Below are positions 1 through 64,000 of a stretch of DNA of 64,000 nucleotides, one piece after another (position 1 is the first letter of the stretch; the number at the start of each line of letters is the position of its first letter). A program made the translations under genes and the position numbers. This stretch comes from Robiginitomaculum antarcticum DSM 21748 (GTDB lineage: Bacteria; Pseudomonadota; Alphaproteobacteria; Caulobacterales; Maricaulaceae). The stretch covers positions 372,001 to 436,000 of the forward strand of contig NZ_KB823011.1 of the NCBI RefSeq assembly GCF_000365025.1, given 5' to 3'. The notes under the pieces are model-generated. The model was not told where the DNA came from and did not search any database. It saw nothing but the letters and a program-made list of their open reading frames with translations.

Positions 1-2
1 TG

Positions 3-281
3 CTCGGCGCAGCTCTCGGAAAATTATTCGCTTTGGCTGAAGCCTATCCGGATTTAAAAGCCAACACCAACTTCCTGCAACTGCAGGATCAACTGGCGGA
101 TGTTGAAAACAAAATCGCCGCCTCGCGCCGGTTTTATAATAATGCCGCTCAGGAATATAATACGGCCCGCGAGCAATTCCCCGCCGTTATTATTGCGACG
201 CCGCTAGGTTTTGTTGCGCGCGAATTCTTCGAAGCGCCCGAAGGCGATGCACTGTTGACCGCGCCGGAAGTGAGCTTTTAG
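3..281 (+). CDS. LemA family protein, C-terminal part (gene cut by window start)
   Basis: The reading frame is open from the first bases of the window, so the gene starts upstream. The visible 92 residues contain the conserved LemA segment around AEAYPDLKANTNF followed by LQDQLADVENKIAASRRFYN, then a short tail. LemA proteins are membrane-anchored helical proteins of uncertain role. The M48 protease gene starts 28 bases downstream on the same strand; LemA next to an HtpX-like protease is a common arrangement, which suggests a joint role in envelope quality control (inference). The family assignment is secure from the motif; the N-terminal membrane anchor is not visible. Confidence 0.88.
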   Translation, partial: LGAALGKLFALAEAYPDLKANTNFLQLQDQLADVENKIAASRRFYNNAAQEYNTAREQFPAVIIATPLGFVAREFFEAPEGDALLTAPEVSF

Positions 282-309
282 GCCGCATTAGAACGGGAAG
301 GGCAGCGTC

Positions 310-1374
310 ATGGCGCTTCAGGCCTACGGCCTCAAAACCCATATCTGGAACAATAATCTGCGCTGCATAATCTTGCTGTGCCTGTTTCCCGTATTGCTGT
401 TGGCGATGGCCTTTGCGGGTCTGCTTTTGTTTCAATCCTTTGCCGGATCCGGAAATATCGCTGACGGTTTAGCCTATGCCGCCACCGCCATGCCGGCCAC
501 CGCGCCTGCGGTTTTGCTCGGCTCGGCGGCATGGTTCGGCGTCGCCTTTATGGGACATCAGGCGATGATCAATGCGGCCACGAAAGCCCGTCCGGTCACG
601 CGTAAAGAAGAACAGCGGGCCTATAATCTGCTTGAGAATTTATGCATTTCGCGCGGTATCACTATGCCGGGATTGCAGGTGATCGAAACGGACGTCATGA
701 ACGCCTTTGCCAGCGGGATAAGTACGAAAAACTACCGGATAACGCTAACGCGCGGTATTATGAACGGCCTGAACGACCAAGAGCTTGAAGCCGTCATTGC
801 CCATGAATTATCGCATGTAAAAAATAACGATGTGCGGCTTTTGATTATTGCGGTGATATTTGTCGGCATTTTCTCGTTCTTTGGTGAATTCATGGTGCGC
901 TCTATGTTTCGCACTAATCTAACGCGGTCAGCGACGCACCGGCGTAGCGGCGGCGGGCAGGCCGGCGCGCTGATCTTTATCGCTTTCGCAATTGTCGCTG
1001 TGGCCTATGCACTGGCCATCCTAATCCGCTTTTCGCTGTCGCGCAAACGCGAATATATGGCCGATGCGGGCTCGGTCGAACTCACGAAAAATCCTGACGC
1101 TATGATCTCGGCCCTGCAGAAAATATCGGGCCGCGCCAATCTGGAAAACGTCCCTGCAGAGATCAAAGAAATGGCGCTGGAAAATCCCCGTGTCGGGTTT
1201 GGCGGCATGTTCGCCACCCATCCTCCGATTGAAAAACGTATTGAGGCTTTGATAAAATTCGCGGGCGGGCGTGATTATGTGCCGCCGCCGCCAAAACGTG
1301 ACGTGCCTAAATCCCCGGCCGGGACAGGGCAATCAAAGCGTCCGGGCAGAAATCCTTGGTCACGCCGCCCTTAG
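310..1374 (+). CDS. M48 family (HtpX/Ste24-like) membrane metalloprotease
   Basis: Zinc protease of the inner membrane, expected to cleave damaged or misfolded membrane proteins. Two hydrophobic segments near residues 18–42 and 60–85 precede the catalytic domain. The zinc motif HELSH lies at residues 165–169, and the downstream EYMADAG segment supplies the third zinc ligand. Two more membrane segments (about 174–195 and 218–243) sit between these motifs, as in HtpX. The C-terminal tail is rich in proline and basic residues. GGGAAGGG a few bases before the ATG is a good ribosome binding site. It follows lemA and ends one base from the convergent dctM gene. Which M48 subgroup it belongs to is not certain, so no symbol is given. 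Confidence 0.92.
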   Translation: MALQAYGLKTHIWNNNLRCIILLCLFPVLLLAMAFAGLLLFQSFAGSGNIADGLAYAATAMPATAPAVLLGSAAWFGVAFMGHQAMINAATKARPVTRKEEQRAYNLLENLCISRGITMPGLQVIETDVMNAFASGISTKNYRITLTRGIMNGLNDQELEAVIAHELSHVKNNDVRLLIIAVIFVGIFSFFGEFMVRSMFRTNLTRSATHRRSGGGQAGALIFIAFAIVAVAYALAILIRFSLSRKREYMADAGSVELTKNPDAMISALQKISGRANLENVPAEIKEMALENPRVGFGGMFATHPPIEKRIEALIKFAGGRDYVPPPPKRDVPKSPAGTGQSKRPGRNPWSRRP

Positions 1375-1375
1375 G

Positions 1376-2971
1376 TTAGCCGCGCTGCACAAGCCCCGTT
1401 GCCAGTTCAGGCACAAATGCAACCAGAAGAATAACGGCGACCTGTATGCCGATAAAAGGCAGAACGCCGCGGTAAATATCACTGGTTTTGACCTGCGGAG
1501 GCGCGACCCCGCGTAGATAAAACAGCGCAAATCCGAAGGGCGGGGTAAGAAAGCTGGTTTGTAAATTGAGCGCAAATAATATGCCCAGCCAGACCGGATC
1601 AATGGCGACCCCGGGGGACAGCTCCATTGCCATTAGGGCGGGCGCAACCAGCGGCACGACGACGAATGTGATCTCGATAAAGTCGAGAAAGAAGCCGAGA
1701 ACGAACATCACAACCATGACAATTAACAGCGCGCCGATTGCGCCGCCCGGCGCGGCGGCCAGCCCGCGCGCCACAAGGTCATCGCCGCCAAATCCTCGAA
1801 ATACGAGGCTGAAGACTGTGGCGCCGATCAGGATGAGAAAGACCATTGAGGTAATATACATGGTGGAACGCGATGTTTCGGACATATGGCCGGAGCGCGT
1901 CAAAGTCAGAAGCGCCGTGAGCGCGCCGATGGCGAGTATGGCCGCGCCAAAAACGGCGATTGTGGCCGCTATAATTTCGCCCGTCGTCCAGTCATTTTGG
2001 CCCATGCGGGTATCGACAGGTAAGAGGTCGATGCCCACCATTAAAACCGTGCCGATTGCGGCCAGCGCAACAGCCAGACGCAAGGCGCGCTGATCGGGAT
2101 TTAGCTTCCATGCGGCAAGCAGGACTGCGCCCAAAGCCCCCAGCGCCGCGCCGCGTGTCGGCGTTGCGTAGCCTGACAGGATCGACCCGAGAACGGCAAT
2201 GATCAGGATGATGGGCGGTAGCATGGCTGCGAGGGTGCGCCTTAAAAACGGCCAGATTTTTGCATTTTCCGGCCAGCCTGATGCGGGAGCGAGTTCCGGT
2301 TTTAGCGCAGCCGCGATGACAATATATAGGGCATAGGCCGCGACCAATATAAGACCCGGCAGCAGCGCGCCGGTAAATAAATCACCGACGGATACGACCC
2401 CGCCGCCTGGAAGGCCGAAGCTGCGCTGTGCTTCCTGATAGGCATTGCTCATCTGGTCGCCCAGAATGACAAGCACAATGGAAGGCGGGATAATCTGTCC
2501 CAATGTTCCCGATGCGGCAATCGCGCCCGAGGACAGAGCCGGCGAATAATTACGTTTTAACATAGTCGGGAGCGATAACAGCCCCATAGTAACAACGGTG
2601 GCGCCGACTATGCCCGTTGACGCCGCAAGCAGCGCGCCGACCATGACAACGGATATGCCCAGCCCGCCGCGCAGGGGGCCAAATAGATCACTCATCGCTT
2701 CCAGCAGATTTTCCGCCAGTTGCGATTTTTCCAGCATTACCCCCATGAAGACAAAGAGCGGCACAGCGATGAGAATTTCGCGGGTAATCATCGGATAAAT
2801 CCGCCCGGGTAAGGCGAGCAAAAAGCCGGCGTCAAATGTGCCTGTGAAGACGCCAAAGGCGGCAAATATTAAACCGGTTCCGGCCAGCGCAAAGGCCACG
2901 CGAAAGCCGCACATTAAAACTCCGCACAACGCGGCGAACATGGATACGGCCAGCCATTCTGCACCGCTCAT
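1376..2971 (-). CDS. dctM: TRAP transporter large permease, DctM-like
   Basis: Large membrane subunit of a tripartite ATP-independent periplasmic (TRAP) transporter, which imports organic acids using an ion gradient. At 531 residues it is longer than the usual ~430, with extra hydrophobic material around residues 240–390. The sequence is almost wholly membrane segments, with DctM-type stretches such as VPLFVFMGVMLE and, near the C-terminus, FLTPPFGFALFYLRG. Its start overlaps the dctQ stop by four bases, so it is the last gene of the SLC13–bpt–dctPQM operon. The substrate cannot be told from the sequence. Because the upstream dctP has a premature stop, this permease may have no functional binding protein. 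Confidence 0.93.
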   Translation of the reverse strand: MSGAEWLAVSMFAALCGVLMCGFRVAFALAGTGLIFAAFGVFTGTFDAGFLLALPGRIYPMITREILIAVPLFVFMGVMLEKSQLAENLLEAMSDLFGPLRGGLGISVVMVGALLAASTGIVGATVVTMGLLSLPTMLKRNYSPALSSGAIAASGTLGQIIPPSIVLVILGDQMSNAYQEAQRSFGLPGGGVVSVGDLFTGALLPGLILVAAYALYIVIAAALKPELAPASGWPENAKIWPFLRRTLAAMLPPIILIIAVLGSILSGYATPTRGAALGALGAVLLAAWKLNPDQRALRLAVALAAIGTVLMVGIDLLPVDTRMGQNDWTTGEIIAATIAVFGAAILAIGALTALLTLTRSGHMSETSRSTMYITSMVFLILIGATVFSLVFRGFGGDDLVARGLAAAPGGAIGALLIVMVVMFVLGFFLDFIEITFVVVPLVAPALMAMELSPGVAIDPVWLGILFALNLQTSFLTPPFGFALFYLRGVAPPQVKTSDIYRGVLPFIGIQVAVILLVAFVPELATGLVQRG

Positions 2972-3669
2972 CGGGGCGGCTCTTGGGCTGGCTTTGATGG
3001 GGTGTGGCCGAATAATGGCGGTACATAGTCAGGGCGAAGCGGCCTGTTATAGCCATGAACGGCCAATGCCGCGCGAAGTCCGATAGACAGTCCCTGCGCG
3101 GACAGGGTGATAGCAAAGAGCGGCAATAGCGATTTAATTAAAAACACACCGTTAACACCGTCGGCTTCATTGCTGCCTTCCATGGCGATCCAGCTTTGCG
3201 TGACAAAGCTTTGGCTCATCCACAGCAGGGTCAGGCAGGTGGGAAGGATGAGAAGATATAGCCCGATCAGATCGATTAGAGCCTTACGGTTCGGGCTCAT
3301 GGATGTGTGGAAAATATCAACGCGCACATGCTGCCCGGCCAGCAGGGTCGCGGCGCTGCCCAGCATAATAACGGCGGCATGAAGATAGATTGGCAGCTCG
3401 TTTAATTTGGTGACCGAAATCCCGAAAATGGAGAGCAGAACGACGCTGATGACGATGATGACGACCAGAAAGGGAAGGGCCCATTTGACAATTTCGCCAA
3501 GGCCGTAATTCAAGCAGTCAATAATAGAAATAAGATGGGTGGCTAGATTTCGGGCAAAGGCCATTTTCGGCGCGATAAGAATAATCAGCGGCAGCAGTAA
3601 GAGCGGGAGGATGACCCAGCCTACGCCTTGAATAAAGGCTCCAATGAGCTCCGCCGTGCCCCGCTCCAT
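2968..3669 (-). CDS. dctQ: TRAP transporter small permease, DctQ-like
   Basis: Small membrane subunit of the TRAP transporter, which pairs with DctM. The 233 residues include about five or six hydrophobic segments and the DctQ-like region GSAATLLAGQHVRVDIF, in which an arginine-valine-aspartate follows the helix. It has an extra N-terminal membrane helix compared with minimal DctQ proteins and a short proline-rich cytoplasmic tail. It starts two bases after the end of dctP and overlaps dctM by four bases, so translation of the three genes is probably coupled. Confidence 0.92.
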   Translation of the reverse strand: MERGTAELIGAFIQGVGWVILPLLLLPLIILIAPKMAFARNLATHLISIIDCLNYGLGEIVKWALPFLVVIIVISVVLLSIFGISVTKLNELPIYLHAAVIMLGSAATLLAGQHVRVDIFHTSMSPNRKALIDLIGLYLLILPTCLTLLWMSQSFVTQSWIAMEGSNEADGVNGVFLIKSLLPLFAITLSAQGLSIGLRAALAVHGYNRPLRPDYVPPLFGHTPSKPAQEPPR

Positions 3670-3671
3670 AT

Positions 3672-4817
3672 CTACTCCGAAAGCGCTTTGCCGCGCGCGG
3701 CGATATAGCGGCCGTCACCCATTTCGGTCCAGCTTCGATAGGACTCCCTGGCGGCAATATAGCTGTCATAAATTTTGGCCGTCATGGCATCGCTCTGGCC
3801 TAAATCGCGGACGACTTCATCTGAAATTCTGAAAACCGTCGACAGAATTTCGTCAGAAAAATATTGCGGCTCTATCCCGTGACGGGTCTTGAGCTTGACC
3901 AATGCGCGGCCGTTTTCATGGGTATATTCACCGATGCTGGCATCATTGGCGGCCTTGCAGGCATAGCGGATCATAGCTTGGTCAGACAGAGGCAGCCCGT
4001 TCCAAACGCCAAGATTTACGCCTACGGATAATGACGCCCCCGGCTCGTGAAAGCCCGGCGCTTAATAATAGGGCGCTTCGCGGTAAAACCCGAACGCCAG
4101 ATCATTCCAGGGCCCAACCCATTCAGTGGCATCAATTGCGCCGGATTGAAGCGATTGGTAAATTTCTCCGCCCGAGAGTTTGACAGCCGCGCCGCCGAGG
4201 CGGCGAATGACTTCTCCGGCAAGGCCCGGCATCCGGATTTTTAAGCCTTTAAAATCCTCGAGCGAATTGATTTTGCGTTTGTACCATCCGCCGGTTTGAT
4301 GGCCGGTATTTCCGGACTGAAACGCTTTGATGTTAAATTTAGCGGATAGCTCATCCCAAAGCTCTTGCCCGCCGCCAAAATCAATCCACGCCATAATTTC
4401 AGCTGCGGTCATTCCCGCCGGAACAGCGGTGAAGAATGAAAATCCGTTAGACAGACCCTGCCAGTAATACTCCGCGGCATGATACATATCCGCCGCGCCC
4501 GAGCTGACCGCATCAAAGCACTCCAGCGCGCCGACAAGCTCGCCTGCGGCGTAGACTTTCACATCCAGACGCCCGCCGCTCATGTCGCGAAGCGCTGCCG
4601 CAAACCGGTTGGGCATAATGCCAAGTCCAGGAAAATCTTTAGGCCAGCTTGTCGCCATACGAAATTGCCGCATATTTTTAGACAAATTGGGCGCAGCTAA
4701 AGTGTCTGACCTTGCCTGCGCATGATCAACCGCTTTTCCGTCTTTACTCAGAATAGCGAGCGTCCCCGCGCCTGTTGCGGCTGCGGCAGCGACGGTTAAG
4801 ATGTCACGGCGTTTCAC
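3672..4817 (-). pseudogene. dctP: TRAP transporter substrate-binding protein (DctP-like) interrupted by an in-frame TAA
   Basis: Periplasmic binding protein of the TRAP transporter. The N-terminal 251 residues begin with MKRRDILT and a hydrophobic stretch, a Tat-like signal, and continue with family segments such as MATSWPKDFPG, AAEYYWQG and DATEWVGPWNDLAFGFYREAPYY. A TAA at 4064–4062 then ends the frame. The next codons in the same frame read APGFHEPGASLSVGVN and run on as a normal DctP C-terminus to 3672. The family has a tyrosine-rich stretch before the conserved HEPG, so the TAA probably replaced TAC or TAT. Without the stop the product would be about 381 residues, normal for the family. 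The first part lacks the last third of the fold and is unlikely to bind ligand. A sequencing error remains possible. Confidence 0.85.
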
Positions 4818-5575
4818 AATCCGGCCTGAAGCTTTGTCGGGGCGGGATCGACAATGGCGGCGAAATCAGTCCAGACACCGCGATGCAATATCTGCACAGG
4901 CTGAAACCGGGATTTGTAGCTCATTTTAGGCGAGTTTCTGACCCAGTAGCCTAGATAAAGATAGTCCAGATCATTTTGACGGCATAAATCGATATGATCC
5001 AGTATCATAAAATTGCCGAGGCTGCGGGGCGTCAATTCCGGATCATAAAAGCTATAAACCATGGACAGGCCGTCGCTGAGCTCGTCAATCAGAGCGCAAG
5101 CAATGAGGATATGCTCGGCGTTACGATATTCTACAACAAGTGTTCGCGACGCGCATTCCTCGACCATAATTTCGTAATTATGGAAGGCCATCCCGCTCAT
5201 CCCGCCATTGGCGTGTCGGTGGCCGAGATAAGCTTGCAACAGCGCGAATTGCTCGCGCGTGGCATAAGGCTCGACGATCTCGCGCTTTAAATCCATATTG
5301 CGGCGCAAAGTACGGCGAAAGCTTTTACCCGGCGTAAAATCCGTCGTGACAACTCTCATGGATTGACAAGCGCGGCAGGTCTCGCAGGCTGGACGGTAAA
5401 TCACATTTTGTGAACGCCGAAAACCGGAATGGGTCAGGTAATCATTAAGCTGGGGGCCGGATAAGGGATCAAGCTGCGTGAAGATTTTACGCTCCATTTG
5501 TCCGTCAAGATACGGGCAGGGCGCGGGGATCGTTACATAGAATTGCAACCGGTTGGGATCAAACGGGCGGGTCAT
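4814..5575 (-). CDS. bpt: Aspartate/glutamate leucyltransferase (Bpt)
   Basis: Transfers leucine from leucyl-tRNA to the N-terminal Asp or Glu of proteins, making them N-end-rule substrates for ClpS/ClpAP in the cytoplasm. The family N-terminus is clear: FYVTIPAPCPYLDGQMERKIFT, then the RPACETCRACQSMRV cysteine cluster (about residues 60–75). The C-terminal half carries LGYWVRNSPKMSYKSRFQP, typical of the arginyl/leucyl-transferase C-terminal domain. The length of 253 residues is normal. It overlaps the SLC13 gene and the dctP gene by four bases on either side, so it sits inside a transporter operon although its function is unrelated. Confidence 0.95.
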   Translation of the reverse strand: MTRPFDPNRLQFYVTIPAPCPYLDGQMERKIFTQLDPLSGPQLNDYLTHSGFRRSQNVIYRPACETCRACQSMRVVTTDFTPGKSFRRTLRRNMDLKREIVEPYATREQFALLQAYLGHRHANGGMSGMAFHNYEIMVEECASRTLVVEYRNAEHILIACALIDELSDGLSMVYSFYDPELTPRSLGNFMILDHIDLCRQNDLDYLYLGYWVRNSPKMSYKSRFQPVQILHRGVWTDFAAIVDPAPTKLQAGL

Positions 5576-7416
5576 GCAGGCAAATCAAATACAAATGGTG
5601 TCATAATCATAAAGCTTACCCATAACAATATGACGAGGGGAAGTCCGAATTTCACGAAATCGGAAAAACGGTAATGCCCCGGCCCCATGACAAGAAGGTT
5701 GGTTTGGTAAGCTATAGGCGTCGCAAAACAACAATTTGCAGCAAAGATTACGGTCAGAACAAGGGTCAGCGGATCTATGCCGGATTGCGCGCTGATATTG
5801 ACCGCAATGGGGGCAAAAAGCAGTGCTGTGGCGCTATTGGATAGAATATTCGTCGTGGCGGCAATGATGAAAAATAAGGCGCCCAGAAGCGCGACCGGGC
5901 CGAAGGGCATGAATATGTCGACGACGTAATTAGCAATAAATAAGGCCCCGCCTGTGCGTTCCAGTGCAATGCCCATCGCGAAGGCCGCCCCAATCAGCAG
6001 GAATATCTTCATATCCAATGCGCGAACGGCTTGCCGGATATTTAGGCATTTCGTGGCCATCATCGCCAGTGCTCCGCCCAAAGCAGCCATAACAATCGGA
6101 ACGCCCGGCGCAGCGGCGAGCGCAATGACGCCTAAAAATGTGACTCTGGCCACGCGGGATTTGCGGATATCGGGCAGTTCTTTTGTCGCCCAGTCCAGAA
6201 GAAGCACGTCGCGGTTTTCGCGAAGATTGGCCGTGTCAGACTCATAACCGAACAGCAGAAGTGTATCTCCTGCTTCCAGCCGGATATCGAGCATATTTTC
6301 ACGCAGCATGCGCGAGCGACGACGAATACCTAAAACCAGACAACCGGTATTTTGCCGGAAACCGGCAAGTTTTATGGACCGGTCAATCAAGCGCGAGCCC
6401 GGCGCGACAACAGCCTCGCTGATAACGATAGAGCCCCGGTTGGGCAAATCAGGATCGATATTTTCGAACTCACCAATATTGAGCATGCCGCGAAGATATT
6501 CCGGGCGGGATGCCATTAGGTCACGCAGGGCCTGGCGTGTGGCCGCGACTGTTAAAACATCCCCCGGAGTCAGCGCATCTTCAAAAGGCGGAAGCAGTTT
6601 TGTCTCAGCGCGCGTAATGACCCGAACTATCACATTCCTCAAACCGGGATAAAGCCCGGCTTTGGGCGTGACCCCTATGAGGGGATGGTCGTCAGAGATT
6701 TTGATTTGGGCTATATATTGATGGCCTTCCGACATGGGCCGCCCATCTTCGCCTGTGCGTTTAGGGAGCAGGATAGGCGCAAAAATGACGATATAAATCC
6801 CGCCGACGGCCGCTAAAATCAGGCCCGGTCCTGTGGGGTCAAAAAAGCCAACCGTTTGCGGTGTCAGGCGTTCGAGCGTACTGGCGACCAAAAGGTTTGT
6901 TGAAGACCCGATTAGAGTGGTCATGCCGGCCAATATGCAAATAAAGCTAAGCGGCATCATGAGACGTGACGCCGAGCCGCGCAGCTGTAAGGCCATAGCC
7001 GAAATAACAGGAATAAACATCACCACAATCGGCGTGTTATTCATAAACATCGAGACGAGGAAAGCGAATCCGAAGACGAAAAAAAATGTTCGACGCGGCG
7101 CGGTTTTAAGCAAAGAATTAATGCGCTTTGTCGGCCGCTCCAAAGCGCCCGTCTGAAACATGCCTTGGCCAATAACGAGCAACGCCATAATTGTAATCAG
7201 GGCGGGGTCGGAAAAACCCGAGAAAATGTCGCTTGCAGATAAGGTAGCTTCGGATCCCGTACCAAAAAATCCAAAAAAGACCAGAAGCGAGGTCAGAATC
7301 AGGACTGATGTGGCCTCAATAGAGAAGCGTTCGGTAAAATAGAGCCATACCGCAATCAAAACGAGGGCAAAGGTTGCCCACATTTGCCAGCTTGCTGTAA
7401 GGGTTACGTCATCCAT
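5572..7416 (-). CDS. SLC13 (DASS) family permease with two RCK-C domains
   Basis: Inner-membrane permease of the divalent anion:Na+ symporter group. The protein has hydrophobic segments in residues 1–200, two consecutive TrkA-C (RCK-C) type soluble domains around 215–300 and 305–395, and hydrophobic segments again to the end. The family signature NILSNSATALLFAPIA lies near the C-terminus and a matching NNTPIVVMFIPV repeat is in the first half. Members of this architecture are linked to sulfate, dicarboxylate or other anion uptake, but the substrate cannot be read from sequence. It is the first gene of the minus-strand operon and overlaps bpt by four bases. Confidence 0.9.
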   Translation of the reverse strand: MDDVTLTASWQMWATFALVLIAVWLYFTERFSIEATSVLILTSLLVFFGFFGTGSEATLSASDIFSGFSDPALITIMALLVIGQGMFQTGALERPTKRINSLLKTAPRRTFFFVFGFAFLVSMFMNNTPIVVMFIPVISAMALQLRGSASRLMMPLSFICILAGMTTLIGSSTNLLVASTLERLTPQTVGFFDPTGPGLILAAVGGIYIVIFAPILLPKRTGEDGRPMSEGHQYIAQIKISDDHPLIGVTPKAGLYPGLRNVIVRVITRAETKLLPPFEDALTPGDVLTVAATRQALRDLMASRPEYLRGMLNIGEFENIDPDLPNRGSIVISEAVVAPGSRLIDRSIKLAGFRQNTGCLVLGIRRRSRMLRENMLDIRLEAGDTLLLFGYESDTANLRENRDVLLLDWATKELPDIRKSRVARVTFLGVIALAAAPGVPIVMAALGGALAMMATKCLNIRQAVRALDMKIFLLIGAAFAMGIALERTGGALFIANYVVDIFMPFGPVALLGALFFIIAATTNILSNSATALLFAPIAVNISAQSGIDPLTLVLTVIFAANCCFATPIAYQTNLLVMGPGHYRFSDFVKFGLPLVILLWVSFMIMTPFVFDLPA

Positions 7417-7516
7417 ATGTCTTTCTCTCTGCCTCTAGACCTAACAGCGGCGCGCAGGGCTGGCGAGACCAAATATGTCACAGCTGTGATAAAAAACGTA
7501 AGTGAAAAGAGAAGTT

Positions 7517-8377
7517 ATGAGCAAATGTGCATTTTTAGGACTGGGCGTCATGGGCTATCCTATGGCGGGGCATCTCGTTGCGGCGGGGCATGATGTTACA
7601 GTCTGGAACCGCAGCGCGGCCAAAGCCAAAGGGTGGGCTGAAGAGTATAATGGCGAGGCGGCGGATACAATCGCGTTGACGGTCGATAATGCGGATTTCG
7701 TCTTTGTCTGCGTCGGAGATGATCCGGATGTCTATGATGTCGTCAGGCCCGCTATTGCCGCATTGGCTGAAGGCGCAATTATAATTGATCATACGACGGC
7801 TTCGGCCACATGCGCGCGCGCGCTTTTCGCGGAAGCTAAAGCGAAAGAAATCGGCTTCATAGATGCGCCAATTTCAGGCGGCGAGGCGGGCGCGGTGAAC
7901 GGTCAACTGACGGTCATGTGCGGCGGAGACCGGGCTGTGTTCGACCTCGCCAAACCGGTTATCGACGCTTATGCCAAAGCGGTAAAGTTAATGGGACCAA
8001 GCGGGGCAGGGCAACTGACTAAAATGGTCAATCAAATCTGTATTGCCGGAATTTTGCAGGGCTTAGCCGAAGGTATAAATTTTGCTCAAAAATCGGGACT
8101 TGACGTGGACAATGTTGTCGGCGCTATCGGAAAAGGCGCGGCGCAAAGCTGGCAAATGGATAACCGCGCTTCGACCATGGGGCGCGGCGAATATGAATTT
8201 GGTTTCGCGCTGGATTGGATGCGCAAGGATTTACGCATCGCGCTGGAGACCGCTGAGGAAATCGGTGCAGATTTAACGCTGGCGAGACAGGTCGATGGCT
8301 ATTATGCGCAGCTGCAGAATATGGGCGGCGGGCGCTGGGATACTTCCGCGCTTCTGGCACGGCTACAAAACGACTAA
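7517..8377 (+). CDS. NAD(P)-dependent beta-hydroxyacid dehydrogenase (3-hydroxyisobutyrate dehydrogenase family)
   Basis: Predicted oxidoreductase of the 6-phosphogluconate/3-hydroxyisobutyrate dehydrogenase superfamily. The Rossmann motif GLGVMGYPMAGHL starts at residue 7, the substrate-binding signature DAPISGGEAGA follows near residue 118, and the catalytic lysine lies in GAGQLTKMVNQ (about residue 168). An upstream GTG at 7502 is in frame, but the ATG at 7517 has GAGAAG just before it and matches the family N-terminus, so it was chosen. The product is 286 residues. The natural substrate (glyoxylate, tartronate semialdehyde, succinic semialdehyde or 3-hydroxyisobutyrate) is not resolved. 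It is convergent with hemB. Confidence 0.88.
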   Translation: MSKCAFLGLGVMGYPMAGHLVAAGHDVTVWNRSAAKAKGWAEEYNGEAADTIALTVDNADFVFVCVGDDPDVYDVVRPAIAALAEGAIIIDHTTASATCARALFAEAKAKEIGFIDAPISGGEAGAVNGQLTVMCGGDRAVFDLAKPVIDAYAKAVKLMGPSGAGQLTKMVNQICIAGILQGLAEGINFAQKSGLDVDNVVGAIGKGAAQSWQMDNRASTMGRGEYEFGFALDWMRKDLRIALETAEEIGADLTLARQVDGYYAQLQNMGGGRWDTSALLARLQND

Positions 8378-8387
8378 GGTTAAGTTA

Positions 8388-9383
<996 letters not shown>

Positions 9384-9507
9384 TTAACAAATTTAGCGGA
9401 TTATAGACTGAGGCCGGTCAGTTTTCCAAGGCTGTTCCTGCGGCGTTTCGGCCATGGTCAAATCACTGAATTACCCCTATATGGAAAGTGAGAGACAGGG
9501 ACGCGTT

Positions 9508-10755
9508 ATGAATTCTGAGCCAAAGCAAGCGCCGCACAAGCCTGAGGACGAGAAATTCTCCGGCGCGTTTCGCGATGCCGTTAACCGCGTACGCGCTGAA
9601 GGGCGCTACCGTATCTTTCGCGATATCCGCCGTCACCGTGGAAAATTTCCGCTGGCCACTTGGTATAAAGACGACCTGTCCGAGCAAAAAATCACAGTCT
9701 GGTGCTCTAATGATTATATGGGCATGGGCCAGAACCCCTGCATTGTCGATGCCGTGAAACAGGCCGTTGACGCGGTCGGCACAGGCAGTGGCGGAACGCG
9801 CAATATTTCCGGCACTACGCATTATCATGTCCAGCTTGAAGCTGAGCTGGCCGAGCTTCATGCCAAAGACGCCGCGCTTGTGATGACATCCGGTTATGTC
9901 GCCAATGAAGCCACGCTTGGCGTGATGAGTAAAATTCTTCCCGGGCTGATTATCTATTCTGATGAGATGAATCACGCCTCTATGATTTCCGGCATTTCGC
10001 GCGCGCGGTGTGAGAAGCGGATTTTCAAACATAATGATCTGGCGGATCTGGAGCGCTTGCTGCGTCAGGCCGACCCCGCCGCGCCGAAACTCATCGCCTT
10101 TGAGAGCGTCTACTCGATGGACGCCGATATCGCTCCGATAGAGCAAATATGCGATCTGGCTGATAAATATAATGCGCTAACCTATATCGATGAAGTTCAC
10201 GCCGTGGGCATGTATGGCGCGCAGGGCGGCGGTGTCTGCGAAGCGCGCGGGCTAACGGACCGCGTTGATATTATTCAAGGTACGCTCGCCAAAGCTTACG
10301 GCATGATTGGCGGCTATATTGCAGCGCGCGAGAATATTATCGACGCCGTACGCAGCCTCGCCAGCGGCTTTATCTTCACGACATCCATTCCGCCCAGCAC
10401 AGCGGCCGGTGCGCTGCGTAGCGTGCGCTACCTTAAAGTGGCGCCTGAGCTTCGCGAGCAACATCAAGAACGCGCGAATACGCTAAAGTCGCGGTTTCGC
10501 GACGCAGGCTATAACTTTATTGACGGTGACACACACATCGTCCCGCTCATGGTTGGCGACCCTGTCAAATGCCAGGCCATATCTGACCGCCTGATTGAAG
10601 GCTTCGGCATTTACGCCCAGCCGATCAATTTCCCAACCGTGCCGCGCGGCACTGAGCGCCTGCGCTTCACCCCGTCACCCGTCCACACAGACGCCATGAT
10701 GGACGAGCTTATGGACGCCCTAGCGGTTGTTTGGGCTGAGTTTGAGATGGGGTAG
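9508..10755 (+). CDS. hemA: 5-aminolevulinate synthase
   Basis: PLP enzyme that joins glycine and succinyl-CoA to give 5-aminolevulinate, the first step of the C4 heme pathway typical of alphaproteobacteria. The family core is obvious: [30 protein letters not shown], and the PLP lysine in [14 protein letters not shown] (about residue 260). Upstream in-frame starts exist at 9454 and 9481. The ATG at 9508 is preceded by CAGGGACG at suitable spacing and gives a 415-residue protein, so it is preferred; the residues ahead of it do not look conserved. glyA follows about 100 bases downstream. Confidence 0.96.
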
Positions 10756-10855
10756 TCTATTGCTGGACACACTCTCCACAACTCCTCATCATTGCCGCAT
10801 TGCTCCATGCGCCGAATATGTTAAGTGACGCGCTCTAGATTCTAAGGAGCCGCCC

Positions 10856-12160
10856 ATGTCCGCCGACGCCAATAATGCCACTGCGCATTTGTCCAATTAT
10901 TTCACGCAGAGTTTGAAAGATCGCGATCCCGATCTTTATGCGTCGATGGCGGACGAGCTTGACCGTCAGCAGCATGAGATTGAGCTGATTGCCTCTGAAA
11001 ATATCGTCTCCAAAGCGGTTCTTGAAGCGCAGGGCAGCGTGCTGACGAACAAATATGCCGAAGGCTATCCGGGAAAACGCTATTATGGCGGGTGCCAGCA
11101 TGTGGATGTGACCGAGCAGCTTGCTATAGACCGCGCCTGCGAGTTGTTTGAGTGCGGGTTCGCCAATGTGCAGCCCAATTCAGGCAGTCAGGCTAACCAA
11201 GGCGTTTTCCTTGCGCTATTGTCGCCCGGCGATACCATTATGGGCATGGACCTCGCGTCCGGCGGGCATCTAACCCACGGCGCGCCACCCAATATGAGCG
11301 GCAAATGGTTTAACGCTGTCACATATGGCGTCGACGAGACCACCCATCTGATTGATTATGACCAAGTCGAGCGTCTCGCGCTCGAGCATAAACCCAAGCT
11401 CATTATTTGCGGGGGCAGCGCTTATAGCCGCCAAGTCGATTTTGCGCGCTTCCGCGCTATTGCGGACAAAGTCGATGCCTATCTCCATGTTGATATGGCT
11501 CATTTTGCTGGACTGGTCGCAGGCGGTACCCATCCATCGCCATTTCCGCACGCTCATGTGGCCACGACAACCACACATAAGACATTACGCGGCCCGCGCG
11601 GGGGCATGATCCTGACCAATGACGAAAAGTTGGCTAAGAAGTTTAACTCCGCCATCTTTCCGGGCCTTCAAGGCGGCCCGCTTATGCATGTTATCGCGGG
11701 CAAAGCCGTCGCATTTGGCGATGCACTCAAGCCCGAGTTTAAAGCCTATAGCCAAGCCGTCATTGATAATTGCAAAGCCATGGCGCAGGCTTTGGTTGAG
11801 GCTGGATACGCTGTTGTCTCCGGCGGTACGGATACGCATTTGGCGCTGATTGACCTGTCCCCCAAAGGCGTAAAGGGCAATGCGGCGGAGAAAGCTTTGG
11901 GCCGCGCCTATATTACCTGCAATAAAAACGGCATTCCGAATGACCCTGAAAAATTCACGGTCACATCCGGCATTCGCGTCGGCTCCCCGGCGGGAACTAC
12001 GCGCGGTTTCGGCGCGGCAGAGTTTACGCAGATTGGCAAGCTGATGGCCGAGGTTCTGGACGCTCTCGCGGATAACCCCAAAGGCAATCCGGATGTCGAA
12101 GCCAGCGTGCGCGAGCGCGTCAAAGCGCTTACGGCAAGATTTCCAATCTACGGCGGTTAA
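10856..12160 (+). CDS. glyA: Serine hydroxymethyltransferase
   Basis: PLP enzyme that interconverts serine and glycine while charging tetrahydrofolate with a one-carbon unit. Conserved segments include [36 protein letters not shown] and the PLP lysine in [14 protein letters not shown] (about residue 240). The 434-residue length is normal, and AAGGAG lies just before the ATG. In alphaproteobacteria glyA is usually followed directly by nrdR and the riboflavin genes; here a thioesterase gene on the opposite strand lies between and overlaps the glyA stop by four bases. Confidence 0.97.
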
Positions 12161-12581
12161 TTTTTATCCGGCATGACATAAGTGACAATCGCGTGGCTAA
12201 CAGGTTTGGTTTCATCCGATGTATACATGGTGACAGAAAAGACGCCCAGCTTGCGGCCCATTTTCAAAGTCTTACAATGCGCTGTTAGAGTTTCGCCTTG
12301 AGCCGGGCGGAGAAAATCAATGTTCAAATTTGACGTCAATGCCATAGGCGTGACGCCTTTAAGCGTGAAGACCGCGACATATCCGGCGTGGTCGGCGAGC
12401 GCCATTTGGGTCGGGCCGGAGATAAAACCCCCGGGGCGGATGTTAAGGGGGCCCAGCGACATTTCTATCCAAACCTCGCCGGGTAGGGCGCGGGTTAATT
12501 TGGGAATTGTGAAGTCTGTTTCGATATGCGCGAAGGCGGTCTCGAAAAAGCATTGATTTCATCTATATTCACGGCTGACAT
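12157..12581 (-). pseudogene. PaaI-like hotdog thioesterase with an apparent frameshift near its N-terminus
   Basis: A hotdog-fold acyl-CoA thioesterase is read from 12462 down, with the family core LNIRPGGFISGPTQMALADHAG and NLNIDFLRPAQGE. That ORF starts inside the fold: the same frame upstream still codes family-like sequence (ETAFAHIETDFTIPKLTRALPGEVWIE) but has no start codon. A second frame opens with ATG at 12581 and codes [12 protein letters not shown]. The two join if one base is added to the run of five A at 12545–12549 (plus strand), giving DEINAFFETAF and a product of 141 residues, normal for the family. It is therefore either a homopolymer frameshift, a base-calling error, or a truncated gene using the ATG at 12462. 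It converges on glyA and diverges from nrdR. Confidence 0.75.
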
Positions 12582-12664
12582 ATGGGCTCGATTTTCTTTG
12601 CATTAGAGACTGGAAATCTGACCTGTCTGATATAGGGTTCGCTCAAGATATAAAGAGGTTATCC

Positions 12665-13126
12665 ATGCGTTGCCCGTTTTGCGGATCAGAAGATACACAG
12701 GTCAAAGACAGCCGCAGCGCCGAAGACGGTAATGCGATCCGCCGCCGCCGGCAGTGCAATAGCTGCGCGGCGCGGTTCACAACATTTGAACGCGTGCAAC
12801 TGCGCGAGCTGACCGTGGTAAAAAAAGCCGGGCGCCGCGTGCCTTTTGACCGCGATAAAATGATGCGCAGCGTTAATATTGCGATGCAAAAACGTCCCGT
12901 TAGCGCCGACCAGATTGAGCAAATGCTGTCGGGCATTGTGCGCCGCCTTGAGAGTATGGGCGAGCTGGAAGTGTCATCCGATGTCATTGGCGCGGCCATC
13001 ATGGAAGGCCTCGCCAATCTGGATAGCGTCGCCTATGTCCGATATGCCAGCGTCTATAAAGATTTTAAAGAAACCAAAGACTTCGAAGCGTTTATTGGCG
13101 ACGAAAAACTGGACGGGGCAGAATAG
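12665..13126 (+). CDS. nrdR: Transcriptional repressor NrdR
   Basis: ATP/dATP-sensing repressor of ribonucleotide reductase genes. The N-terminal zinc ribbon has the pairs CPFC (residues 3–6) and CNSC (about 31–34), and the ATP-cone domain follows ([20 protein letters not shown] onward). The length of 153 residues is normal. AAGAGG precedes the ATG. It is the first gene of the run into the riboflavin operon, with ribD eight bases downstream; this gene pair is conserved in many proteobacteria. Confidence 0.96.
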
Positions 13127-13134
13127 GCCGCGCT

Positions 13135-13788
13135 ATGTCACGCCCCCGTATCACCCTAAAACTTGCCACCTCGTTGGACGGTAAGATCGCGCTGGCTAAT
13201 GGCGAGTCCGAATGGATTACGGGCGAAAAAGCGCGCGCCGAAGGTCGTAAAATGCGTGGCGGCCATGACGCCATATGCGTTGGCGCGAATACGGCGGTGC
13301 TGGATAATCCGCAGCTCACCACTCGAGAGGGCGATTTGCCTGACCCCATGCGCGTGGTTTTTGACAGTCAAATACGTCTTTTGCCTGATACAAATTTGGC
13401 GCAAACAGCGCAGGCTGTTCCTGTTGTCTTATTCTGCGCTGCTGGCAATGAACATGGCGAGTCCGCACAGACGCTGACAAAATTAGGCGTCAAAGTTCTG
13501 CCGCTCCCTATGACGACGGGTGGCCTCGAAATTGAGGCTGCATTGTCCGGCTTGTGGCACATTGGCGTGCGGTCTCTCTTGCTTGAAGGCGGCGGGCTGC
13601 TGACCGCCAGTTTCGTCAAAGCCGATGTCATTGACCGTATTGAATGGTTCCGCGCGCCAATGATATTGGGCGGCGATGGCCGCGACGGGGTGGGGCCGCT
13701 GGGTCTTAACTCTATGTCCGCCGTTAACCGCCTGACCCGTATATCCGCGCGCGAGATTGGCGACGATATGTGGGAGACATACGAATAA
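13135..13788 (+). CDS. ribD: RibD-type 5-amino-6-(5-phosphoribosylamino)uracil reductase, reductase domain only
   Basis: Performs the reduction step after pyrimidine deamination in riboflavin synthesis. The 217 residues match only the C-terminal RibD reductase domain: RPRITLKLATSLDGKIA, GANTAVLDNPQLTTR, and LLLEGGGLLTASFV. The zinc deaminase domain (HAE and PCxxxGxxPPC motifs) that normally forms the first ~145 residues is absent, and only eight bases separate the ATG from the nrdR stop, so it is not hidden upstream. The deaminase must be encoded elsewhere in the genome. The gene is translationally coupled to ribE through a TAATG overlap. Confidence 0.9.
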   Translation: MSRPRITLKLATSLDGKIALANGESEWITGEKARAEGRKMRGGHDAICVGANTAVLDNPQLTTREGDLPDPMRVVFDSQIRLLPDTNLAQTAQAVPVVLFCAAGNEHGESAQTLTKLGVKVLPLPMTTGGLEIEAALSGLWHIGVRSLLLEGGGLLTASFVKADVIDRIEWFRAPMILGGDGRDGVGPLGLNSMSAVNRLTRISAREIGDDMWETYE

Positions 13789-14414
13789 TGTTCACAGGCA
13801 TTATTACAGATATTGGTGAAGTGAACGCGATTATCCGCGACAGCCAAGGGGAGTGGGGCGACACGCGCATGGATATATCCTGCGCTTATGACCCCGATAC
13901 GATCGACATCGGCGCGTCTATCGCGCTGTCCGGCGCGTGCATGACGGTAATTGAAAAAACCAAAACTGATGCGGGATGTATCTTTGCTGTCGAAGTCTCC
14001 GATGAAAGCCTGTCCAAAACGCATTTAGGGCAATGGGACAAAGGCCGTAAAATCAATCTGGAACGCGCGATGAAAGTCGGCGATGAATATGGCGGGCATA
14101 TGGTGTCAGGCCATGTTGACGGTATCGGCGAAGTCTTATCTATCAGTGCCGTTGCAGGATCGCATAATATCCGCTTTTCAATGCCGGCTGACCTTCGATT
14201 TGCGATCGCGCCCAAAGGCTCGATCACCATTGATGGCGTATCATTGACGGTTAACGCAGTCGGCGGGGACTGGTTTGAGGTCAATATCATCCCCCATACA
14301 TGGGAGGTGACGACATTGGGCCAACTACAGTCAAACGATAAAGTAAATCTGGAAATCGACACTATCGCGCGCTATGTGGCGCGGTATCTCGCCCATATGA
14401 AAGAGACGATGTGA
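13788..14414 (+). CDS. ribE: Riboflavin synthase (alpha subunit)
   Basis: Dismutates two 6,7-dimethyl-8-ribityllumazine molecules to riboflavin. The protein begins MFTGIITDIGEV, the standard N-terminus, and shows the two lumazine-binding repeats, the second around GGHMVSGHVDGIGEVL. The start ATG at 13788 shares a base with the stop of ribD (TAATG); an upstream in-frame ATG at 13770 inside ribD is rejected because the family always starts at MFTG. Length is 208 residues. Some nomenclatures call this gene ribC. Confidence 0.96.
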   Translation: MFTGIITDIGEVNAIIRDSQGEWGDTRMDISCAYDPDTIDIGASIALSGACMTVIEKTKTDAGCIFAVEVSDESLSKTHLGQWDKGRKINLERAMKVGDEYGGHMVSGHVDGIGEVLSISAVAGSHNIRFSMPADLRFAIAPKGSITIDGVSLTVNAVGGDWFEVNIIPHTWEVTTLGQLQSNDKVNLEIDTIARYVARYLAHMKETM

Positions 14415-15556
14415 CTGATTTAAACGAAGCGACATTCCAGGATGTTTATAATCTAGCGACGCCTGAAGAAATCATCGATGATGCCCGCAATGGCCGTATG
14501 TATATCCTTGTCGATGCTGAAGACCGCGAGAATGAAGGTGATCTGATTATACCGGCCCAATTTGCGACGCCTGACGCGATTAATTTCATGGCTCGGTTTG
14601 GCCGCGGACTGATTTGCTTGGCGATGGAACAAGAAAAAGCCGACGAGCTTGGCCTGAAAAATATGAGCGCCGAGAACCGCTCGCGCTTTGAAACCGCATT
14701 TACGCAGTCTATCGAAGCCCGCGAAGGCGTCACAACCGGTATTAGCGCCGGTGATCGCAGCCATACCATCCAGACGGCGATTGATCAGGACAGCCGCGCC
14801 GACGATATCGTGACGCCCGGCCATATGTTTCCGATTATCGCTAAAGATGGCGGCGTTTTGGTCCGCACGGGCCATACCGAGGCCAGCGTTGATATTTCGC
14901 GCATGGCAGGGCTGAACCCGTCCGCCGTGATTTGTGAGATCATGAATGATGACGGCACAATGGCCCGCCTCGATGATCTGGTGAAATTTGCGCAGTTCCA
15001 CGGTCTGAAAATCGGCACGATTGAAGATTTGGTCGCCTACCGGATGAAGAAAGATCACTTCGTCAAACATATCGCCAGCAGCGATTTTACATCGCAAAAT
15101 GGTGACGAGTTTAAAATTCATATCTATCGTAACTTCCTTGATGGATTAGAGCATGTGGCTTTGACCAAAGGCGAGGCCGTCAAAGGCCAAGAGAGTCTTG
15201 TGCGCGTGCACAAAGTCGATTTTGCCGGTGATATTCTCTATGAGGAAAGTCCGCGCTCCGGCTTGATCTGGGACGCGATGAAGCAGCTCGCCGCGCATGA
15301 CGGACACGCCGTCCTAATCCTTATTCGTGAAGGCTCTATAGATACATTGCTCGAACGCCTCGGCGCCCATAAAAGCGTTGTTGACCGCAAAGAACAAAAT
15401 ATCCGCGAATATGGCGTTGGCGCGCAAATGCTGGCTCATCAGGGTGTGCATAAAATGCGCCTGATTACCAATGTAATGCCCAAACTTATCGGGCTAGAAG
15501 CTTATGATTTGGAGTTAACCGGAATTACGCCGTTGATTAAAGGAGGCAAGTCATGA
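14411..15556 (+). CDS. ribB: 3,4-dihydroxy-2-butanone-4-phosphate synthase with a degenerate GTP cyclohydrolase II domain (RibBX-like)
   Basis: The N-terminal domain (about residues 15–220) is a DHBP synthase with EDRENEGDLIIPA, TTGISAGDRSHTI and GHTEASVDISRMAGL, which carry the acidic loop and metal ligands. The C-terminal domain has the RibA fold, but where active GTP cyclohydrolase II has its three zinc cysteines the sequence reads VRVHKVDFAGDILYEE, and there is no cysteine anywhere in this domain. It is therefore probably inactive as a cyclohydrolase, like the RibBX variants known in proteobacteria. Translation starts at a GTG overlapping the ribE stop (GTGA). The GTP cyclohydrolase II step would need another gene. 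Confidence 0.92.
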   Translation: MTDLNEATFQDVYNLATPEEIIDDARNGRMYILVDAEDRENEGDLIIPAQFATPDAINFMARFGRGLICLAMEQEKADELGLKNMSAENRSRFETAFTQSIEAREGVTTGISAGDRSHTIQTAIDQDSRADDIVTPGHMFPIIAKDGGVLVRTGHTEASVDISRMAGLNPSAVICEIMNDDGTMARLDDLVKFAQFHGLKIGTIEDLVAYRMKKDHFVKHIASSDFTSQNGDEFKIHIYRNFLDGLEHVALTKGEAVKGQESLVRVHKVDFAGDILYEESPRSGLIWDAMKQLAAHDGHAVLILIREGSIDTLLERLGAHKSVVDRKEQNIREYGVGAQMLAHQGVHKMRLITNVMPKLIGLEAYDLELTGITPLIKGGKS

Positions 15557-16008
15557 CAAAAATACTGGTTGTCGAAGCCCGCTTTTACGAGGACTATTCC
15601 GACATGTTGCTTGAAGGTGCGTTGGACGTGCTACAAGCGGCCAAGGCGCATATCACCAAAGTGACCGTGCCGGGCGCGCTGGAAATTCCGCATGTAATTT
15701 CTATGGCCGAGGCTGCCCAGAAAAATAAAAAAGAGGGCGGCTTTGACGGCTACGTTGCGCTGGGCTGCGTTATTCGCGGGGAAACCAGTCATTATGATTA
15801 TGTCTGCGAGCAGAGCGCGAGGGCGATTATGGACCTCGCGGTTAATCAGCAACTGGCCATTGGCAACGGTATTATCACAGTCGAGAATGACAAGCAGGCA
15901 AAGGCCCGCGCGGACAAAACCAAAAAAGACAAAGGCGGCTTTGCGGCGAATGCCTGTCTGAAGATGATTAAAATCCGCAGCGAACTTAATGCTGGCGGGA
16001 CCGCGTAA
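15553..16008 (+). CDS. ribH: 6,7-dimethyl-8-ribityllumazine synthase
   Basis: Condenses the ribitylamino-pyrimidine with dihydroxybutanone phosphate to form lumazine, the last intermediate before riboflavin. Family segments visible: VVEARFYEDYSDMLLEGA, VPGALEIPHVISMAE, YVALGCVIRGETSHYDYV and GIITVENDKQAKARAD. GGAGG sits before the ATG, which overlaps the ribBA-like stop by four bases. Length is 151 residues. nusB follows with a TAATG overlap. Confidence 0.96.
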   Translation: MTKILVVEARFYEDYSDMLLEGALDVLQAAKAHITKVTVPGALEIPHVISMAEAAQKNKKEGGFDGYVALGCVIRGETSHYDYVCEQSARAIMDLAVNQQLAIGNGIITVENDKQAKARADKTKKDKGGFAANACLKMIKIRSELNAGGTA

Positions 16009-16466
16009 TGGACGTGACGTCCGAACTTCGCGGCGCCTCTCGATTGGCGGCCGTGCAGGCGCTCTATCAGATGGAACTGTCCGGGCAGGGTGCAGGCGAT
16101 GTCGTCATGCAATTTCGCAATAAGGCTTTCGGCTATGATGGCGAAAAAGGCTATAAAGCGGCTGACGAGGAATTTTTCGAAGAGTTAGTGCGCGGTGTAG
16201 TGCGGGAGCAAAATGATATTGACGCAAAAATTGCGGTGCGTCTGAACCAGAAATGGAGACTGTCACGGCTGGACACGACACTGCGGGCGATTATGCGGGC
16301 AGCGGTGTTTGAACTGGCTTATCGCGTCGATGTTCCGGCCAAAGTTGTGATTGACGAATATGTTACCCTGTCCATGAGCTTTTATGACGGACCCGAGCCG
16401 AAATTCGTCAATGCCTCTTTGGACAATCTGGCGCGCGATGTGCGCGCTAGCGAATTTTCAGCATAA
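16008..16466 (+). CDS. nusB: Transcription antitermination factor NusB
   Basis: RNA-binding helical protein that works with NusE/S10 in antitermination of rRNA operons. The N-terminus SRLAAVQALYQMELSG and the C-terminal RAAVFELAYRVDVPAKVVIDEYVTLSMSF with FVNASLDNLAR are diagnostic. Length is 152 residues. The ribH–nusB–thiL order is widely conserved. Its ATG shares one base with the ribH stop. Confidence 0.96.
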   Translation: MDVTSELRGASRLAAVQALYQMELSGQGAGDVVMQFRNKAFGYDGEKGYKAADEEFFEELVRGVVREQNDIDAKIAVRLNQKWRLSRLDTTLRAIMRAAVFELAYRVDVPAKVVIDEYVTLSMSFYDGPEPKFVNASLDNLARDVRASEFSA

Positions 16467-16472
16467 TCTGTG

Positions 16473-17426
16473 ATGGGTGAATTTGATTTCATCCAAACCT
16501 ATCTGGCGCCTCTCGCGGGCCGTGAAGGGCTCGGCCTGCTTGACGACGCGGCGCTGCTTAGCCCCCCGCTTGGCCGGGACCTAGTAATCACGCAAGATAC
16601 AATGGTTGAAGGCGTGCATTTTCCGAGTGGTCAGTGGGGCGCGGGGACGGCCGAAAAACTGCTTCGCGTCAATCTTTCTGATCTGGCCGCCAAGGGCGCT
16701 ACGCCGTGGGGCTATTTCCTGTCGCTGTCACTGCCGCGCGCCATGGATGAGCGCTGGCTCTCGGGATTTGCCAAAGGGTTGGAAGCCGGGCAGCAGGCCT
16801 TTGACTGGCATGTCATGGGCGGCGACACGACCCGTATAGACGGGCCCCTCGTCATTAGCTTAACCGCTATTGGGACTGTCCCAAGCGGCAAAATGGTCAA
16901 GCGCAGCGGCGCGTCTATTGGCGATATCATTTACGTAACGGGAACAATTGGTGATGCCATGCTGGGTCTGGACCTGGCGATGGGCCGCGCGGTTATTCCG
17001 GTCAGCGGGCAGGGTCTTATGGTCTGGGAAGAGGCCTATCAACGGCCCGAGCCGCGACTGTTTATCCGTAAATGGCTGCGCGATAACGCAAGCGCTTCAA
17101 TTGATGTTTCTGATGGATTACTCGCCGATGCGCAGCATATCGCAAGCGCCTCGAATGTCGGTTTAACCCTCAATCTTAGTGATATCCACTTTAGCGCGCC
17201 AACGCGCGAATGGGCTATGGCGCAAGATGATCCGCAAGCGGCAATGGTACGCCTCATCACAGCCGGTGATGATTATGAAATCCTGTTTACCAGCGCCGCT
17301 AATGTCACATCAATCAATAGTGTGTCTGTGACGGCGATAGGAATAGTGACCGCTGAGGGAAGCAAACTTTTAAGCCCCAATGGCGTCGACATTACCCCTG
17401 CCCAAACAGGATACCGCCACTTTTAG
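16473..17426 (+). CDS. thiL: Thiamine-monophosphate kinase
   Basis: Phosphorylates thiamine monophosphate to thiamine pyrophosphate. The AIR-synthase-like fold shows the nucleotide-binding acidic motifs GLLDDAALL, VITQDTMVEGVHFP, VNLSDLAAKGATPWGY, MGGDTTR and IDVSDGLLADAQHI. Two adjacent in-frame starts exist (GTG at 16470, ATG at 16473); the ATG is preferred. Length is 317 residues. It starts a few bases after the nusB stop and is the last gene of the riboflavin/nusB run; a promoter for hppA begins right after it. Confidence 0.95.
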   Translation: MGEFDFIQTYLAPLAGREGLGLLDDAALLSPPLGRDLVITQDTMVEGVHFPSGQWGAGTAEKLLRVNLSDLAAKGATPWGYFLSLSLPRAMDERWLSGFAKGLEAGQQAFDWHVMGGDTTRIDGPLVISLTAIGTVPSGKMVKRSGASIGDIIYVTGTIGDAMLGLDLAMGRAVIPVSGQGLMVWEEAYQRPEPRLFIRKWLRDNASASIDVSDGLLADAQHIASASNVGLTLNLSDIHFSAPTREWAMAQDDPQAAMVRLITAGDDYEILFTSAANVTSINSVSVTAIGIVTAEGSKLLSPNGVDITPAQTGYRHF

Positions 17427-17439
17427 CACGAAAATAACC

Positions 17440-17467
17440 TTGACCAGACATTAAGCCGCTTTAATGT
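17440..17467 (+). promoter_or_regulatory. Putative sigma-70 promoter of hppA
   Basis: A TTGACC at 17440–17445 and TAATGT at 17462–17467 are separated by 16 bases. Transcription would start near 17474 and leave a leader of roughly 160 bases before hppA. The assignment is by eye; no transcript evidence is available. Confidence 0.5.
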
Positions 17468-17483
17468 GCCGCCATAACCGCGG

Positions 17484-17609
17484 GGGGAAGCGTGCCTGAG
17501 AGGGGGCGGCCAACTCCATTATCGCGAGGGGAAGCGCTCACAGTGTCAGTGACACTGTCGAAGCGGCCAACTTCATAACACCGCAGCCTAGACCCAAAAC
17601 GGGCAGGCT
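17484..17609 (+). promoter_or_regulatory. Repetitive, structured 5' leader of hppA (candidate cis-regulatory RNA)
   Basis: Two sequence boxes occur twice in the same order. Box A, GGGGAAGCG, lies at 17484–17492 and 17528–17536. Box B, GCGGCCAACTYCAT, lies at 17506–17519 and 17563–17576. The interval in the second unit is filled by a perfect 9-base inverted repeat with a one-base centre (17540–17558), while the first unit has an unrelated short spacer. A further hairpin at 17585–17609 (AGCCT and CCC pairing with GGG and AGGCT) lies just before the ribosome binding site GGGGAGAG. Conserved boxes around variable inserts, in tandem, resemble a doubled RNA aptamer, but binding-protein sites are equally possible. 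Confidence 0.45.
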
Positions 17610-17632
17610 CAAATTATGGGGAGAGATCAATC

Positions 17633-19732
17633 ATGACTCTTTATCTAATCATCGCAGCAGGCGTTCTTGCTGTATTATACGGGATTGTGACCCGTGCCAG
17701 CCTGATGAAGGCTTCCACCGGCAATGAACGTATGAACGAAATTGCCGGCGCCATTCAAGAAGGCGCGAAGGCTTATTTGAATAAACAATATAAAACGATT
17801 GCCATTGTCGGCGTTGTTGTCACCATACTGCTCTTCATATTATTTCGCAACGCGATTGCGCCTGTTGGCTTTGTCATCGGCGCGGTTCTGTCCGGCATTG
17901 CCGGATATGTCGGCATGCTTGTCTCTGTGCAGGCCAATGTCCGTACTACCGAAGCATCACGCAGTTCACTCGGCGCAGGCCTAAACGTAGCCTTCAAAGC
18001 GGGCGCAATCACAGGCATGCTTGTGGCCGGCCTCGCTTTGCTCGGTCTTTCTGTCTATTATATGATCTTGGTTGGCCCTATGGGCGCGGATTCACGTGAC
18101 GTTATTGACGGCCTGATCTCTCTATCTTTAGGCGCGTCATTAATCTCCGTTTTTGCCCGTCTGGGCGGCGGTATCTTTACTAAAGGCGCCGATGTCGGCG
18201 GTGATTTGGTCGGTAAAATCGAAGCCGGAATTCCCGAAGATGACCCCCGCAATCCTGCAACAATTGCTGATAATGTCGGCGATAATGTTGGCGATTGCGC
18301 AGGCATGGCGGCGGATCTGTTTGAAACTTATGTTGTCACAATTGCCGCGACAATGGTTCTGGGATCTATTCTGTTTAGCACCGTTGGCGTTCTTATCCTC
18401 TACCCCATGGCGATTGCGGCATCTTGCATTGTCACATCCATCATCGGTACATATTTTGTGAAACTCAGCAAAGGCTCAACCAATGTTATGGGCGCGCTTT
18501 ATAAGGGTCTGATTGTTACAGGCGTTTTGTCTGTCGGGGCTATCGCTCTTGTGACGCAGTTCGTTCTTGGCGGGTTTGGCGAAATTGCAGGGACGCCGTT
18601 CTCCGGTATGGACCTGTTGATCTGCGGCATTATCGGGCTGGTGATTACCGGCGCGATCGTTGTGATTACGGAATATTATACAGGCACGAAATACCGTCCT
18701 GTCCGCTCTGTCGCGGAAGCATCCGAGTCGGGTCACGGCACCAACGTTATCCAAGGCCTTGCGGTCTCTATGGAAGCGACAGCCATTCCGGTTCTGATCA
18801 TTGTGTTCGGTATCATCAGCACATATTCAATGGCCGGTCTCTACGGTATTGCGATTGCAGTTACAGCCATGCTAGGCGTCGCCGGGATGATTGTCGCGCT
18901 CGACGCCTTTGGTCCTGTGACCGATAATGCTGGCGGTATTGCGGAGATGGCAGAATTGCCATCTGAAGTGCGCAGTACAACAGATACACTCGACGCAGTG
19001 GGCAATACGACCAAAGCGGTCACGAAAGGCTACGCGATTGCGTCTGCCGGCCTGGGCGCCTTGGTTCTGTTTGCGGCTTATTACGAGGACGTGAAATATT
19101 TCGCGGCGAATGCAGAGCCGGGAACATTCTTTGACGGCCTTGTCGCAGATTTCTCACTGACTAATCCTTATGTCATTGTCGGTCTGTTTATCGGCGGCAT
19201 GTTGCCATATTTGTTCGGCGCGTGGGCGATGCAATCCGTCGGCCGCGCCGCTGCCGCAATCGTTGAAGAAGTCCGCCGTCAGTTTAAAGCGGATCCGGGC
19301 ATTATGAAAGGCACATCACGCCCCGATTATGCCAGGGCGGTTGACCTTCTGACGGGCGCAGCGATTAAAGAGATGATTAAACCCTCTTTGCTCCCCATCC
19401 TCGCGCCAATCGTTCTGTTCGTCGCTGTGAAGTACACGGCGGGTAATGCAGAAGCGATCTCCGCGCTTGGCGCCATGCTTCTCGGCGTAATTGTTACGGG
19501 TCTGTTCGTTGCGCTGTCTATGACAGCCGGCGGTGGCGCGTGGGATAATGCCAAGAAATATATCGAAGACGGTCACCATGGCGGTAAGGGCAGCGATGCT
19601 CACCAAGCCTCAATCACTGGCGATACCGTTGGTGATCCGTATAAAGATACAGCCGGCCCTGCTGTGAACCCGATGATTAAAATCACCAATATCATCGCGC
19701 TTCTCTTGCTGGCCGTATTGGCTCACTCATAG
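17633..19732 (+). CDS. hppA: Membrane-bound proton-translocating pyrophosphatase, K+-insensitive type
   Basis: Couples hydrolysis of pyrophosphate to ion pumping across the inner membrane. The 699-residue protein has about 16 hydrophobic segments and the catalytic acidic motifs [31 protein letters not shown] and, near the end, [22 protein letters not shown]. In [10 protein letters not shown] the lysine at residue 461 replaces the alanine of potassium-dependent enzymes, which points to the K+-independent H+ pump. GGGGAGAG precedes the ATG. It is transcribed alone from its own promoter through a long leader and ends at a strong terminator. Confidence 0.96.
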
Positions 19733-19767
19733 CTCTATGCGGCTTTGCCGATTAGAATAAGCTTATA

Positions 19768-19806
19768 AAGCCTCGCTCTCAGATTTTGGAGGGCGGGGCT
19801 TTTTTT
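19768..19806 (+). terminator. Rho-independent terminator of hppA
   Basis: A 13-pair stem (AAGCCTCGCTCTC with GAGGGCGGGGCTT, two G-U pairs) with an 8-base loop is followed by a run of T. It begins 35 bases after the hppA stop. Confidence 0.9.
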
Positions 19807-19857
19807 CGTTTGTCTATCTCAATAATTTGTCTCTTTATCGCGTTGTAAGTAGGGCGT

Positions 19858-20033
19858 CCGTGCGGGCAATTCAGAACCGGAAAAATACCGGAAGGTTAAG
19901 GGTTTCGTTCTCAATCACCTTATGCACTCGAAAGCGCGTAAGAGGTTCATTTGCCCGAAGACAAGGTAGCCACCGCACGGCGACATGTCTGCCAGCGGCC
20001 ATGAGCCGGGGTTAGCCGTTCTAGCTCTCACTG
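19858..20033. other. Gene-free interval with strong base-pairing potential (possible structured RNA)
   Basis: About 320 bases between hppA and the next supported ORF hold no convincing protein gene. On the plus strand CCGTGC+GGGCAA (19858–19869) can pair with TTGCCC (19951–19956) and GCACGG (19975–19980). Inside are a CCGG hairpin (19877–19891) and a longer hairpin (19917–19925 with 19936–19946). A second domain follows, closed by GCCAG and CTGGC (about 19991–20033) with GAGC/GCTC inside it. No tmRNA tag, RNase P or SRP RNA core motif was found. The RNA strand is undetermined because both strands pair equally well. Confidence 0.35.
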
Positions 20034-20055
20034 GCGGGACTCCACACTGTACGTT

Positions 20056-20199
20056 TTACAGCGCTTTATCCCATGCCGCCTTATCTCCAGCCAGCCAACG
20101 ATCACTTGCCTGCCCTGTGAGATAAGGACAGTTTGAAACTACATCAGGTTTGAGAGGCGGGGGTTGTTTTTTATATACCCGCTTTTTTGAAGTGCCCAA
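20056..20199 (-). CDS. Small Rmf/CrpP-like protein (possible ribosome modulation factor relative)
   Basis: A short minus-strand frame ends with CPYLTGQASDRWLAGDKAAWDKAL. This resembles the C-terminus of ribosome modulation factor, in which CPY is followed by a spacer and a W-x-x-G-x-x-x-A pattern. From the TTG at 20199 it would be 47 residues, about the size of Rmf; the frame stays open upstream into the FAD oxidoreductase gene, so the start is uncertain. If genuine, it would dimerise or silence ribosomes in stationary phase (inference from similarity only). The N-terminal half shows no recognisable motif. Confidence 0.4.
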   Translation of the reverse strand: MGTSKKRVYKKQPPPLKPDVVSNCPYLTGQASDRWLAGDKAAWDKAL

Positions 20200-20241
20200 C
20201 GCCCCGCAACGGATGACGGATGGGGTGGGTTCTGGGTAAAG

Positions 20242-20268
20242 TATATCCACGCTTAAAACGTGGATATA
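20242..20268. repeat. 10-base perfect inverted repeat with 7-base loop
   Basis: TATATCCACG and CGTGGATATA flank CTTAAAA. It lies 44 bases past the 3' end of the minus-strand oxidoreductase gene and just upstream of the small Rmf-like frame. It lacks a T-run on either strand, so it may be an mRNA 3' hairpin or an operator rather than an intrinsic terminator. Confidence 0.6.
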
Positions 20269-20311
20269 GCTATGATTATACTCAAATAATATCCCCGCTC
20301 TGCACAATAGT

Positions 20312-21535
20312 TCAACTTTTAAAAGCAAAGAGGTCTGCGTCGGGGTCAGTCTTGCCGTCAATTTGAGCCGAAATAATTTGCGATGCGATTTGCGAGAACG
20401 TAATGCCATTGCCGCCAAAGCCCATGACCCCATAAATATTAGGCTGACCGGGCACCGCTCCGATAAGCGGCAAACCTGTTGCAGTTGTCCCAAATGGAGC
20501 GGCCCAACGGTGTGACGGGGGATAGAAAGACAAGCCGGTCAGCGCTTCTATTTTTTTCAAGATAAGGTCAGTTTTTATGACCAGTTTTTGCGGGTTGAAA
20601 TGAGCCGCCTCAAATTCTTCGTCTTCGCCTCCGGCAATCAACTCGCCATTTTCAGACATACGAAAATATAAATACGGGTCCGCCGCCTCCCAGACGAGTA
20701 TGGTCTGTAGCCAGTCCGGCACCGCGCTGCGCGGTTTAGCCGAAAGCGCCCACGTCGACACGATATTATGGGCCTCATTACGCAGAGGCTTGAAGATTTC
20801 ATAGCCGGTACAAAAAATGGCTGATTTCGCTGTTACTTTGCCTGCGTCTTCCAACCGTAGGGTCACATCTGCATTGGTCGCGAGAAAATCCTCCACTCGG
20901 CAATTGCTCACGAGCTCCGCGCCATTGTTACAAACATCATTTAGAATTGCGGCGGTCAGTTTTGCGGGATTGCAACTGGCCGAAGCTATCGACACTATGC
21001 CGGCCGTGCGGTGCATGTTGAAACGGTTTTGGACTTCTGATCCCGTAAGATAACTGGCCTGCAGCCGCGCCGCCAACCGGGCTTCATATTCATCTTTCAT
21101 CGCGCGGTGACCCATTTCGTCGCCCGCCAGAAATAGAGTCGCCTTGCGCTGAAAATCACAATCATAAGCCGATGCCGCGATAAGCTGGGAGAGGTCTTCG
21201 ACAGCTTTTGCTGAACGACGCCACGCTCTTTGGGCCTTTTCAGTGCCGATTTTTTTGGATAAATCACGTAGAGGTACATCGATTTCGTGTTGGATCATCG
21301 CTGTACTGGCTAATGTGCTGCCCTGAACGGGGTCCCTCTTATCAATAATGAGAACACCCAGACCCTTTTCGGTCAGGGCCTTAGCCATCAGAGCGCCGCT
21401 TATACCTGTGCCTACAACCACAGCGTCATAGACAGCTTTTGATGGCCGTGAACCATGCGGCAAAATTTGTGCAGGGGGCCGCGCCCAGCGGGGCACACCC
21501 GTATGAAGGTCGCGATTCTCGACGATATTAAGCAT
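20312..21535 (-). CDS. FAD-dependent oxidoreductase (DAO family)
   Basis: Predicted soluble flavoenzyme oxidising an amine or amino acid. The dinucleotide-binding motif VVVGTGISGALMAKAL starts near residue 39, followed by LIIDKRDPVQGSTLAS as in DAO/glycine-oxidase-like proteins, and the C-terminal FAD segment IYGVMGFGGNGITFSQ near residue 370. About 35 residues precede the Rossmann fold, including LHTGVPRWA. The length of 407 residues fits the family. It is transcribed alone. The substrate is not evident, so no symbol is given. Confidence 0.88.
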   Translation of the reverse strand: MLNIVENRDLHTGVPRWARPPAQILPHGSRPSKAVYDAVVVGTGISGALMAKALTEKGLGVLIIDKRDPVQGSTLASTAMIQHEIDVPLRDLSKKIGTEKAQRAWRRSAKAVEDLSQLIAASAYDCDFQRKATLFLAGDEMGHRAMKDEYEARLAARLQASYLTGSEVQNRFNMHRTAGIVSIASASCNPAKLTAAILNDVCNNGAELVSNCRVEDFLATNADVTLRLEDAGKVTAKSAIFCTGYEIFKPLRNEAHNIVSTWALSAKPRSAVPDWLQTILVWEAADPYLYFRMSENGELIAGGEDEEFEAAHFNPQKLVIKTDLILKKIEALTGLSFYPPSHRWAAPFGTTATGLPLIGAVPGQPNIYGVMGFGGNGITFSQIASQIISAQIDGKTDPDADLFAFKS

Positions 21536-21652
21536 ATAACCCGGCTAAATTTTCCAGTTTTGGGGAAGCCCAAGTTTATAAACGCCTTGTGGGTCGCAGC
21601 GTTCCCGGATGCTAACTTCTTCAGACAAAATATCGCCGGCTTAATGTGCCAC

Positions 21653-21679
21653 CAAAAAACCCGGCGGGTGAGCGCCGGG
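21653..21679 (-). terminator. Rho-independent terminator downstream of the BamE gene
   Basis: On the minus strand CCCGGCG and CGCCGGG form a 7-pair GC stem with a 6-base loop, followed by six T (six A at 21653–21658 on the plus strand). It lies about 28 bases after the BamE stop codon. Confidence 0.85.
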
Positions 21680-21706
21680 CTTATGTACAGTTTTGGCTAT
21701 CCGGTA

Positions 21707-22210
21707 TTAATTACCGCTGCCTGGCCCTGTACTTCCCCCCCCGGGTACGTTTTGCTGGCCTGTCAGGCGGTCGGTCGGAAGACGGCCAACAGTGCCAAAA
21801 ATTTGCTCTAACACGGATAGTTCGCGCCCGCGTGTCGGTGTTTCACGCCCGACAAAATTCACGATACGGCCGTCTTCAAGGCCGTATTCCGCCACGGCCT
21901 GAACCTGACCGTCATCATTAAAAACGACTGCTGTGATCTGGCGTTCCCGCGTAGCCGGGCGCAGATAGGCCAAGCGCTCGCGCGTGCTGGAAATATAATA
22001 CCATGTATCCAGTTCGAACGTGCCTTTGGTCGACGGATTGCCGAGGCGCGACAAGACGGTGGCCTTCGTGTCGACGCTGGGCTCGACCTGTTGCGGCTTG
22101 GAGCCTTCGACAGGCACATAGCCGTGATTACGAAGCGTCGGGTTGCAGGCCGAGAGGCTGAGAGCCAGCACGGATGCGCCGATGAGGAGTTTGACTGTTC
22201 TTGCGACCAT
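21707..22210 (-). CDS. bamE: Outer membrane protein assembly factor BamE (SmpA/OmlA) lipoprotein
   Basis: Lipoprotein component of the BAM complex that inserts beta-barrel proteins in the outer membrane. A signal peptide ends in the lipobox LSAC (cysteine about residue 22), and the SmpA/OmlA domain follows with VDTKATVLSRLGNPSTKGTFELDTWYYIS. A glycine-rich tail closes the protein. A TTG at 22222 is in frame, but the ATG at 22210 gives a standard signal peptide, so it was chosen. It diverges from the cytochrome bc1 chaperone gene, an arrangement common in alphaproteobacteria. Confidence 0.92.
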   Translation of the reverse strand: MVARTVKLLIGASVLALSLSACNPTLRNHGYVPVEGSKPQQVEPSVDTKATVLSRLGNPSTKGTFELDTWYYISSTRERLAYLRPATRERQITAVVFNDDGQVQAVAEYGLEDGRIVNFVGRETPTRGRELSVLEQIFGTVGRLPTDRLTGQQNVPGGGSTGPGSGN

Positions 22211-22313
22211 AGGACGTTGCAATGCACCTTGTTATTCGCCATCGGGTTAGCCAAATAGAACGGCCCGCGCAAGACAAAGGCACGTGGTTTACTGAAGTTT
22301 CATGGAGGGCCTT

Positions 22314-22841
22314 ATGTTTAAACGGTTTTTTAAAACCCGCCCCGAGCAGCGCGATGCCCAAAATCTGTATAATTGGGCCATGACGGGCGCGCGCCAACCG
22401 GATTATTACGTGCCCGGCGGCATTGAAGACAGCTATGATGGCCGCATTGAGTTTTTGTTTTTGCATCTGGGCCTGATTCTACATCATTTAAGACGGTTCG
22501 GGCCGGACGGTGAGGTGCTAAGCCAGAGCCTTTATGACGTGATGATTGCCGATTTCGATGTGGCTTTGCGCGAACAGGGTATTGCCGATACGGGAGTGCA
22601 GCGGCGTATTAAAGCGATGGTGCGCCTGTTTTACGGACGGGCCAAACTTTATCACGAAGCAGCCAGCGAGGGCGATGACGCGCTCGTCACAGCTGCGCAT
22701 GGCGCATTATTGCCGCATGACAGTCCAAACCCTGACGTCCAGATACGGGTGCCGGACTATACGCTTCGCCTACACCGCGCGATGCAGGCGGCGACTTTGG
22801 CGGATTTTCAAAACGCCCGTCTATGCGGAGATTTACAATAA
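22314..22841 (+). CDS. Ubiquinol-cytochrome c chaperone family protein (CBP3-like)
   Basis: Relative of the mitochondrial assembly factor CBP3/UQCC1, expected to help assemble the cytochrome bc1 complex. The core reads GRIEFLFLHLGLILHHLRRFG, SQSLYDVMIADFDVALREQGIAD and RIKAMVRLFYGRAKLY. GGAGGG lies six bases before the ATG at 22314; the earlier in-frame ATG at 22302 overlaps that site and is rejected. Length is 175 residues. In related genomes a DUF177 (YceD) gene often lies between this gene and plsX; none is seen here in the 60-base gap. Confidence 0.9.
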   Translation: MFKRFFKTRPEQRDAQNLYNWAMTGARQPDYYVPGGIEDSYDGRIEFLFLHLGLILHHLRRFGPDGEVLSQSLYDVMIADFDVALREQGIADTGVQRRIKAMVRLFYGRAKLYHEAASEGDDALVTAAHGALLPHDSPNPDVQIRVPDYTLRLHRAMQAATLADFQNARLCGDLQ

Positions 22842-22901
22842 GGCGGTAGGATTTCAATCTCTGATGCGCTAGTAAAGCCGCTAACTAATGATTGAGGATG
22901 T

Positions 22902-23960
22902 ATGGCTGACAGTTTGATGTTGTCTATTGACGCAATGGGCGGCGACAACGCTCCGGAAATTGTGGTTCGGGGGATTGAGTATTTTCTGTCTCATGCCGGG
23001 AAGAACCGCAAAGCGCGGTTTTTGCTGCATGGCGATGAGACACAGTTGCGGACTTTGCTGAAAAAAGCGCCGCTGACGCGGGAGCGTTGCAAAGTCGTCC
23101 ATACGGATACCATGATCGATATGGACGCCAAGCCGTCCCACGCCTTACGCCGGGGTAAGGGCACATCCATGTGGAACGCGATTGCCAGTATAAAAACCGG
23201 GCAGGCCCGCATTGCGGTGTCAGCGGGCAATACCGGCGCATTGATGGCGATCAGTAAATTGCAGCTTCGGATGAAAGAGGGCGTGCAGCGCCCGGCCATT
23301 GCCGCTATCTGGCCGCGTCCGGAAGGCAATTGCATCGTGCTGGATGTCGGCGCAAATATTGATTGTGACGAGACGCAGCTATCCGAATTTGCGGTTCTCG
23401 GCGAGGCTTATTATCGCGCGCTATACCGCAAAGAAAAGCCCACAGTCGGCGTGTTGAATGTCGGAACAGAAGAAATGAAGGGCAATTCCACAGTCCGCGC
23501 GACCCATGAGCGGCTCAGGACGCTGGATTTTGGCCTGGATTATAAAGGCTATGTGGAAGGTAATGACATCAGCATTGGGGATGTCGACGTCATTGTGACG
23601 GACGGATTTACCGGTAATATCGCCCTTAAAACGGCTGAAGGCACAGCAAAGCTTGTCGGCGGATTTGTCAAAGATGCACTGGCCGGAAGCTGGGTTGCCC
23701 GGACGCTGAGTTCGTTTAACGCTGTTGCCATCCACAAAATGAAAAAACGTATGGATCCGCGCAATGTGAATGGCGGCGTGTTTTTGGGTCTGAACGGTAT
23801 TGTCGTCAAAAGCCATGGCGGGACTGACCATGTCGGCTACGCTAATGCCTTGAATGTGGCAACAAATCTGGCGGAAAGCAACTTTGAAGCCGAAATCGAA
23901 AAGACCCTTGCGGCCTTGCATGATGCTGAACTTGATCTTGAAATGACGGCGGAAATCTAA
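22902..23960 (+). CDS. plsX: Phosphate acyltransferase PlsX
   Basis: Converts acyl-ACP to acyl-phosphate for glycerolipid synthesis at the inner membrane face. The N-terminal SIDAMGGDNAPEIVVRG and the segments SAGNTGALMAIS, LDVGANIDCDETQLSEFA and VDVIVTDGFTGNIALKTAEG are diagnostic. The length of 352 residues is normal. Its stop shares a base with the fabH start (TAATG), so the two lipid genes are translationally coupled. Confidence 0.96.
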   Translation: MADSLMLSIDAMGGDNAPEIVVRGIEYFLSHAGKNRKARFLLHGDETQLRTLLKKAPLTRERCKVVHTDTMIDMDAKPSHALRRGKGTSMWNAIASIKTGQARIAVSAGNTGALMAISKLQLRMKEGVQRPAIAAIWPRPEGNCIVLDVGANIDCDETQLSEFAVLGEAYYRALYRKEKPTVGVLNVGTEEMKGNSTVRATHERLRTLDFGLDYKGYVEGNDISIGDVDVIVTDGFTGNIALKTAEGTAKLVGGFVKDALAGSWVARTLSSFNAVAIHKMKKRMDPRNVNGGVFLGLNGIVVKSHGGTDHVGYANALNVATNLAESNFEAEIEKTLAALHDAELDLEMTAEI

Positions 23961-24928
23961 TGGTTTTACGCGCAATACTTGCAGGTACCGGGCAGTATTT
24001 GCCCGAAAAAATTCTGTCCAATGCCGATATGTCACAATTTGTCGAAACATCCGATGAGTGGATTGTTGCGCGCACGGGCATAACCCAGCGTCACCAAGCC
24101 GCCGAAGGTGAGTTTACCTCCGATCTGGCTACGGCGGCCGCGCGAAACGCATTAAAAGATGCGGACGTAAATATTGAAGATATAGATCTAATCATCGTCG
24201 CGACAACAACGCCGGATTATACATTCCCCGCAACCGCGACAATCGTACAGAAAAACCTGGGCATGACGCATGGCGCGGCCTTCGATCTGCAAGCCGTGTG
24301 TTCCGGTTTTATCTATGGCGTAAATGTCGTTGACGCAATGATCCGCGCGGGTGCTGCGCGCAATGTCCTGTTGGTCGGAGCGGAGACCTTTACCCGTATT
24401 TTAGACTTTACTGACCGCACGACCTGCGTTTTGTTCGGCGACGGCGCCGGCGCAGTTGTGATGAGCGCGAAAGAGGTTGATGAAGACGGGCCGGGCGTGC
24501 TGGCCAGTTTCATCCGTTCTGACGGTCGTCATAAAGACCTTTTGCACGTTGATGGCGGGCCGTCCTCGACGGGGACTGTCGGCCATGTGCGCATGATCGG
24601 CAATCAGGTGTTCAAACGCGCGGTCAATGATATTGCAGACGCGATGACGCAATGCGCGGCCAAAGTGGACATGCCGATTGAAGATATTGACTGGTTTGTA
24701 CCGCATCAGGCCAATCAGCGTATTTTAAACGGGGTCGCCAAAAAACTGGCGATTAATCCTGACAGCGTCATCTCTACAGTCGCCCGCCACGCCAATACAT
24801 CAGCGGCCAGTGTGCCGCTTGCCTTGCATACAGCGATTGCTGATGGCCGAATAAAACGCGGCGATACCGTTATGCTGGAAGCCTTTGGCGGCGGATTTAC
24901 ATGGGGCGCGGCGCTACTGCGCTATTAA
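23960..24928 (+). CDS. fabH: Beta-ketoacyl-ACP synthase III
   Basis: Starts fatty-acid elongation by condensing acetyl-CoA with malonyl-ACP. The catalytic triad is visible: cysteine in FDLQAVCSGFIYG, histidine in WFVPHQANQRI and asparagine in VARHANTSAASVP. The N-terminus GTGQYLPEKILSN and the length of 322 residues fit. It is coupled to plsX and precedes ihfA by 118 bases. Confidence 0.97.
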   Translation: MVLRAILAGTGQYLPEKILSNADMSQFVETSDEWIVARTGITQRHQAAEGEFTSDLATAAARNALKDADVNIEDIDLIIVATTTPDYTFPATATIVQKNLGMTHGAAFDLQAVCSGFIYGVNVVDAMIRAGAARNVLLVGAETFTRILDFTDRTTCVLFGDGAGAVVMSAKEVDEDGPGVLASFIRSDGRHKDLLHVDGGPSSTGTVGHVRMIGNQVFKRAVNDIADAMTQCAAKVDMPIEDIDWFVPHQANQRILNGVAKKLAINPDSVISTVARHANTSAASVPLALHTAIADGRIKRGDTVMLEAFGGGFTWGAALLRY

Positions 24929-25046
24929 GAGCGATTTTACGTTGAATTGAATAAAAATAGGGTGTTAAGGCAAATTTTGTTGAATTTTACTTGCGTTTAT
25001 ACACAGGAATTTGCTTTAAGCTTTTAAACCCCGAATGTGAGGCAGT

Positions 25047-25352
25047 GTGAACACCAGCACAGTTACGCGAGCAGATTTAACCGATGCGGTATACCGCGAA
25101 TTGGGCCTGTCTCGCACAGAAAGCGCGCATTTGGTTGAGTCGATTATCGAGCACATCATCAGCGCCCTGCTGCGTGAAGAAAATGTCAAGATCGCCGGTT
25201 TTGGAACATTTATGCTGCGTGACAAAAGCGAGCGGATAGGGCGTAATCCCAAGACAGGCAACGAAGTGCCGATTACGTCGCGCCGTGTTCTCGTGTTTAA
25301 ACCGTCGCTCGTCCTCAAAGACCGCGTTAACACCGCTTTGACCGGCGAGTAG
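25047..25352 (+). CDS. ihfA: Integration host factor alpha subunit
   Basis: Sequence-specific DNA-bending protein that forms a heterodimer with IhfB. The HU/IHF fold is complete: [48 protein letters not shown] and the DNA-binding arm ending in [14 protein letters not shown]. The start is a GTG with GAGG upstream, since no ATG is available at the expected N-terminus. Length is 101 residues. The fabH–ihfA–merR order is common in alphaproteobacteria. Confidence 0.95.
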
Positions 25353-25450
25353 AGCCGCCGGCATGATTCGGCGAATAATTCGAATCAGTTCATATTTACA
25401 GATGCTTAAAGCTGTTCGCTCATATTCTTTGAGGCAATAGGGAGGGCCAT

Positions 25451-26083
25451 ATGACAGATAAATATAGCCGTGCCTTCCGGACTATCAGCGAAGCCAGTGA
25501 CGAGCTTGATTTAAAACCGCATGTTCTGCGCTTCTGGGAAGCCAAATTTCCCGATCTGAAACCTGTTACCCGGGCGGGAAACCGCCGCTTTTATCGGCCC
25601 GAAGATATAGATTTTTTACGCGGCTTGCGCATTCTTCTTCACGAAGAGCGGCACAAAATCAAAGACGTTCAAAAGATTATCAAGCTGAAAGGCCCGGACG
25701 AGATCGTCAAACTTGGAGCCTCAGCTATAAACCGCCTTCCGCCAAAGCCGATTGCAGAGCGAAATCTCGTTCCTGACCGGATCAAGTCCACTGTGGGCTC
25801 AGAGGCCGATAATACGCTCGCCGCCCAGGACACAAATCCTGAAGGCAAGATTGTCCCGGTGCAACGTAGCTTCGCCGCGCCTGTAAATGATCCAAGGCCT
25901 GCTGTGCGTGACGTGAAAATCGTTCAGGCGGCTCCGCCTGACACAGTCAGCGCCCCTGACAGCGCGGTAGCTGCGCAGATCCCGGCCGCGGCTCACATTG
26001 ATGATGAGACACGCGAAGATTTGGAAAATGCGCTGGACCGTTTGTCAGCCCTGCGCTCGCGCTGGAAAAAATTCTCAGAGTAA
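25451..26083 (+). CDS. MerR family transcriptional regulator
   Basis: The N-terminal winged helix-turn-helix (residues 10–80) reads ISEASDELDLKPHVLRFWEAKFPDLKP then RAGNRRFYRPEDI, as in the MerR-like regulators that regularly follow ihfA. The middle (about 110–180) is low-complexity, rich in Pro, Ala and Asp, and a short helical C-terminus follows. No metal-binding cysteines are present, so it is not a metal sensor. GGAGGG precedes the ATG. Its target genes are unknown. Confidence 0.9.
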   Translation: MTDKYSRAFRTISEASDELDLKPHVLRFWEAKFPDLKPVTRAGNRRFYRPEDIDFLRGLRILLHEERHKIKDVQKIIKLKGPDEIVKLGASAINRLPPKPIAERNLVPDRIKSTVGSEADNTLAAQDTNPEGKIVPVQRSFAAPVNDPRPAVRDVKIVQAAPPDTVSAPDSAVAAQIPAAAHIDDETREDLENALDRLSALRSRWKKFSE

Positions 26084-26117
26084 GATCCGTTTTTCTCACT
26101 CTGGCGGCAATTGGCCA

Positions 26118-26146
26118 TTGCAGGGCCTTACCTTGCTCCTTATAAG
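26118..26146 (+). promoter_or_regulatory. Promoter of tRNA-Pro(GGG)
   Basis: TTGCAG at 26118–26123 and TATAAG at 26141–26146 with a 17-base spacer; the tRNA begins 12 bases after the -10 box. Confidence 0.7.
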
Positions 26147-26158
26147 CCGCTCCAATGT

Positions 26159-26235
26159 CGGAGTATAGCGCAGTCCGGTAGCGCACTAAGCTGGGGGCTT
26201 AGGGGTCGCAGGTTCGAATCCTGCTACTCCGACCA
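26159..26235 (+). tRNA. tRNA-Pro (anticodon GGG)
   Basis: The 77-base cloverleaf has acceptor arms CGGAGTA and TACTCCG, anticodon stem CTAAG/CTTAG with loop CTGGGGG (anticodon GGG), T arm GCAGG-TTCGAAT-CCTGC, discriminator A and an encoded CCA. Confidence 0.96.
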
Positions 26236-26319
26236 TTTTTTCATACGCAGCGGGCCTCTGTCGCAGGGCGTTGCTAAGAGTATTATGCTAAGACTGGTAT
26301 CGACTTATCGGAACAGCTT

Positions 26320-27348
26320 ATGGCCTTTCAATCACGTACATACGGACGCTCTGTTGCCATCTGGCTCGGCTTTATGTGCCTGCTGGTTATTGCGATGATT
26401 ATTTTGGGCGGCGCGACGCGTCTGACCAATAGCGGATTGTCGATTACGGAATGGAAACCGATTACAGGGGCTTTGCCGCCCCTGTCCCATGAGGCTTGGA
26501 TATCGGAATTTGAAAAATACAAACTTATTCCAGAATTTGAGGCAGAACATCCGGACATGACGCTCAAAGATTTTGAGTTTATCTATTTTTGGGAGTGGAG
26601 CCATCGCCAGCTCGGCCGGTTTATCGGTCTCGCATTCCTTCTGCCGTTTTTCTATTTTTTGTGGAAGTTAAAAATTCCACCGGGCCGCACAAAAGGGTTT
26701 TGGCTCGCGGGCGTCTTGATTGGCGCTCAAGGCGCAATTGGCTGGTGGATGGTGGCCAGCGGGCTTACGGATGACCGCGTGTCGGTTAGCCAATACCGCC
26801 TCGCCACGCATCTGGGCATGGCCTTTATTATACTCGGACTGTTTTTCTGGATGTTTCTGGACGCGATAAAACGATGGCCGGTGAAAGTCTCGCAGCACGG
26901 TTATAAGCGCAGCACAGCGTTGATGCTGGTCGTCTGGCTTCAGGTCATTGCCGGGGCATTTGTCGCCGGATTGGGCGCAGGCCGCGTCAGTCAGGACTGG
27001 CCCGATATGGGCGGCACGTTCGTGCCGTATAATTATTACGTGGCCGAACAGGGCTATCTGAACTTTTTCGAAAATGCCGTGAACGTGCATTTCAATCACC
27101 GAATTCTGGCCTATATTTTATTGGCGGGGACAATTGCGGCGCTCTTTACCCTATCCAAACGCAAAAACTCACGCACAAAAGGCGCGGTCTGGCTGCTCCT
27201 CTTGGCCATTGTGTGGCAGGCCGGCTTGGGGATCGCAACCGTGGTTAACGCTGTTCCGCTATGGATGGCTTTGCTGCACCAGGCGAGCGCGATAGGCGTG
27301 TTTTTGATTGCTGTCTGGATGGTCTGGACAGCGCGGCTCACGCGCTAA
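26320..27348 (+). CDS. ctaA: Heme A synthase (COX15/CtaA type 2)
   Basis: Inner-membrane enzyme that oxidises heme O to heme A for cytochrome c oxidase. Eight hydrophobic segments are present, with the conserved GGATRLTNSGLSITEWKPITG near residue 30, the heme-ligand histidine regions WEWSHRQLGRFIG and YRLATHLGMAF, and the second half with NVHFNHRILAYIL and ALLHQASAIGVF. The length of 342 residues fits the alphaproteobacterial and mitochondrial COX15 form. It overlaps the convergent lipoprotein gene by four bases. Confidence 0.95.
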   Translation: MAFQSRTYGRSVAIWLGFMCLLVIAMIILGGATRLTNSGLSITEWKPITGALPPLSHEAWISEFEKYKLIPEFEAEHPDMTLKDFEFIYFWEWSHRQLGRFIGLAFLLPFFYFLWKLKIPPGRTKGFWLAGVLIGAQGAIGWWMVASGLTDDRVSVSQYRLATHLGMAFIILGLFFWMFLDAIKRWPVKVSQHGYKRSTALMLVVWLQVIAGAFVAGLGAGRVSQDWPDMGGTFVPYNYYVAEQGYLNFFENAVNVHFNHRILAYILLAGTIAALFTLSKRKNSRTKGAVWLLLLAIVWQAGLGIATVVNAVPLWMALLHQASAIGVFLIAVWMVWTARLTR

Positions 27349-28343
27349 GGTGCGGTCGCGACCCCGTCACTCAACTGGCTTTCGCCTTTGATACGGTTTA
27401 GGAAGTAGCGGCGCGAAACCACAACCACGCGCGGGCGCTCTGCATCCGTTAAAAAGACGGCGCCCTCGTTAAATGCTGTGCCGCCATAGGGCGAGGTTGC
27501 AACAAAAACTGCGCCGATCTTTTCTACGCCTGAAATAGACAGGCCGTTATCAATGGCCAGTCGCTGCGTTACACCCAAAGTTTCTGGCGCGATCTGCACG
27601 AGAGTCCCGCCTGAGACCGCGATGATTGTGTCAGGATCCAGATAGGCTGCCGTGGAATATTGTGCTTTTGTTTTGGCGATTACGAGACCGTCCGGCGCGA
27701 GCCGGGATAAGCCTGCTTCGCTTGCGACAAGCACAGAGCCGTCCGGTCCCGCGACGCAGTATTGCGTATTGCTTATTTTTGTCACGCGCGGCTTTCCAGC
27801 GCTCAATGTCAGAACGCCATCGGCGGATATAACCGACGAGTAACTGACTAAGGCTTCATCTCTAATGGTCGACAATGTGGTCGTGGCCGAGCCATATGGC
27901 GTACAGATGATGGTATCCGCACTCGGCGCGCCGACAATGGGCGAGGGGGAGAAGTCGAACGTGTCACTGCTTTCGACATAACCCCGCCATGTTCCCGCTT
28001 CACTCAAGACGGCGAAAAGCGCCGGAGCTTTGGGGCGGTCAAAACCAATGGCTGTGCGGTAACGTCCCGAGGCGGTCGTGCTGTTAATGGCTTCAATGTC
28101 TGAAAAACGAAGCGCTCCATCCTCTCCAATCATGGCGAGCGCGCCAAGCCAGCTGGCCACGTCATTTGGTGCAAATGCGATATGCGCGATTTTAGACCGT
28201 GTTTCAAATTCATAAGTCGCTGTGATGGGCATGATCTCTGCAGCGTCAGTGTCAGATGTATCCGCTTTATTAGAGTTGCTCTTCCCGCAGGCGGAAAGTG
28301 CAAGCAGGGCGGCAGTCGATATAATCAGGGCGTGTTTTGTCAT
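27345..28343 (-). CDS. Uncharacterised lipoprotein with repeat-like (beta-propeller-like) sequence
   Basis: The N-terminus MTKHALIISTAALLALSACGK is a lipoprotein signal with lipobox LSAC. The 332-residue body has repeated short hydrophobic strands with patterns such as DGSVLVASEAGLSRLAPDGLV and GTLVQIAPETLGV, which suggest a beta-propeller-type fold (inference). Two cysteines (in IICTPYG and QYCVAGPDG) might pair in the periplasm. No enzyme motif was recognised. It is transcribed alone, convergent with ctaA. Confidence 0.8.
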   Translation of the reverse strand: MTKHALIISTAALLALSACGKSNSNKADTSDTDAAEIMPITATYEFETRSKIAHIAFAPNDVASWLGALAMIGEDGALRFSDIEAINSTTASGRYRTAIGFDRPKAPALFAVLSEAGTWRGYVESSDTFDFSPSPIVGAPSADTIICTPYGSATTTLSTIRDEALVSYSSVISADGVLTLSAGKPRVTKISNTQYCVAGPDGSVLVASEAGLSRLAPDGLVIAKTKAQYSTAAYLDPDTIIAVSGGTLVQIAPETLGVTQRLAIDNGLSISGVEKIGAVFVATSPYGGTAFNEGAVFLTDAERPRVVVVSRRYFLNRIKGESQLSDGVATAP

Positions 28344-28473
28344 GCTTATGATTTAAGGGGGCCGCCACGCCCTTGCAATGGGCAATTTACAGCGTGCAAC
28401 AATAAGGTATTATTATACCGTATTTGTAAGCTATTGAAAGAGTTCATGTTCTGCTATTTATGCAGAAACAAAG

Positions 28474-28501
28474 TTGACTGCGACCCCGCGTCTGCTATGC
28501 G
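28474..28501 (+). promoter_or_regulatory. Putative promoter of rplM–rpsI
   Basis: TTGACT at 28474–28479 and TATGCG at 28496–28501, 16 bases apart. The -10 box is a weak match. It would give a leader of about 50 bases before rplM. Confidence 0.45.
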
Positions 28502-28515
28502 GCGCCATCGTAAGC

Positions 28516-28535
28516 GGCGGGGCAATAGCTCCGCC
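28516..28535 (+). promoter_or_regulatory. Leader hairpin before rplM
   Basis: GGCGGGGC and GCTCCGCC form an eight-pair stem (one G-U) closed by the tetraloop AATA, 23 bases before the rplM ATG and without a T-run. Ribosomal protein operons are often autoregulated through leader structures; a role here is inference. Confidence 0.45.
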
Positions 28536-28558
28536 AAAGTCTTTATAAGGTCTACACC

Positions 28559-29026
28559 ATGAAAACCAAGTTTTTGAAGGTTGCCGACATTGATAAGAAA
28601 TGGATTCTTATCGATGCCGAGAATGTCGTGACAGGTCGCCTTGCCAGCTTTGTGGCAATGCGTTTGCGCGGCAAGCACCTCCCCACATATACGCCGCATA
28701 ATGATTGTGGTGACCACGTCATCATAATCAACGCTGATAAAGTTGTCTTCACCGGCAAAAAGCGTAGCAACAAGACATATTACCGTCACACAGGCTATCC
28801 CGGTGGTTTGAAAGAGACGACAGCAGGAAAAGTCCTCGACGGACGCTTCCCTGAGCGCGTTATGCGCAAAGCTGTGCAGCGTATGCTTCCCAAAGAAAGT
28901 CCGCTGGCTCGTAAGCAGCTGTCTAACCTGAAAATCTATGCCGGTAGCCAGCATCCACATGAAGCTCAGACGCCTGAAGTCATCGACTTCAAATCTATGA
29001 GCCCCAAAAATACAATAGGAGCCTAG
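28559..29026 (+). CDS. rplM: Large ribosomal subunit protein L13
   Basis: Component of the 50S subunit. The sequence shows the L13 landmarks [44 protein letters not shown] and AVQRMLPK. Length is 155 residues. It is followed three bases later by rpsI, the usual partner. Confidence 0.97.
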
Positions 29027-29029
29027 ATC

Positions 29030-29527
29030 ATGGCTGGATTAGAAGATCTTAAAAACGTCATGGACGGCGGCGAAGTCGCTGCTGACGGCACAGTCACGGC
29101 AGCGCCCGAAGCTGTCATGGCCGAGCCTAAAATTGACGACCTTGGCCGTTCATATGCAACAGGCAAGCGTAAAAATTCTATCGCCCGCGTCTGGATTAAG
29201 CCCGGTAACGGCAAGATCACAGTCAATGGCCGCGATCAGGAAACATATTTTGCGCGCCCTGTTCTGCGTCTGATTATCCGTCAGGCTTTCGAAGTGACAG
29301 AGCGCGTTGACGGTTATGACGTTATCGCCACTGTTAAAGGCGGGGGCCTCTCCGGTCAGGCTGGCGCAGTGCGTCACGGCATTTCCAAAGCTCTGACATA
29401 TTACGAGCCTGCTTTGCGTCCCGCGCTGAAAACAGCCGGCTTCCTAACGCGCGACTCACGCGTTGTTGAGCGTAAGAAATACGGCCGCGCGAAAGCCCGT
29501 AAGAGCTTCCAGTTCTCAAAGCGTTAG
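29030..29527 (+). CDS. rpsI: Small ribosomal subunit protein S9
   Basis: Component of the 30S head whose basic C-terminal tail reaches the P site. The core begins at [18 protein letters not shown] and ends [17 protein letters not shown]. The N-terminus carries an extra ~40 residues rich in Ala, Glu and Asp ahead of the core, seen in many alphaproteobacterial S9 proteins. Length is 165 residues. It ends at a clear terminator. Confidence 0.97.
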
Positions 29528-29549
29528 AGCTCGCGATATATTTACGGAA

Positions 29550-29578
29550 AAGCGCCTCCATTGCGGGGCGCTTTTTTT
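29550..29578 (+). terminator. Rho-independent terminator of rplM–rpsI
   Basis: Stem AAGCGCC/GGCGCTT with a ten-base loop and a following T-run, 23 bases after the rpsI stop. Confidence 0.9.
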
Positions 29579-29632
29579 ATGCAGGTTTGTTTTTTAATGC
29601 CATTTTTAGGCGTCATCCTGTAAGGAGCGAAT

Positions 29633-30679
29633 ATGAGCAATATACTCAAAACAGCCATACTCGGCGCGTCGGGTTATACGGGCGTGGAATGTGTGCGCCT
29701 GATATTGGGCCATCCTAATCTCGAGCTGACAGCTTTGAGCGCCCATAGCCGCGCGGGGGAGGTGTTTGGGGAGGTGTTTCCAAGCTATGCGGGGATGGAT
29801 TTACCGCGTCTTCAAAAGTGGGACGAGATTAACTGGGATGATATTGACGTCGCTTTTGCCTGTCTTCCGCACGGCGCAAGCCAGGACACGATTGCGCAAA
29901 TATTGCCCAGAGTTGGCACGGTGATTGATCTGTCGGCTGATTTTCGTCTCCGCGATCCTAAGGTCTATGAGAGCACATATGGGCGCAGTCATGACGCGAC
30001 GGATATTCTGAAAGATGCCGTTTACGGCCTGACCGAATTTGCGCGTGATAAATTGCCCGGCGCAAAACTTGTGGCGTGTCCGGGATGCTACCCGACAGCG
30101 GCGCTGCTGACGCTTATTCCGGCGGCGCAAAGCGGATTGATTGATCTGGATGATATCATCATAGACGCCAAATCCGGCGCGACAGGGGCAGGGCGCAAAG
30201 CGACGCTCGGCTTGTCGTTCACTGAATTGGCCGAAGGCGCACAGGCTTACGGCGTCGGCACACACCGCCATGCGCCGGAAATCGACCAAATTTTGCAGCG
30301 CGTATCCGGTCAGGCAATGCAAGTCAGTTTTACCCCGCATTTGCTGCCGATGAACCGCGGCGAGATCGTCACAATCTATGCCAAGCTTGCCAAAGGGCAG
30401 AGCGCGAAAAGCGTTCGCCAGGCCTATGCTGAGCGCTATGCTGATGAGCCTTTCGTCCATGTCGAGGCTAAAGGGGTTGTGCCGCAAACACGTCACGTGC
30501 GCGGCTCAAATCATTGCCGCATAGGTATTTTTTCGGATCGCCGTGCTGATCGCGTTATCCTCATCGGCGTTATTGATAATCTGGTCAAAGGCAGCTCCGG
30601 ACAGGCTGTGCAGAATTTAAACGTTGTCATGGGCTGGGATGAGACGACCGGACTTGGGCATTCTGCGCTCTTTCCGTAA
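29633..30679 (+). CDS. argC: N-acetyl-gamma-glutamyl-phosphate reductase
   Basis: Third step of arginine synthesis: NADPH reduction of N-acetylglutamyl phosphate. Motifs: AILGASGYTGVECVRLI (nucleotide binding), the catalytic cysteine in VACPGCYPTAALL (about residue 148), DAKSGATGAGRKA and RHAPEIDQIL. Length is 348 residues. AAGGAGCG precedes the ATG. The next gene, a small lipoprotein, starts about 40 bases later. Confidence 0.96.
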   Translation: MSNILKTAILGASGYTGVECVRLILGHPNLELTALSAHSRAGEVFGEVFPSYAGMDLPRLQKWDEINWDDIDVAFACLPHGASQDTIAQILPRVGTVIDLSADFRLRDPKVYESTYGRSHDATDILKDAVYGLTEFARDKLPGAKLVACPGCYPTAALLTLIPAAQSGLIDLDDIIIDAKSGATGAGRKATLGLSFTELAEGAQAYGVGTHRHAPEIDQILQRVSGQAMQVSFTPHLLPMNRGEIVTIYAKLAKGQSAKSVRQAYAERYADEPFVHVEAKGVVPQTRHVRGSNHCRIGIFSDRRADRVILIGVIDNLVKGSSGQAVQNLNVVMGWDETTGLGHSALFP

Positions 30680-30721
30680 AAAAGACGTGCTTTGACGCGC
30701 AAATTACAGCATATCGTGTGT

Positions 30722-31060
30722 ATGTTTGATTTACCGAAGCTAACACTTATATTTGCGGCCATACTGACAGTGACAGGATGCATGTCCATGCCCGATTTTG
30801 GCGGTAATGACGTTCCACCTGAGTTTGCAGAACAAATTCGCAATGCCTATAATTATCCGGATGTTGCCGATGCACCCGGTAAACCTGCGCAGCCGCCTGC
30901 GGCGTCGGTTTTTGACGGCAAGGCCCGCCAGCTTATGATGGAGCGCGGAAGTTTTGCCGGCATAGAAGTTCCGAATGAAAATATTACAGCGCAGATCCTT
31001 CGCGAAATCGAAATTTTGTCTGCGCAAGTCAATGCTTACAAAGCGGATGATCCAAAATGA
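30722..31060 (+). CDS. Small uncharacterised lipoprotein
   Basis: From the ATG at 30722 the protein is 112 residues and begins MFDLPKLTLIFAAILTVTGC, a signal peptide with the lipobox VTGC. An upstream TTG at 30692 is in frame but would put ten polar residues ahead of the signal. The mature part is rich in Pro, Asp and Ala and ends in a short helix (ITAQILREIEILSAQVNAY). No family was recognised. Its stop overlaps the start of the aminotransferase gene (ATGA). Confidence 0.7.
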   Translation: MFDLPKLTLIFAAILTVTGCMSMPDFGGNDVPPEFAEQIRNAYNYPDVADAPGKPAQPPAASVFDGKARQLMMERGSFAGIEVPNENITAQILREIEILSAQVNAYKADDPK

Positions 31061-32283
31061 TCGAGCCCTTACCCGGCGAAAAAAAATACGAAGAGTTCTT
31101 CCGCATTAAACGCCTGCCGCCTTATGTTTTCGAGAGTGTAAACACGCTTAAAGCCGAGCTGCGCAAAGACGGTGCGGATATTATCGATTTCGGCTTTGGA
31201 AATCCCGATATGCCAACACCGCGCCATATTATCGACAAGCTTATTGAGACGGTTCAAAAGCCGAAAACAACGGGTTATTCTGTCTCGCGCGGTATTTTGG
31301 GCCTGCGCCAATCCTGCGCGCGATACTATAAACGCCGCTTCGGTGTTGATCTGGACCCCGCTGATGAGATCGTCGCGACCATTGGCTCCAAAGAAGGCTT
31401 TGCCAATCTGGCGCAGGCGATCACCGCGCCCGGCGATATTATCTATGCCCCCGACCCGTCTTATCCGCTTCATGCTTATGGCTTTATTATAGCGGGCGCG
31501 ACTATTCAGGGCATTGCGGCGCTGTCCGCAAATGAATATCTGGCCGGCGTGAAAGCCGCTTTGGCCGCGGCGGATAAGCCGCCTATGGCGGTCGTGGTAT
31601 GCTTTCCGTCTAACCCGACGGGCTATATTGCCGATTTGTCTTTTTATGAAGAGATTGTGGCTCTCGCTAAACAACATGATTTTATCGTGCTCTCCGATCT
31701 GGCCTATTCGGAGATTTATTTTACCGCAGAGCCGCCCTCTATTTTTCAGGTTGAGGGCGCAAAAGACGTTGCGGTTGAGACAATCTCGCTATCGAAAACT
31801 TATTCAATGGCCGGATGGCGGATGGGCTTTGCCGTCGGCAGCAAGCGCCTTATCGCCGCGCTGGCGCGGGTCAAAAGCTATCTGGATTATGGCGCGTTTA
31901 CGCCGATACAGGTTGCGGCCTGCGCCGCGCTTGACGGGCCGCAGGATTGCGTTGAAATGGCCCGCGCCGTTTACCGTTCGCGCCGTGACGTGATGATTGA
32001 AAGTTTTGCGCGCGCCGGGTGGAACATGCCGTCTCCGGACGGGTCAATGTTTATCTGGGCGCCGATACCTGAGCCGTTCAGGCATCTGGGTAGCGTTGAC
32101 TTTGCCAAGCTCCTCATGCGCGAAGCCGATGTTGCCGTGTCACCGGGCGTCGGATTTGGCGCTAATGGTGAAGGCTATGTGCGCTTGGGACTGGTTGAGA
32201 ACGAGCAGCGCATTCGGCAAGCGTCGCGCAATATCAAAGCGTTTTTCATGCGGCACGCCGCTTCGGACGCAAAATCCGTATAA
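31057..32283 (+). CDS. PLP-dependent class I aminotransferase (AlaC / LL-diaminopimelate aminotransferase-like)
   Basis: Aminotransferase of fold type I. Visible motifs: RIKRLPPYVFESVNTLKAELR at the N-terminus, DFGFGNPDMPTP, VCFPSNPTGYI, LSDLAYSEIYF, the PLP lysine in SLSKTYSMAGWRMGF (about residue 248) and the substrate arginine region EGYVRLGLVEN. The N-terminus is typical of the alphaproteobacterial group annotated as alanine or diaminopimelate aminotransferase; the true substrate is uncertain. Length is 408 residues. In relatives a homoserine dehydrogenase gene often follows before glpX, but here glpX comes directly. Confidence 0.88.
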   Translation: MIEPLPGEKKYEEFFRIKRLPPYVFESVNTLKAELRKDGADIIDFGFGNPDMPTPRHIIDKLIETVQKPKTTGYSVSRGILGLRQSCARYYKRRFGVDLDPADEIVATIGSKEGFANLAQAITAPGDIIYAPDPSYPLHAYGFIIAGATIQGIAALSANEYLAGVKAALAAADKPPMAVVVCFPSNPTGYIADLSFYEEIVALAKQHDFIVLSDLAYSEIYFTAEPPSIFQVEGAKDVAVETISLSKTYSMAGWRMGFAVGSKRLIAALARVKSYLDYGAFTPIQVAACAALDGPQDCVEMARAVYRSRRDVMIESFARAGWNMPSPDGSMFIWAPIPEPFRHLGSVDFAKLLMREADVAVSPGVGFGANGEGYVRLGLVENEQRIRQASRNIKAFFMRHAASDAKSV

Positions 32284-32371
32284 TATACGGTGTGACACCG
32301 CTGTCATAAATAATCAGATATGGCTTTGGCGCGAAAATGGCGATATTGCAGCCGCAAAATGGAGATGATTA

Positions 32372-33328
32372 ATGGTGGATATAACCCGATTTGATGCAGC
32401 ATTGGCTTTGGAAGCGGCGCTGGTCACGGAAAAGGCGGCGATTGCGGCCCATGCTATGGTTGGACGCGGCGATGAGAAGGCGGCGGATCAAGCGGCTGTT
32501 GACGCAATGCGTACGGCGCTGAACGCTCTGGATATTAAAGGCCGCATCGTGATCGGCGAAGGCGAGCGCGACGAAGCACCTATGCTCTATATCGGCGAAG
32601 AAGTCGGCACGGGAAAAGGCATGGCGATTGATATCGCGCTTGATCCACTCGAAGGCACGACCCTGACCGCCAAAGCGATGGCCAATGCACTCGCCGTTAT
32701 GGCCTTTGCGCCTAAAGGCGGTCTGTTATATGCGCCCGACACCTATATGGATAAAATTGCGCTCGGCCCGGGCTATCCTGAAGGCATTATTGATCTGGAT
32801 AGCGCTCCCGCCGATAATGTCCGCGCTGTTGCGGAGCATAAAGGCGTCAGCACAGATCAGATTACGGTTTGCGTGATGGACCGCGCCCGGCATAGCAAAA
32901 TCATCGCCGAATTGCGCGAGCTCAACTGCCGCATTTATCTGATTACCGATGGCGATGTTCAGGGCGTTATCAACACCACAGATGCGTCTACGGGCGTTGA
33001 CCTTTATATCGGCACGGGCGGCGCGCCGGAAGGCGTCCTCGCGGCGGCCGCGCTGAAATGTACCGGCGGGCAAATGCAGGGCCGTCTTGTGTTTCGCAAT
33101 GATGACGAAGTCGCGCGCGCGCGGCGTACGGGCATTGATGATCTGGACGCGAAATACGATCTTTCGGGTTTGGCTTCGGGTCCGACAATTTTTAGCGCAA
33201 CCGGCGTGACAGCAGGTAGCCTTCTGGACGGCGTTCGCTATGAGGGCGGCTTTGTCAGCACAGAAACGCTGGTCATGAATAGTGTGGATGGCACCGTATC
33301 GCGGCTGCGCTCGCGCCGCCCCGTATAG
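32372..33328 (+). CDS. glpX: Class II fructose-1,6-bisphosphatase GlpX
   Basis: Gluconeogenic phosphatase. Family motifs: TEKAAIAAHAMVGRGDEKAADQAAVDAMR, GRIVIGEGERDEAPMLYIGE, DIALDPLEGTTLTAKA and GTGGAPEGVLAAAALKC. Length is 318 residues. GGAG lies ahead of the ATG. The recJ start codon comes immediately after its stop, so recJ is probably translated from the same message. Confidence 0.95.
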   Translation: MVDITRFDAALALEAALVTEKAAIAAHAMVGRGDEKAADQAAVDAMRTALNALDIKGRIVIGEGERDEAPMLYIGEEVGTGKGMAIDIALDPLEGTTLTAKAMANALAVMAFAPKGGLLYAPDTYMDKIALGPGYPEGIIDLDSAPADNVRAVAEHKGVSTDQITVCVMDRARHSKIIAELRELNCRIYLITDGDVQGVINTTDASTGVDLYIGTGGAPEGVLAAAALKCTGGQMQGRLVFRNDDEVARARRTGIDDLDAKYDLSGLASGPTIFSATGVTAGSLLDGVRYEGGFVSTETLVMNSVDGTVSRLRSRRPV

Positions 33329-35113
33329 GTGGCCGGCGCGGCTCGTTTTGAGGCCTGCCTGGGCGTAGAAAATTCCGCCGCAGGTAAACGCTGGCGGCTA
33401 CGCCCTGCCGACGAGCAGCACATCAAAGACTTGCAACAGCGCGCGGGCCTATCCGATTTTACGGCGCGCTTGCTGGCCTCTCGCGGCATTACTGCGGGTG
33501 AGGCGGGCAATTTTCTCTCCCCGACTTTAAAACGCGGTCTGCCGGACCCGTCCAGCTTCGCGGATATGGATAAGGCTGCGGGCCTCATTCTCGACGCGCT
33601 TGCGGCAGGTCAGTCCGTCACAGTCTTCGCAGATTATGACGTAGACGGCGGCAGCAGTGCCGCGCAGCTCATAAGATGGTCTCGCGACATGGGCTATTCC
33701 ATGGGGCTATATGTGCCTGACCGCGTAACTGAAGGCTACGGCCCCTCGGCTAAAGCCTTACTTGCGCTAAAAGATGAAGGCGTCGATTTGGTCATCACTG
33801 TTGATTGCGGCGCGGCGGCTTATGACGCGCTGACGGCGGCGCATGAGGCCGGACTGCCTGTTATCGTTATTGACCATCATCTTATGGCCGCCGGCGAAAT
33901 GCCGCCCTGCGCCGCTCTTGTTAATCCCAACCGTGCTGATGATAAAAGCGGGCAGGGACATATGGCGGCGGCGGGCGTGACCTTTATGATGCTTGTGGCC
34001 TTATCGCGTGAGGCACGGCGGCGCGGCACGAATGATGTGCCCGATTTACGCCGTTTTTTGGGCATGACCGCCATGGGTACGATCTGCGATGTTGTTCCGC
34101 TGACAGGGGTGAACCGGGTGATTACGGCGCAGGGCCTTAAAGTTTTGACCCAGCGGGTAAACCCCGGAATTGCAGCGCTGTGTGATGTTGCCGAGTTGTC
34201 CATGGAGGGAGGGTTTACGCCCTATCACGCCGGATTTATTGTCGGCCCGCGTATAAATGCCGGCGGGCGCATCGGGCAGGCTGATATGGGCGCAAAGCTT
34301 TTAGCCACAGACGATCCGGATGAAGCGCGCAGTTACGCTAGGCAGCTTGATGTCGTCAATCGCGAGCGGCGCCGCATGCAGGACATGATGCATGTTGAGG
34401 CGCTGCAAATGGCGGAAGCTTTGCCGGATGACGCGCCGATGATAATTGTTGCGCGCGAGGGCTGGCATCCCGGCCTGATCGGCATTGTCGCGGGGCGGCT
34501 CAAAGACCGGTTCGACCGGCCGGCTCTGGTCATTGGTATTGACGGTGAGGGCATGGGCAAAGGCTCTGGGCGCTCCATGTCGGGGGTTAATCTCGGCGCG
34601 GCGATTTCGGTGGCCAAAGACGCCGGACTGCTGGTCAGCGGCGGTGGTCACGCTATGGCGGGTGGGTTGTCCGTAAAAGCAAATAAAATCAAAGATTTAA
34701 CTGAATTTCTTAATTCATATTTATCCGATGATATCACGGCTGCACGCGCGCAAAGCGGGCGCAATATAGACGCGATCATCACGCTTGGCGCGGCGGGGCC
34801 TGAGCTCATCAATGAAATTGATGCCGTAGGGCCTTTCGGAATGGGCAATCCCCAGCCTGTTTTTGCCTTTGAAAATGTGAGAGTCGCCTATTCAAAACGT
34901 CTAAACGGAGGCCATGTCCGCGTGACATTTGAAGATGCCGGTGGAGGCCGGTTGAGCGGAATATGTTTTCGCGCAGAAGAGCAGGGCTTTGACACATTGC
35001 TGCTGTCTCCCGAATCAAAGCTGCTTCATATAGCGGGACGGCTGAAACGTGATAGCTGGAAAGGGCGGGAGCGGATTGATTTGCAACTCGTCGATATTGC
35101 GCCTGCACGCTGA
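33329..35113 (+). CDS. recJ: Single-stranded-DNA-specific exonuclease RecJ
   Basis: 5'-3' exonuclease acting in recombination and mismatch repair. The DHH phosphoesterase motifs are clear: VFADYDVDGGSSAAQL (about residues 98–113), VIDHHLMAAGEMP, and the DHHA1 motif SGGGHAMAGGLSV near residue 440. An OB-fold C-terminus follows. The start is a GTG abutting the glpX stop; the ribosome binding site would lie within glpX. Length is 594 residues. Confidence 0.95.
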   Translation: MAGAARFEACLGVENSAAGKRWRLRPADEQHIKDLQQRAGLSDFTARLLASRGITAGEAGNFLSPTLKRGLPDPSSFADMDKAAGLILDALAAGQSVTVFADYDVDGGSSAAQLIRWSRDMGYSMGLYVPDRVTEGYGPSAKALLALKDEGVDLVITVDCGAAAYDALTAAHEAGLPVIVIDHHLMAAGEMPPCAALVNPNRADDKSGQGHMAAAGVTFMMLVALSREARRRGTNDVPDLRRFLGMTAMGTICDVVPLTGVNRVITAQGLKVLTQRVNPGIAALCDVAELSMEGGFTPYHAGFIVGPRINAGGRIGQADMGAKLLATDDPDEARSYARQLDVVNRERRRMQDMMHVEALQMAEALPDDAPMIIVAREGWHPGLIGIVAGRLKDRFDRPALVIGIDGEGMGKGSGRSMSGVNLGAAISVAKDAGLLVSGGGHAMAGGLSVKANKIKDLTEFLNSYLSDDITAARAQSGRNIDAIITLGAAGPELINEIDAVGPFGMGNPQPVFAFENVRVAYSKRLNGGHVRVTFEDAGGGRLSGICFRAEEQGFDTLLLSPESKLLHIAGRLKRDSWKGRERIDLQLVDIAPAR

Positions 35114-35153
35114 CTTTTATATGAAATTTCTGAAAATCTTCCACATATAGGGC

Positions 35154-35182
35154 TTGCACCCCAAAAACGAGTAAACTATATG
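35154..35182 (+). promoter_or_regulatory. Promoter of tRNA-Glu
   Basis: TTGCAC at 35154–35159 and TATATG at 35177–35182 with a 17-base spacer; the tRNA begins 16 bases further on. Confidence 0.7.
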
Positions 35183-35198
35183 GGCGCTCTGCTTGAGT

Positions 35199-35273
35199 GG
35201 TCCCTTCGTCTATCGGTTAGGACGCTAGGTTTTCAACCTGGAAAGAGGGGTTCGATTCCCCTAGGGACTACCA
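35199..35273 (+). tRNA. tRNA-Glu (anticodon TTC)
   Basis: 75-base cloverleaf with acceptor GGTCCCT/AGGGACT (first pair G-U), anticodon stem CTAGG/CCTGG with loop TTTTCAA (anticodon TTC), T arm AGGGG-TTCGATT-CCCCT, and encoded CCA. Confidence 0.95.
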
Positions 35274-35296
35274 GCAGATGTTTTCTCACATCTGCT
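35273..35296 (+). terminator. Hairpin directly after tRNA-Glu
   Basis: AGCAGATGT and ACATCTGCT form a perfect nine-pair stem with loop TTTCTC starting at the last base of CCA. No T-run follows, so it may act in 3' processing rather than as a full terminator. A similar hairpin (GCAGAT/ATCTGC) recurs at 35387–35407. Confidence 0.5.
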
Positions 35297-35302
35297 ACAG
35301 AA

Positions 35303-35333
35303 GTCCCTTCGCAGAAAATGTGACTACCAGCAG
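35303..35333 (+). pseudogene. Remnant of a second tRNA-Glu gene
   Basis: GTCCCTTCG matches the 5' end of the intact tRNA-Glu, and GACTACCAGCAG matches its 3' end plus flank. Only about ten unrelated bases lie between, so the body of the tRNA is missing. It looks like an internally deleted tandem copy. Confidence 0.6.
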
Positions 35334-35499
35334 CTTTCTTTATTGATGCGCAGTCCTCCCCTTAACCAAACATAATGAGAGGATCGGCAGATATTTTCTG
35401 CATCTGCACCATTGTGCCGACCCTTATAGATATGACAACGTGCAGCGTGCACAGCAACCATGGCTTGTCAAAACTCGCAGTTTTGATTATGCGGGGTCT

Positions 35500-35973
35500 A
35501 TGATGAAATTTACTACCTTTTTGACCGCTCTTTTTCTTTTTATGAGCGCTTGCGCATCCGCGCAAACGACGCCTGCTCCTTTGGATTTTGGTCCGAAAGA
35601 GCCGCTGTCCATTACGTCTCAAGATGGCACGCATGAATTCATGGTTGAGATTGCCGACACAGATGAGCTTCAGGCGCGCGGGATGATGTATCGCGAAGAT
35701 GTTGCCAAAAATGAGGGCATGTTATTTGAGTTCGACAGTCCTAAAGTCGCGACGATTTGGATGAAGAATACGGCTGTTTTTTTGGATATCATATTCGTAC
35801 GCGAAAATGGCGAAATCTTGAAAATTGAGCATTATGCCCGCCCTTATACGTTGCGTAGATCCAGTTCCGAAGCGCCTGTTGCTGCGGTCTTAGAATTGCG
35901 CGGCGGGGCCTCTAAAGCGCTCGGAATTGCGCCCGGTGACACGGTCAATCATAGTTTTTTTGACAAGAAATAG
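35500..35973 (+). CDS. DUF192 family periplasmic protein
   Basis: A signal peptide (MMKFTTFLTALFLFMSACASA) is followed by the DUF192 domain, with FMVEIADTDELQARGMMYRE, GMLFEFDSPKVATIWMKNT, FLDIIFVRENGEI and LELRGGASKALGIAPGD. This fold is small and beta-rich; its role is unknown. The start at 35500 (two adjacent ATGs) is chosen because the signal peptide begins there; the frame is open further upstream but that part is not protein-like. The cysteine in SAC could be a lipobox, so it might be lipid-anchored. Length is 157 residues. Confidence 0.88.
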   Translation: MMKFTTFLTALFLFMSACASAQTTPAPLDFGPKEPLSITSQDGTHEFMVEIADTDELQARGMMYREDVAKNEGMLFEFDSPKVATIWMKNTAVFLDIIFVRENGEILKIEHYARPYTLRRSSSEAPVAAVLELRGGASKALGIAPGDTVNHSFFDKK

Positions 35974-35995
35974 CATACATAGCGTAATTGCCCCC

Positions 35996-36023
35996 TTGCG
36001 CGGGCAAATCAAATCTTTATGAA
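35996..36023 (+). promoter_or_regulatory. Promoter of tRNA-Pro(TGG)
   Basis: TTGCGC at 35996–36001 and TATGAA at 36018–36023, 16 bases apart, with the tRNA starting nine bases later. Confidence 0.5.
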
Positions 36024-36032
36024 GCCCTTCGT

Positions 36033-36112
<80 letters not shown>

Positions 36113-36309
36113 TTTTTATGAATTTCAGCGTTCTAGCTTTGCTCTCGCTACCGAGTAAAGATCGCGTTGCGACCCGTGCTCATTTTCTTCGTGGCACTCA
36201 TTATACCCTTTAAATTATGCTTTTCTCCTTGAAAGTAAGGGAATGCTAACGCGTTTGCCTCTATTTTGGTACAGGGCTTTGTCGCCTTGACCGGGATTTG
36301 GAATAGAGC

Positions 36310-38220
36310 ATGGTACCACATAACACTCAGGCGCAATCTCCGGCGAACCATCAACTCGCGCCCTCTAATGCACAGCCGCGCCGAACCTTCAAACAAGTCG
36401 AAATCGGGCGGGTTTTGTCAGTGGGTTCATCCAATGCCCGCATTCAAATCGGTCCCCAGATTATCCGTGCAAATTTGCTACATATGGCGCAATTGGGCAC
36501 TGTGCTTAAGATTATCACAAATGAGTCTATTGTTGTCGCAATGGTGTCATCACTGGATATTGCCGGCACGGATGACGAGGGCATGAGCGATGGCTGCATA
36601 GCCAAAATCGATATTCTCGGCGAAATCTCGACAAATGCGACTACGCGTGAGACGAAATTCTTTCGCGGCGTGCGCAGCTTCCCTGTGCTCGGGGCTGCCG
36701 TCTATAATATGTCGCCGGACGAGCTAAAGCTTATTTTCTCTAATCAGGACAAACAGACCATTGAAATCGGGCGTTTGCAGCAGGATAAGAATATTGTCGC
36801 GCAAGTTCGCACGGATGATCTTCTGTCAAAGCATTTCGCGATTATCGGCTCTACCGGGTCGGGAAAATCCTGCACGGTGGCTCTCGTCTTACAGGCCATT
36901 CTTGATAAAAATAAAGACGCCCATGTTGTGCTGTTTGATCCGCATAATGAATATTCCAAATCCTTTGGGGATATGGCGGAAGTCATTAGGCAAGACACGC
37001 TTGATTTGCCGTTATGGATGTTTGACTTCGAAGAATCCTGTGAATTGATGACCAGTGATATTGCCCGTCATCGCCATGAAGAAACTGAGGTTCTTTCGGA
37101 CGTCATTCTAAAGGCCAAGCAGCTTTACGATCGATCACAATCGCAATCCGGCGATACGTCTTCACAAACAAAATTTGACGATATAGAGCGCGATCTGCAT
37201 CGCACGGCATCCCATATTAGCCTCGACAGCCCTGTACCCTATCGCATCCGCGATCTTCTACGCTTGATTGATCATTATATGGGTAAGCTGGAAAATTCCG
37301 GTAATTTACAGCCCTATAAGCGCCTGAAACGCCGTATTGAATCCCTTATGACGGATCCGCGCTACGCTTTTGTGTTTCGCAACCAAGCTTCCCCGCGCAA
37401 TATTGAAGAGATTATCGGACGTATTTTTCGTATACCGGTTGCGGGAAAGCCAATCTGTATCCTCGATTTCAGCGCTATTCCTTCCGAAGCCCTTGACGTC
37501 GTCGTTTCTGTTGTGAGCCGACTGGCCTTTGAACTGGCGATGTGGAGCAAACGCTCCATCCCAATTCTGTTAGTGTGTGAAGAAGCGCATCGGTATATTC
37601 CGGCTGATGAGAGCAAAGGTTTTAACTCAACGCGAAAAGCGATCGCGCGAATCGCTAAAGAGGGCCGGAAATACGGTGTGTCGCTGGCGATTATTTCACA
37701 GCGCCCCTCTGAGCTTGAAGCGTCAACCTTGTCACAATGTTCGACAATTTTCTCAATGCGGCTTTCAAATGAACGTGACCAAAATTTCGTGAGGGCCGCC
37801 ATTCCGGACGGGGCAGGGGAACTGCTCACCTTCCTGCCGTCACTCGGCACGGCGGAGACGATGGTCTTTGGAGAAGCCGTCAATTTGCCTATGCGCATCG
37901 TGCTCAACACGCTGCACGAAAGTCGCCGCCCGCACAGCAGCTCCGCACAATTTACCGATCTTTGGAATGCAGGCGAGGTCTTGCCCGACTATATGACCAA
38001 GGTCTTTGCCAATTGGCGCGGACGTACATTTGACGCCACCGGCAATAGTGCTGCAACGCGAAATAACGGTGGTCAGGCTCCCGTCGTAGATAACCGTTCC
38101 CAGCTACGCCGCAGCGTCACACCGACTGTTACAAATATTGGAAAAATTGACCCAACAAAGGCGCGTACGCTGGCCGAGATGAAGGCGATGCTTAATCAGG
38201 CGCTGGGGCCAAATCAGTAA
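36310..38220 (+). CDS. HerA-like hexameric ATPase (DUF87 / HAS-barrel)
   Basis: Predicted DNA-translocating ATPase of the HerA/FtsK superfamily. An N-terminal beta-barrel-like region (about residues 25–150, VEIGRVLSVGSSNARIQIG) resembles the HAS-barrel. The Walker A motif GSTGSGKS lies at residues 180–187, Walker B is in ILLVCEEAHRY (about 415–425), and the downstream KEGRKYGVSLAIISQRPSE and NERDQNFVRAA are HerA sensor and arginine-finger regions. Length is 636 residues. No NurA-like or other nuclease gene is adjacent. Its start is not supported by a clear ribosome binding site. It lies between tRNA genes. Confidence 0.88.
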   Translation: MVPHNTQAQSPANHQLAPSNAQPRRTFKQVEIGRVLSVGSSNARIQIGPQIIRANLLHMAQLGTVLKIITNESIVVAMVSSLDIAGTDDEGMSDGCIAKIDILGEISTNATTRETKFFRGVRSFPVLGAAVYNMSPDELKLIFSNQDKQTIEIGRLQQDKNIVAQVRTDDLLSKHFAIIGSTGSGKSCTVALVLQAILDKNKDAHVVLFDPHNEYSKSFGDMAEVIRQDTLDLPLWMFDFEESCELMTSDIARHRHEETEVLSDVILKAKQLYDRSQSQSGDTSSQTKFDDIERDLHRTASHISLDSPVPYRIRDLLRLIDHYMGKLENSGNLQPYKRLKRRIESLMTDPRYAFVFRNQASPRNIEEIIGRIFRIPVAGKPICILDFSAIPSEALDVVVSVVSRLAFELAMWSKRSIPILLVCEEAHRYIPADESKGFNSTRKAIARIAKEGRKYGVSLAIISQRPSELEASTLSQCSTIFSMRLSNERDQNFVRAAIPDGAGELLTFLPSLGTAETMVFGEAVNLPMRIVLNTLHESRRPHSSSAQFTDLWNAGEVLPDYMTKVFANWRGRTFDATGNSAATRNNGGQAPVVDNRSQLRRSVTPTVTNIGKIDPTKARTLAEMKAMLNQALGPNQ

Positions 38221-38300
38221 GATTTCACCGCCTAGGACAGTTTACAGCGACGCAATTTTGGCTAATGTCCCGCACGTAAGTCTTTCATGGAGCGACGTAT

Positions 38301-38606
38301 ATGTTTGCCAAAATTTACCAACCTGCCCGCAGCGCCATGCAGTCCGGTCTGGCCCACACGCAGCATTGGCTACTCGAATTTATGGGACCGGAGCGGCGTT
38401 TTATTGATCCGCTGACGGGAACAGCCAGTTCAACAAATACACTGAAACAGGTCGAGCTGAAATTTGAGAATAAAGATGATGCGATTGCTTACGTAAAAGC
38501 GAGAAATATCCCCTACCAAGTTAAAGAGACGCAAAAACGCACAAGAATATCAAGGTCATATGCTGAGAATTTCGACTATGATAGAAAGCTGCCCTGGACG
38601 CATTAA
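38301..38606 (+). CDS. NADH:ubiquinone oxidoreductase accessory subunit (NDUFS4-like, ETC complex I)
   Basis: Supernumerary complex I subunit shared by alphaproteobacteria and mitochondria. The short protein begins AKIYQPARSAMQSG, continues WLLEFMGPERRFIDPLTGTASS, and ends YAENFDYDRKLPWTH, all conserved in the family. Length is 101 residues. ATGGAGCGACG upstream supplies a GGAG. It stands alone, away from the nuo operon, as is usual. tRNA-Arg begins six bases after its stop and may share its transcript. Confidence 0.93.
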   Translation: MFAKIYQPARSAMQSGLAHTQHWLLEFMGPERRFIDPLTGTASSTNTLKQVELKFENKDDAIAYVKARNIPYQVKETQKRTRISRSYAENFDYDRKLPWTH

Positions 38607-38611
38607 TCTTT

Positions 38612-38688
38612 GGACCCTTAGCTCAACTGGATAGAGCAGCCGCCTTCTAAGCGGCAGGTTACAGGTTCGAGTCCTGTAGGGTCTGCCA
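38612..38688 (+). tRNA. tRNA-Arg (anticodon TCT)
   Basis: 77-base cloverleaf: acceptor GGACCCT/AGGGTCT (first pair G-U), anticodon stem GCCGC/GCGGC with loop CTTCTAA (anticodon TCT), T arm ACAGG-TTCGAGT-CCTGT, discriminator G and CCA. Confidence 0.95.
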
Positions 38689-38707
38689 TTTTCTTAAAGC
38701 CTCTGAT

Positions 38708-39466
38708 TTAAATATAACGTGTGGCCCATGCCGCCAGAACCCGCGCGACATATTCCGCATCTGCCGGGTTTTTAAGCAGTAAATGATCCGCTCCGTCCAG
38801 GCTGACAAAGCTTTTAGGGTGGCGGGCTTTGGTATAAATATGCGAGGCGTTTTGAATGCCGACGACTTTATCCTGCGGGCTGTGAAAAATCATCAACGCA
38901 CAATCAAGGTCGGCGATTTCTGCGGCGATATCATGATTGGCGACATCATCCAAAAACTGTTCACGAATGATGAAGGGCCGTCCGGCCAGCATGACCTGTG
39001 CCTTGCCTTCTATCTCAATCTCTTCAAGTTGGTCAGCAAATTGGTGGACGATATGGGTCGTGTCACACGGGCTTCCTATAGTCGCGACAGCTTTGCAATT
39101 TTCGATTTCGTCTGCGGCTTTCAGGGCTGCCGTGCCGCCGAAACTATGTCCGATCAGCACGCTGGGCGCAGTCTTATATTCTTCCAAATAGCGCGCGCAG
39201 GCCAGAAGGTCTGCTACATTTGTTGAAAAATTTGTCTCAGAAAAATCGCCTGCGCTTTCGCCAAGACCTGTAAAGTCGAACCGCAACATGCCAAAGCCTT
39301 CTTCAACAAGCGTTTTTGAGATCGTGCGTATCGGTTTAAGGTCCTTACCGATTGAAAAACCGTGAGCGAATAAGACCCAGCTATGCACGTCTCCATCTGG
39401 GCTGTCGATTTTGGCCGACAACATATGGCCTGCGCCGCCCATAAAGCTTACTTTTTCCGTCGGCAT
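38708..39466 (-). CDS. Alpha/beta-fold hydrolase
   Basis: Serine hydrolase of the type often fused to OsmC domains, but here standing alone (252 residues). The nucleophile elbow is GHSFGG (about residue 104), the acid is in FHSPQDKVV, and the histidine in DGADHLLL near residue 230. The oxyanion region is LFAHGFSIGKDLK. There is no signal peptide, so it is cytoplasmic. The substrate is unknown. It lies just downstream of the small membrane protein gene on the same strand. Confidence 0.87.
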   Translation of the reverse strand: MPTEKVSFMGGAGHMLSAKIDSPDGDVHSWVLFAHGFSIGKDLKPIRTISKTLVEEGFGMLRFDFTGLGESAGDFSETNFSTNVADLLACARYLEEYKTAPSVLIGHSFGGTAALKAADEIENCKAVATIGSPCDTTHIVHQFADQLEEIEIEGKAQVMLAGRPFIIREQFLDDVANHDIAAEIADLDCALMIFHSPQDKVVGIQNASHIYTKARHPKSFVSLDGADHLLLKNPADAEYVARVLAAWATRYI

Positions 39467-39472
39467 AATTCC

Positions 39473-39853
39473 TCAATAGCTGCTTCGGTCACCCAGAAGG
39501 TACCGGATGAGGTCGATAGAATCGAGAGCAAAGGAAATCCCGTTCACAATCAGAAATATCACGATGAACCGGTTGGTCCATTTGCGGTGTGACGGGATGT
39601 TTCGGCGTGGCCACAAATAAAGAAATAAGGGCGTCCAGACGATCAAATGTCCGAGACCCAGGATGCGTGTGTAGCCAAAGGCCTGATATAGCCCCAATAC
39701 GATCAGAGAAAGCGCAATGACAGACGCCGCCATCCACCTCGCCCTCTTGTCAAATATTGCAAAGCCGAAACTTGCTAAATTGACAACGGCCAAAACCGTG
39801 AACCAAATATTGAGCAGTCCTTCGGCATTTCCCAGATGATCAGACAAAGTCAT
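39473..39853 (-). CDS. Small multi-pass membrane protein of unknown function
   Basis: From the ATG at 39853 the protein is 126 residues with four hydrophobic segments (LLNIWFTVLAVVNLASFGFAIF, WMAASVIALSLIVLGLYQAFG, LGHLIVWTPLFLYLWP and FIVIFLIVNGISFALDSI). A longer frame from 39892 would overlap the DHH gene, and its extra residues look non-conserved. No family was recognised. It lies between the DHH phosphoesterase and hydrolase genes, all on the minus strand. Confidence 0.7.
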   Translation of the reverse strand: MTLSDHLGNAEGLLNIWFTVLAVVNLASFGFAIFDKRARWMAASVIALSLIVLGLYQAFGYTRILGLGHLIVWTPLFLYLWPRRNIPSHRKWTNRFIVIFLIVNGISFALDSIDLIRYLLGDRSSY

Positions 39854-39863
39854 AAAAAGCGGC

Positions 39864-40817
39864 TCATATGGTATATCTCGCTGCCATAGCAATTATAAAG
39901 CGCGCCAGATCCGCGCTTGGCAAATGATTAATCCCTGCAGCTGCTGCGCGTCCACCCCCTGTTTCAAAATCAATGGCAATTTTATCCGCGCCTAAAGATG
40001 CGTTTTTCGGCGCGCGGATGGACACTAGCCAGCCGCCATCCTGTGCTGTCAATATGGCATGAGCGCGGGCAGGATGGTCCAAGGCAAGACGGTTTCCCAG
40101 CGTGCCGGAAATGCGCCGCGACGCTGCTGCATTCGGGAGTTCCAATATATGGACAGCCGATGTGTCGTGAATAATTTTACCATCCCGTGCATGATCCCAA
40201 TCACTGTCAAATCCGTCCTTAAGTATCTGAAATACATCAGGACATACCGAGATAGCCTGCATTGGAGTGTCAAACTCACGTAGCGATGTAAATAGCTTTG
40301 CAGGTTGGATATGAAGGTCTGCTTCGCTGCCGCCATAGCCGTTATAATTCAGGAGTTCACCAAATTCGCGTAACTTTCCGAGCGGCAGATTATGACCGGT
40401 TGCATAGGCTTTGGCGAGAGCAGGGAAATTATCGCCATAGGCTGCAGTAACCGCCCAAGCGCGGTAGGCGCCGCCTAGGGCCATATCGATTATCGCTGCA
40501 GTGCAGATGCGCGGCGAGGTGTCGATCATAGCGGTCAGGTTTTTGTGGGCTGGAATGTCTCCGGCATTGTGATGATCGGCATAGATAATCTGTGCCCCGT
40601 CAGCGAGTAGGCGGCGAACATCATCCATATTACTGCGCATGGAAATATCCAGTGCATAGATGAGGTCCCCTGCTGCGGCCTGAACCCGTGACAGCAGGTT
40701 TATATCGCGCTTACGCCCTGTGACGACTCTGGCGTCCGGCTGCGGCGCCTCTCGGTAAAGCTGCACAGCAGAGCATATGCCGTCCGCATCGCCGTTAAAG
40801 GCGTAAATTATGCTCAC
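39864..40817 (-). CDS. Stand-alone DHH family phosphoesterase, coupled to cysNC
   Basis: The DHH fold is shown by [11 protein letters not shown] (residues 7–17), [20 protein letters not shown] (about 78–88) and the DHHA1 glycine motif [15 protein letters not shown] near the C-terminus. At 317 residues it is the size of NrnA-like enzymes, which cleave nanoRNA or 3'-phosphoadenosine 5'-phosphate (pAp). Its GTG start overlaps the cysNC stop (GTGA), so it is made with the sulfate-activation enzymes. Since PAPS use yields pAp, a pAp phosphatase role in place of CysQ is a reasonable inference, not shown by the sequence. Confidence 0.82.
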
Positions 40818-42727
40818 AGGTCAAGACCTTCTAAATATCCGTTATCTTGCAGATATGTAACGATGACTTCTGCAGCCTCCTTAGCGCTCATATCATTTGT
40901 ATTAATTATTATCTCGGGATTTTCAGGGATCTCATAATCACTGTCAATTCCGGTAAAGTTTTCGATCAATCCCGCCCGCGCTTTGGCGTATAGACCTTTA
41001 ACATCGCGGGCTTCGGCCACGTCGAGCGGTGTGTTGACAAATATCTCAATAAATTCGCCGTCATCTAAAATGTCGCGGGCCATTCTTCGCTCCGCTTTAA
41101 AAGGAGAGATAAAGGAGACAAGTGTCACCAGCCCCGCATCAACCATGAGCTTTGTCAGCTCCGAGACGCGGCGGATATTTTCCACCCGGTCGGCATCTGT
41201 AAACCCAAGATCGTTATTCAGGCCATGACGAACATTATCACCGTCCAATATATAAGTGTGACGGCCAAGGTCAAACAGGCGTTTTTCGACCAGATTGGCC
41301 ACGGTTGATTTTCCTGAGCCGGAGAGGCCCGTAAACCAAAGCGCTGCGGGTTTTTGGTTTTTCTGTCCGGCGCGCTCCGGCTTTGCGACTTCCAGATCCT
41401 GCCAGACCACATTTTTTGCGCGGCGAAGCGAAAAGCGGATCATACCTGCACCGACTGTGGCATTACTCTGCCGGTCTATCAGGATGAAGCTGCCCGTATT
41501 GCGGTTTTCACTATAGGGATCAAAAGCGATCGGCGCACCAAGAGAGAGTTTAACCTCGCCAATTTCATTTAGGTCAAGCGTTTTGGCCGCAGCTTTGGCG
41601 AGCGTATTGACATTTGTGCGGTGATTTATCGAACTGATCGAGGCGGGGACAGTCTTATTGCCGGTTTTCAGCAGATATTGACGGCCGGGAAGAAGCGCAT
41701 CATCACTCATCCAGATGATGTCGGCTTTAAACTGATCGGATTGTCCGGCTGGATGTTCGGCGGCGCATATGAGATCGCCGCGCGAAATATCGATCTCGTC
41801 TTCAAGCGTTAGCGTGACCGCCTGATCTTCGCGGGCGACTTTTAAATCGCCATCAAATGTAACAATCGAGGCGACCGCTGAGCGTTTACCCGAGGGAATA
41901 ACGATAATTTCATCGCCCACTTTGATTTTGCCGGACGCAACCGTGCCGGAAAACCCTCTGAAATCCAAATTAGGGCGGTTAACCCACTGGACAGGCAGAC
42001 GGAAGGGGGCGTTTAAATCTGCGCTCTCGACATCGACGGTTTCCAAATACTCCATCAGCGTCGGGCCTGAATACCAACCGGCCCGCGCGCTTCGCGTGCT
42101 GACATTATCACCGTCAAGCGCGCTCATAGGGATGAACGCCATATCCGCAAAATCTAGCTGTGTCGCAAAGTCACGAAAATCTGTTTCAATAGCGTTGAAC
42201 TTGCGTTGATCAAAGTCGAGTAAATCCATCTTATTGACAGCTATAACGACGTGTTTAATGCCTAGTAGCGAACAAATATAGGCGTGGCGGCGCGTTTGTA
42301 TCTGAACGCCGTGCCGCGCATCAATGAGCAATATGGCAACGTCTGCAGTTGAGGCGCCGGTCGCCATATTACGGGTATATTGCTCGTGTCCAGGCGTGTC
42401 GGCGACAATGAATTTGCGCTTATCCGTCGAGAAAAAGCGGTAGGCTACATCGATTGTAATGCCTTGCTCACGCTCCGCAGCCAGACCGTCCACGAGTAGT
42501 GCCAGATCGATTTTATCACCCTGCGTGCCGGATTTTTTACTGTCTTTTTCAATTGTAGCGAGCTGGTCTTCATAAATCAGCTTGGAGTCGTAGAGCAGGC
42601 GGCCAATCAATGTTGATTTACCGTCATCCACGCTGCCGCAGGTGATGAACCGCAAAAAGCTTTTGCGCTCCTGTGCGTCCAGATAGCCGAGGATATCTGT
42701 CGCAATGAGGTCGTCATGATGGCTCAT
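40814..42727 (-). CDS. cysNC: Bifunctional sulfate adenylyltransferase subunit 1 / adenylylsulfate kinase
   Basis: The N-terminal GTPase part (to about residue 430) drives ATP sulfurylase: [36 protein letters not shown] and [10 protein letters not shown] are the G1, G3 and G4 motifs. The C-terminal APS kinase (from about residue 450) has [32 protein letters not shown] and [12 protein letters not shown]. It makes APS and then PAPS in the cytoplasm. Length is 637 residues. Its start shares a base with the cysD stop (TAATG), and its stop overlaps the DHH phosphoesterase start. Confidence 0.96.
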
Positions 42728-43824
42728 TAGAAATACCCTTCCGCTTTTTTCTGCTCCATGGACGCGCCGGCGTCGCTGTCAATGACCCGTCCTTGGCGCT
42801 CTGATGTCGTAGTTAGCAGCATTTCTTGAATCACGTCGGGAAGGGTTGTGGCTTCACTGCGTACTGCGCCGGTCAGAGGGTAGCAGCCGAGTGTGCGAAA
42901 CCGCACCATAGCCTGTTCTGGCGTCTCGCCATCCGCCAGCGGCATACGGTCATCATCGACCATGATGAGAACGCCGTCACGCTCGACAACAGGGCGCGTC
43001 TCGGAAAGGTAAAGCGATGGAATGTCGATATTTTCTTTGTAAATATATTGCCAAATATCCAGCTCTGTCCAATTTGACAACGGGAAGACCCGCATAGACT
43101 CGCCCTTATGGACGCGGGCATTATAAATATTCCACAGCTCGGGACGCTGGTTTTTGGCGTCCCATTGATGGGTATCTGTTCGGAAGCTAAAAATGCGTTC
43201 TTTAGCGCGCGACTTTTCTTCATCACGCCGCGCGCCGCCAAAAGCGGCATCGAATTTATATTTATCAAGCGCCTGTTTCAGGCTCTGCGTTTTCATAATA
43301 TCCGTGTGAACCGCGCTACCATGCGTAAATGGCCCGACGCCGCCGCGCACGCCATCTTCGTTAATGTGAACGATTAAATCCATACCGACTTCTTTGGCGC
43401 GGCGATCCCGAAACTGTATCATTTCCGAGAACTTCCATGTCGTGTCGACATGCATAAGCGGGAAGGGCGGCTTGCTGGGATGAAACGCCTTTTGCGCGAG
43501 ATGCAGCATAACAGAGCTGTCCTTGCCGACACTGTAAAGCATGACTGGATTTTCGCACTGCGCGGCCACTTCACGCATAATGTGGATGCTCTCGGCCTCA
43601 AGCCGGTCGAGATGGGTTAGGCGCGGACCGTCCAGTCCGGCTTCCAGATCGGCAAGTTTGATCAGCGCTTTTTGCAATGTCTTGGGCAGTATATGTCCGC
43701 CATCGGAGAGGCGCGATATGCCCTTGCCGTCATTAAGCAGCTTGCGCGATAAGGTCGACACGCTCTGCCCGGTGTTTTGTGCCAGCCGGTTAACGCGGTC
43801 GAGAAAAGTTATTTGATCAGACAT
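42727..43824 (-). CDS. cysD: Sulfate adenylyltransferase subunit 2 with N-terminal helix-turn-helix-like extension
   Basis: Catalytic subunit of ATP sulfurylase. The CysD body starts at about residue 68 ([18 protein letters not shown]) with the PP-loop SVGKDS at 98–103, then [15 protein letters not shown], and ends EQKKAEGYF. Ahead of it lie about 65 extra residues ([20 protein letters not shown], then [20 protein letters not shown]). They resemble the small helix-turn-helix found in many alphaproteobacterial proteins (NDGKF–RL–GG pattern). No ATG or GTG lies near the normal CysD start; a TTG at 43679 is the only alternative. An inverted repeat overlaps its ribosome binding region. Confidence 0.92.
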
Positions 43825-43830
43825 ATTATC

Positions 43831-43846
43831 GTGGGATATTTCCCAC
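43831..43846. promoter_or_regulatory. Inverted repeat at the cysD translation start (operator candidate)
   Basis: GTGGGATATTTCCCAC has six-base arms GTGGGA/TCCCAC around a four-base centre and lies 7–22 bases before the cysD ATG. It could bind a repressor or fold in the mRNA to mask the ribosome binding site. Confidence 0.5.
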
Positions 43847-44019
43847 TCCCTGTTTGTTGAGCTTGATATAGGATTTTTAAGTGCGCTGACAAGACCAAAT
43901 TTTCAGCAATGACTTAATTTGAATGTGACAAGCCTATTGTGCCGCCATTATGCAATCGCGCAGGCATGCCTCTTTAGATATCTACAAAACTGTTTATATG
44001 GGGGGCAAAGGAGACACTC

Positions 44020-44871
44020 ATGACGACTGCCAATGCAACAATTGTGATGAATACGCCCGGCGGCGGTGAATATCGCATCGGAAATGATCAGCCCATGACA
44101 TTTCTGGCGGGGCCATGCGCTATGGAGAGCCGCGATCACGCTATGATGACAGCCGAGCGCCTCAAAGGTATTGGCGAGCGCGTCGGTGTGAATATAATTT
44201 ACAAGACCAGCTATGATAAAGCCAATCGCACAAGCATTCACTCGCCGCGCGGGCTGGGCCTTGAAAAAGCCATGCCGATTTTTGACGAAATTCGCCGCGA
44301 AATTGGTCTGCCATGCGTCACGGATGTTCACACCGAAGAGCATTGCCGCCTTGCCGGGCAGCATGTTGACGTCCTTCAAATCCCGGCGTTTTTGTGTCGC
44401 CAGACAGATTTGTTGGTTGCGGCCGCCGAGACCGGAAAGGTCATCAATGTCAAAAAAGGTCAATTCCTTGCGCCGTGGGACATGAAAAACGTCCTCAACA
44501 AAGTTGTCGAGGCCGGGAACGGCAATGTTATGGCGTGTGAGCGCGGGGCAAGCTTTGGCTATAACACTTTGGTGACGGACTTTCGGGGTCTGCCGATTAT
44601 GAAAAGCTTTGGCAGTCCGGTTGTGTTTGACGCCACGCATAGCGTGCAGCAACCCGGCGGGCAGGGTGGAACATCAGGCGGCCAACGTGAATTTGTTCCT
44701 CATCTCGCCCGCGCGGCGGCCTCTATTGGCATTGCAGCGATGTTTATGGAAACGCATCCCGATCCTGATAATGCGCCGTCTGACGGGCCGAACATGATTC
44801 CGATGGACCAGTTCGAAGATCTGCTCGAAATGATCATGAAATTTGATCGCCTATCGAAATCTTTAAATTAG
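44020..44871 (+). CDS. kdsA: 3-deoxy-8-phosphooctulonate synthase
   Basis: Makes KDO-8-phosphate from phosphoenolpyruvate and arabinose-5-phosphate for lipopolysaccharide core. Motifs: FLAGPCAMESRDHAM, YKTSYDKANRTSIHSPRG, VLQIPAFLCRQTDLL, VNVKKGQFLAPWDM and FDATHSVQQPGG. The cysteine in AGPCAME is the position that ligates metal in the metal-dependent class, but class was not resolved. AAAGGAG precedes the ATG. Length is 283 residues. Confidence 0.96.
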   Translation: MTTANATIVMNTPGGGEYRIGNDQPMTFLAGPCAMESRDHAMMTAERLKGIGERVGVNIIYKTSYDKANRTSIHSPRGLGLEKAMPIFDEIRREIGLPCVTDVHTEEHCRLAGQHVDVLQIPAFLCRQTDLLVAAAETGKVINVKKGQFLAPWDMKNVLNKVVEAGNGNVMACERGASFGYNTLVTDFRGLPIMKSFGSPVVFDATHSVQQPGGQGGTSGGQREFVPHLARAAASIGIAAMFMETHPDPDNAPSDGPNMIPMDQFEDLLEMIMKFDRLSKSLN

Positions 44872-44885
44872 TCTCACTTGGCCAC

Positions 44886-46061
44886 TTAATCTGCAGGCGT
44901 GACCGGCACGTCTTCAACGTCGATGATGTCCAACGGCTCGAGCTTTGGCGCGCGGCGCGGAAGATCACCTGCGGCGTGGCGGGCCGCAATCCGCTCCATC
45001 ATATTCTGGCGGATATCCTCTGAAAACAGATTATATGGCGGTGTGCGGTAATGGCCCCCAAACCGCGCCGGACGCCTTAGATTACTGGCTTTCGGCATAT
45101 CGATAACCAGCAGACCATCCTCGCATTGTGCACCGAATTGATGGTCAATAGCGGGCGGGTCTGTGCCTTCCGGCAGGCCACTCGCCGCGATTGCGCCTTT
45201 ATGGAGACGTGCAGGGGCGTAGTCGCTTGATTGCTTCCACAATAGCGGGTTGACACATATCGGGATATGTCCGTCAGTTGCTTTCAAATTGCCACCGTCG
45301 AAAAACAATGTTTTCGTGACATATTGCCGGGCCAGAAGGCCTTCGCTCTCGCTTACTGTTGTGAACGCTACAGCGCAGCCCGTTTGCCGAGCTGTTTCAC
45401 AGACAGGAATATCGCCTAAAGCGGCGAGCGGGGTCGGGTGGTCGATGATATAGGCCGCGACCAATCGGGTTTTTATGTTTCGGTCCATTTTGGTTTGCAG
45501 CAGTCGCTGAACATGCAAACCGCCTTGACCGTAACCGACAATGACGATGGGACGCTCCGGCGGTGAGACTGACAGAAATACAGCAAAGGCGCGGGCAATA
45601 TCGCCAAAAGCAAATGTCTGCGCGCGAACGGCGTCATCACGATTTGTAAGAAAGGAATATAGTGCAGCCTCGCGATAATAGGGCGCAAACACGCGCCCCC
45701 CGACCCCCAGTGGACGGATGTAATTGGGCGCGATAACATGTTCCACATCGGCTCTGAACTCTGCCGATCCTGCATCCGCAACCCAGTTTTTACCGCCTAA
45801 ATGCTGCGTCGGTCCGACGACAAATATATCGGCTTGATCAGGGTTTAGCGTTGAACTGTCAAAAGCCCCCGGCAGCTCTATCCATGACGCGCGCGACGTA
45901 TAATCCGGAGCTAAAGGCGGGTTATATGTCTGAAAAGGCTGTCCGGGATCATTGAAATACCGAAACATATCATCACGGTAAAACCATGTGGCAACAAGCA
46001 GAAGGGCCAAGGCTGCCAAGGTGCTTATCAAAAAAATAGTTTTCAGCCTATTGGATGTCAT
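44886..46061 (-). CDS. DUF3089 family membrane-anchored alpha/beta hydrolase-like protein
   Basis: One N-terminal membrane segment (about residues 8–27) is followed by a long extracytoplasmic domain. DUF3089 features are seen: DIFVVGPTQHLGGKNWVADAG, RVFAPYYREAALYSFL and the nucleophile-elbow-like VGYGQGGLHVQRLL, in which glycine-glutamine replaces the usual G-x-S. The serine nucleophile is thus absent at that place, so activity is doubtful. The C-terminus GHYRTPPYNLFSEDIRQNM is also conserved in the family. Length is 391 residues. Convergent with kdsA. Confidence 0.83.
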   Translation of the reverse strand: MTSNRLKTIFLISTLAALALLLVATWFYRDDMFRYFNDPGQPFQTYNPPLAPDYTSRASWIELPGAFDSSTLNPDQADIFVVGPTQHLGGKNWVADAGSAEFRADVEHVIAPNYIRPLGVGGRVFAPYYREAALYSFLTNRDDAVRAQTFAFGDIARAFAVFLSVSPPERPIVIVGYGQGGLHVQRLLQTKMDRNIKTRLVAAYIIDHPTPLAALGDIPVCETARQTGCAVAFTTVSESEGLLARQYVTKTLFFDGGNLKATDGHIPICVNPLLWKQSSDYAPARLHKGAIAASGLPEGTDPPAIDHQFGAQCEDGLLVIDMPKASNLRRPARFGGHYRTPPYNLFSEDIRQNMMERIAARHAAGDLPRRAPKLEPLDIIDVEDVPVTPAD

Positions 46062-46162
46062 AAAGTTTCCCTGTTATCAGGAGTAGACTACAGCGCTTTG
46101 CGGTGAAAGTCATTTACAGCTTGATGAAATCGTGACCATGTTGAGCACAAAAAGGTAATGCC

Positions 46163-46870
46163 ATGACTAAAAGTTCAAGCGCCGCAAGACGTAAACTCAA
46201 GGCGGCGCGATATAGTTTTCGCCGCTCAGTGCGCACAAATCTGATTTATGGTCTGGTTGTTGCCCTGCCGATTGCGGCGACCCTCGGTTTTATTTGGTTT
46301 GTTGTCAGTAAATTTGATTCCTTCATTAAACCCAAGCTTCCTCCCGAATTTAACCCTGACAGCTATCTGCCGTTTGAAATACCCGGTATAGGTCTGCTGA
46401 TCACAGTGGTCTTTATATATTTTCTGGGCGCTCTGGCCCGCAATTTTTTCGGTCGCCAGATTATTGCGGCGGGTGAACGCTTCGTTAATCGCGTCCCGCT
46501 CATTCGAAATATCTATAATTTTGTCAAACAATTGGTCGATACCTTCACCATCAGTACGGACAAGGCTTTCCGCGAAGTGTGCCTGCTTGAATATCCGCGA
46601 AAAGATGTTTGGGTCATGGGGTTTGTGACCTCTAATGTACGCGGCGCGCCGGGCCGTGTTTTGCCGCCCGGATTTATCAATGTTTTTGTGCCGACGACGC
46701 CAAACCCGACCAGTGGGTTTTTGATGATGATTAGCCGAGATGATGTCAAAATACTGGATATGTCTCCGGAAGAGGGGGCAAAATTGATTATCTCTGCCGG
46801 TGTGGTCAGCGATCCCCAAGCTCCCACAAATGGTGCTGCGTCGTTAATCCCGCCTTTAAAGCCCGGTTAG
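46163..46870 (+). CDS. DUF502 domain membrane protein
   Basis: Two membrane segments (about residues 27–50 and 72–95) flank a short loop with FIKPKLPPEF. The DUF502 body contains FVNRVPLIRNIYNFVKQLVDTF, VCLLEYPRKDVWVMGFVT and VFVPTTPNPTSGFLMMISRDDV. These are conserved in the family, whose role is unknown. Length is 235 residues. It converges with recG. Confidence 0.9.
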   Translation: MTKSSSAARRKLKAARYSFRRSVRTNLIYGLVVALPIAATLGFIWFVVSKFDSFIKPKLPPEFNPDSYLPFEIPGIGLLITVVFIYFLGALARNFFGRQIIAAGERFVNRVPLIRNIYNFVKQLVDTFTISTDKAFREVCLLEYPRKDVWVMGFVTSNVRGAPGRVLPPGFINVFVPTTPNPTSGFLMMISRDDVKILDMSPEEGAKLIISAGVVSDPQAPTNGAASLIPPLKPG

Positions 46871-46908
46871 GAACCTGCGGGTGAGCCGGGGCTATAAGCC
46901 TAGGTTCA

Positions 46909-48993
46909 CTACCCTGAACGCATAATCTCGACGCCGCGATCCTGTTCAAATAGATACAATAGCGTGCGCGCAGCCTCGCCGCGCGGTGAAGTGAGCTGCG
47001 GATCCGTTGCCGCAATTAGACGCGCCTGTTGAGCTGCTATTTCAAGCAGAGATCTGTGTGCGTCGAGATCAGCCAGTTTAAACGCGGGCAGGCCGCTTTG
47101 CTTAGAGCCGAGTAGATCGCCTGAGCCGCGCAGTTCCCAGTCCTGCTCTGCAATGACAAACCCGTCCTCGGTCTCGCGCATGATTTCCAGGCGCTTTTTC
47201 CCGCTAACTGATAAGGGGCCTTTATAAAGCAAAAAACATGATGACGGTTTATCGGAGCGTCCGACACGGCCGCGAAGCTGATGAAGCTGCGCCAGCCCGA
47301 ACCGCTCGGCATGTTCGATGACGATTATCGTCGCATCCGGCGCGTCCACACCGACCTCAATAACTGTTGTGGCAACCAAAATGTCGTAATCTCCGCGTTT
47401 AAACGCTTCGGCGATATCCGTTTTCTCCTGCGCCTTCATACGTCCATGCAAAAGTCCGATGCGCGAACCGAATATAGCGGTCAGTTGCCGGTGTCGGTCT
47501 TCAACGCTGGAGAGATCTATCAGCTCGCTGTCTTCAACCAAGGGGCAGACCCAATAGACACGCGCACCGTCTTTGACAGCGCGTTGTACGCCGTCGATCA
47601 GATCATCCAGACGCTCCATCGGCACAATACGCGTATCAATCGGACGTCGCCCGGCGGGTTTTTCATCAAGGCGCGACACATCCAAATCACCATAGCTGGT
47701 CAAAGCAAGGGTGCGCGGGATAGGCGTGGCTGTCATAACTAGAATATCGGGGCGATGACCCTTTTCCATCAGGCGCATGCGGTCATTGACGCCAAAGCGG
47801 TGCTGCTCGTCAATAATGACGAGGCCCAGATCAGCAAATTCAACCCCGTCTTGAAATAAGGCGTGGGTTCCGCAAATAACGTCGATATAACCGTCACGCA
47901 GTCCGGTCGCCAGCGCCGCACGCGGTTTGCCTTTATCGCGACCTGTCACAGCTTCAACAGTGAGATTGGCGGGCGCGAGCAGGGCCTTAAGACTGTCTGC
48001 GTGCTGGCGGGCTAAAATTTCGGTGGGTGCCATAATGGCGACCTGCGCGCCGGCCTCTGCGACATGAGCTGCCGCGAGAGCTGCAACAAATGTTTTGCCT
48101 GCGCCGACATCGCCTTGCAGCAGACGCGCCATCCTGTTTTGAGAGCCCATATCAGACTTTATATCTTCAAAGGCCCGAAGCTGGGCGCCGGTTGGCGTAA
48201 ACGGTGCGCCCGCGAGTACTTCGGCGACGTAATCGCCTTTGGCCGTAAATGTCCGGCCACTGCGGGCGCGGTTTTGCTCACGCACGATCGCGATAGCCAG
48301 CTGCTGCGCCAGGAGTTCATCAAAAGCGAGGCGCCGTCGAACAAGGGAGTCCGGTGCGGTTTCCATCTTACTTTGCGGGGCATGCAGGCGCTGTATCGAC
48401 TCGGCCCAGCGCGGCCACCCTTCACGCTCCATTAGGGCCGGATCCAACCACTCATCAAGCTCGGGTACGCTTTTAAGCGCCTCGCGCATAGCTTTTGCCG
48501 CCACTTTTTGCGACAGCCCTACGGTTAAAGGATAAAGCGGTTCAATATCGGGGATCAGGGCGGCGTCCTTTGGCGCGACAACGTGATCGGGATGCGCCAT
48601 TTGCGCGCGGCCATTATAAATCTCCACTTTGCCAGAAATGATCCGCTGCGCGCCTTCGGGGAGTAGATTTTGCAAAAACGGCCCGCGGCTGTGAAAAAAG
48701 ACAAGCTCCATATCGCCGCTCTCGTCAAACACTCTAATGCGGTAAGGGCGTCCGCGTCCGCTTGGGGGACTATGCGTGCCTATGGTCACCGTAAAGGTCG
48801 CAACAGTGCCGTTTATCGCGTCTGCTATTGCAGGGCGGGCGCTGCGGTCTATGCATCCTGATGGAGGGGTCATGACAAGATCTTTAACGCGGTCTCCCAT
48901 AGCGCGCGACAAGGCCTGCGCTATCTTATCGCCCACGCCATAAAGCGTGGTGACATTAGCAAAGAGCGGAAACAGGATTTGTGGTCGAGCCAT
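46909..48993 (-). CDS. recG: ATP-dependent DNA helicase RecG
   Basis: Branch-migration helicase that remodels stalled forks. The wedge/OB domain is N-terminal (to about residue 230). The helicase motors show LLQGDVGAGKTFVAALAAAH (Walker A), IIDEQHRFGVNDR (Walker B), VMTATPIPRTLALT and VIEVGVDAPDATIIVIEHAERFGLAQLHQLRGRVGR. The length of 694 residues is normal. It is divergent from sdhE–mfd, an order common in alphaproteobacteria. Confidence 0.97.
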   Translation of the reverse strand: MARPQILFPLFANVTTLYGVGDKIAQALSRAMGDRVKDLVMTPPSGCIDRSARPAIADAINGTVATFTVTIGTHSPPSGRGRPYRIRVFDESGDMELVFFHSRGPFLQNLLPEGAQRIISGKVEIYNGRAQMAHPDHVVAPKDAALIPDIEPLYPLTVGLSQKVAAKAMREALKSVPELDEWLDPALMEREGWPRWAESIQRLHAPQSKMETAPDSLVRRRLAFDELLAQQLAIAIVREQNRARSGRTFTAKGDYVAEVLAGAPFTPTGAQLRAFEDIKSDMGSQNRMARLLQGDVGAGKTFVAALAAAHVAEAGAQVAIMAPTEILARQHADSLKALLAPANLTVEAVTGRDKGKPRAALATGLRDGYIDVICGTHALFQDGVEFADLGLVIIDEQHRFGVNDRMRLMEKGHRPDILVMTATPIPRTLALTSYGDLDVSRLDEKPAGRRPIDTRIVPMERLDDLIDGVQRAVKDGARVYWVCPLVEDSELIDLSSVEDRHRQLTAIFGSRIGLLHGRMKAQEKTDIAEAFKRGDYDILVATTVIEVGVDAPDATIIVIEHAERFGLAQLHQLRGRVGRSDKPSSCFLLYKGPLSVSGKKRLEIMRETEDGFVIAEQDWELRGSGDLLGSKQSGLPAFKLADLDAHRSLLEIAAQQARLIAATDPQLTSPRGEAARTLLYLFEQDRGVEIMRSG

Positions 48994-49069
48994 AATGCAT
49001 CAATGCCGCAGCTGCGGCACGGACACAACATGTTGCGGCTATAATAATTGCCCCTTATGAAGGCCCGCT

Positions 49070-49345
49070 ATGACACAAGAAAATACCCCAGACATAAATC
49101 TTGAGGCCCGCCGCAAGCGGTTGATCTACCGATCCAATTACCGCGGCTTCAAAGAGGCCGACATATTGCTTGGGGGCTTCGCGGCGAAATTCGTTCCTGA
49201 CATGCAGGCCGATGACTTAACGGAGCTGGAAGCCTTGCTCGAAGAAAATGATCATAACATCTATGCATGGATTACGAAATCCGCGCCGTTGCCAGCCCAA
49301 TTTGATACGCCGCTTTTTGCGCGACTGCAAAACTACCGTCCGTAG
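49070..49345 (+). CDS. sdhE: FAD assembly factor SdhE
   Basis: Small helical protein that promotes covalent flavinylation of succinate dehydrogenase. The signature RLIYRSNYRGFKEADILLGGFA contains the conserved RGxxE-type motif, and DDLTELEALLEENDHNIYAWI completes the fold. Length is 91 residues. mfd begins seven bases after it, so the two share a transcript. Confidence 0.94.
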   Translation: MTQENTPDINLEARRKRLIYRSNYRGFKEADILLGGFAAKFVPDMQADDLTELEALLEENDHNIYAWITKSAPLPAQFDTPLFARLQNYRP

Positions 49346-49351
49346 ATCCTG

Positions 49352-52300
49352 ATGCTCGAACACAAAACATATGCCCGTTTTGACGGCGCGCTTAGCGTTG
49401 GCGGTTTGCCCGAAGGCGCGGACGCGCTTGTTTTTGTTAAAGCGTGCCGTGCGCGCGGCGGACGTCATGTTTTTATCGCTGCTGATGACACGCGCGCTGC
49501 AAATTTTATCGCAGCGTGCCAATTTTTCGCGCCGGATATTACCCTGCTACACCTTCCGGCGTGGGATTGCCTGCCCTATGACCGCGTTTCACCCAGCCGG
49601 ACTTTAGCCGCCAGACGCACCGCTACGCTTTACGCCCTGACTGATGATTTAGGCGATATTCCGCTGATCATTGTGACGACAATTAGCGGCGCCCAGCAAA
49701 AAGTTGCGCCGCGAAATGTTATGTCCCGCGCCGGCTTTCGCGCGAGAGCGGGCGAGGATATTGATCGCGACGAGTTGCAAAATTATCTGGTGTCTAATGG
49801 ATATAGTCGCGCCTCGATTGCTGTCGAGCCGGGGGATTTCGCCGTGCGCGGCGGCCTGATTGATATTTTTCCACCGGAGCTGGATCAGCCTGTGCGTCTG
49901 GATTTTTTCGGCGATGAGCTGGAAAGCCTGCGCAGCTTCGATCCGCAAACGCAGCGCACGACGGGCAAAGCTCCGTCTCTTTATCTTGCGCCCGTCAGTG
50001 AAGCGCTTCTGAGCGAACAGAGTAAAAGCCTGTTTCGGACAGGATATATCGCGGCCTTTGGCGGCGGAATTTCACGCGACCCTATCTATGCGGCGGTGAC
50101 CGAAGGCATTCGTCCGGCGGGCATAGAGCATTATATGCCGCTGCTCTATGACGGGCTGGAAACCGTATTTGATTATTTTGGTGCCAAGGCCCTTATCGCC
50201 ATGGATGGCGGCGCAAGCGAAGCTTTGATGGAGCGCCGCACACTCATAGAAGATTATTACGACGCGCGCGTTTCATATGCCAAGACGCAATCCGATAAGG
50301 ATGGCAAATACCGCGCCTTGGAGCCCGACAAGCTATATCTGTCCAGCGCGGCATGGGACGCGGCGGTTGAGCCGCATGATGTGCGCCTTCATAGTGGATT
50401 TGAACGCCCTGCCGCGCCGGGCATTATAAATTTTGGCGCGAAACTAAGCCGTAATTTCTCAGCCGAGCGCCAGACCGAAGGCGTCAATATATTCGAGGCT
50501 GCAGCGCAGCATTTAAACGCGCTCGCCAAAGATGGACAGCAAGTCTGGCTGGCCAGTTGGACAGAGGGCAGCTCCGAGCGCATGGGCACGGTTCTAACTG
50601 ATCACGATCTGCGTACAGGCTTGGCCGAAAATGGCGACCAAGCGCTTGGCATTAAGCCTGGAACAATCCGCCGCGTTATCCTCCCGCTCGAACATGGCTT
50701 TACGCTCGGCGGGCTTAGCGTTATTTCCGAACAGGACATTCTGGGTGACCGCTTGGTCAATCGCGGGCGGCGTAAAAAAGCCAAGAATTTTATCTCCGAT
50801 GCGACGGCGCTGCAAAATGGCGACCTGGTTATTCATATTGACCACGGCCTGGGCCGGTATCTGGGCCTGACAACCTTGCAGGTTCAAAACGCGCCGCATG
50901 ATTGCCTTGAACTTGAATATGCCAAAGGAGCCAAACTCTTCCTGCCCGTAGAGAATATCGAACTGCTCTCGCGTTATGGTAGCGCGCCGGACACAGTTCT
51001 GCTGGATACGCTCGGCAGCGCGTCCTGGCAGGCCCGTAAATCCAAAGCCAAGCAGCGCCTGCGCGACATGGCTGAAGAGCTTATCAAGATCGCCGCAAAA
51101 CGAGCGCTGCGAACTGCCGAGGCTGTCACGCCCCCCGAAGGGGCCTATGACGAGTTTTGCGCGCGTTTTCCGTATTCTGAGACGGATGACCAGCTCAGCG
51201 CTATCGAAGATGTTATTGCCGATTTGGGGAGCGGCCGTCCGATGGACCGCCTGATTTGCGGTGATGTCGGCTTTGGTAAGACCGAAGTGGCGTTGCGCGC
51301 CGCCTTCATTATGGCCATGTCAGGTAAGCAGGTCGCGATCGTCGCGCCGACAACCGTGCTGGCGCGGCAGCATTTTAAAACATTCGAGGCCCGGTTTAGA
51401 GGCTGGCCTGTCAAAGTGCGGCAGCTTTCACGCTTGGTAACCGGTAAAAATGCGGCGCTGACGCGCGAAGCATTGAAGACCGGGCAGTGCGATATCGTTA
51501 TCGGCACCCATGCTTTGCTGGCAAAATCCGTTGGATTTCGCGACCTTGGACTTTTGGTTGTTGATGAAGAACAGCGCTTTGGCGTGCAGCATAAAGAGCG
51601 GCTTAAAGCCCTTCGCGCGGATGTTCATGTCCTCACCCTCACTGCGACGCCTATCCCGCGTACCCTACAAATGGCGCTGTCCGGTATTCGCGATTTGTCG
51701 CTTATAGCCACGCCGCCCGTGGATCGTTTGGCTGTACGGACCTATATCACGCCATGGGACCCGGTTAGCCTGCGTGAGGCGATTTTGCGCGAACGTTACC
51801 GCGGCGGACAAAGCTTTTTTGTTGTGCCGCGTATTGCCGATTTGAAACGCACAGAAGAGTTTTTGCAGCTTCATGTGCCGGAAGTGAAATACGTTATCGC
51901 CCACGGACAGATATCGGGCGGGGCGCTCGAAGATGTCATGACGGCATTTTATGACGGGCAATATGATGTGCTCTTGTCGACCTCCATTATCGAGAGCGGC
52001 ATTGATATCCCGACGGCCAATACAATGATCATCTACCGCGCAGACCGCTTTGGACTCGCCCAGCTCTATCAGATGCGCGGACGTGTCGGACGGTCCAAAA
52101 CCCGCGCCTATGCCTATATGACTTTGCCGGATACGCATCAGGTCACAGCCGGCGCGCAGCAGCGTCTCAAAGTGCTACAATCTCTGGATACGCTTGGCAG
52201 CGGATTCTCACTGGCCAGCCACGATCTGGATATGCGCGGGGGCGGTAACCCTCTGGGCGAAGAGCAGTCCGGGCACATCAAAGACCTCGGCGTGGAGCTT

Positions 52301-52810
52301 TACCAGCACATGCTTGAAGAGGCGGTCGCAGCCTTACGCGACGATGTGGAAGTGTCCGATCAAAGCTGGACGCCGCAAGTCAATTTAGGCATATCCGTGC
52401 TTATTCCGGAGAGCTATGTCGAAGACCTCAATGTTCGGTTGTCACTCTATCGCCGCACGTCAGAAATTGAGGATGATACGGGCAGCGAAAGCTTTGCAGC
52501 CGAACTCATTGACAGGTTTGGGCCGCTACCCCGTGATGTTGAAAATTTACTAAAAATCATGCAAATCAAAAGATTATGCAGAGTAGCTCATGTTGAAAAA
52601 GTTGACGCTGGACCGAAAGGCGCTGTCCTTACTGTCCGTCATGGCGATGTGAAGAAGCCGGAGGTTATTATTAATGCACTGCAGAGCCAGATGAACTGGA
52701 AGCTCCGTCCGGACCAAAGTATTTTCGTGCGCGCGCATATGGATGATGAGCGCTTGCGGATTTCAGGTGTCATACGCGCGCTAAAATTGCTCATGCCGCC
52801 TAAAGATTAA
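49352..52810 (+). CDS. mfd: Transcription-repair coupling factor Mfd
   Basis: Translocase that removes stalled RNA polymerase and recruits UvrA. The UvrB-like N-terminal part is followed by the RNA-polymerase-interacting (CarD-like) domain around NGDLVIHIDHGLGRYLG (about residue 490). The motor contains ICGDVGFGKTEVALRAAF, VVDEEQRFGVQHKERLK, TATPIPRTLQMALSG and FGLAQLYQMRGRVGRS, and the TRCF C-terminal domain follows. The length of 1152 residues is normal. Confidence 0.97.
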   Translation: MLEHKTYARFDGALSVGGLPEGADALVFVKACRARGGRHVFIAADDTRAANFIAACQFFAPDITLLHLPAWDCLPYDRVSPSRTLAARRTATLYALTDDLGDIPLIIVTTISGAQQKVAPRNVMSRAGFRARAGEDIDRDELQNYLVSNGYSRASIAVEPGDFAVRGGLIDIFPPELDQPVRLDFFGDELESLRSFDPQTQRTTGKAPSLYLAPVSEALLSEQSKSLFRTGYIAAFGGGISRDPIYAAVTEGIRPAGIEHYMPLLYDGLETVFDYFGAKALIAMDGGASEALMERRTLIEDYYDARVSYAKTQSDKDGKYRALEPDKLYLSSAAWDAAVEPHDVRLHSGFERPAAPGIINFGAKLSRNFSAERQTEGVNIFEAAAQHLNALAKDGQQVWLASWTEGSSERMGTVLTDHDLRTGLAENGDQALGIKPGTIRRVILPLEHGFTLGGLSVISEQDILGDRLVNRGRRKKAKNFISDATALQNGDLVIHIDHGLGRYLGLTTLQVQNAPHDCLELEYAKGAKLFLPVENIELLSRYGSAPDTVLLDTLGSASWQARKSKAKQRLRDMAEELIKIAAKRALRTAEAVTPPEGAYDEFCARFPYSETDDQLSAIEDVIADLGSGRPMDRLICGDVGFGKTEVALRAAFIMAMSGKQVAIVAPTTVLARQHFKTFEARFRGWPVKVRQLSRLVTGKNAALTREALKTGQCDIVIGTHALLAKSVGFRDLGLLVVDEEQRFGVQHKERLKALRADVHVLTLTATPIPRTLQMALSGIRDLSLIATPPVDRLAVRTYITPWDPVSLREAILRERYRGGQSFFVVPRIADLKRTEEFLQLHVPEVKYVIAHGQISGGALEDVMTAFYDGQYDVLLSTSIIESGIDIPTANTMIIYRADRFGLAQLYQMRGRVGRSKTRAYAYMTLPDTHQVTAGAQQRLKVLQSLDTLGSGFSLASHDLDMRGGGNPLGEEQSGHIKDLGVELYQHMLEEAVAALRDDVEVSDQSWTPQVNLGISVLIPESYVEDLNVRLSLYRRTSEIEDDTGSESFAAELIDRFGPLPRDVENLLKIMQIKRLCRVAHVEKVDAGPKGAVLTVRHGDVKKPEVIINALQSQMNWKLRPDQSIFVRAHMDDERLRISGVIRALKLLMPPKD

Positions 52811-52818
52811 GCATAGAT

Positions 52819-54159
52819 CTAGGCGCTGACCGACTGCCTGTCGTCATATTGCCGCGCAATCGTGTGGGGCGTTAACGTCACCTGGAATTTCCGGTCCATA
52901 TCATCAAAGGCGGTTAGCTCAATCATATCTGACAGACGCGCCAAAACACTCTGGACGTCATCACTTTTCGTATCCGGAAATATAATACCTATGCAGTCGG
53001 CGGATAAACGCGCTGCAAAATCCTGCACACGAATAACCCCGGCAATCATGCGCTCAATTTCGAGTTTGGCATGAAAGAAGGCCGCATCCGATATCCGGCC
53101 GTGTTCCGGCGCAATACTCAGGCGTACGACCCCGACAGAAACGCTGCGGTTACGGCGCGCTGCATCGAGTTTTACGCGGTCCAGATGCGCGTGGAAAGCC
53201 GCTTCGGTAAATAGCCCGGTATTTGCATTTACCGACTCACCTAGATTTAACGCTGAAAAAGCTTGGCGTAAATGTTCATATGCGCGCTGCCCGCGGGCTA
53301 GTTCTAATATCCGCCCGGAAATTTCATTCGTTTCCGCTGACGCGTAAATAACATCAGTAATACCTCGCAATTGAGCGGCGGATGACAGCTCAGGGTCATC
53401 TTCCGGCGACAAAACCAAGACGGGAACATTATATAACCGGGAATTTTTACGCATTGTCGATGCTATACTATAAGCGGGTTCCTCTCCGTTTAGCCCGCTT
53501 ACAACAACTGCGTCGAATTTTACGCTATGTAAGTAATCAAATGCCGTAAAACTGGTGAAAGCTGCGGTTAAATCTGCATCCGATCGATCAAGAGCGTGAA
53601 GAACGGACATAAATTCGGGAACCGGACTGCCAACAAAAAGGATCTTTAGATTTGGCAAATCAGTGGTGATGGGCTCTGCCGGAAGGTCGAAATGGGCCGC
53701 TAATGTGCGTTGGCGCAGCATAAATTCGTGATTCATTGTCTGGAGGCGAAAGAGAGATGACAGACGGCTTGATAGTTGCGCGGGATGCACGGGATGGCGC
53801 AGTACAGAATCGAATATTTTCAGATCATTATGCGGCGTGCTTGCCGGCGCAACCATGATAAGGGCGGGCGGTGATTTACGGAATGTAGATTTTATCCGTG
53901 TGGCCAGTGCCAGTATTGCTGTATCTATTTCCGTTGGAAAATAGAAAATGACCCCCCGTAATTGCCGGCTTGGCAATGCCGGCAGGGCGCGTCCATCAAA
54001 TGACGCCGTAAAAATCTCGCAGCCCAATCCCGCTAGGCGGTCTTTGAGGCGCAGAATCTCGACATCCTCGCATTCCGGCCTGTGGATAATCCACAGACGC
54101 GGTAATGGCGCAGAGCTGTCCTCTGATGGCGTATTTGCGATGTCGACAAAATCGTTCAC
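52819..54159 (-). CDS. PopA-like protein: two receiver-like domains plus degenerate GGDEF with intact I-site
   Basis: The 446-residue protein has two response-regulator-like regions (about 20–145 and 165–285) followed by a GGDEF-fold domain (about 300–435). The active-site loop that should read GGDEF is LSADC at residues 385–389, so cyclase activity is unlikely. The inhibitory-site motif RxxD is intact as RVQD at 377–380, at the normal distance, so it can probably still bind c-di-GMP. This matches the layout of Caulobacter PopA, which binds c-di-GMP and delivers CtrA to ClpXP at the cell pole. Orthology is inference. It converges with mfd. Confidence 0.78.
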   Translation of the reverse strand: MNDFVDIANTPSEDSSAPLPRLWIIHRPECEDVEILRLKDRLAGLGCEIFTASFDGRALPALPSRQLRGVIFYFPTEIDTAILALATRIKSTFRKSPPALIMVAPASTPHNDLKIFDSVLRHPVHPAQLSSRLSSLFRLQTMNHEFMLRQRTLAAHFDLPAEPITTDLPNLKILFVGSPVPEFMSVLHALDRSDADLTAAFTSFTAFDYLHSVKFDAVVVSGLNGEEPAYSIASTMRKNSRLYNVPVLVLSPEDDPELSSAAQLRGITDVIYASAETNEISGRILELARGQRAYEHLRQAFSALNLGESVNANTGLFTEAAFHAHLDRVKLDAARRNRSVSVGVVRLSIAPEHGRISDAAFFHAKLEIERMIAGVIRVQDFAARLSADCIGIIFPDTKSDDVQSVLARLSDMIELTAFDDMDRKFQVTLTPHTIARQYDDRQSVSA

Positions 54160-54199
54160 ACCCCTAGTCTAGGGCAAACGCGTTATTGACCCGTTAAAT

Positions 54200-56287
54200 T
54201 TACCCGCCTTGCGGCATATCCCAGCCGCACTGACGGCCTTCATTTTGGTCCTCTAACCAGGTTTGCAGGGGCGCGAAATACTCAAGTAATGCTGAGCCGT
54301 CCATTGTCCGCTGTCCGGTAAAGGCTTCCAGAGCATCCGGCCAAGGTTTTGACGCACCCATTTCCATCATCGCGTTAAACCGCGTGCCAACCTCTTTATT
54401 TCCATAAACTGAACAGCGGTGAAGCGGACCCTCAAATCCTGACATGTCACAGGCCGCCTTGTGGAATTGGAACTGTAAAATATGGGCCAGGAAATAGCGC
54501 ATATACGGTGTATTTCCGGGAATATGATACTTAGCGCCGGCATCAAAGGCACCAGCTGGACGGGCCGCCGGCGGGCGAATGCCCTGATATTCAGTGCGCA
54601 GCTTCCACCATCCATCATTATAAGCAGATGGTGCAATCTTGCCGGAAAACACCTGCCAGCGCCATTTATCAACCATCAGGCTAAACGGCAGGAAAGCGAC
54701 TTTATCCATCGCTTGACGGAGTAAAATTGGGATGTCGCCGCTGGCATCAGGAATGTCAGCTTCGTTCATAAGGCCGATTTCCACCAGATATTCGGGCGTG
54801 ATCGACAGGCCAATCATATCACCAATCGCTTCATGGAAGCCGTCATTCGCGCCTGTCTTGTAAAATACAGGCTGGTTTTGATAGGCGCGTTGATAGATAT
54901 TATGACCCAGTTCGTGATGTACTGTCTGGAAGTCTTCGCCGGTTATCGTCGTGCACATTTTGATGCGGACATCTGATTTATCATCAATATCCCATGCTGA
55001 GGCATGGCACTGAACATCACGGTCAGCCGGTTTTGTTATCAGCGAACGTTCCCAGAATGTGTCGGGCAGGGGATCAAAGCCCAGTGAAGTGAAGAAGGCT
55101 TCGCCGGTTTCCACCATTTTCTTTTGGGTGTATTTTTGCTTTTCTAAGAGAGACGTAATATCAATCGACTTCCCGCTAAACCCTTCTGGCTGTACGACAG
55201 GGTAGATATTCCCCCATTGCTGAGACCACATATTGCCGAGCAAATCTGCGCGGATCGGCTGATCCAACGGTACGATTTCATTGCCGTATTCATCATTAAG
55301 TTCGTAACGGACATAACAATGCAGCTGTGTGTAGAGCGGCTTAACTTGATTCCATAAGCGCTCGGATTCTTGGGTGAAATCATCCGCCGACATATCATAA
55401 CCGCCGCGCCATAGCGCGCCTGTATCGGCAAATCCCAGCTCGGCAGAGCCTTCATTGACGATCTCAACCATACGGCCATATTCACTGGCCATAGGCGGCG
55501 AGATCGTGCGCCATCCTTCCCAAATTGTTTTGAGCAAGCCAGGGTCACGTGATTCGGCTATAATCTTACTGGCTTGACCAAGATGAATTGTGCCCTCCGG
55601 CGCTTCTTCGCCAAGTTTGCCGTAATCCGCGTCGCCTCTTTTGTTCTCATCAAGAATTTTGATGATGCGTTTGTCCGTAACGTCAACAGCAAAGCGGCCC
55701 TTGGCATAACGCCCGTCTAGCGATGTCATAATGGTCGATAGCTCGGCTGCTGCGCCGGGTTTTTCCGGTGCCGGAAAGTTGCTACCGCGTTTCAGCGCGC
55801 TCATTTTGCGCTCCATATCCGCAGGCAATTTGATGTCGTTGAACCGTTTTGCGCCATTGGCAAGACGGGTTTGCATTTGCGAATATTCAGTTGACGCTTT
55901 GGTAAGCAGCCAAGCTGTGTCTTCAGTGACGAAATTGGCATTCACCCAAGCCGCGCGGGACGCATATTCATTCATCCGCTCAATATCTTTAGCCGCGGCT
56001 TCAAGAAATTCTTTAGCTTGTTGCGGCGTGGCTCCATCGCCGCCGCGCAGCATTTCTGCGGCGCGTGACTGGGTTGTGCTGGCAGGTGTCGGGGTGTTGA
56101 TGTCCGGATCGGTTGTGACCTCGCGCGTCGCATCCACTTGATCCTGATACGTCGATCCCGCTTCAGTTTTGCGGGTTTTTTGATCACAGCCGGAGGCTAG
56201 AATAAGCGCAATCGCGCTGACCCCCAAAGCCGTCCATTTTAGCGAAGAGCGGGTAGCAGCGGAGCGCAAAGCCATGGTCATAAACAT
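54200..56287 (-). CDS. M2 family peptidyl-dipeptidase A (ACE-like), lipoprotein
   Basis: Zinc dipeptidyl carboxypeptidase related to angiotensin-converting enzyme. A signal peptide ends at the lipobox ASGC (about residue 34), placing it in the envelope. The zinc motif HHELGH sits in FQTVHHELGHNIYQRAYQNQ, with the third ligand in HEAIGDMIGLS. Further ACE-like segments are ARVINAN-like VNANFVTEDTAWL near residue 115 and HIPGNTPYMRYFLAHILQFQFH near 600. Length is 695 residues. It is monocistronic and divergent from hemH. Confidence 0.94.
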   Translation of the reverse strand: MFMTMALRSAATRSSLKWTALGVSAIALILASGCDQKTRKTEAGSTYQDQVDATREVTTDPDINTPTPASTTQSRAAEMLRGGDGATPQQAKEFLEAAAKDIERMNEYASRAAWVNANFVTEDTAWLLTKASTEYSQMQTRLANGAKRFNDIKLPADMERKMSALKRGSNFPAPEKPGAAAELSTIMTSLDGRYAKGRFAVDVTDKRIIKILDENKRGDADYGKLGEEAPEGTIHLGQASKIIAESRDPGLLKTIWEGWRTISPPMASEYGRMVEIVNEGSAELGFADTGALWRGGYDMSADDFTQESERLWNQVKPLYTQLHCYVRYELNDEYGNEIVPLDQPIRADLLGNMWSQQWGNIYPVVQPEGFSGKSIDITSLLEKQKYTQKKMVETGEAFFTSLGFDPLPDTFWERSLITKPADRDVQCHASAWDIDDKSDVRIKMCTTITGEDFQTVHHELGHNIYQRAYQNQPVFYKTGANDGFHEAIGDMIGLSITPEYLVEIGLMNEADIPDASGDIPILLRQAMDKVAFLPFSLMVDKWRWQVFSGKIAPSAYNDGWWKLRTEYQGIRPPAARPAGAFDAGAKYHIPGNTPYMRYFLAHILQFQFHKAACDMSGFEGPLHRCSVYGNKEVGTRFNAMMEMGASKPWPDALEAFTGQRTMDGSALLEYFAPLQTWLEDQNEGRQCGWDMPQGG

Positions 56288-56438
56288 TATCCTATTGTGC
56301 GGTTATGTCCGCCCCAGAGGCAAGACAAGTCTGTTACCTTTGTCTTGCCAGAAATTTTCCTGTAAAAAAAGCCTTTTCCTTGCGTCTATCGGTCAGGCGC
56401 ATACGTAATGTGAAGTAAATTTAGTGAAAGCGCGTGTG

Positions 56439-57425
56439 ATGACCCCAAAAACAGGACTGTTACTTGTCAATCTTGGCTCGCCGGATGCGCCGACACCTAA
56501 AGCCGTGCGCCGTTACTTATTCCAATTTTTACATGACCACCGCGTGATTGAACTGACCCGCTGGATTTGGTGTTTCATTTTGCATGGAATAATTCTGCGT
56601 GTAAGGCCGGCGCGGTCAGCGAAAGCTTATGCAAAAATATGGGGAGCCAAAGGTCGCGAAGCCCCGCTGATTGAAATTACGCGCGCGCAAGCTACGAAAA
56701 TCCAAAAGAGGCTTGGGCAAAATGTGTCCGTAAATGTGGCCATGCGGTACGGCAATCCGTCAATCCCTGCGGCAATGGACGTATTTGCGGCGGCGGGTAT
56801 AGACCGCATTGCGGTTTTGCCGCTCTATCCCCAATATGCGGCGGCCACGACGGCCTCTGTCTATGACGACGTTTTTAAAGCGCTAAAAAAGAAGCGCGAT
56901 ATGCCTGCCTTGCGGTTTTTACGCAATTATTACGAAGAGCCCGCTTATATTGCAGCTCTGGCCGACTCAATATCCGCGCAAATTGATCGTCAAGGCTGGG
57001 AGCCTGACGCGATCATTGCCAGTTTCCATGGCTTGCCCGTTGAGATGGTTGAAAAGGGCGATCCTTACAAGGATGAGTGCCAGAAGACCGCAGAGCGGCT
57101 TGGGGAAGCGCTCGGCGCTCGCGCGGATAAACTCATATTGACATTCCAATCGCGATTCGGTCCCAAAGAATGGCTACAACCATATACTGATAAAACCCTA
57201 GAGAAACTGGCTGGCGAGGGGAAAACAAAAATCATCTGTATCACGCCCGGATTTGCTGCGGACTGCTTGGAGACTTTGGAAGAGATTGCGATCGAAGCCC
57301 GAGATGACTTTATTTCGGCAGGCGGGACGCATTTTGAGATGGTGCCGTGCCTGAATGCGCAGGATGATCATTGCGACCTGCTGGCCGATATTGCGCGGCG
57401 TGAGCTTTTATCCGGTTGGGAGTGA
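56439..57425 (+). CDS. hemH: Ferrochelatase
   Basis: Inserts ferrous iron into protoporphyrin IX, the last step to heme. Family motifs: TGLLLVNLGSPDAPTPKAVRRYL, RYGNPSIPAAM, VLPLYPQYAAATTASVYD, the catalytic histidine in ASFHGLPVEMVEKGDPY (about residue 197), and TFQSRFGPKEWLQPYT. A GTG at 56424 is also in frame; the ATG at 56439 fits the family N-terminus better, though neither has a strong ribosome binding site. The C-terminus overlaps the convergent P-loop gene by 18 bases. Confidence 0.94.
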   Translation: MTPKTGLLLVNLGSPDAPTPKAVRRYLFQFLHDHRVIELTRWIWCFILHGIILRVRPARSAKAYAKIWGAKGREAPLIEITRAQATKIQKRLGQNVSVNVAMRYGNPSIPAAMDVFAAAGIDRIAVLPLYPQYAAATTASVYDDVFKALKKKRDMPALRFLRNYYEEPAYIAALADSISAQIDRQGWEPDAIIASFHGLPVEMVEKGDPYKDECQKTAERLGEALGARADKLILTFQSRFGPKEWLQPYTDKTLEKLAGEGKTKIICITPGFAADCLETLEEIAIEARDDFISAGGTHFEMVPCLNAQDDHCDLLADIARRELLSGWE

Positions 57426-58052
57426 GCGCCCAATTAAAGCTGCTATGGCCTCGCCGGACATATCACGAAACCGCTTTGATGGGATACTGATATCCGCGAG
57501 TGCAATGTAAGCGGACTTACGGCTTTCCAGAAGCTCCGGATAGCAACGCCGCATAGCCGATTTGCTATCCTCATTGGCGGATGTGGTAAAAGCGCTACGC
57601 CAGATCAAAGGTTTCGGATTTTCAAAAAACAGATCTTTCAAACGCGTTATGTCCCGCTCGCTAGCCGATATGTGCACAATTAGCGCGTCTTGTTTAAGCG
57701 CGGATAAGACTGCCGGATCGCAATAAATGGCGCTTCCCGTCAGATCAAATATCGCGCCTTTGCTAGGTTTCAGAGCCTTTTTAATTAGCCCGGTTTCTTC
57801 TGTGATATAGCGAGCGGCGCGCTCATCATGGTGCGGATGATCCGGATAGTGCATCCAATCGGCCAGAGCCTGCATATCAACAAGCCCAAAAGTTTGAGCA
57901 ATCTGGGCGTCATTTTCATAAATACGCAGATCAAAGGCGTCTGCCATAGCCCGTCCGGCATAGCTTTTTCCAATATTAGACATGCCGACAAAAGCGAGCC
58001 GCAATGTGCCGTTTGCCAGATGGTTTATATAGTCCTGCTGGCTAAGCTGCAT
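57408..58052 (-). CDS. P-loop kinase-like protein of unknown function
   Basis: The 214-residue protein has a Walker A motif AFVGMSNIGKSYAGRA (about residues 19–34) and overall resembles shikimate-kinase-type P-loop folds, with YENDAQIAQ where a substrate-binding acidic residue could lie and IFDLTGSAIY as a possible second strand. Its true substrate is unknown, and shikimate kinase motifs are not complete. Its start shares one base with the stop of thrC, so it is co-translated with threonine synthase; whether it acts on a related hydroxylated substrate such as homoserine is only speculation. Confidence 0.65.
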   Translation of the reverse strand: MQLSQQDYINHLANGTLRLAFVGMSNIGKSYAGRAMADAFDLRIYENDAQIAQTFGLVDMQALADWMHYPDHPHHDERAARYITEETGLIKKALKPSKGAIFDLTGSAIYCDPAVLSALKQDALIVHISASERDITRLKDLFFENPKPLIWRSAFTTSANEDSKSAMRRCYPELLESRKSAYIALADISIPSKRFRDMSGEAIAALIGRSLPTG

Positions 58053-59398
58053 CAGGCTTTGCCGGACAGCATGTCCGAAAGAGCTGCGAGTTCCGGCTTC
58101 ATTTCAGTGATATACGGCGTTTTCTTCTTAAGCTTTTTGAGCGCATTTGGCATAGCAATGTCATCATGAATGATCCGTTCAACCTCACTGTGGAATTTGG
58201 CTGGATGCGCCGTCGCAACAGTAATTTGTGTAAAATCAATATCGACATCTTCACGAAAGGCTTGGGCAGCCAAATGACCAATTGTCGTATGCGGGCACAT
58301 GGCGTATCCCGTCTCGTTATAATAACGACGCATATGGCGCATGGTTTGCTCATCCGTAAAACTCGCGCCCCAGACGGCCTTGCGAAGAGCTTTGATGTCC
58401 CCGTCGAACAACTCTAAAATACGCGGGAAGTTATTGGGCCGGCCAATATCCATCGCATTAGAGAGGGTTGGGACAGACGGACGGGGCGTATATTCACCGC
58501 TGCGTAAATAGTCGATAAAAGGATCATTAGCATTATGCCCGACGACGAACCGGTCAATGGGCGCGCCCATCTTTTTCGCGATAAGTCCTCCTGTCAGATT
58601 CCCCAAATTACCTGAGGGAATTGAGAATACTAAAGGACGCTGCGGGTAGGCGGCTCTCGCCTGTAGGGCCGTCCAGAAATAATAAAAACTCTGCGGCACG
58701 ACGCGGCCGACATTGATGGAATTTGCACTCATCAAATTATGCTGCGCGGTCAAGTCTTTATCTGCAAATGCGGCTTTCACCAGCGCCTGGCAATCATCAA
58801 AACTGCCTGTCACGCGCAGAGCCCGCACATTACTGCGCTTGCCCATAGTGGTGAGCTGCTGCTCCTGAATGGCGGACACTCCCCCTTCAGGATAAAGAAT
58901 GAACACGCGCGTGCCAGGTTGATTCAGAAAGCTATAGCCAATGGCCCCGCCCGTATCACCGGATGTTGCGACTAATATGGTTCGCGTGTCATTTTCGCCC
59001 GAGAGGTGCGAGACGCTGCGACCCATAAAGCGGGCCGCGAAATCTTTGAAGGCCAGCGTCGGGCCGTGAAACAATTCTAAAAAGAAATCATTGCGCGGCT
59101 CATTGAGGGCAGGATCCAGTACGTATCCGTCTGCCGTCACCATAGGTACAGGGAAGTTATAAGCATCCTCGCAGATGCGTTCTAAATCTTCGTCGGAAAA
59201 GCGGTCATCAACGAAATGCCGAGCCAGTTTCGCCGCGCAGGCATGGAATGGAAGTGCGCCGAGCTTGGCCATTTCATCAAGTGTAAAAGACGGAATTTCA
59301 CTTGGCATATAAAGCCCGCCATCTGGCGCGAGGCTCGAAAGCAGAGCTTCCCCGAAGCTTGAGGTCAAATCCGGATTAGAGTGCGAATAGTAATGCAT
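58052..59398 (-). CDS. thrC: Threonine synthase
   Basis: PLP enzyme that turns O-phosphohomoserine into threonine. The sequence begins MHYYSHSNPDLTSSFGEALL, with the PLP lysine in GPTLAFKDFAARFMG (about residue 115), the phosphate-binding TSGDTGGAIGYSF and PSGNLGNLTGG. The frame extends five codons upstream, but ATG at 59398 matches the family N-terminus. Length is 448 residues. It is the fungal/proteobacterial long form. The downstream P-loop gene is coupled to it. Confidence 0.95.
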   Translation of the reverse strand: MHYYSHSNPDLTSSFGEALLSSLAPDGGLYMPSEIPSFTLDEMAKLGALPFHACAAKLARHFVDDRFSDEDLERICEDAYNFPVPMVTADGYVLDPALNEPRNDFFLELFHGPTLAFKDFAARFMGRSVSHLSGENDTRTILVATSGDTGGAIGYSFLNQPGTRVFILYPEGGVSAIQEQQLTTMGKRSNVRALRVTGSFDDCQALVKAAFADKDLTAQHNLMSANSINVGRVVPQSFYYFWTALQARAAYPQRPLVFSIPSGNLGNLTGGLIAKKMGAPIDRFVVGHNANDPFIDYLRSGEYTPRPSVPTLSNAMDIGRPNNFPRILELFDGDIKALRKAVWGASFTDEQTMRHMRRYYNETGYAMCPHTTIGHLAAQAFREDVDIDFTQITVATAHPAKFHSEVERIIHDDIAMPNALKKLKKKTPYITEMKPELAALSDMLSGKA

Positions 59399-59507
59399 GG
59401 CTGTCGCTCGCAATGTTGGGAGCGCTTTCTAGCGCAGCCCTGCTAAATGGCAAGTCAAAGACGGGCGGGTGTCGGGACGTGTGCCGCGTTTGACGTCATG
59501 TGAGGCC

Positions 59508-60137
59508 TTAACGCACAATTTTTGCAAGAATGTTGACCATAGATGCATGCGCCGGTTCGTTACCAATATTTGTGATGCAATGCGGACGGTCCGCGCGGTA
59601 TCGCAAGGTTTCGCCCGTGCGGCCCTCAAATATCTCTCCCGCGACATCGACGCGGATATGACCCGACAAAATAGACAGGTTTTCAATAGAGCCGGCAGGA
59701 TGCGGCGAGCTCTGCAACTGCCCGCCGGGTTGAGCCAAAAAGTCATACCATTGGACAAATTCGACCGTATCAATGCTGCCAAGAATTTTTAGAGTTACAA
59801 GCCCATCATCACTGCTCAGTAGCGGGATGTCTTTACGCTTGGCATGTTCAATCAATGCGGGAAGGTCCTCATCGTTTTCATTGACCGCAGACAAAACCGC
59901 TTCCACAGTCGTGCCCAGGGCAACAGACAGGCGCGTTATTGTTGCCAGCGTCGGATTAGACTCGTTTTTCTCGATTTTGGAGATCAGGCTTTTGGCAACG
60001 CCGGAATGTTCGGACAAATCGCCGAGTGACATGTCTTCAGCTTGGCGTAGACGCGAAATTGTCGCGCCGAAATGCGCGCCAATGGCGCTGCAGGCCGCAT
60101 TTTTTTGTCGTTTTGGTTTGCTCATTTTGCTGTTCAC
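59508..60137 (-). CDS. XRE-family transcriptional regulator with C-terminal cupin
   Basis: Helix-turn-helix domain at about residues 22–80 (SRLRQAEDMSLGDLSEHSGV, then SLISKIEKNESNPTLATITRLS), followed by a cupin sensor domain (about 105–205) with PGGQLQSSPHPAGSIENLSIL and HCITNIGNEP. Such proteins usually sense a small metabolite. It is divergent from cysG, and a perfect palindrome with a half-site lies in the shared promoter region, so it probably regulates itself and the siroheme/sulfite reductase operon (inference). Length is 209 residues. Confidence 0.9.
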   Translation of the reverse strand: MNSKMSKPKRQKNAACSAIGAHFGATISRLRQAEDMSLGDLSEHSGVAKSLISKIEKNESNPTLATITRLSVALGTTVEAVLSAVNENDEDLPALIEHAKRKDIPLLSSDDGLVTLKILGSIDTVEFVQWYDFLAQPGGQLQSSPHPAGSIENLSILSGHIRVDVAGEIFEGRTGETLRYRADRPHCITNIGNEPAHASMVNILAKIVR

Positions 60138-60163
60138 AGTTCTATGATTAAAAAAACACGTAT

Positions 60164-60192
60164 TTGATCTTTAAAAATCTTAATCGTTCTAT
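60164..60192 (+). promoter_or_regulatory. Putative promoter of the cysG–cysI operon
   Basis: TTGATC at 60164–60169 and TTCTAT at 60187–60192 with a 17-base spacer. The -10 box lies inside the palindrome at 60186–60201, so a bound protein would block RNA polymerase. Confidence 0.5.
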
Positions 60193-60201
60193 ATATAGAA
60201 C
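60186..60201. promoter_or_regulatory. Perfect 16-base palindrome, operator candidate for the XRE-cupin regulator
   Basis: GTTCTATATATAGAAC is fully self-complementary. A half-site GTTCTAT recurs at 60139–60145, right at the start of the regulator gene. A 14-of-16 match, GTTCGATATAGAGAAC, occurs at 61866–61881 inside the DUF2849 gene. Confidence 0.7.
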
Positions 60202-60240
60202 ACTTGAGTTAAACAAGTCCCGTTTTGGATGAAGGCCGCT

Positions 60241-61629
60241 ATGCGTTACTTACCGATACATATTGATACCCAAGACGGGCGCATTGTCATCGTCGGCGGG
60301 GGAGCTGCGGCCGAAGCGAAATTGCGGACGCTGGTGAAGACCGAAGCCGTGCTTGATGTCGTCGCCACCCGGATCACTCCTGAAATCGCGCGCTGGGCAG
60401 AGCAGGGCAGGGTCAACCATAGCGCCCGCGAATTTGTAGAGAGTGATTTAGACGGTGCTTTGCTCGTCTATGCGGCCAGCGAGGACGACTCTGATAATGC
60501 CATGATCTCGGCTCTGGCCCGCGCACGCGGCATTCCCGCAAATGCTGCTGACCAGAAAGCCGCTTGTAGCTTTATTACGCCGGCTCTGGTTGACCGCTCA
60601 CCCGTGGTTGTATCGATTGGCACAGAGGGCACATCACCGGGATTGGCGCGCGCGATTAAAGCTGAATTTGAAACATTGCTTCCCTCTACATTAGGCACAC
60701 TTGCGTTACATATCAAAGATTTGAGAGCTAAAGTTAAACGCTCTTACCCCGAGCTTGCGGCGCGTCAGCGCTTCTGGGCTGCTATTTTCGGCAAGGGCGA
60801 TTTGAATTCGCAGCTGCGCCTGAGTGAGGCGGCTTTAACGCAACACGTCGAGATGGCAATCGAGCAGGGCGAAGCAGCCTTAGGCGGCACGATCAGTCTT
60901 GTCGGCGCGGGTCCGGGTAATCCTGATCTATTAACCCATCAAGCGCGGCAAAAACTGCATAGCGCTGACGTTGTCATATATGACCGTCTGGTCAGTCAGG
61001 GCGTATTGGATTTCGCCCGCCGTGAGGCTGAGTACATCTATGTCGGCAAAGAGGCGGGCGGCGTGTCTACGCCCCAAGAGCATATTAATGCATTATTGAT
61101 AGAAAAAGCGCGCCAAGGGCTAGCTGTCGTGCGGCTGAAAGGCGGCGATCCGCTCATTTTTGGGCGTGCAGACGAAGAACTGGACGCGGCACGTGCCGCC
61201 GGCATACCCGTGGAGATTTGCCCGGGAATCACCTCTGCGGCGGCGGCTGCGGCGGCTATCGGGCAGTCTTTGACATCACGCGGGGTGAATAAGTCTATAA
61301 CCTATATGACGGGTCACGATACCAAAGGTTTTGCGGAGCAGGATTGGGCGCGATTCTCAAAGCCTGGCGCCCGTGCGGCGATCTATATGGGCGTTGGCGC
61401 GGCGCGCTTTATCCAAGGGCGGCTTATGCTGTACGGAGCAGTCCCTACGACGCCTGTCACTATAGTTGAAAATGCATCACGTCCCGAGCAGATCATTCTT
61501 GCAACAACAGTTTCCACATTGCCGGAGGCCCTGAAGCGCGGGGGCATTACGGGGCCGGCCATATTGCTTCTAGGGTTTACGCCCGCGCAATCTGTTGCCG
61601 CTTCATTGTCCAGAAAGGCCGCCTTATGA
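60241..61629 (+). CDS. cysG: Siroheme synthase CysG
   Basis: Multifunctional enzyme that makes siroheme from uroporphyrinogen III. The N-terminal precorrin-2 dehydrogenase/ferrochelatase part begins RYLPIHIDTQDGRIVIVGGGAAAEAKLR, and the C-terminal SUMT methyltransferase (from about residue 210) shows ISLVGAGPGNPDLLTHQARQ, VIYDRLVSQGVL and VVRLKGGDPLIFGR. An ATG at 60229 is in frame, but the one at 60241 has AGG at proper spacing and the family N-terminus, so it is preferred. Length is 462 residues. It supplies the cofactor for the sulfite reductase encoded next. Confidence 0.94.
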   Translation: MRYLPIHIDTQDGRIVIVGGGAAAEAKLRTLVKTEAVLDVVATRITPEIARWAEQGRVNHSAREFVESDLDGALLVYAASEDDSDNAMISALARARGIPANAADQKAACSFITPALVDRSPVVVSIGTEGTSPGLARAIKAEFETLLPSTLGTLALHIKDLRAKVKRSYPELAARQRFWAAIFGKGDLNSQLRLSEAALTQHVEMAIEQGEAALGGTISLVGAGPGNPDLLTHQARQKLHSADVVIYDRLVSQGVLDFARREAEYIYVGKEAGGVSTPQEHINALLIEKARQGLAVVRLKGGDPLIFGRADEELDAARAAGIPVEICPGITSAAAAAAAIGQSLTSRGVNKSITYMTGHDTKGFAEQDWARFSKPGARAAIYMGVGAARFIQGRLMLYGAVPTTPVTIVENASRPEQIILATTVSTLPEALKRGGITGPAILLLGFTPAQSVAASLSRKAAL

Positions 61630-61976
61630 GCAGTTTGAAACATAAAGGCGTCGGCCCGCAGGCCATGACCGCCAATGGTCTTCGTAAAGGGCCGGTTGTC
61701 TATATGCGCGAGCAGCTGGATTGGAGCACGGATTATGCCGAGGCGCTGATTACCGAGGATGAAGAGATAATCGCGCATATGGACGAAGCTGCCCAATTGG
61801 CGTCTGTAAATAATCTGGTGGTGGGCGCCTACTTTATTGATATTGACGCCGATAGTCGGGAGCCTGTTCGATATAGAGAACGGTTTCGGATGAATGGTCC
61901 AAGCTTTGATCCGGGGCGTCCCACATACGCTGAGCATGCCAAAACCCACGGCGCAACGCGATTAAGCGAGAGCTAA
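61626..61976 (+). CDS. DUF2849 domain protein
   Basis: Short protein (116 residues) found in alphaproteobacterial sulfite reductase operons. Visible: MTANGLRKGPVVYMREQLDWSTDYAEALI near the N-terminus and NNLVVGAYFIDIDADSREPVRYRERFRMNGPSFDPGR near the C-terminus. No enzymatic motif; the function is unknown. It overlaps cysG by four bases and ends one base before cysI, so it is translated with both. Confidence 0.88.
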   Translation: MSSLKHKGVGPQAMTANGLRKGPVVYMREQLDWSTDYAEALITEDEEIIAHMDEAAQLASVNNLVVGAYFIDIDADSREPVRYRERFRMNGPSFDPGRPTYAEHAKTHGATRLSES

Positions 61977-61977
61977 T

Positions 61978-63633
61978 ATGTATAGATATGACGAATTTGA
62001 TCATCAATTTGTGCAGTCCCGCACGACGCAGTTCCGCGACCAGGTTATGCGCCGTTTGGATGGCCGCCTGACAGAAGAGCAGTTCAGGCCACTGCGCCTA
62101 ATGAACGGGCTATATCTGCAATTGCACGCTTATATGCTCCGCGTGGCTGTGCCATATGGAACGCTGCGCAGTGACCAATTGCGCAGGCTTGCTGATATAG
62201 GCGAAAAATATGATCGCGGCTACGGCCATGTCACAACGCGCCAGAATATGCAGTTCAATTGGCCTGAACTGGTCAATGTACCGTCAATATTGGACGATCT
62301 GGCCGAGGTTGAAATGCACGCCATTCAAACCTCCGGAAATTGCATTCGTAATGTGACGTCTGACCCTTGGGCCGGTGCGGCGCAGGACGAAGTTGAAGAC
62401 CCGCGCCCGACCTGCGAGCTTTTGCGCCAATGGAGCAGTCTGCATCCGGAATTCACATTCTTGCCGCGCAAGTTTAAGATTGCGGTTACCGCATCTGAAA
62501 ATGACCGCGCTGCAATTCGCGCCCATGATATCGGTATCAAGATTGTTCGCAACGCGGCAGGTGAGGTCGGTTACCACATCTATGTTGGTGGTGGTCTGGG
62601 CCGAACGCCCATCATCGCAAAGAGCCTGAATGATTTTGTCCCGCGCGACGAGCTGCTCAACTATCTGGAAGCTGTCATGCGGGTTTATAACCGTTATGGG
62701 CGCCGCGATAACAAATATAAAGCGCGCATCAAGATATTGGTGCAAGAGACTGGAATTGAACAGTTTCGCTGTAATGTAGAGGCCGAATATGCCGCGATGA
62801 TCCCTGCCGACATTACGGTTGACGCAGAGGAGCTGGAGCGCATTGCAGAATATTTTTCGCCGCCGAAATTTGAAGCCGTGAGTCAGAATTCCGGCGAAAT
62901 AGAGGCGCAGCGCAAGGCTGACCCTGAATTCGCGCGCTGGTGCAATGCCAATTTAGGTGAGCACCGCATGGCCGGCTATGCCATCGTCAATGTCTCGCTA
63001 AAGCCCATCAAGGGCGCGCCGGGTGATATCACAAGCGAGCAAATGCGCGTTGTTGCGGATTTAGCGGATGACTATAGCTTTGGCGAAATTCGCTTCACTC
63101 ATGAGCAAAATGTTGTCTTGCCGCATGTGAAACGCTCTGAGGCTTTAGCTGTTTATGACGGCCTAAAAGCGGCTGGACTAGCAGCGGCGAATATTAACAA
63201 AATTACCGATATAATCTGCTGCCCCGGTATGGATTATTGCGCGCTGGCGACGGCCCGCTCAATTCCGGTCAGTCAGGCGATAGCCCAGCGTTTCGCCGAT
63301 CCTGAGCGCCAGACTGTTATCGGCGAAATGAAGATCAAAATCTCAGGCTGCATCAATGCCTGCGGTCATCATCATGTCGGTCATATTGGCATTTTGGGTC
63401 TCGAGAAATCCGGCGTGGAATTCTATCAGGTCACGTTGGGCGGCGATGCGACAGAGACGGCCACAGTGGGCGATAAGACCGGTAAGGGCTTTTCACAGGA
63501 CGAGCTTATTGACGGTATTGAGCGGATGGTTGATTTTTATATTGAAGCCCGTGAGGGACAGGAGCGTTTCTTGGACACTTACCGCCGCATGGGCATAGCC
63601 CCCTTTAAGGAGGTGCTTTATGCCGATCATTAA
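61978..63633 (+). CDS. cysI: Assimilatory nitrite/sulfite reductase, hemoprotein subunit
   Basis: Reduces sulfite to sulfide (or nitrite to ammonia) with siroheme and a 4Fe-4S cluster. Two ferredoxin-like repeats are present. The cluster ligands lie in CCPGMDYC (C-x5-C) and SGCINACGHH (C-x3-C) in the C-terminal half; the siroheme-contact arginines fall in VTTRQNMQFNW and GNCIRNVTSD. Length is 551 residues. Its position in the cysG–DUF2849–DUF934 operon favours sulfite as substrate. It overlaps the DUF934 gene by 14 bases. Confidence 0.94.
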   Translation: MYRYDEFDHQFVQSRTTQFRDQVMRRLDGRLTEEQFRPLRLMNGLYLQLHAYMLRVAVPYGTLRSDQLRRLADIGEKYDRGYGHVTTRQNMQFNWPELVNVPSILDDLAEVEMHAIQTSGNCIRNVTSDPWAGAAQDEVEDPRPTCELLRQWSSLHPEFTFLPRKFKIAVTASENDRAAIRAHDIGIKIVRNAAGEVGYHIYVGGGLGRTPIIAKSLNDFVPRDELLNYLEAVMRVYNRYGRRDNKYKARIKILVQETGIEQFRCNVEAEYAAMIPADITVDAEELERIAEYFSPPKFEAVSQNSGEIEAQRKADPEFARWCNANLGEHRMAGYAIVNVSLKPIKGAPGDITSEQMRVVADLADDYSFGEIRFTHEQNVVLPHVKRSEALAVYDGLKAAGLAAANINKITDIICCPGMDYCALATARSIPVSQAIAQRFADPERQTVIGEMKIKISGCINACGHHHVGHIGILGLEKSGVEFYQVTLGGDATETATVGDKTGKGFSQDELIDGIERMVDFYIEAREGQERFLDTYRRMGIAPFKEVLYADH

Positions 63634-64000
63634 TGCCGGTCGCGCTGTGACGGATCACGGTGATACGCCGCCTCCAATGGAGGATTTCCTTGGCCGTAAT
63701 CACGGGCGCAGCGTCACGCTGCCGCCGGACGCGGATCTCAATACGCTGGAACCAAGATTATCCGGGCTAACTGACATAGAGGTTGGATTTCCGGCTTTTA
63801 CCGATGGGCGCGGTTTTTCCATCGGAAAACAGCTTCGCAGAATGGGCTTTGAGGGCAGGTTGACCGCCACAGGGCCGATTATTCCCGATCAATATGTTTA
63901 TGCATTGCAATGCGGATTTGACCAGATCAAAATTGATGAGGAGACATTTTCGCGCTTTGGCGAGGCGGATTTCAAAACGGCGCTCGATGCTTTTGCGCTG
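63620..64000 (+). CDS. DUF934 domain protein (cut by window end)
   Basis: The gene begins at an ATG with AAGGAGG before it and runs off the window. The 127 visible residues include LSGLTDIEVGFPAFTDGRGFS and LRRMGFEGRLTATGPIIPDQYVYALQCGFD, the DUF934 core. This family regularly follows cysI and is thought to be an accessory of sulfite reductase or electron delivery. In relatives cysH and a ferredoxin reductase follow; these would lie beyond the window. Confidence 0.9.
   Translation, partial: MPIINAGRAVTDHGDTPPPMEDFLGRNHGRSVTLPPDADLNTLEPRLSGLTDIEVGFPAFTDGRGFSIGKQLRRMGFEGRLTATGPIIPDQYVYALQCGFDQIKIDEETFSRFGEADFKTALDAFAL

Follow-up and report, generated by a model that had tools for sequence, protein, structure and literature searches.

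Assimilatory sulfate and sulfite genes are controlled by CysB, a LysR family regulator that also controls itself and belongs to a different protein family from the XRE-cupin regulator described here. SutR (YdcN) of Escherichia coli is likewise an HTH-cupin protein, and the title of a 2015 paper by Yamamoto ties it to sulfur utilization. SutR shares 26% identity over 172 residues with our regulator and, unlike it, is not beside cysG or fpr (a ferredoxin-NADP-reductase-like gene) in the stretch examined. Inspected by eye, the sutR upstream region had no dyad resembling GTTCTATATATAGAAC, the site presented below; given this and the level of identity, we do not claim orthology. In Pseudomonas aeruginosa, the XRE-cupins (ErfA, PsdR, PauR, and others) are presented in PMC7901475 as local specialized repressors with palindromic motifs. 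They have in common with the regulator described here the XRE and cupin domains, the few targets, a site by their own gene, and the palindromes (PMC7901475), while the word "sulfur" is absent from the main text of that paper. Unlike them, our regulator has a predicted target, fpr, that is unlinked and deeply conserved. The best solved-structure match, both by sequence and by fold, was an HTH_3 regulator of Vibrio cholerae (PDB 1Y9Q).

The regulator and the divergent sulfite reduction operon

The window, that is, the whole stretch of 64,000 nucleotides analyzed, comes from Robiginitomaculum antarcticum DSM 21748. Its features of interest are the following.

59508..60125, minus strand: XRE-cupin transcription regulator (HTH_3 plus Cupin_2), from Pfam, alignments, a structure model, and PDB searches
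60126..60240, no strand: divergent intergenic region with the promoters of the regulator and the cysG operon, from gap alignments and promoter scoring
60186..60201, no strand: putative 16-bp perfect palindromic operator GTTCTATATATAGAAC, from a dyad scan and gap alignments
60241..61629, plus strand: cysG siroheme synthase, gene 1 of the operon (NCBIfam PRK10637 above cut-off; start from the conserved MRYLPI)
61626..61976, plus strand: DUF2849 protein of the operon (Pfam PF11011)
61978..63633, plus strand: sulfite/nitrite reductase hemoprotein, CysI-like (Pfam NIR_SIR; NCBIfam matches below cut-offs)
63620..64000, plus strand: start of a cysH-like gene (398 aa, extending beyond the window), from sequence reading and position

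A preliminary description of this DNA, made from the sequence alone, had placed a perfect palindrome between an XRE-cupin regulator and a sulfite reduction operon. The dyad was confirmed at 60186 to 60201, and Pfam and NCBIfam bore out the regulator and the operon genes (an HTH_3 plus Cupin_2 regulator, CysG, DUF2849, and a NIR_SIR-type reductase). The name cysI is based on the Pfam family and the operon context, the NCBIfam CysI score being under its cut-off, and cysH was named by sequence reading and position. The CysH-like protein (63620 to 64000 in the window; L165:5621-6817) has a long N-terminal extension, which may be a DUF934-like part fused to it.

The regulator is 205 aa long, and its start is probably the ATG at 60125, since the conserved N terminus of its relatives begins there. 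Both domains scored above their cut-offs (PF01381, 40.8 bits against 23; PF07883, 37.1 bits against 27.2), and the NCBIfam equivalog PuuR was ruled out (33.5 bits against a required 211). In the AlphaFold model (mean pLDDT, 84.7), the C-terminal half was rich in beta strands and its fold matched 6b8w and 1y9q; the pTM was 0.56, and the placement of the domains was therefore not used. His142, Glu148, and His182 of the cupin were kept in 30 of 30 aligned proteins and may form a metal site. Judging from the targets, the cupin ligand would be a sulfur metabolite.

Sites resembling GTTCTATATATAGAAC with up to three mismatches occurred twice in the window against 0.11 expected, a count that none of 100 shuffles reached. 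The second of these (61866 to 61881, two mismatches) lies inside the DUF2849 gene and was discarded as a coincidence, as the same gene in 40 relatives had at best four or more mismatches. The exact 16-mer had only two copies in the whole genome (2.77 Mb, five contigs) and none in the reversed control; a palindrome beside the regulator's own gene together with few targets is the arrangement characteristic of XRE-cupins. Looser sites in this genome, with up to three mismatches, were no more common than in the reversed control (8 versus 11), and for that reason sites with three mismatches were not used. A half-site had also been reported at the regulator start; GTTCTAT is indeed present at 60139 to 60145, but it was absent in the relatives, including the closest one, and we dropped it as part of the operator.

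Conservation of the dyad among relatives

The phylogenetic footprinting proposed in the preliminary description was carried out on 47 distinct regulator-cysG gaps (73 before merging identical ones, leaving out G080, where cysG is in fragments). The palindrome was kept along with the gene pair, with the 16-mer exact in 42 gaps and carrying one mismatch in four and two in one. Mean pairwise identity was 98.5% in the dyad versus 28 to 40% in the adjoining 16-base windows, and the GTTC/GAAC arms were as invariant as the center. This supports, as a putative operator, the local switch for siroheme and sulfite reductase suggested before.

Along similar lines, 18 of 61 related genomes had an orthologue of the regulator (the count excludes 11 of 29 matching genomes with a best E above 1e-28), and cysG was divergent from it in all 18. 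The exact 16-mer was present in 17 genomes, every one with the orthologue, and the gap of the 18th had GTTCGATATATAGAAC, with one mismatch. When the family was considered (137 genomes), the site with at most one mismatch appeared in 48 of the 48 genomes with the regulator and was nearly restricted to them, as only 5 of the 89 in which no regulator was detected had one. Two of these five are fpr sites in genomes 75 to 77% complete, one lies beside a piece of the regulator at the edge of a contig, and two are unrelated sites at LysR-type genes. Regulator-bearing CysG proteins formed one group in the CysG tree (support, 100/96), and for this reason the co-occurrence counts do not represent independent events but go back to few evolutionary ones. 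Fisher p-values take no account of this and were given no weight. The weight of the evidence lies instead in conservation over deep divergence and in the unlinked copies.

The sites in G112 and G116 (LysR/pirin genes) were set aside as unrelated, as were those in G097 and G099, which adjoin GAAC-N7-GAAC, an alphaproteobacterial form of the LexA box, and the one at G032:C18, inside an ORF. At L147 and L148, in two genomes without the regulator, dyads of the GTTCTATAAATAGAAC type precede genes of the LysR type.

In total, 69 named loci lay in genome contigs, and those of Hellea balneolensis, Litorimonas cladophorae, and Algimonas arctica each had the operon genes in unchanged order together with the exact 16-mer. 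In one near-complete genome (G089, locus L142), the regulator frame is split in two pieces, and the cysG operator has two mismatches and the fpr site one. In G080 (L141), the regulator, the exact operator, and part of cysH remain, with cysG and cysI matched in fragments only, indicating a decaying operon or an assembly fault. Several gaps (L125, L128, L133 to L135, and others) had a weaker GTTC-N8-GAAC dyad, GTTCAATCAAGTGAAC, about 6 bp to the cysG side of the operator, possibly a second site.

Unlinked sites upstream of fpr

The second exact copy in the genome of R. antarcticum is 97 bp upstream of the unlinked fpr (this and the mutase, folE-like, cysD-like, and cysN-like names used here were assigned by eye). 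Extra exact copies among the first 61 genomes preceded fpr in five of five cases (G000, G002, G003, G031, and G035), in two contexts: in one, fpr diverges from a mutase gene, and in the other it follows a folE-like gene. Across the 18 regulator genomes, the best match ahead of fpr had no mismatch in five, one in nine, two in two, three in one, and four in one, while 12 fpr copies from relatives without the regulator had best matches of 5 to 9 mismatches. Resampled sequences mostly gave 6 or 7 mismatches, with four or fewer in 52 of 3,600. The two sites with three and four mismatches are within the reach of chance. One further genome (G137) had a one-mismatch site with a cysH-like gene on one side and the divergent cysD- and cysN-like genes on the other. 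In five of five regulator-less loci inspected, fpr was in line with cysG-cysI-cysH.

The copy at fpr, which the preliminary description had overlooked, argues for a small regulon rather than a single-site switch, and the predicted target set would cover sulfite reduction, its cofactor, electron supply, and, once, sulfate activation. We infer that the palindrome is a high-affinity site for a dimer of the adjacent XRE-cupin protein, which would control its own expression as well as that of the divergent cysG-DUF2849-cysI-cysH operon and of fpr, the likely electron source for the reductase. Through sulfur status sensed by the cupin domain, it would switch sulfite reduction jointly with the supply of reductant. 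On the available sequences, we regard this reading as very probable.

A bidirectional promoter element, or a chance A+T-rich palindrome, could also place TATATA, usable as a −10 both ways, in this gap. This explanation is highly improbable in view of the arms, invariant like the center, and of the recurrence of the site at the unlinked fpr and cysH/cysDN loci; at fpr, moreover, the dyad sits outside the core promoter.

Promoter geometry and sign of control

A consensus promoter scan of 59800 to 60600 returned no passing promoter. With a looser score, the best promoter having its −10 inside the dyad read toward the regulator in 29 of the 47 gaps and toward cysG in 16, mostly with a poor −35. 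The overlap of the palindrome with the cysG −10, as first described, is partly supported, being possible for the genus of the window (TTAAAA-N17-TATAGA), and neither the consensus scan nor the looser score over the 47 gaps placed a firm cysG promoter. The dyad lies 29 to 88 nt from the cysG start codon, and the 29 to 60 nt found in most gaps is often too short for a promoter in between. The regulator-facing −10 in 29 of 47 gaps suggests autorepression.

The picture at fpr differs. Among 28 distinct upstream regions, 23 had a conserved TTG-N17-TA promoter at fixed distances, with the dyad upstream of it. Assuming that transcription starts 7 nt after the −10, the dyad center was near −52 in six and near −64 in 17, about one helical turn apart. 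This geometry is more usual for activators and a poor fit with simple repression, whereas the geometry at cysG and at the regulator's own gene favors repression. With the precedent of the XRE-cupin family, we lean towards repression that would be lifted when reduced sulfur is short.

The same regulator and operator might instead activate cysG and fpr under sulfur limitation, as CysB does, and repress only the regulator itself. Such a scheme is favored by the matching register of the dyads in the 23 fpr promoters, and in a few cysG gaps (L111, L113, and L119) a TTGTAA-N16/17 promoter follows the dyad at a distance of 8 bp; the SutR of E. coli is annotated as a dual regulator. We consider activation a serious alternative, though the less likely one, since most gaps leave too little room for a downstream promoter before cysG and the Pseudomonas XRE-cupins are described as repressors in PMC7901475.

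Homologues beyond the family

Two loci from MAGs filed as Hyphomicrobiales (L214 and L215) had the regulator (54 and 51% identity) with cysG divergent, and their dyads were GTTCTTTTTAAAGAAC or GTTCTGTTTAAAGAAC, that is, the pattern GTTCT[TG]TTTAAAGAAC. A third MAG locus (L216) ends just past the site. Genome-wide in three outside MAGs, GTTCT-N6-AGAAC occurred 11, 11, and 6 times versus 4, 0, and 3 in the control, and the 15 of these 28 places inspected as loci included no fpr match. Homologues in another family (L243 to L245; 49 to 53% identity) had GTTC-N8-GAAC 55 to 74 bp upstream of themselves and other neighbors.

These last loci bear on whether the dyad serves another regulator, with the XRE-cupin gene merely a neighbor. 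Binding by the XRE-cupin protein is predicted from sequence, and short GTTC/GAAC words are also found next to LexA-type boxes and genes of the LysR type. However, the homologues have GTTC-N8-GAAC despite their different neighbors, and within the family the exceptions to the pairing of site and regulator come down to incompleteness and two unrelated sites. We therefore find a different cognate regulator improbable and retain the XRE-cupin protein as the one that would act at this site.

Of 385 genomes sampled across the class, 92 matched the regulator profile. The best 29 homologue loci (26 to 53% identity, own locus aside) had no cysG, cysI, cysH, or fpr alongside, and the sulfur link is therefore particular to this clade. 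Homologues of ca. 30% identity (L224 to L226, L230, and L246) had another dyad, ATTCCAATATAC(A/G)GGAAT, located some 25 bp ahead of the aligned start. Two others (43 to 44% identity; L247:1489-2257 and L248:1486-2226) were divergent from a metZ-like gene (O-succinylhomoserine sulfhydrylase), identified by eye, which looks like another sulfur link.

CysB and the place of the proposed regulon in the family

The E. coli CysB query found no CysB in the genome of the window, where the sole LysR-type match at E ≤ 1e-10 was OxyR-like (225 bits to OxyR against 96 to CysB, whose cut-off is 436). CysB control is therefore unlikely here, in line with the initial proposal of a control differing from the LysR type, and the small neighboring regulator seems to fill the role played by CysB in E. 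coli.

Although the type of regulator is known from SutR and the Pseudomonas XRE-cupins, the operator and the regulon look undescribed in the literature searched. Record-level searches (sulfite reductase and sulfur regulons, XRE/cupin, alphaproteobacterial regulation, and the genera) retrieved no paper on this operator, and the control of sulfate assimilation in marine Caulobacterales without CysB seems undescribed there as well. The locus offers a clean case of XRE-cupin recognition, in which the GTTC-GAAC arms are constant and the center shifts with divergence. With a defined operator, regulator, and targets, it is testable in the cultured Hellea balneolensis, Litorimonas cladophorae, and Algimonas arctica. 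Electron supply, through fpr, would join the sulfur regulon. It is fairly likely that, in one clade of the Robiginitomaculaceae, a regulon of one regulator and essentially two operons replaces CysB, its nearly invariant 16-bp operator coupling sulfite reductase to the NADPH-ferredoxin supply, so that genes lying outside the cysG-cysI-cysH-fpr cluster of the relatives would share an operator.
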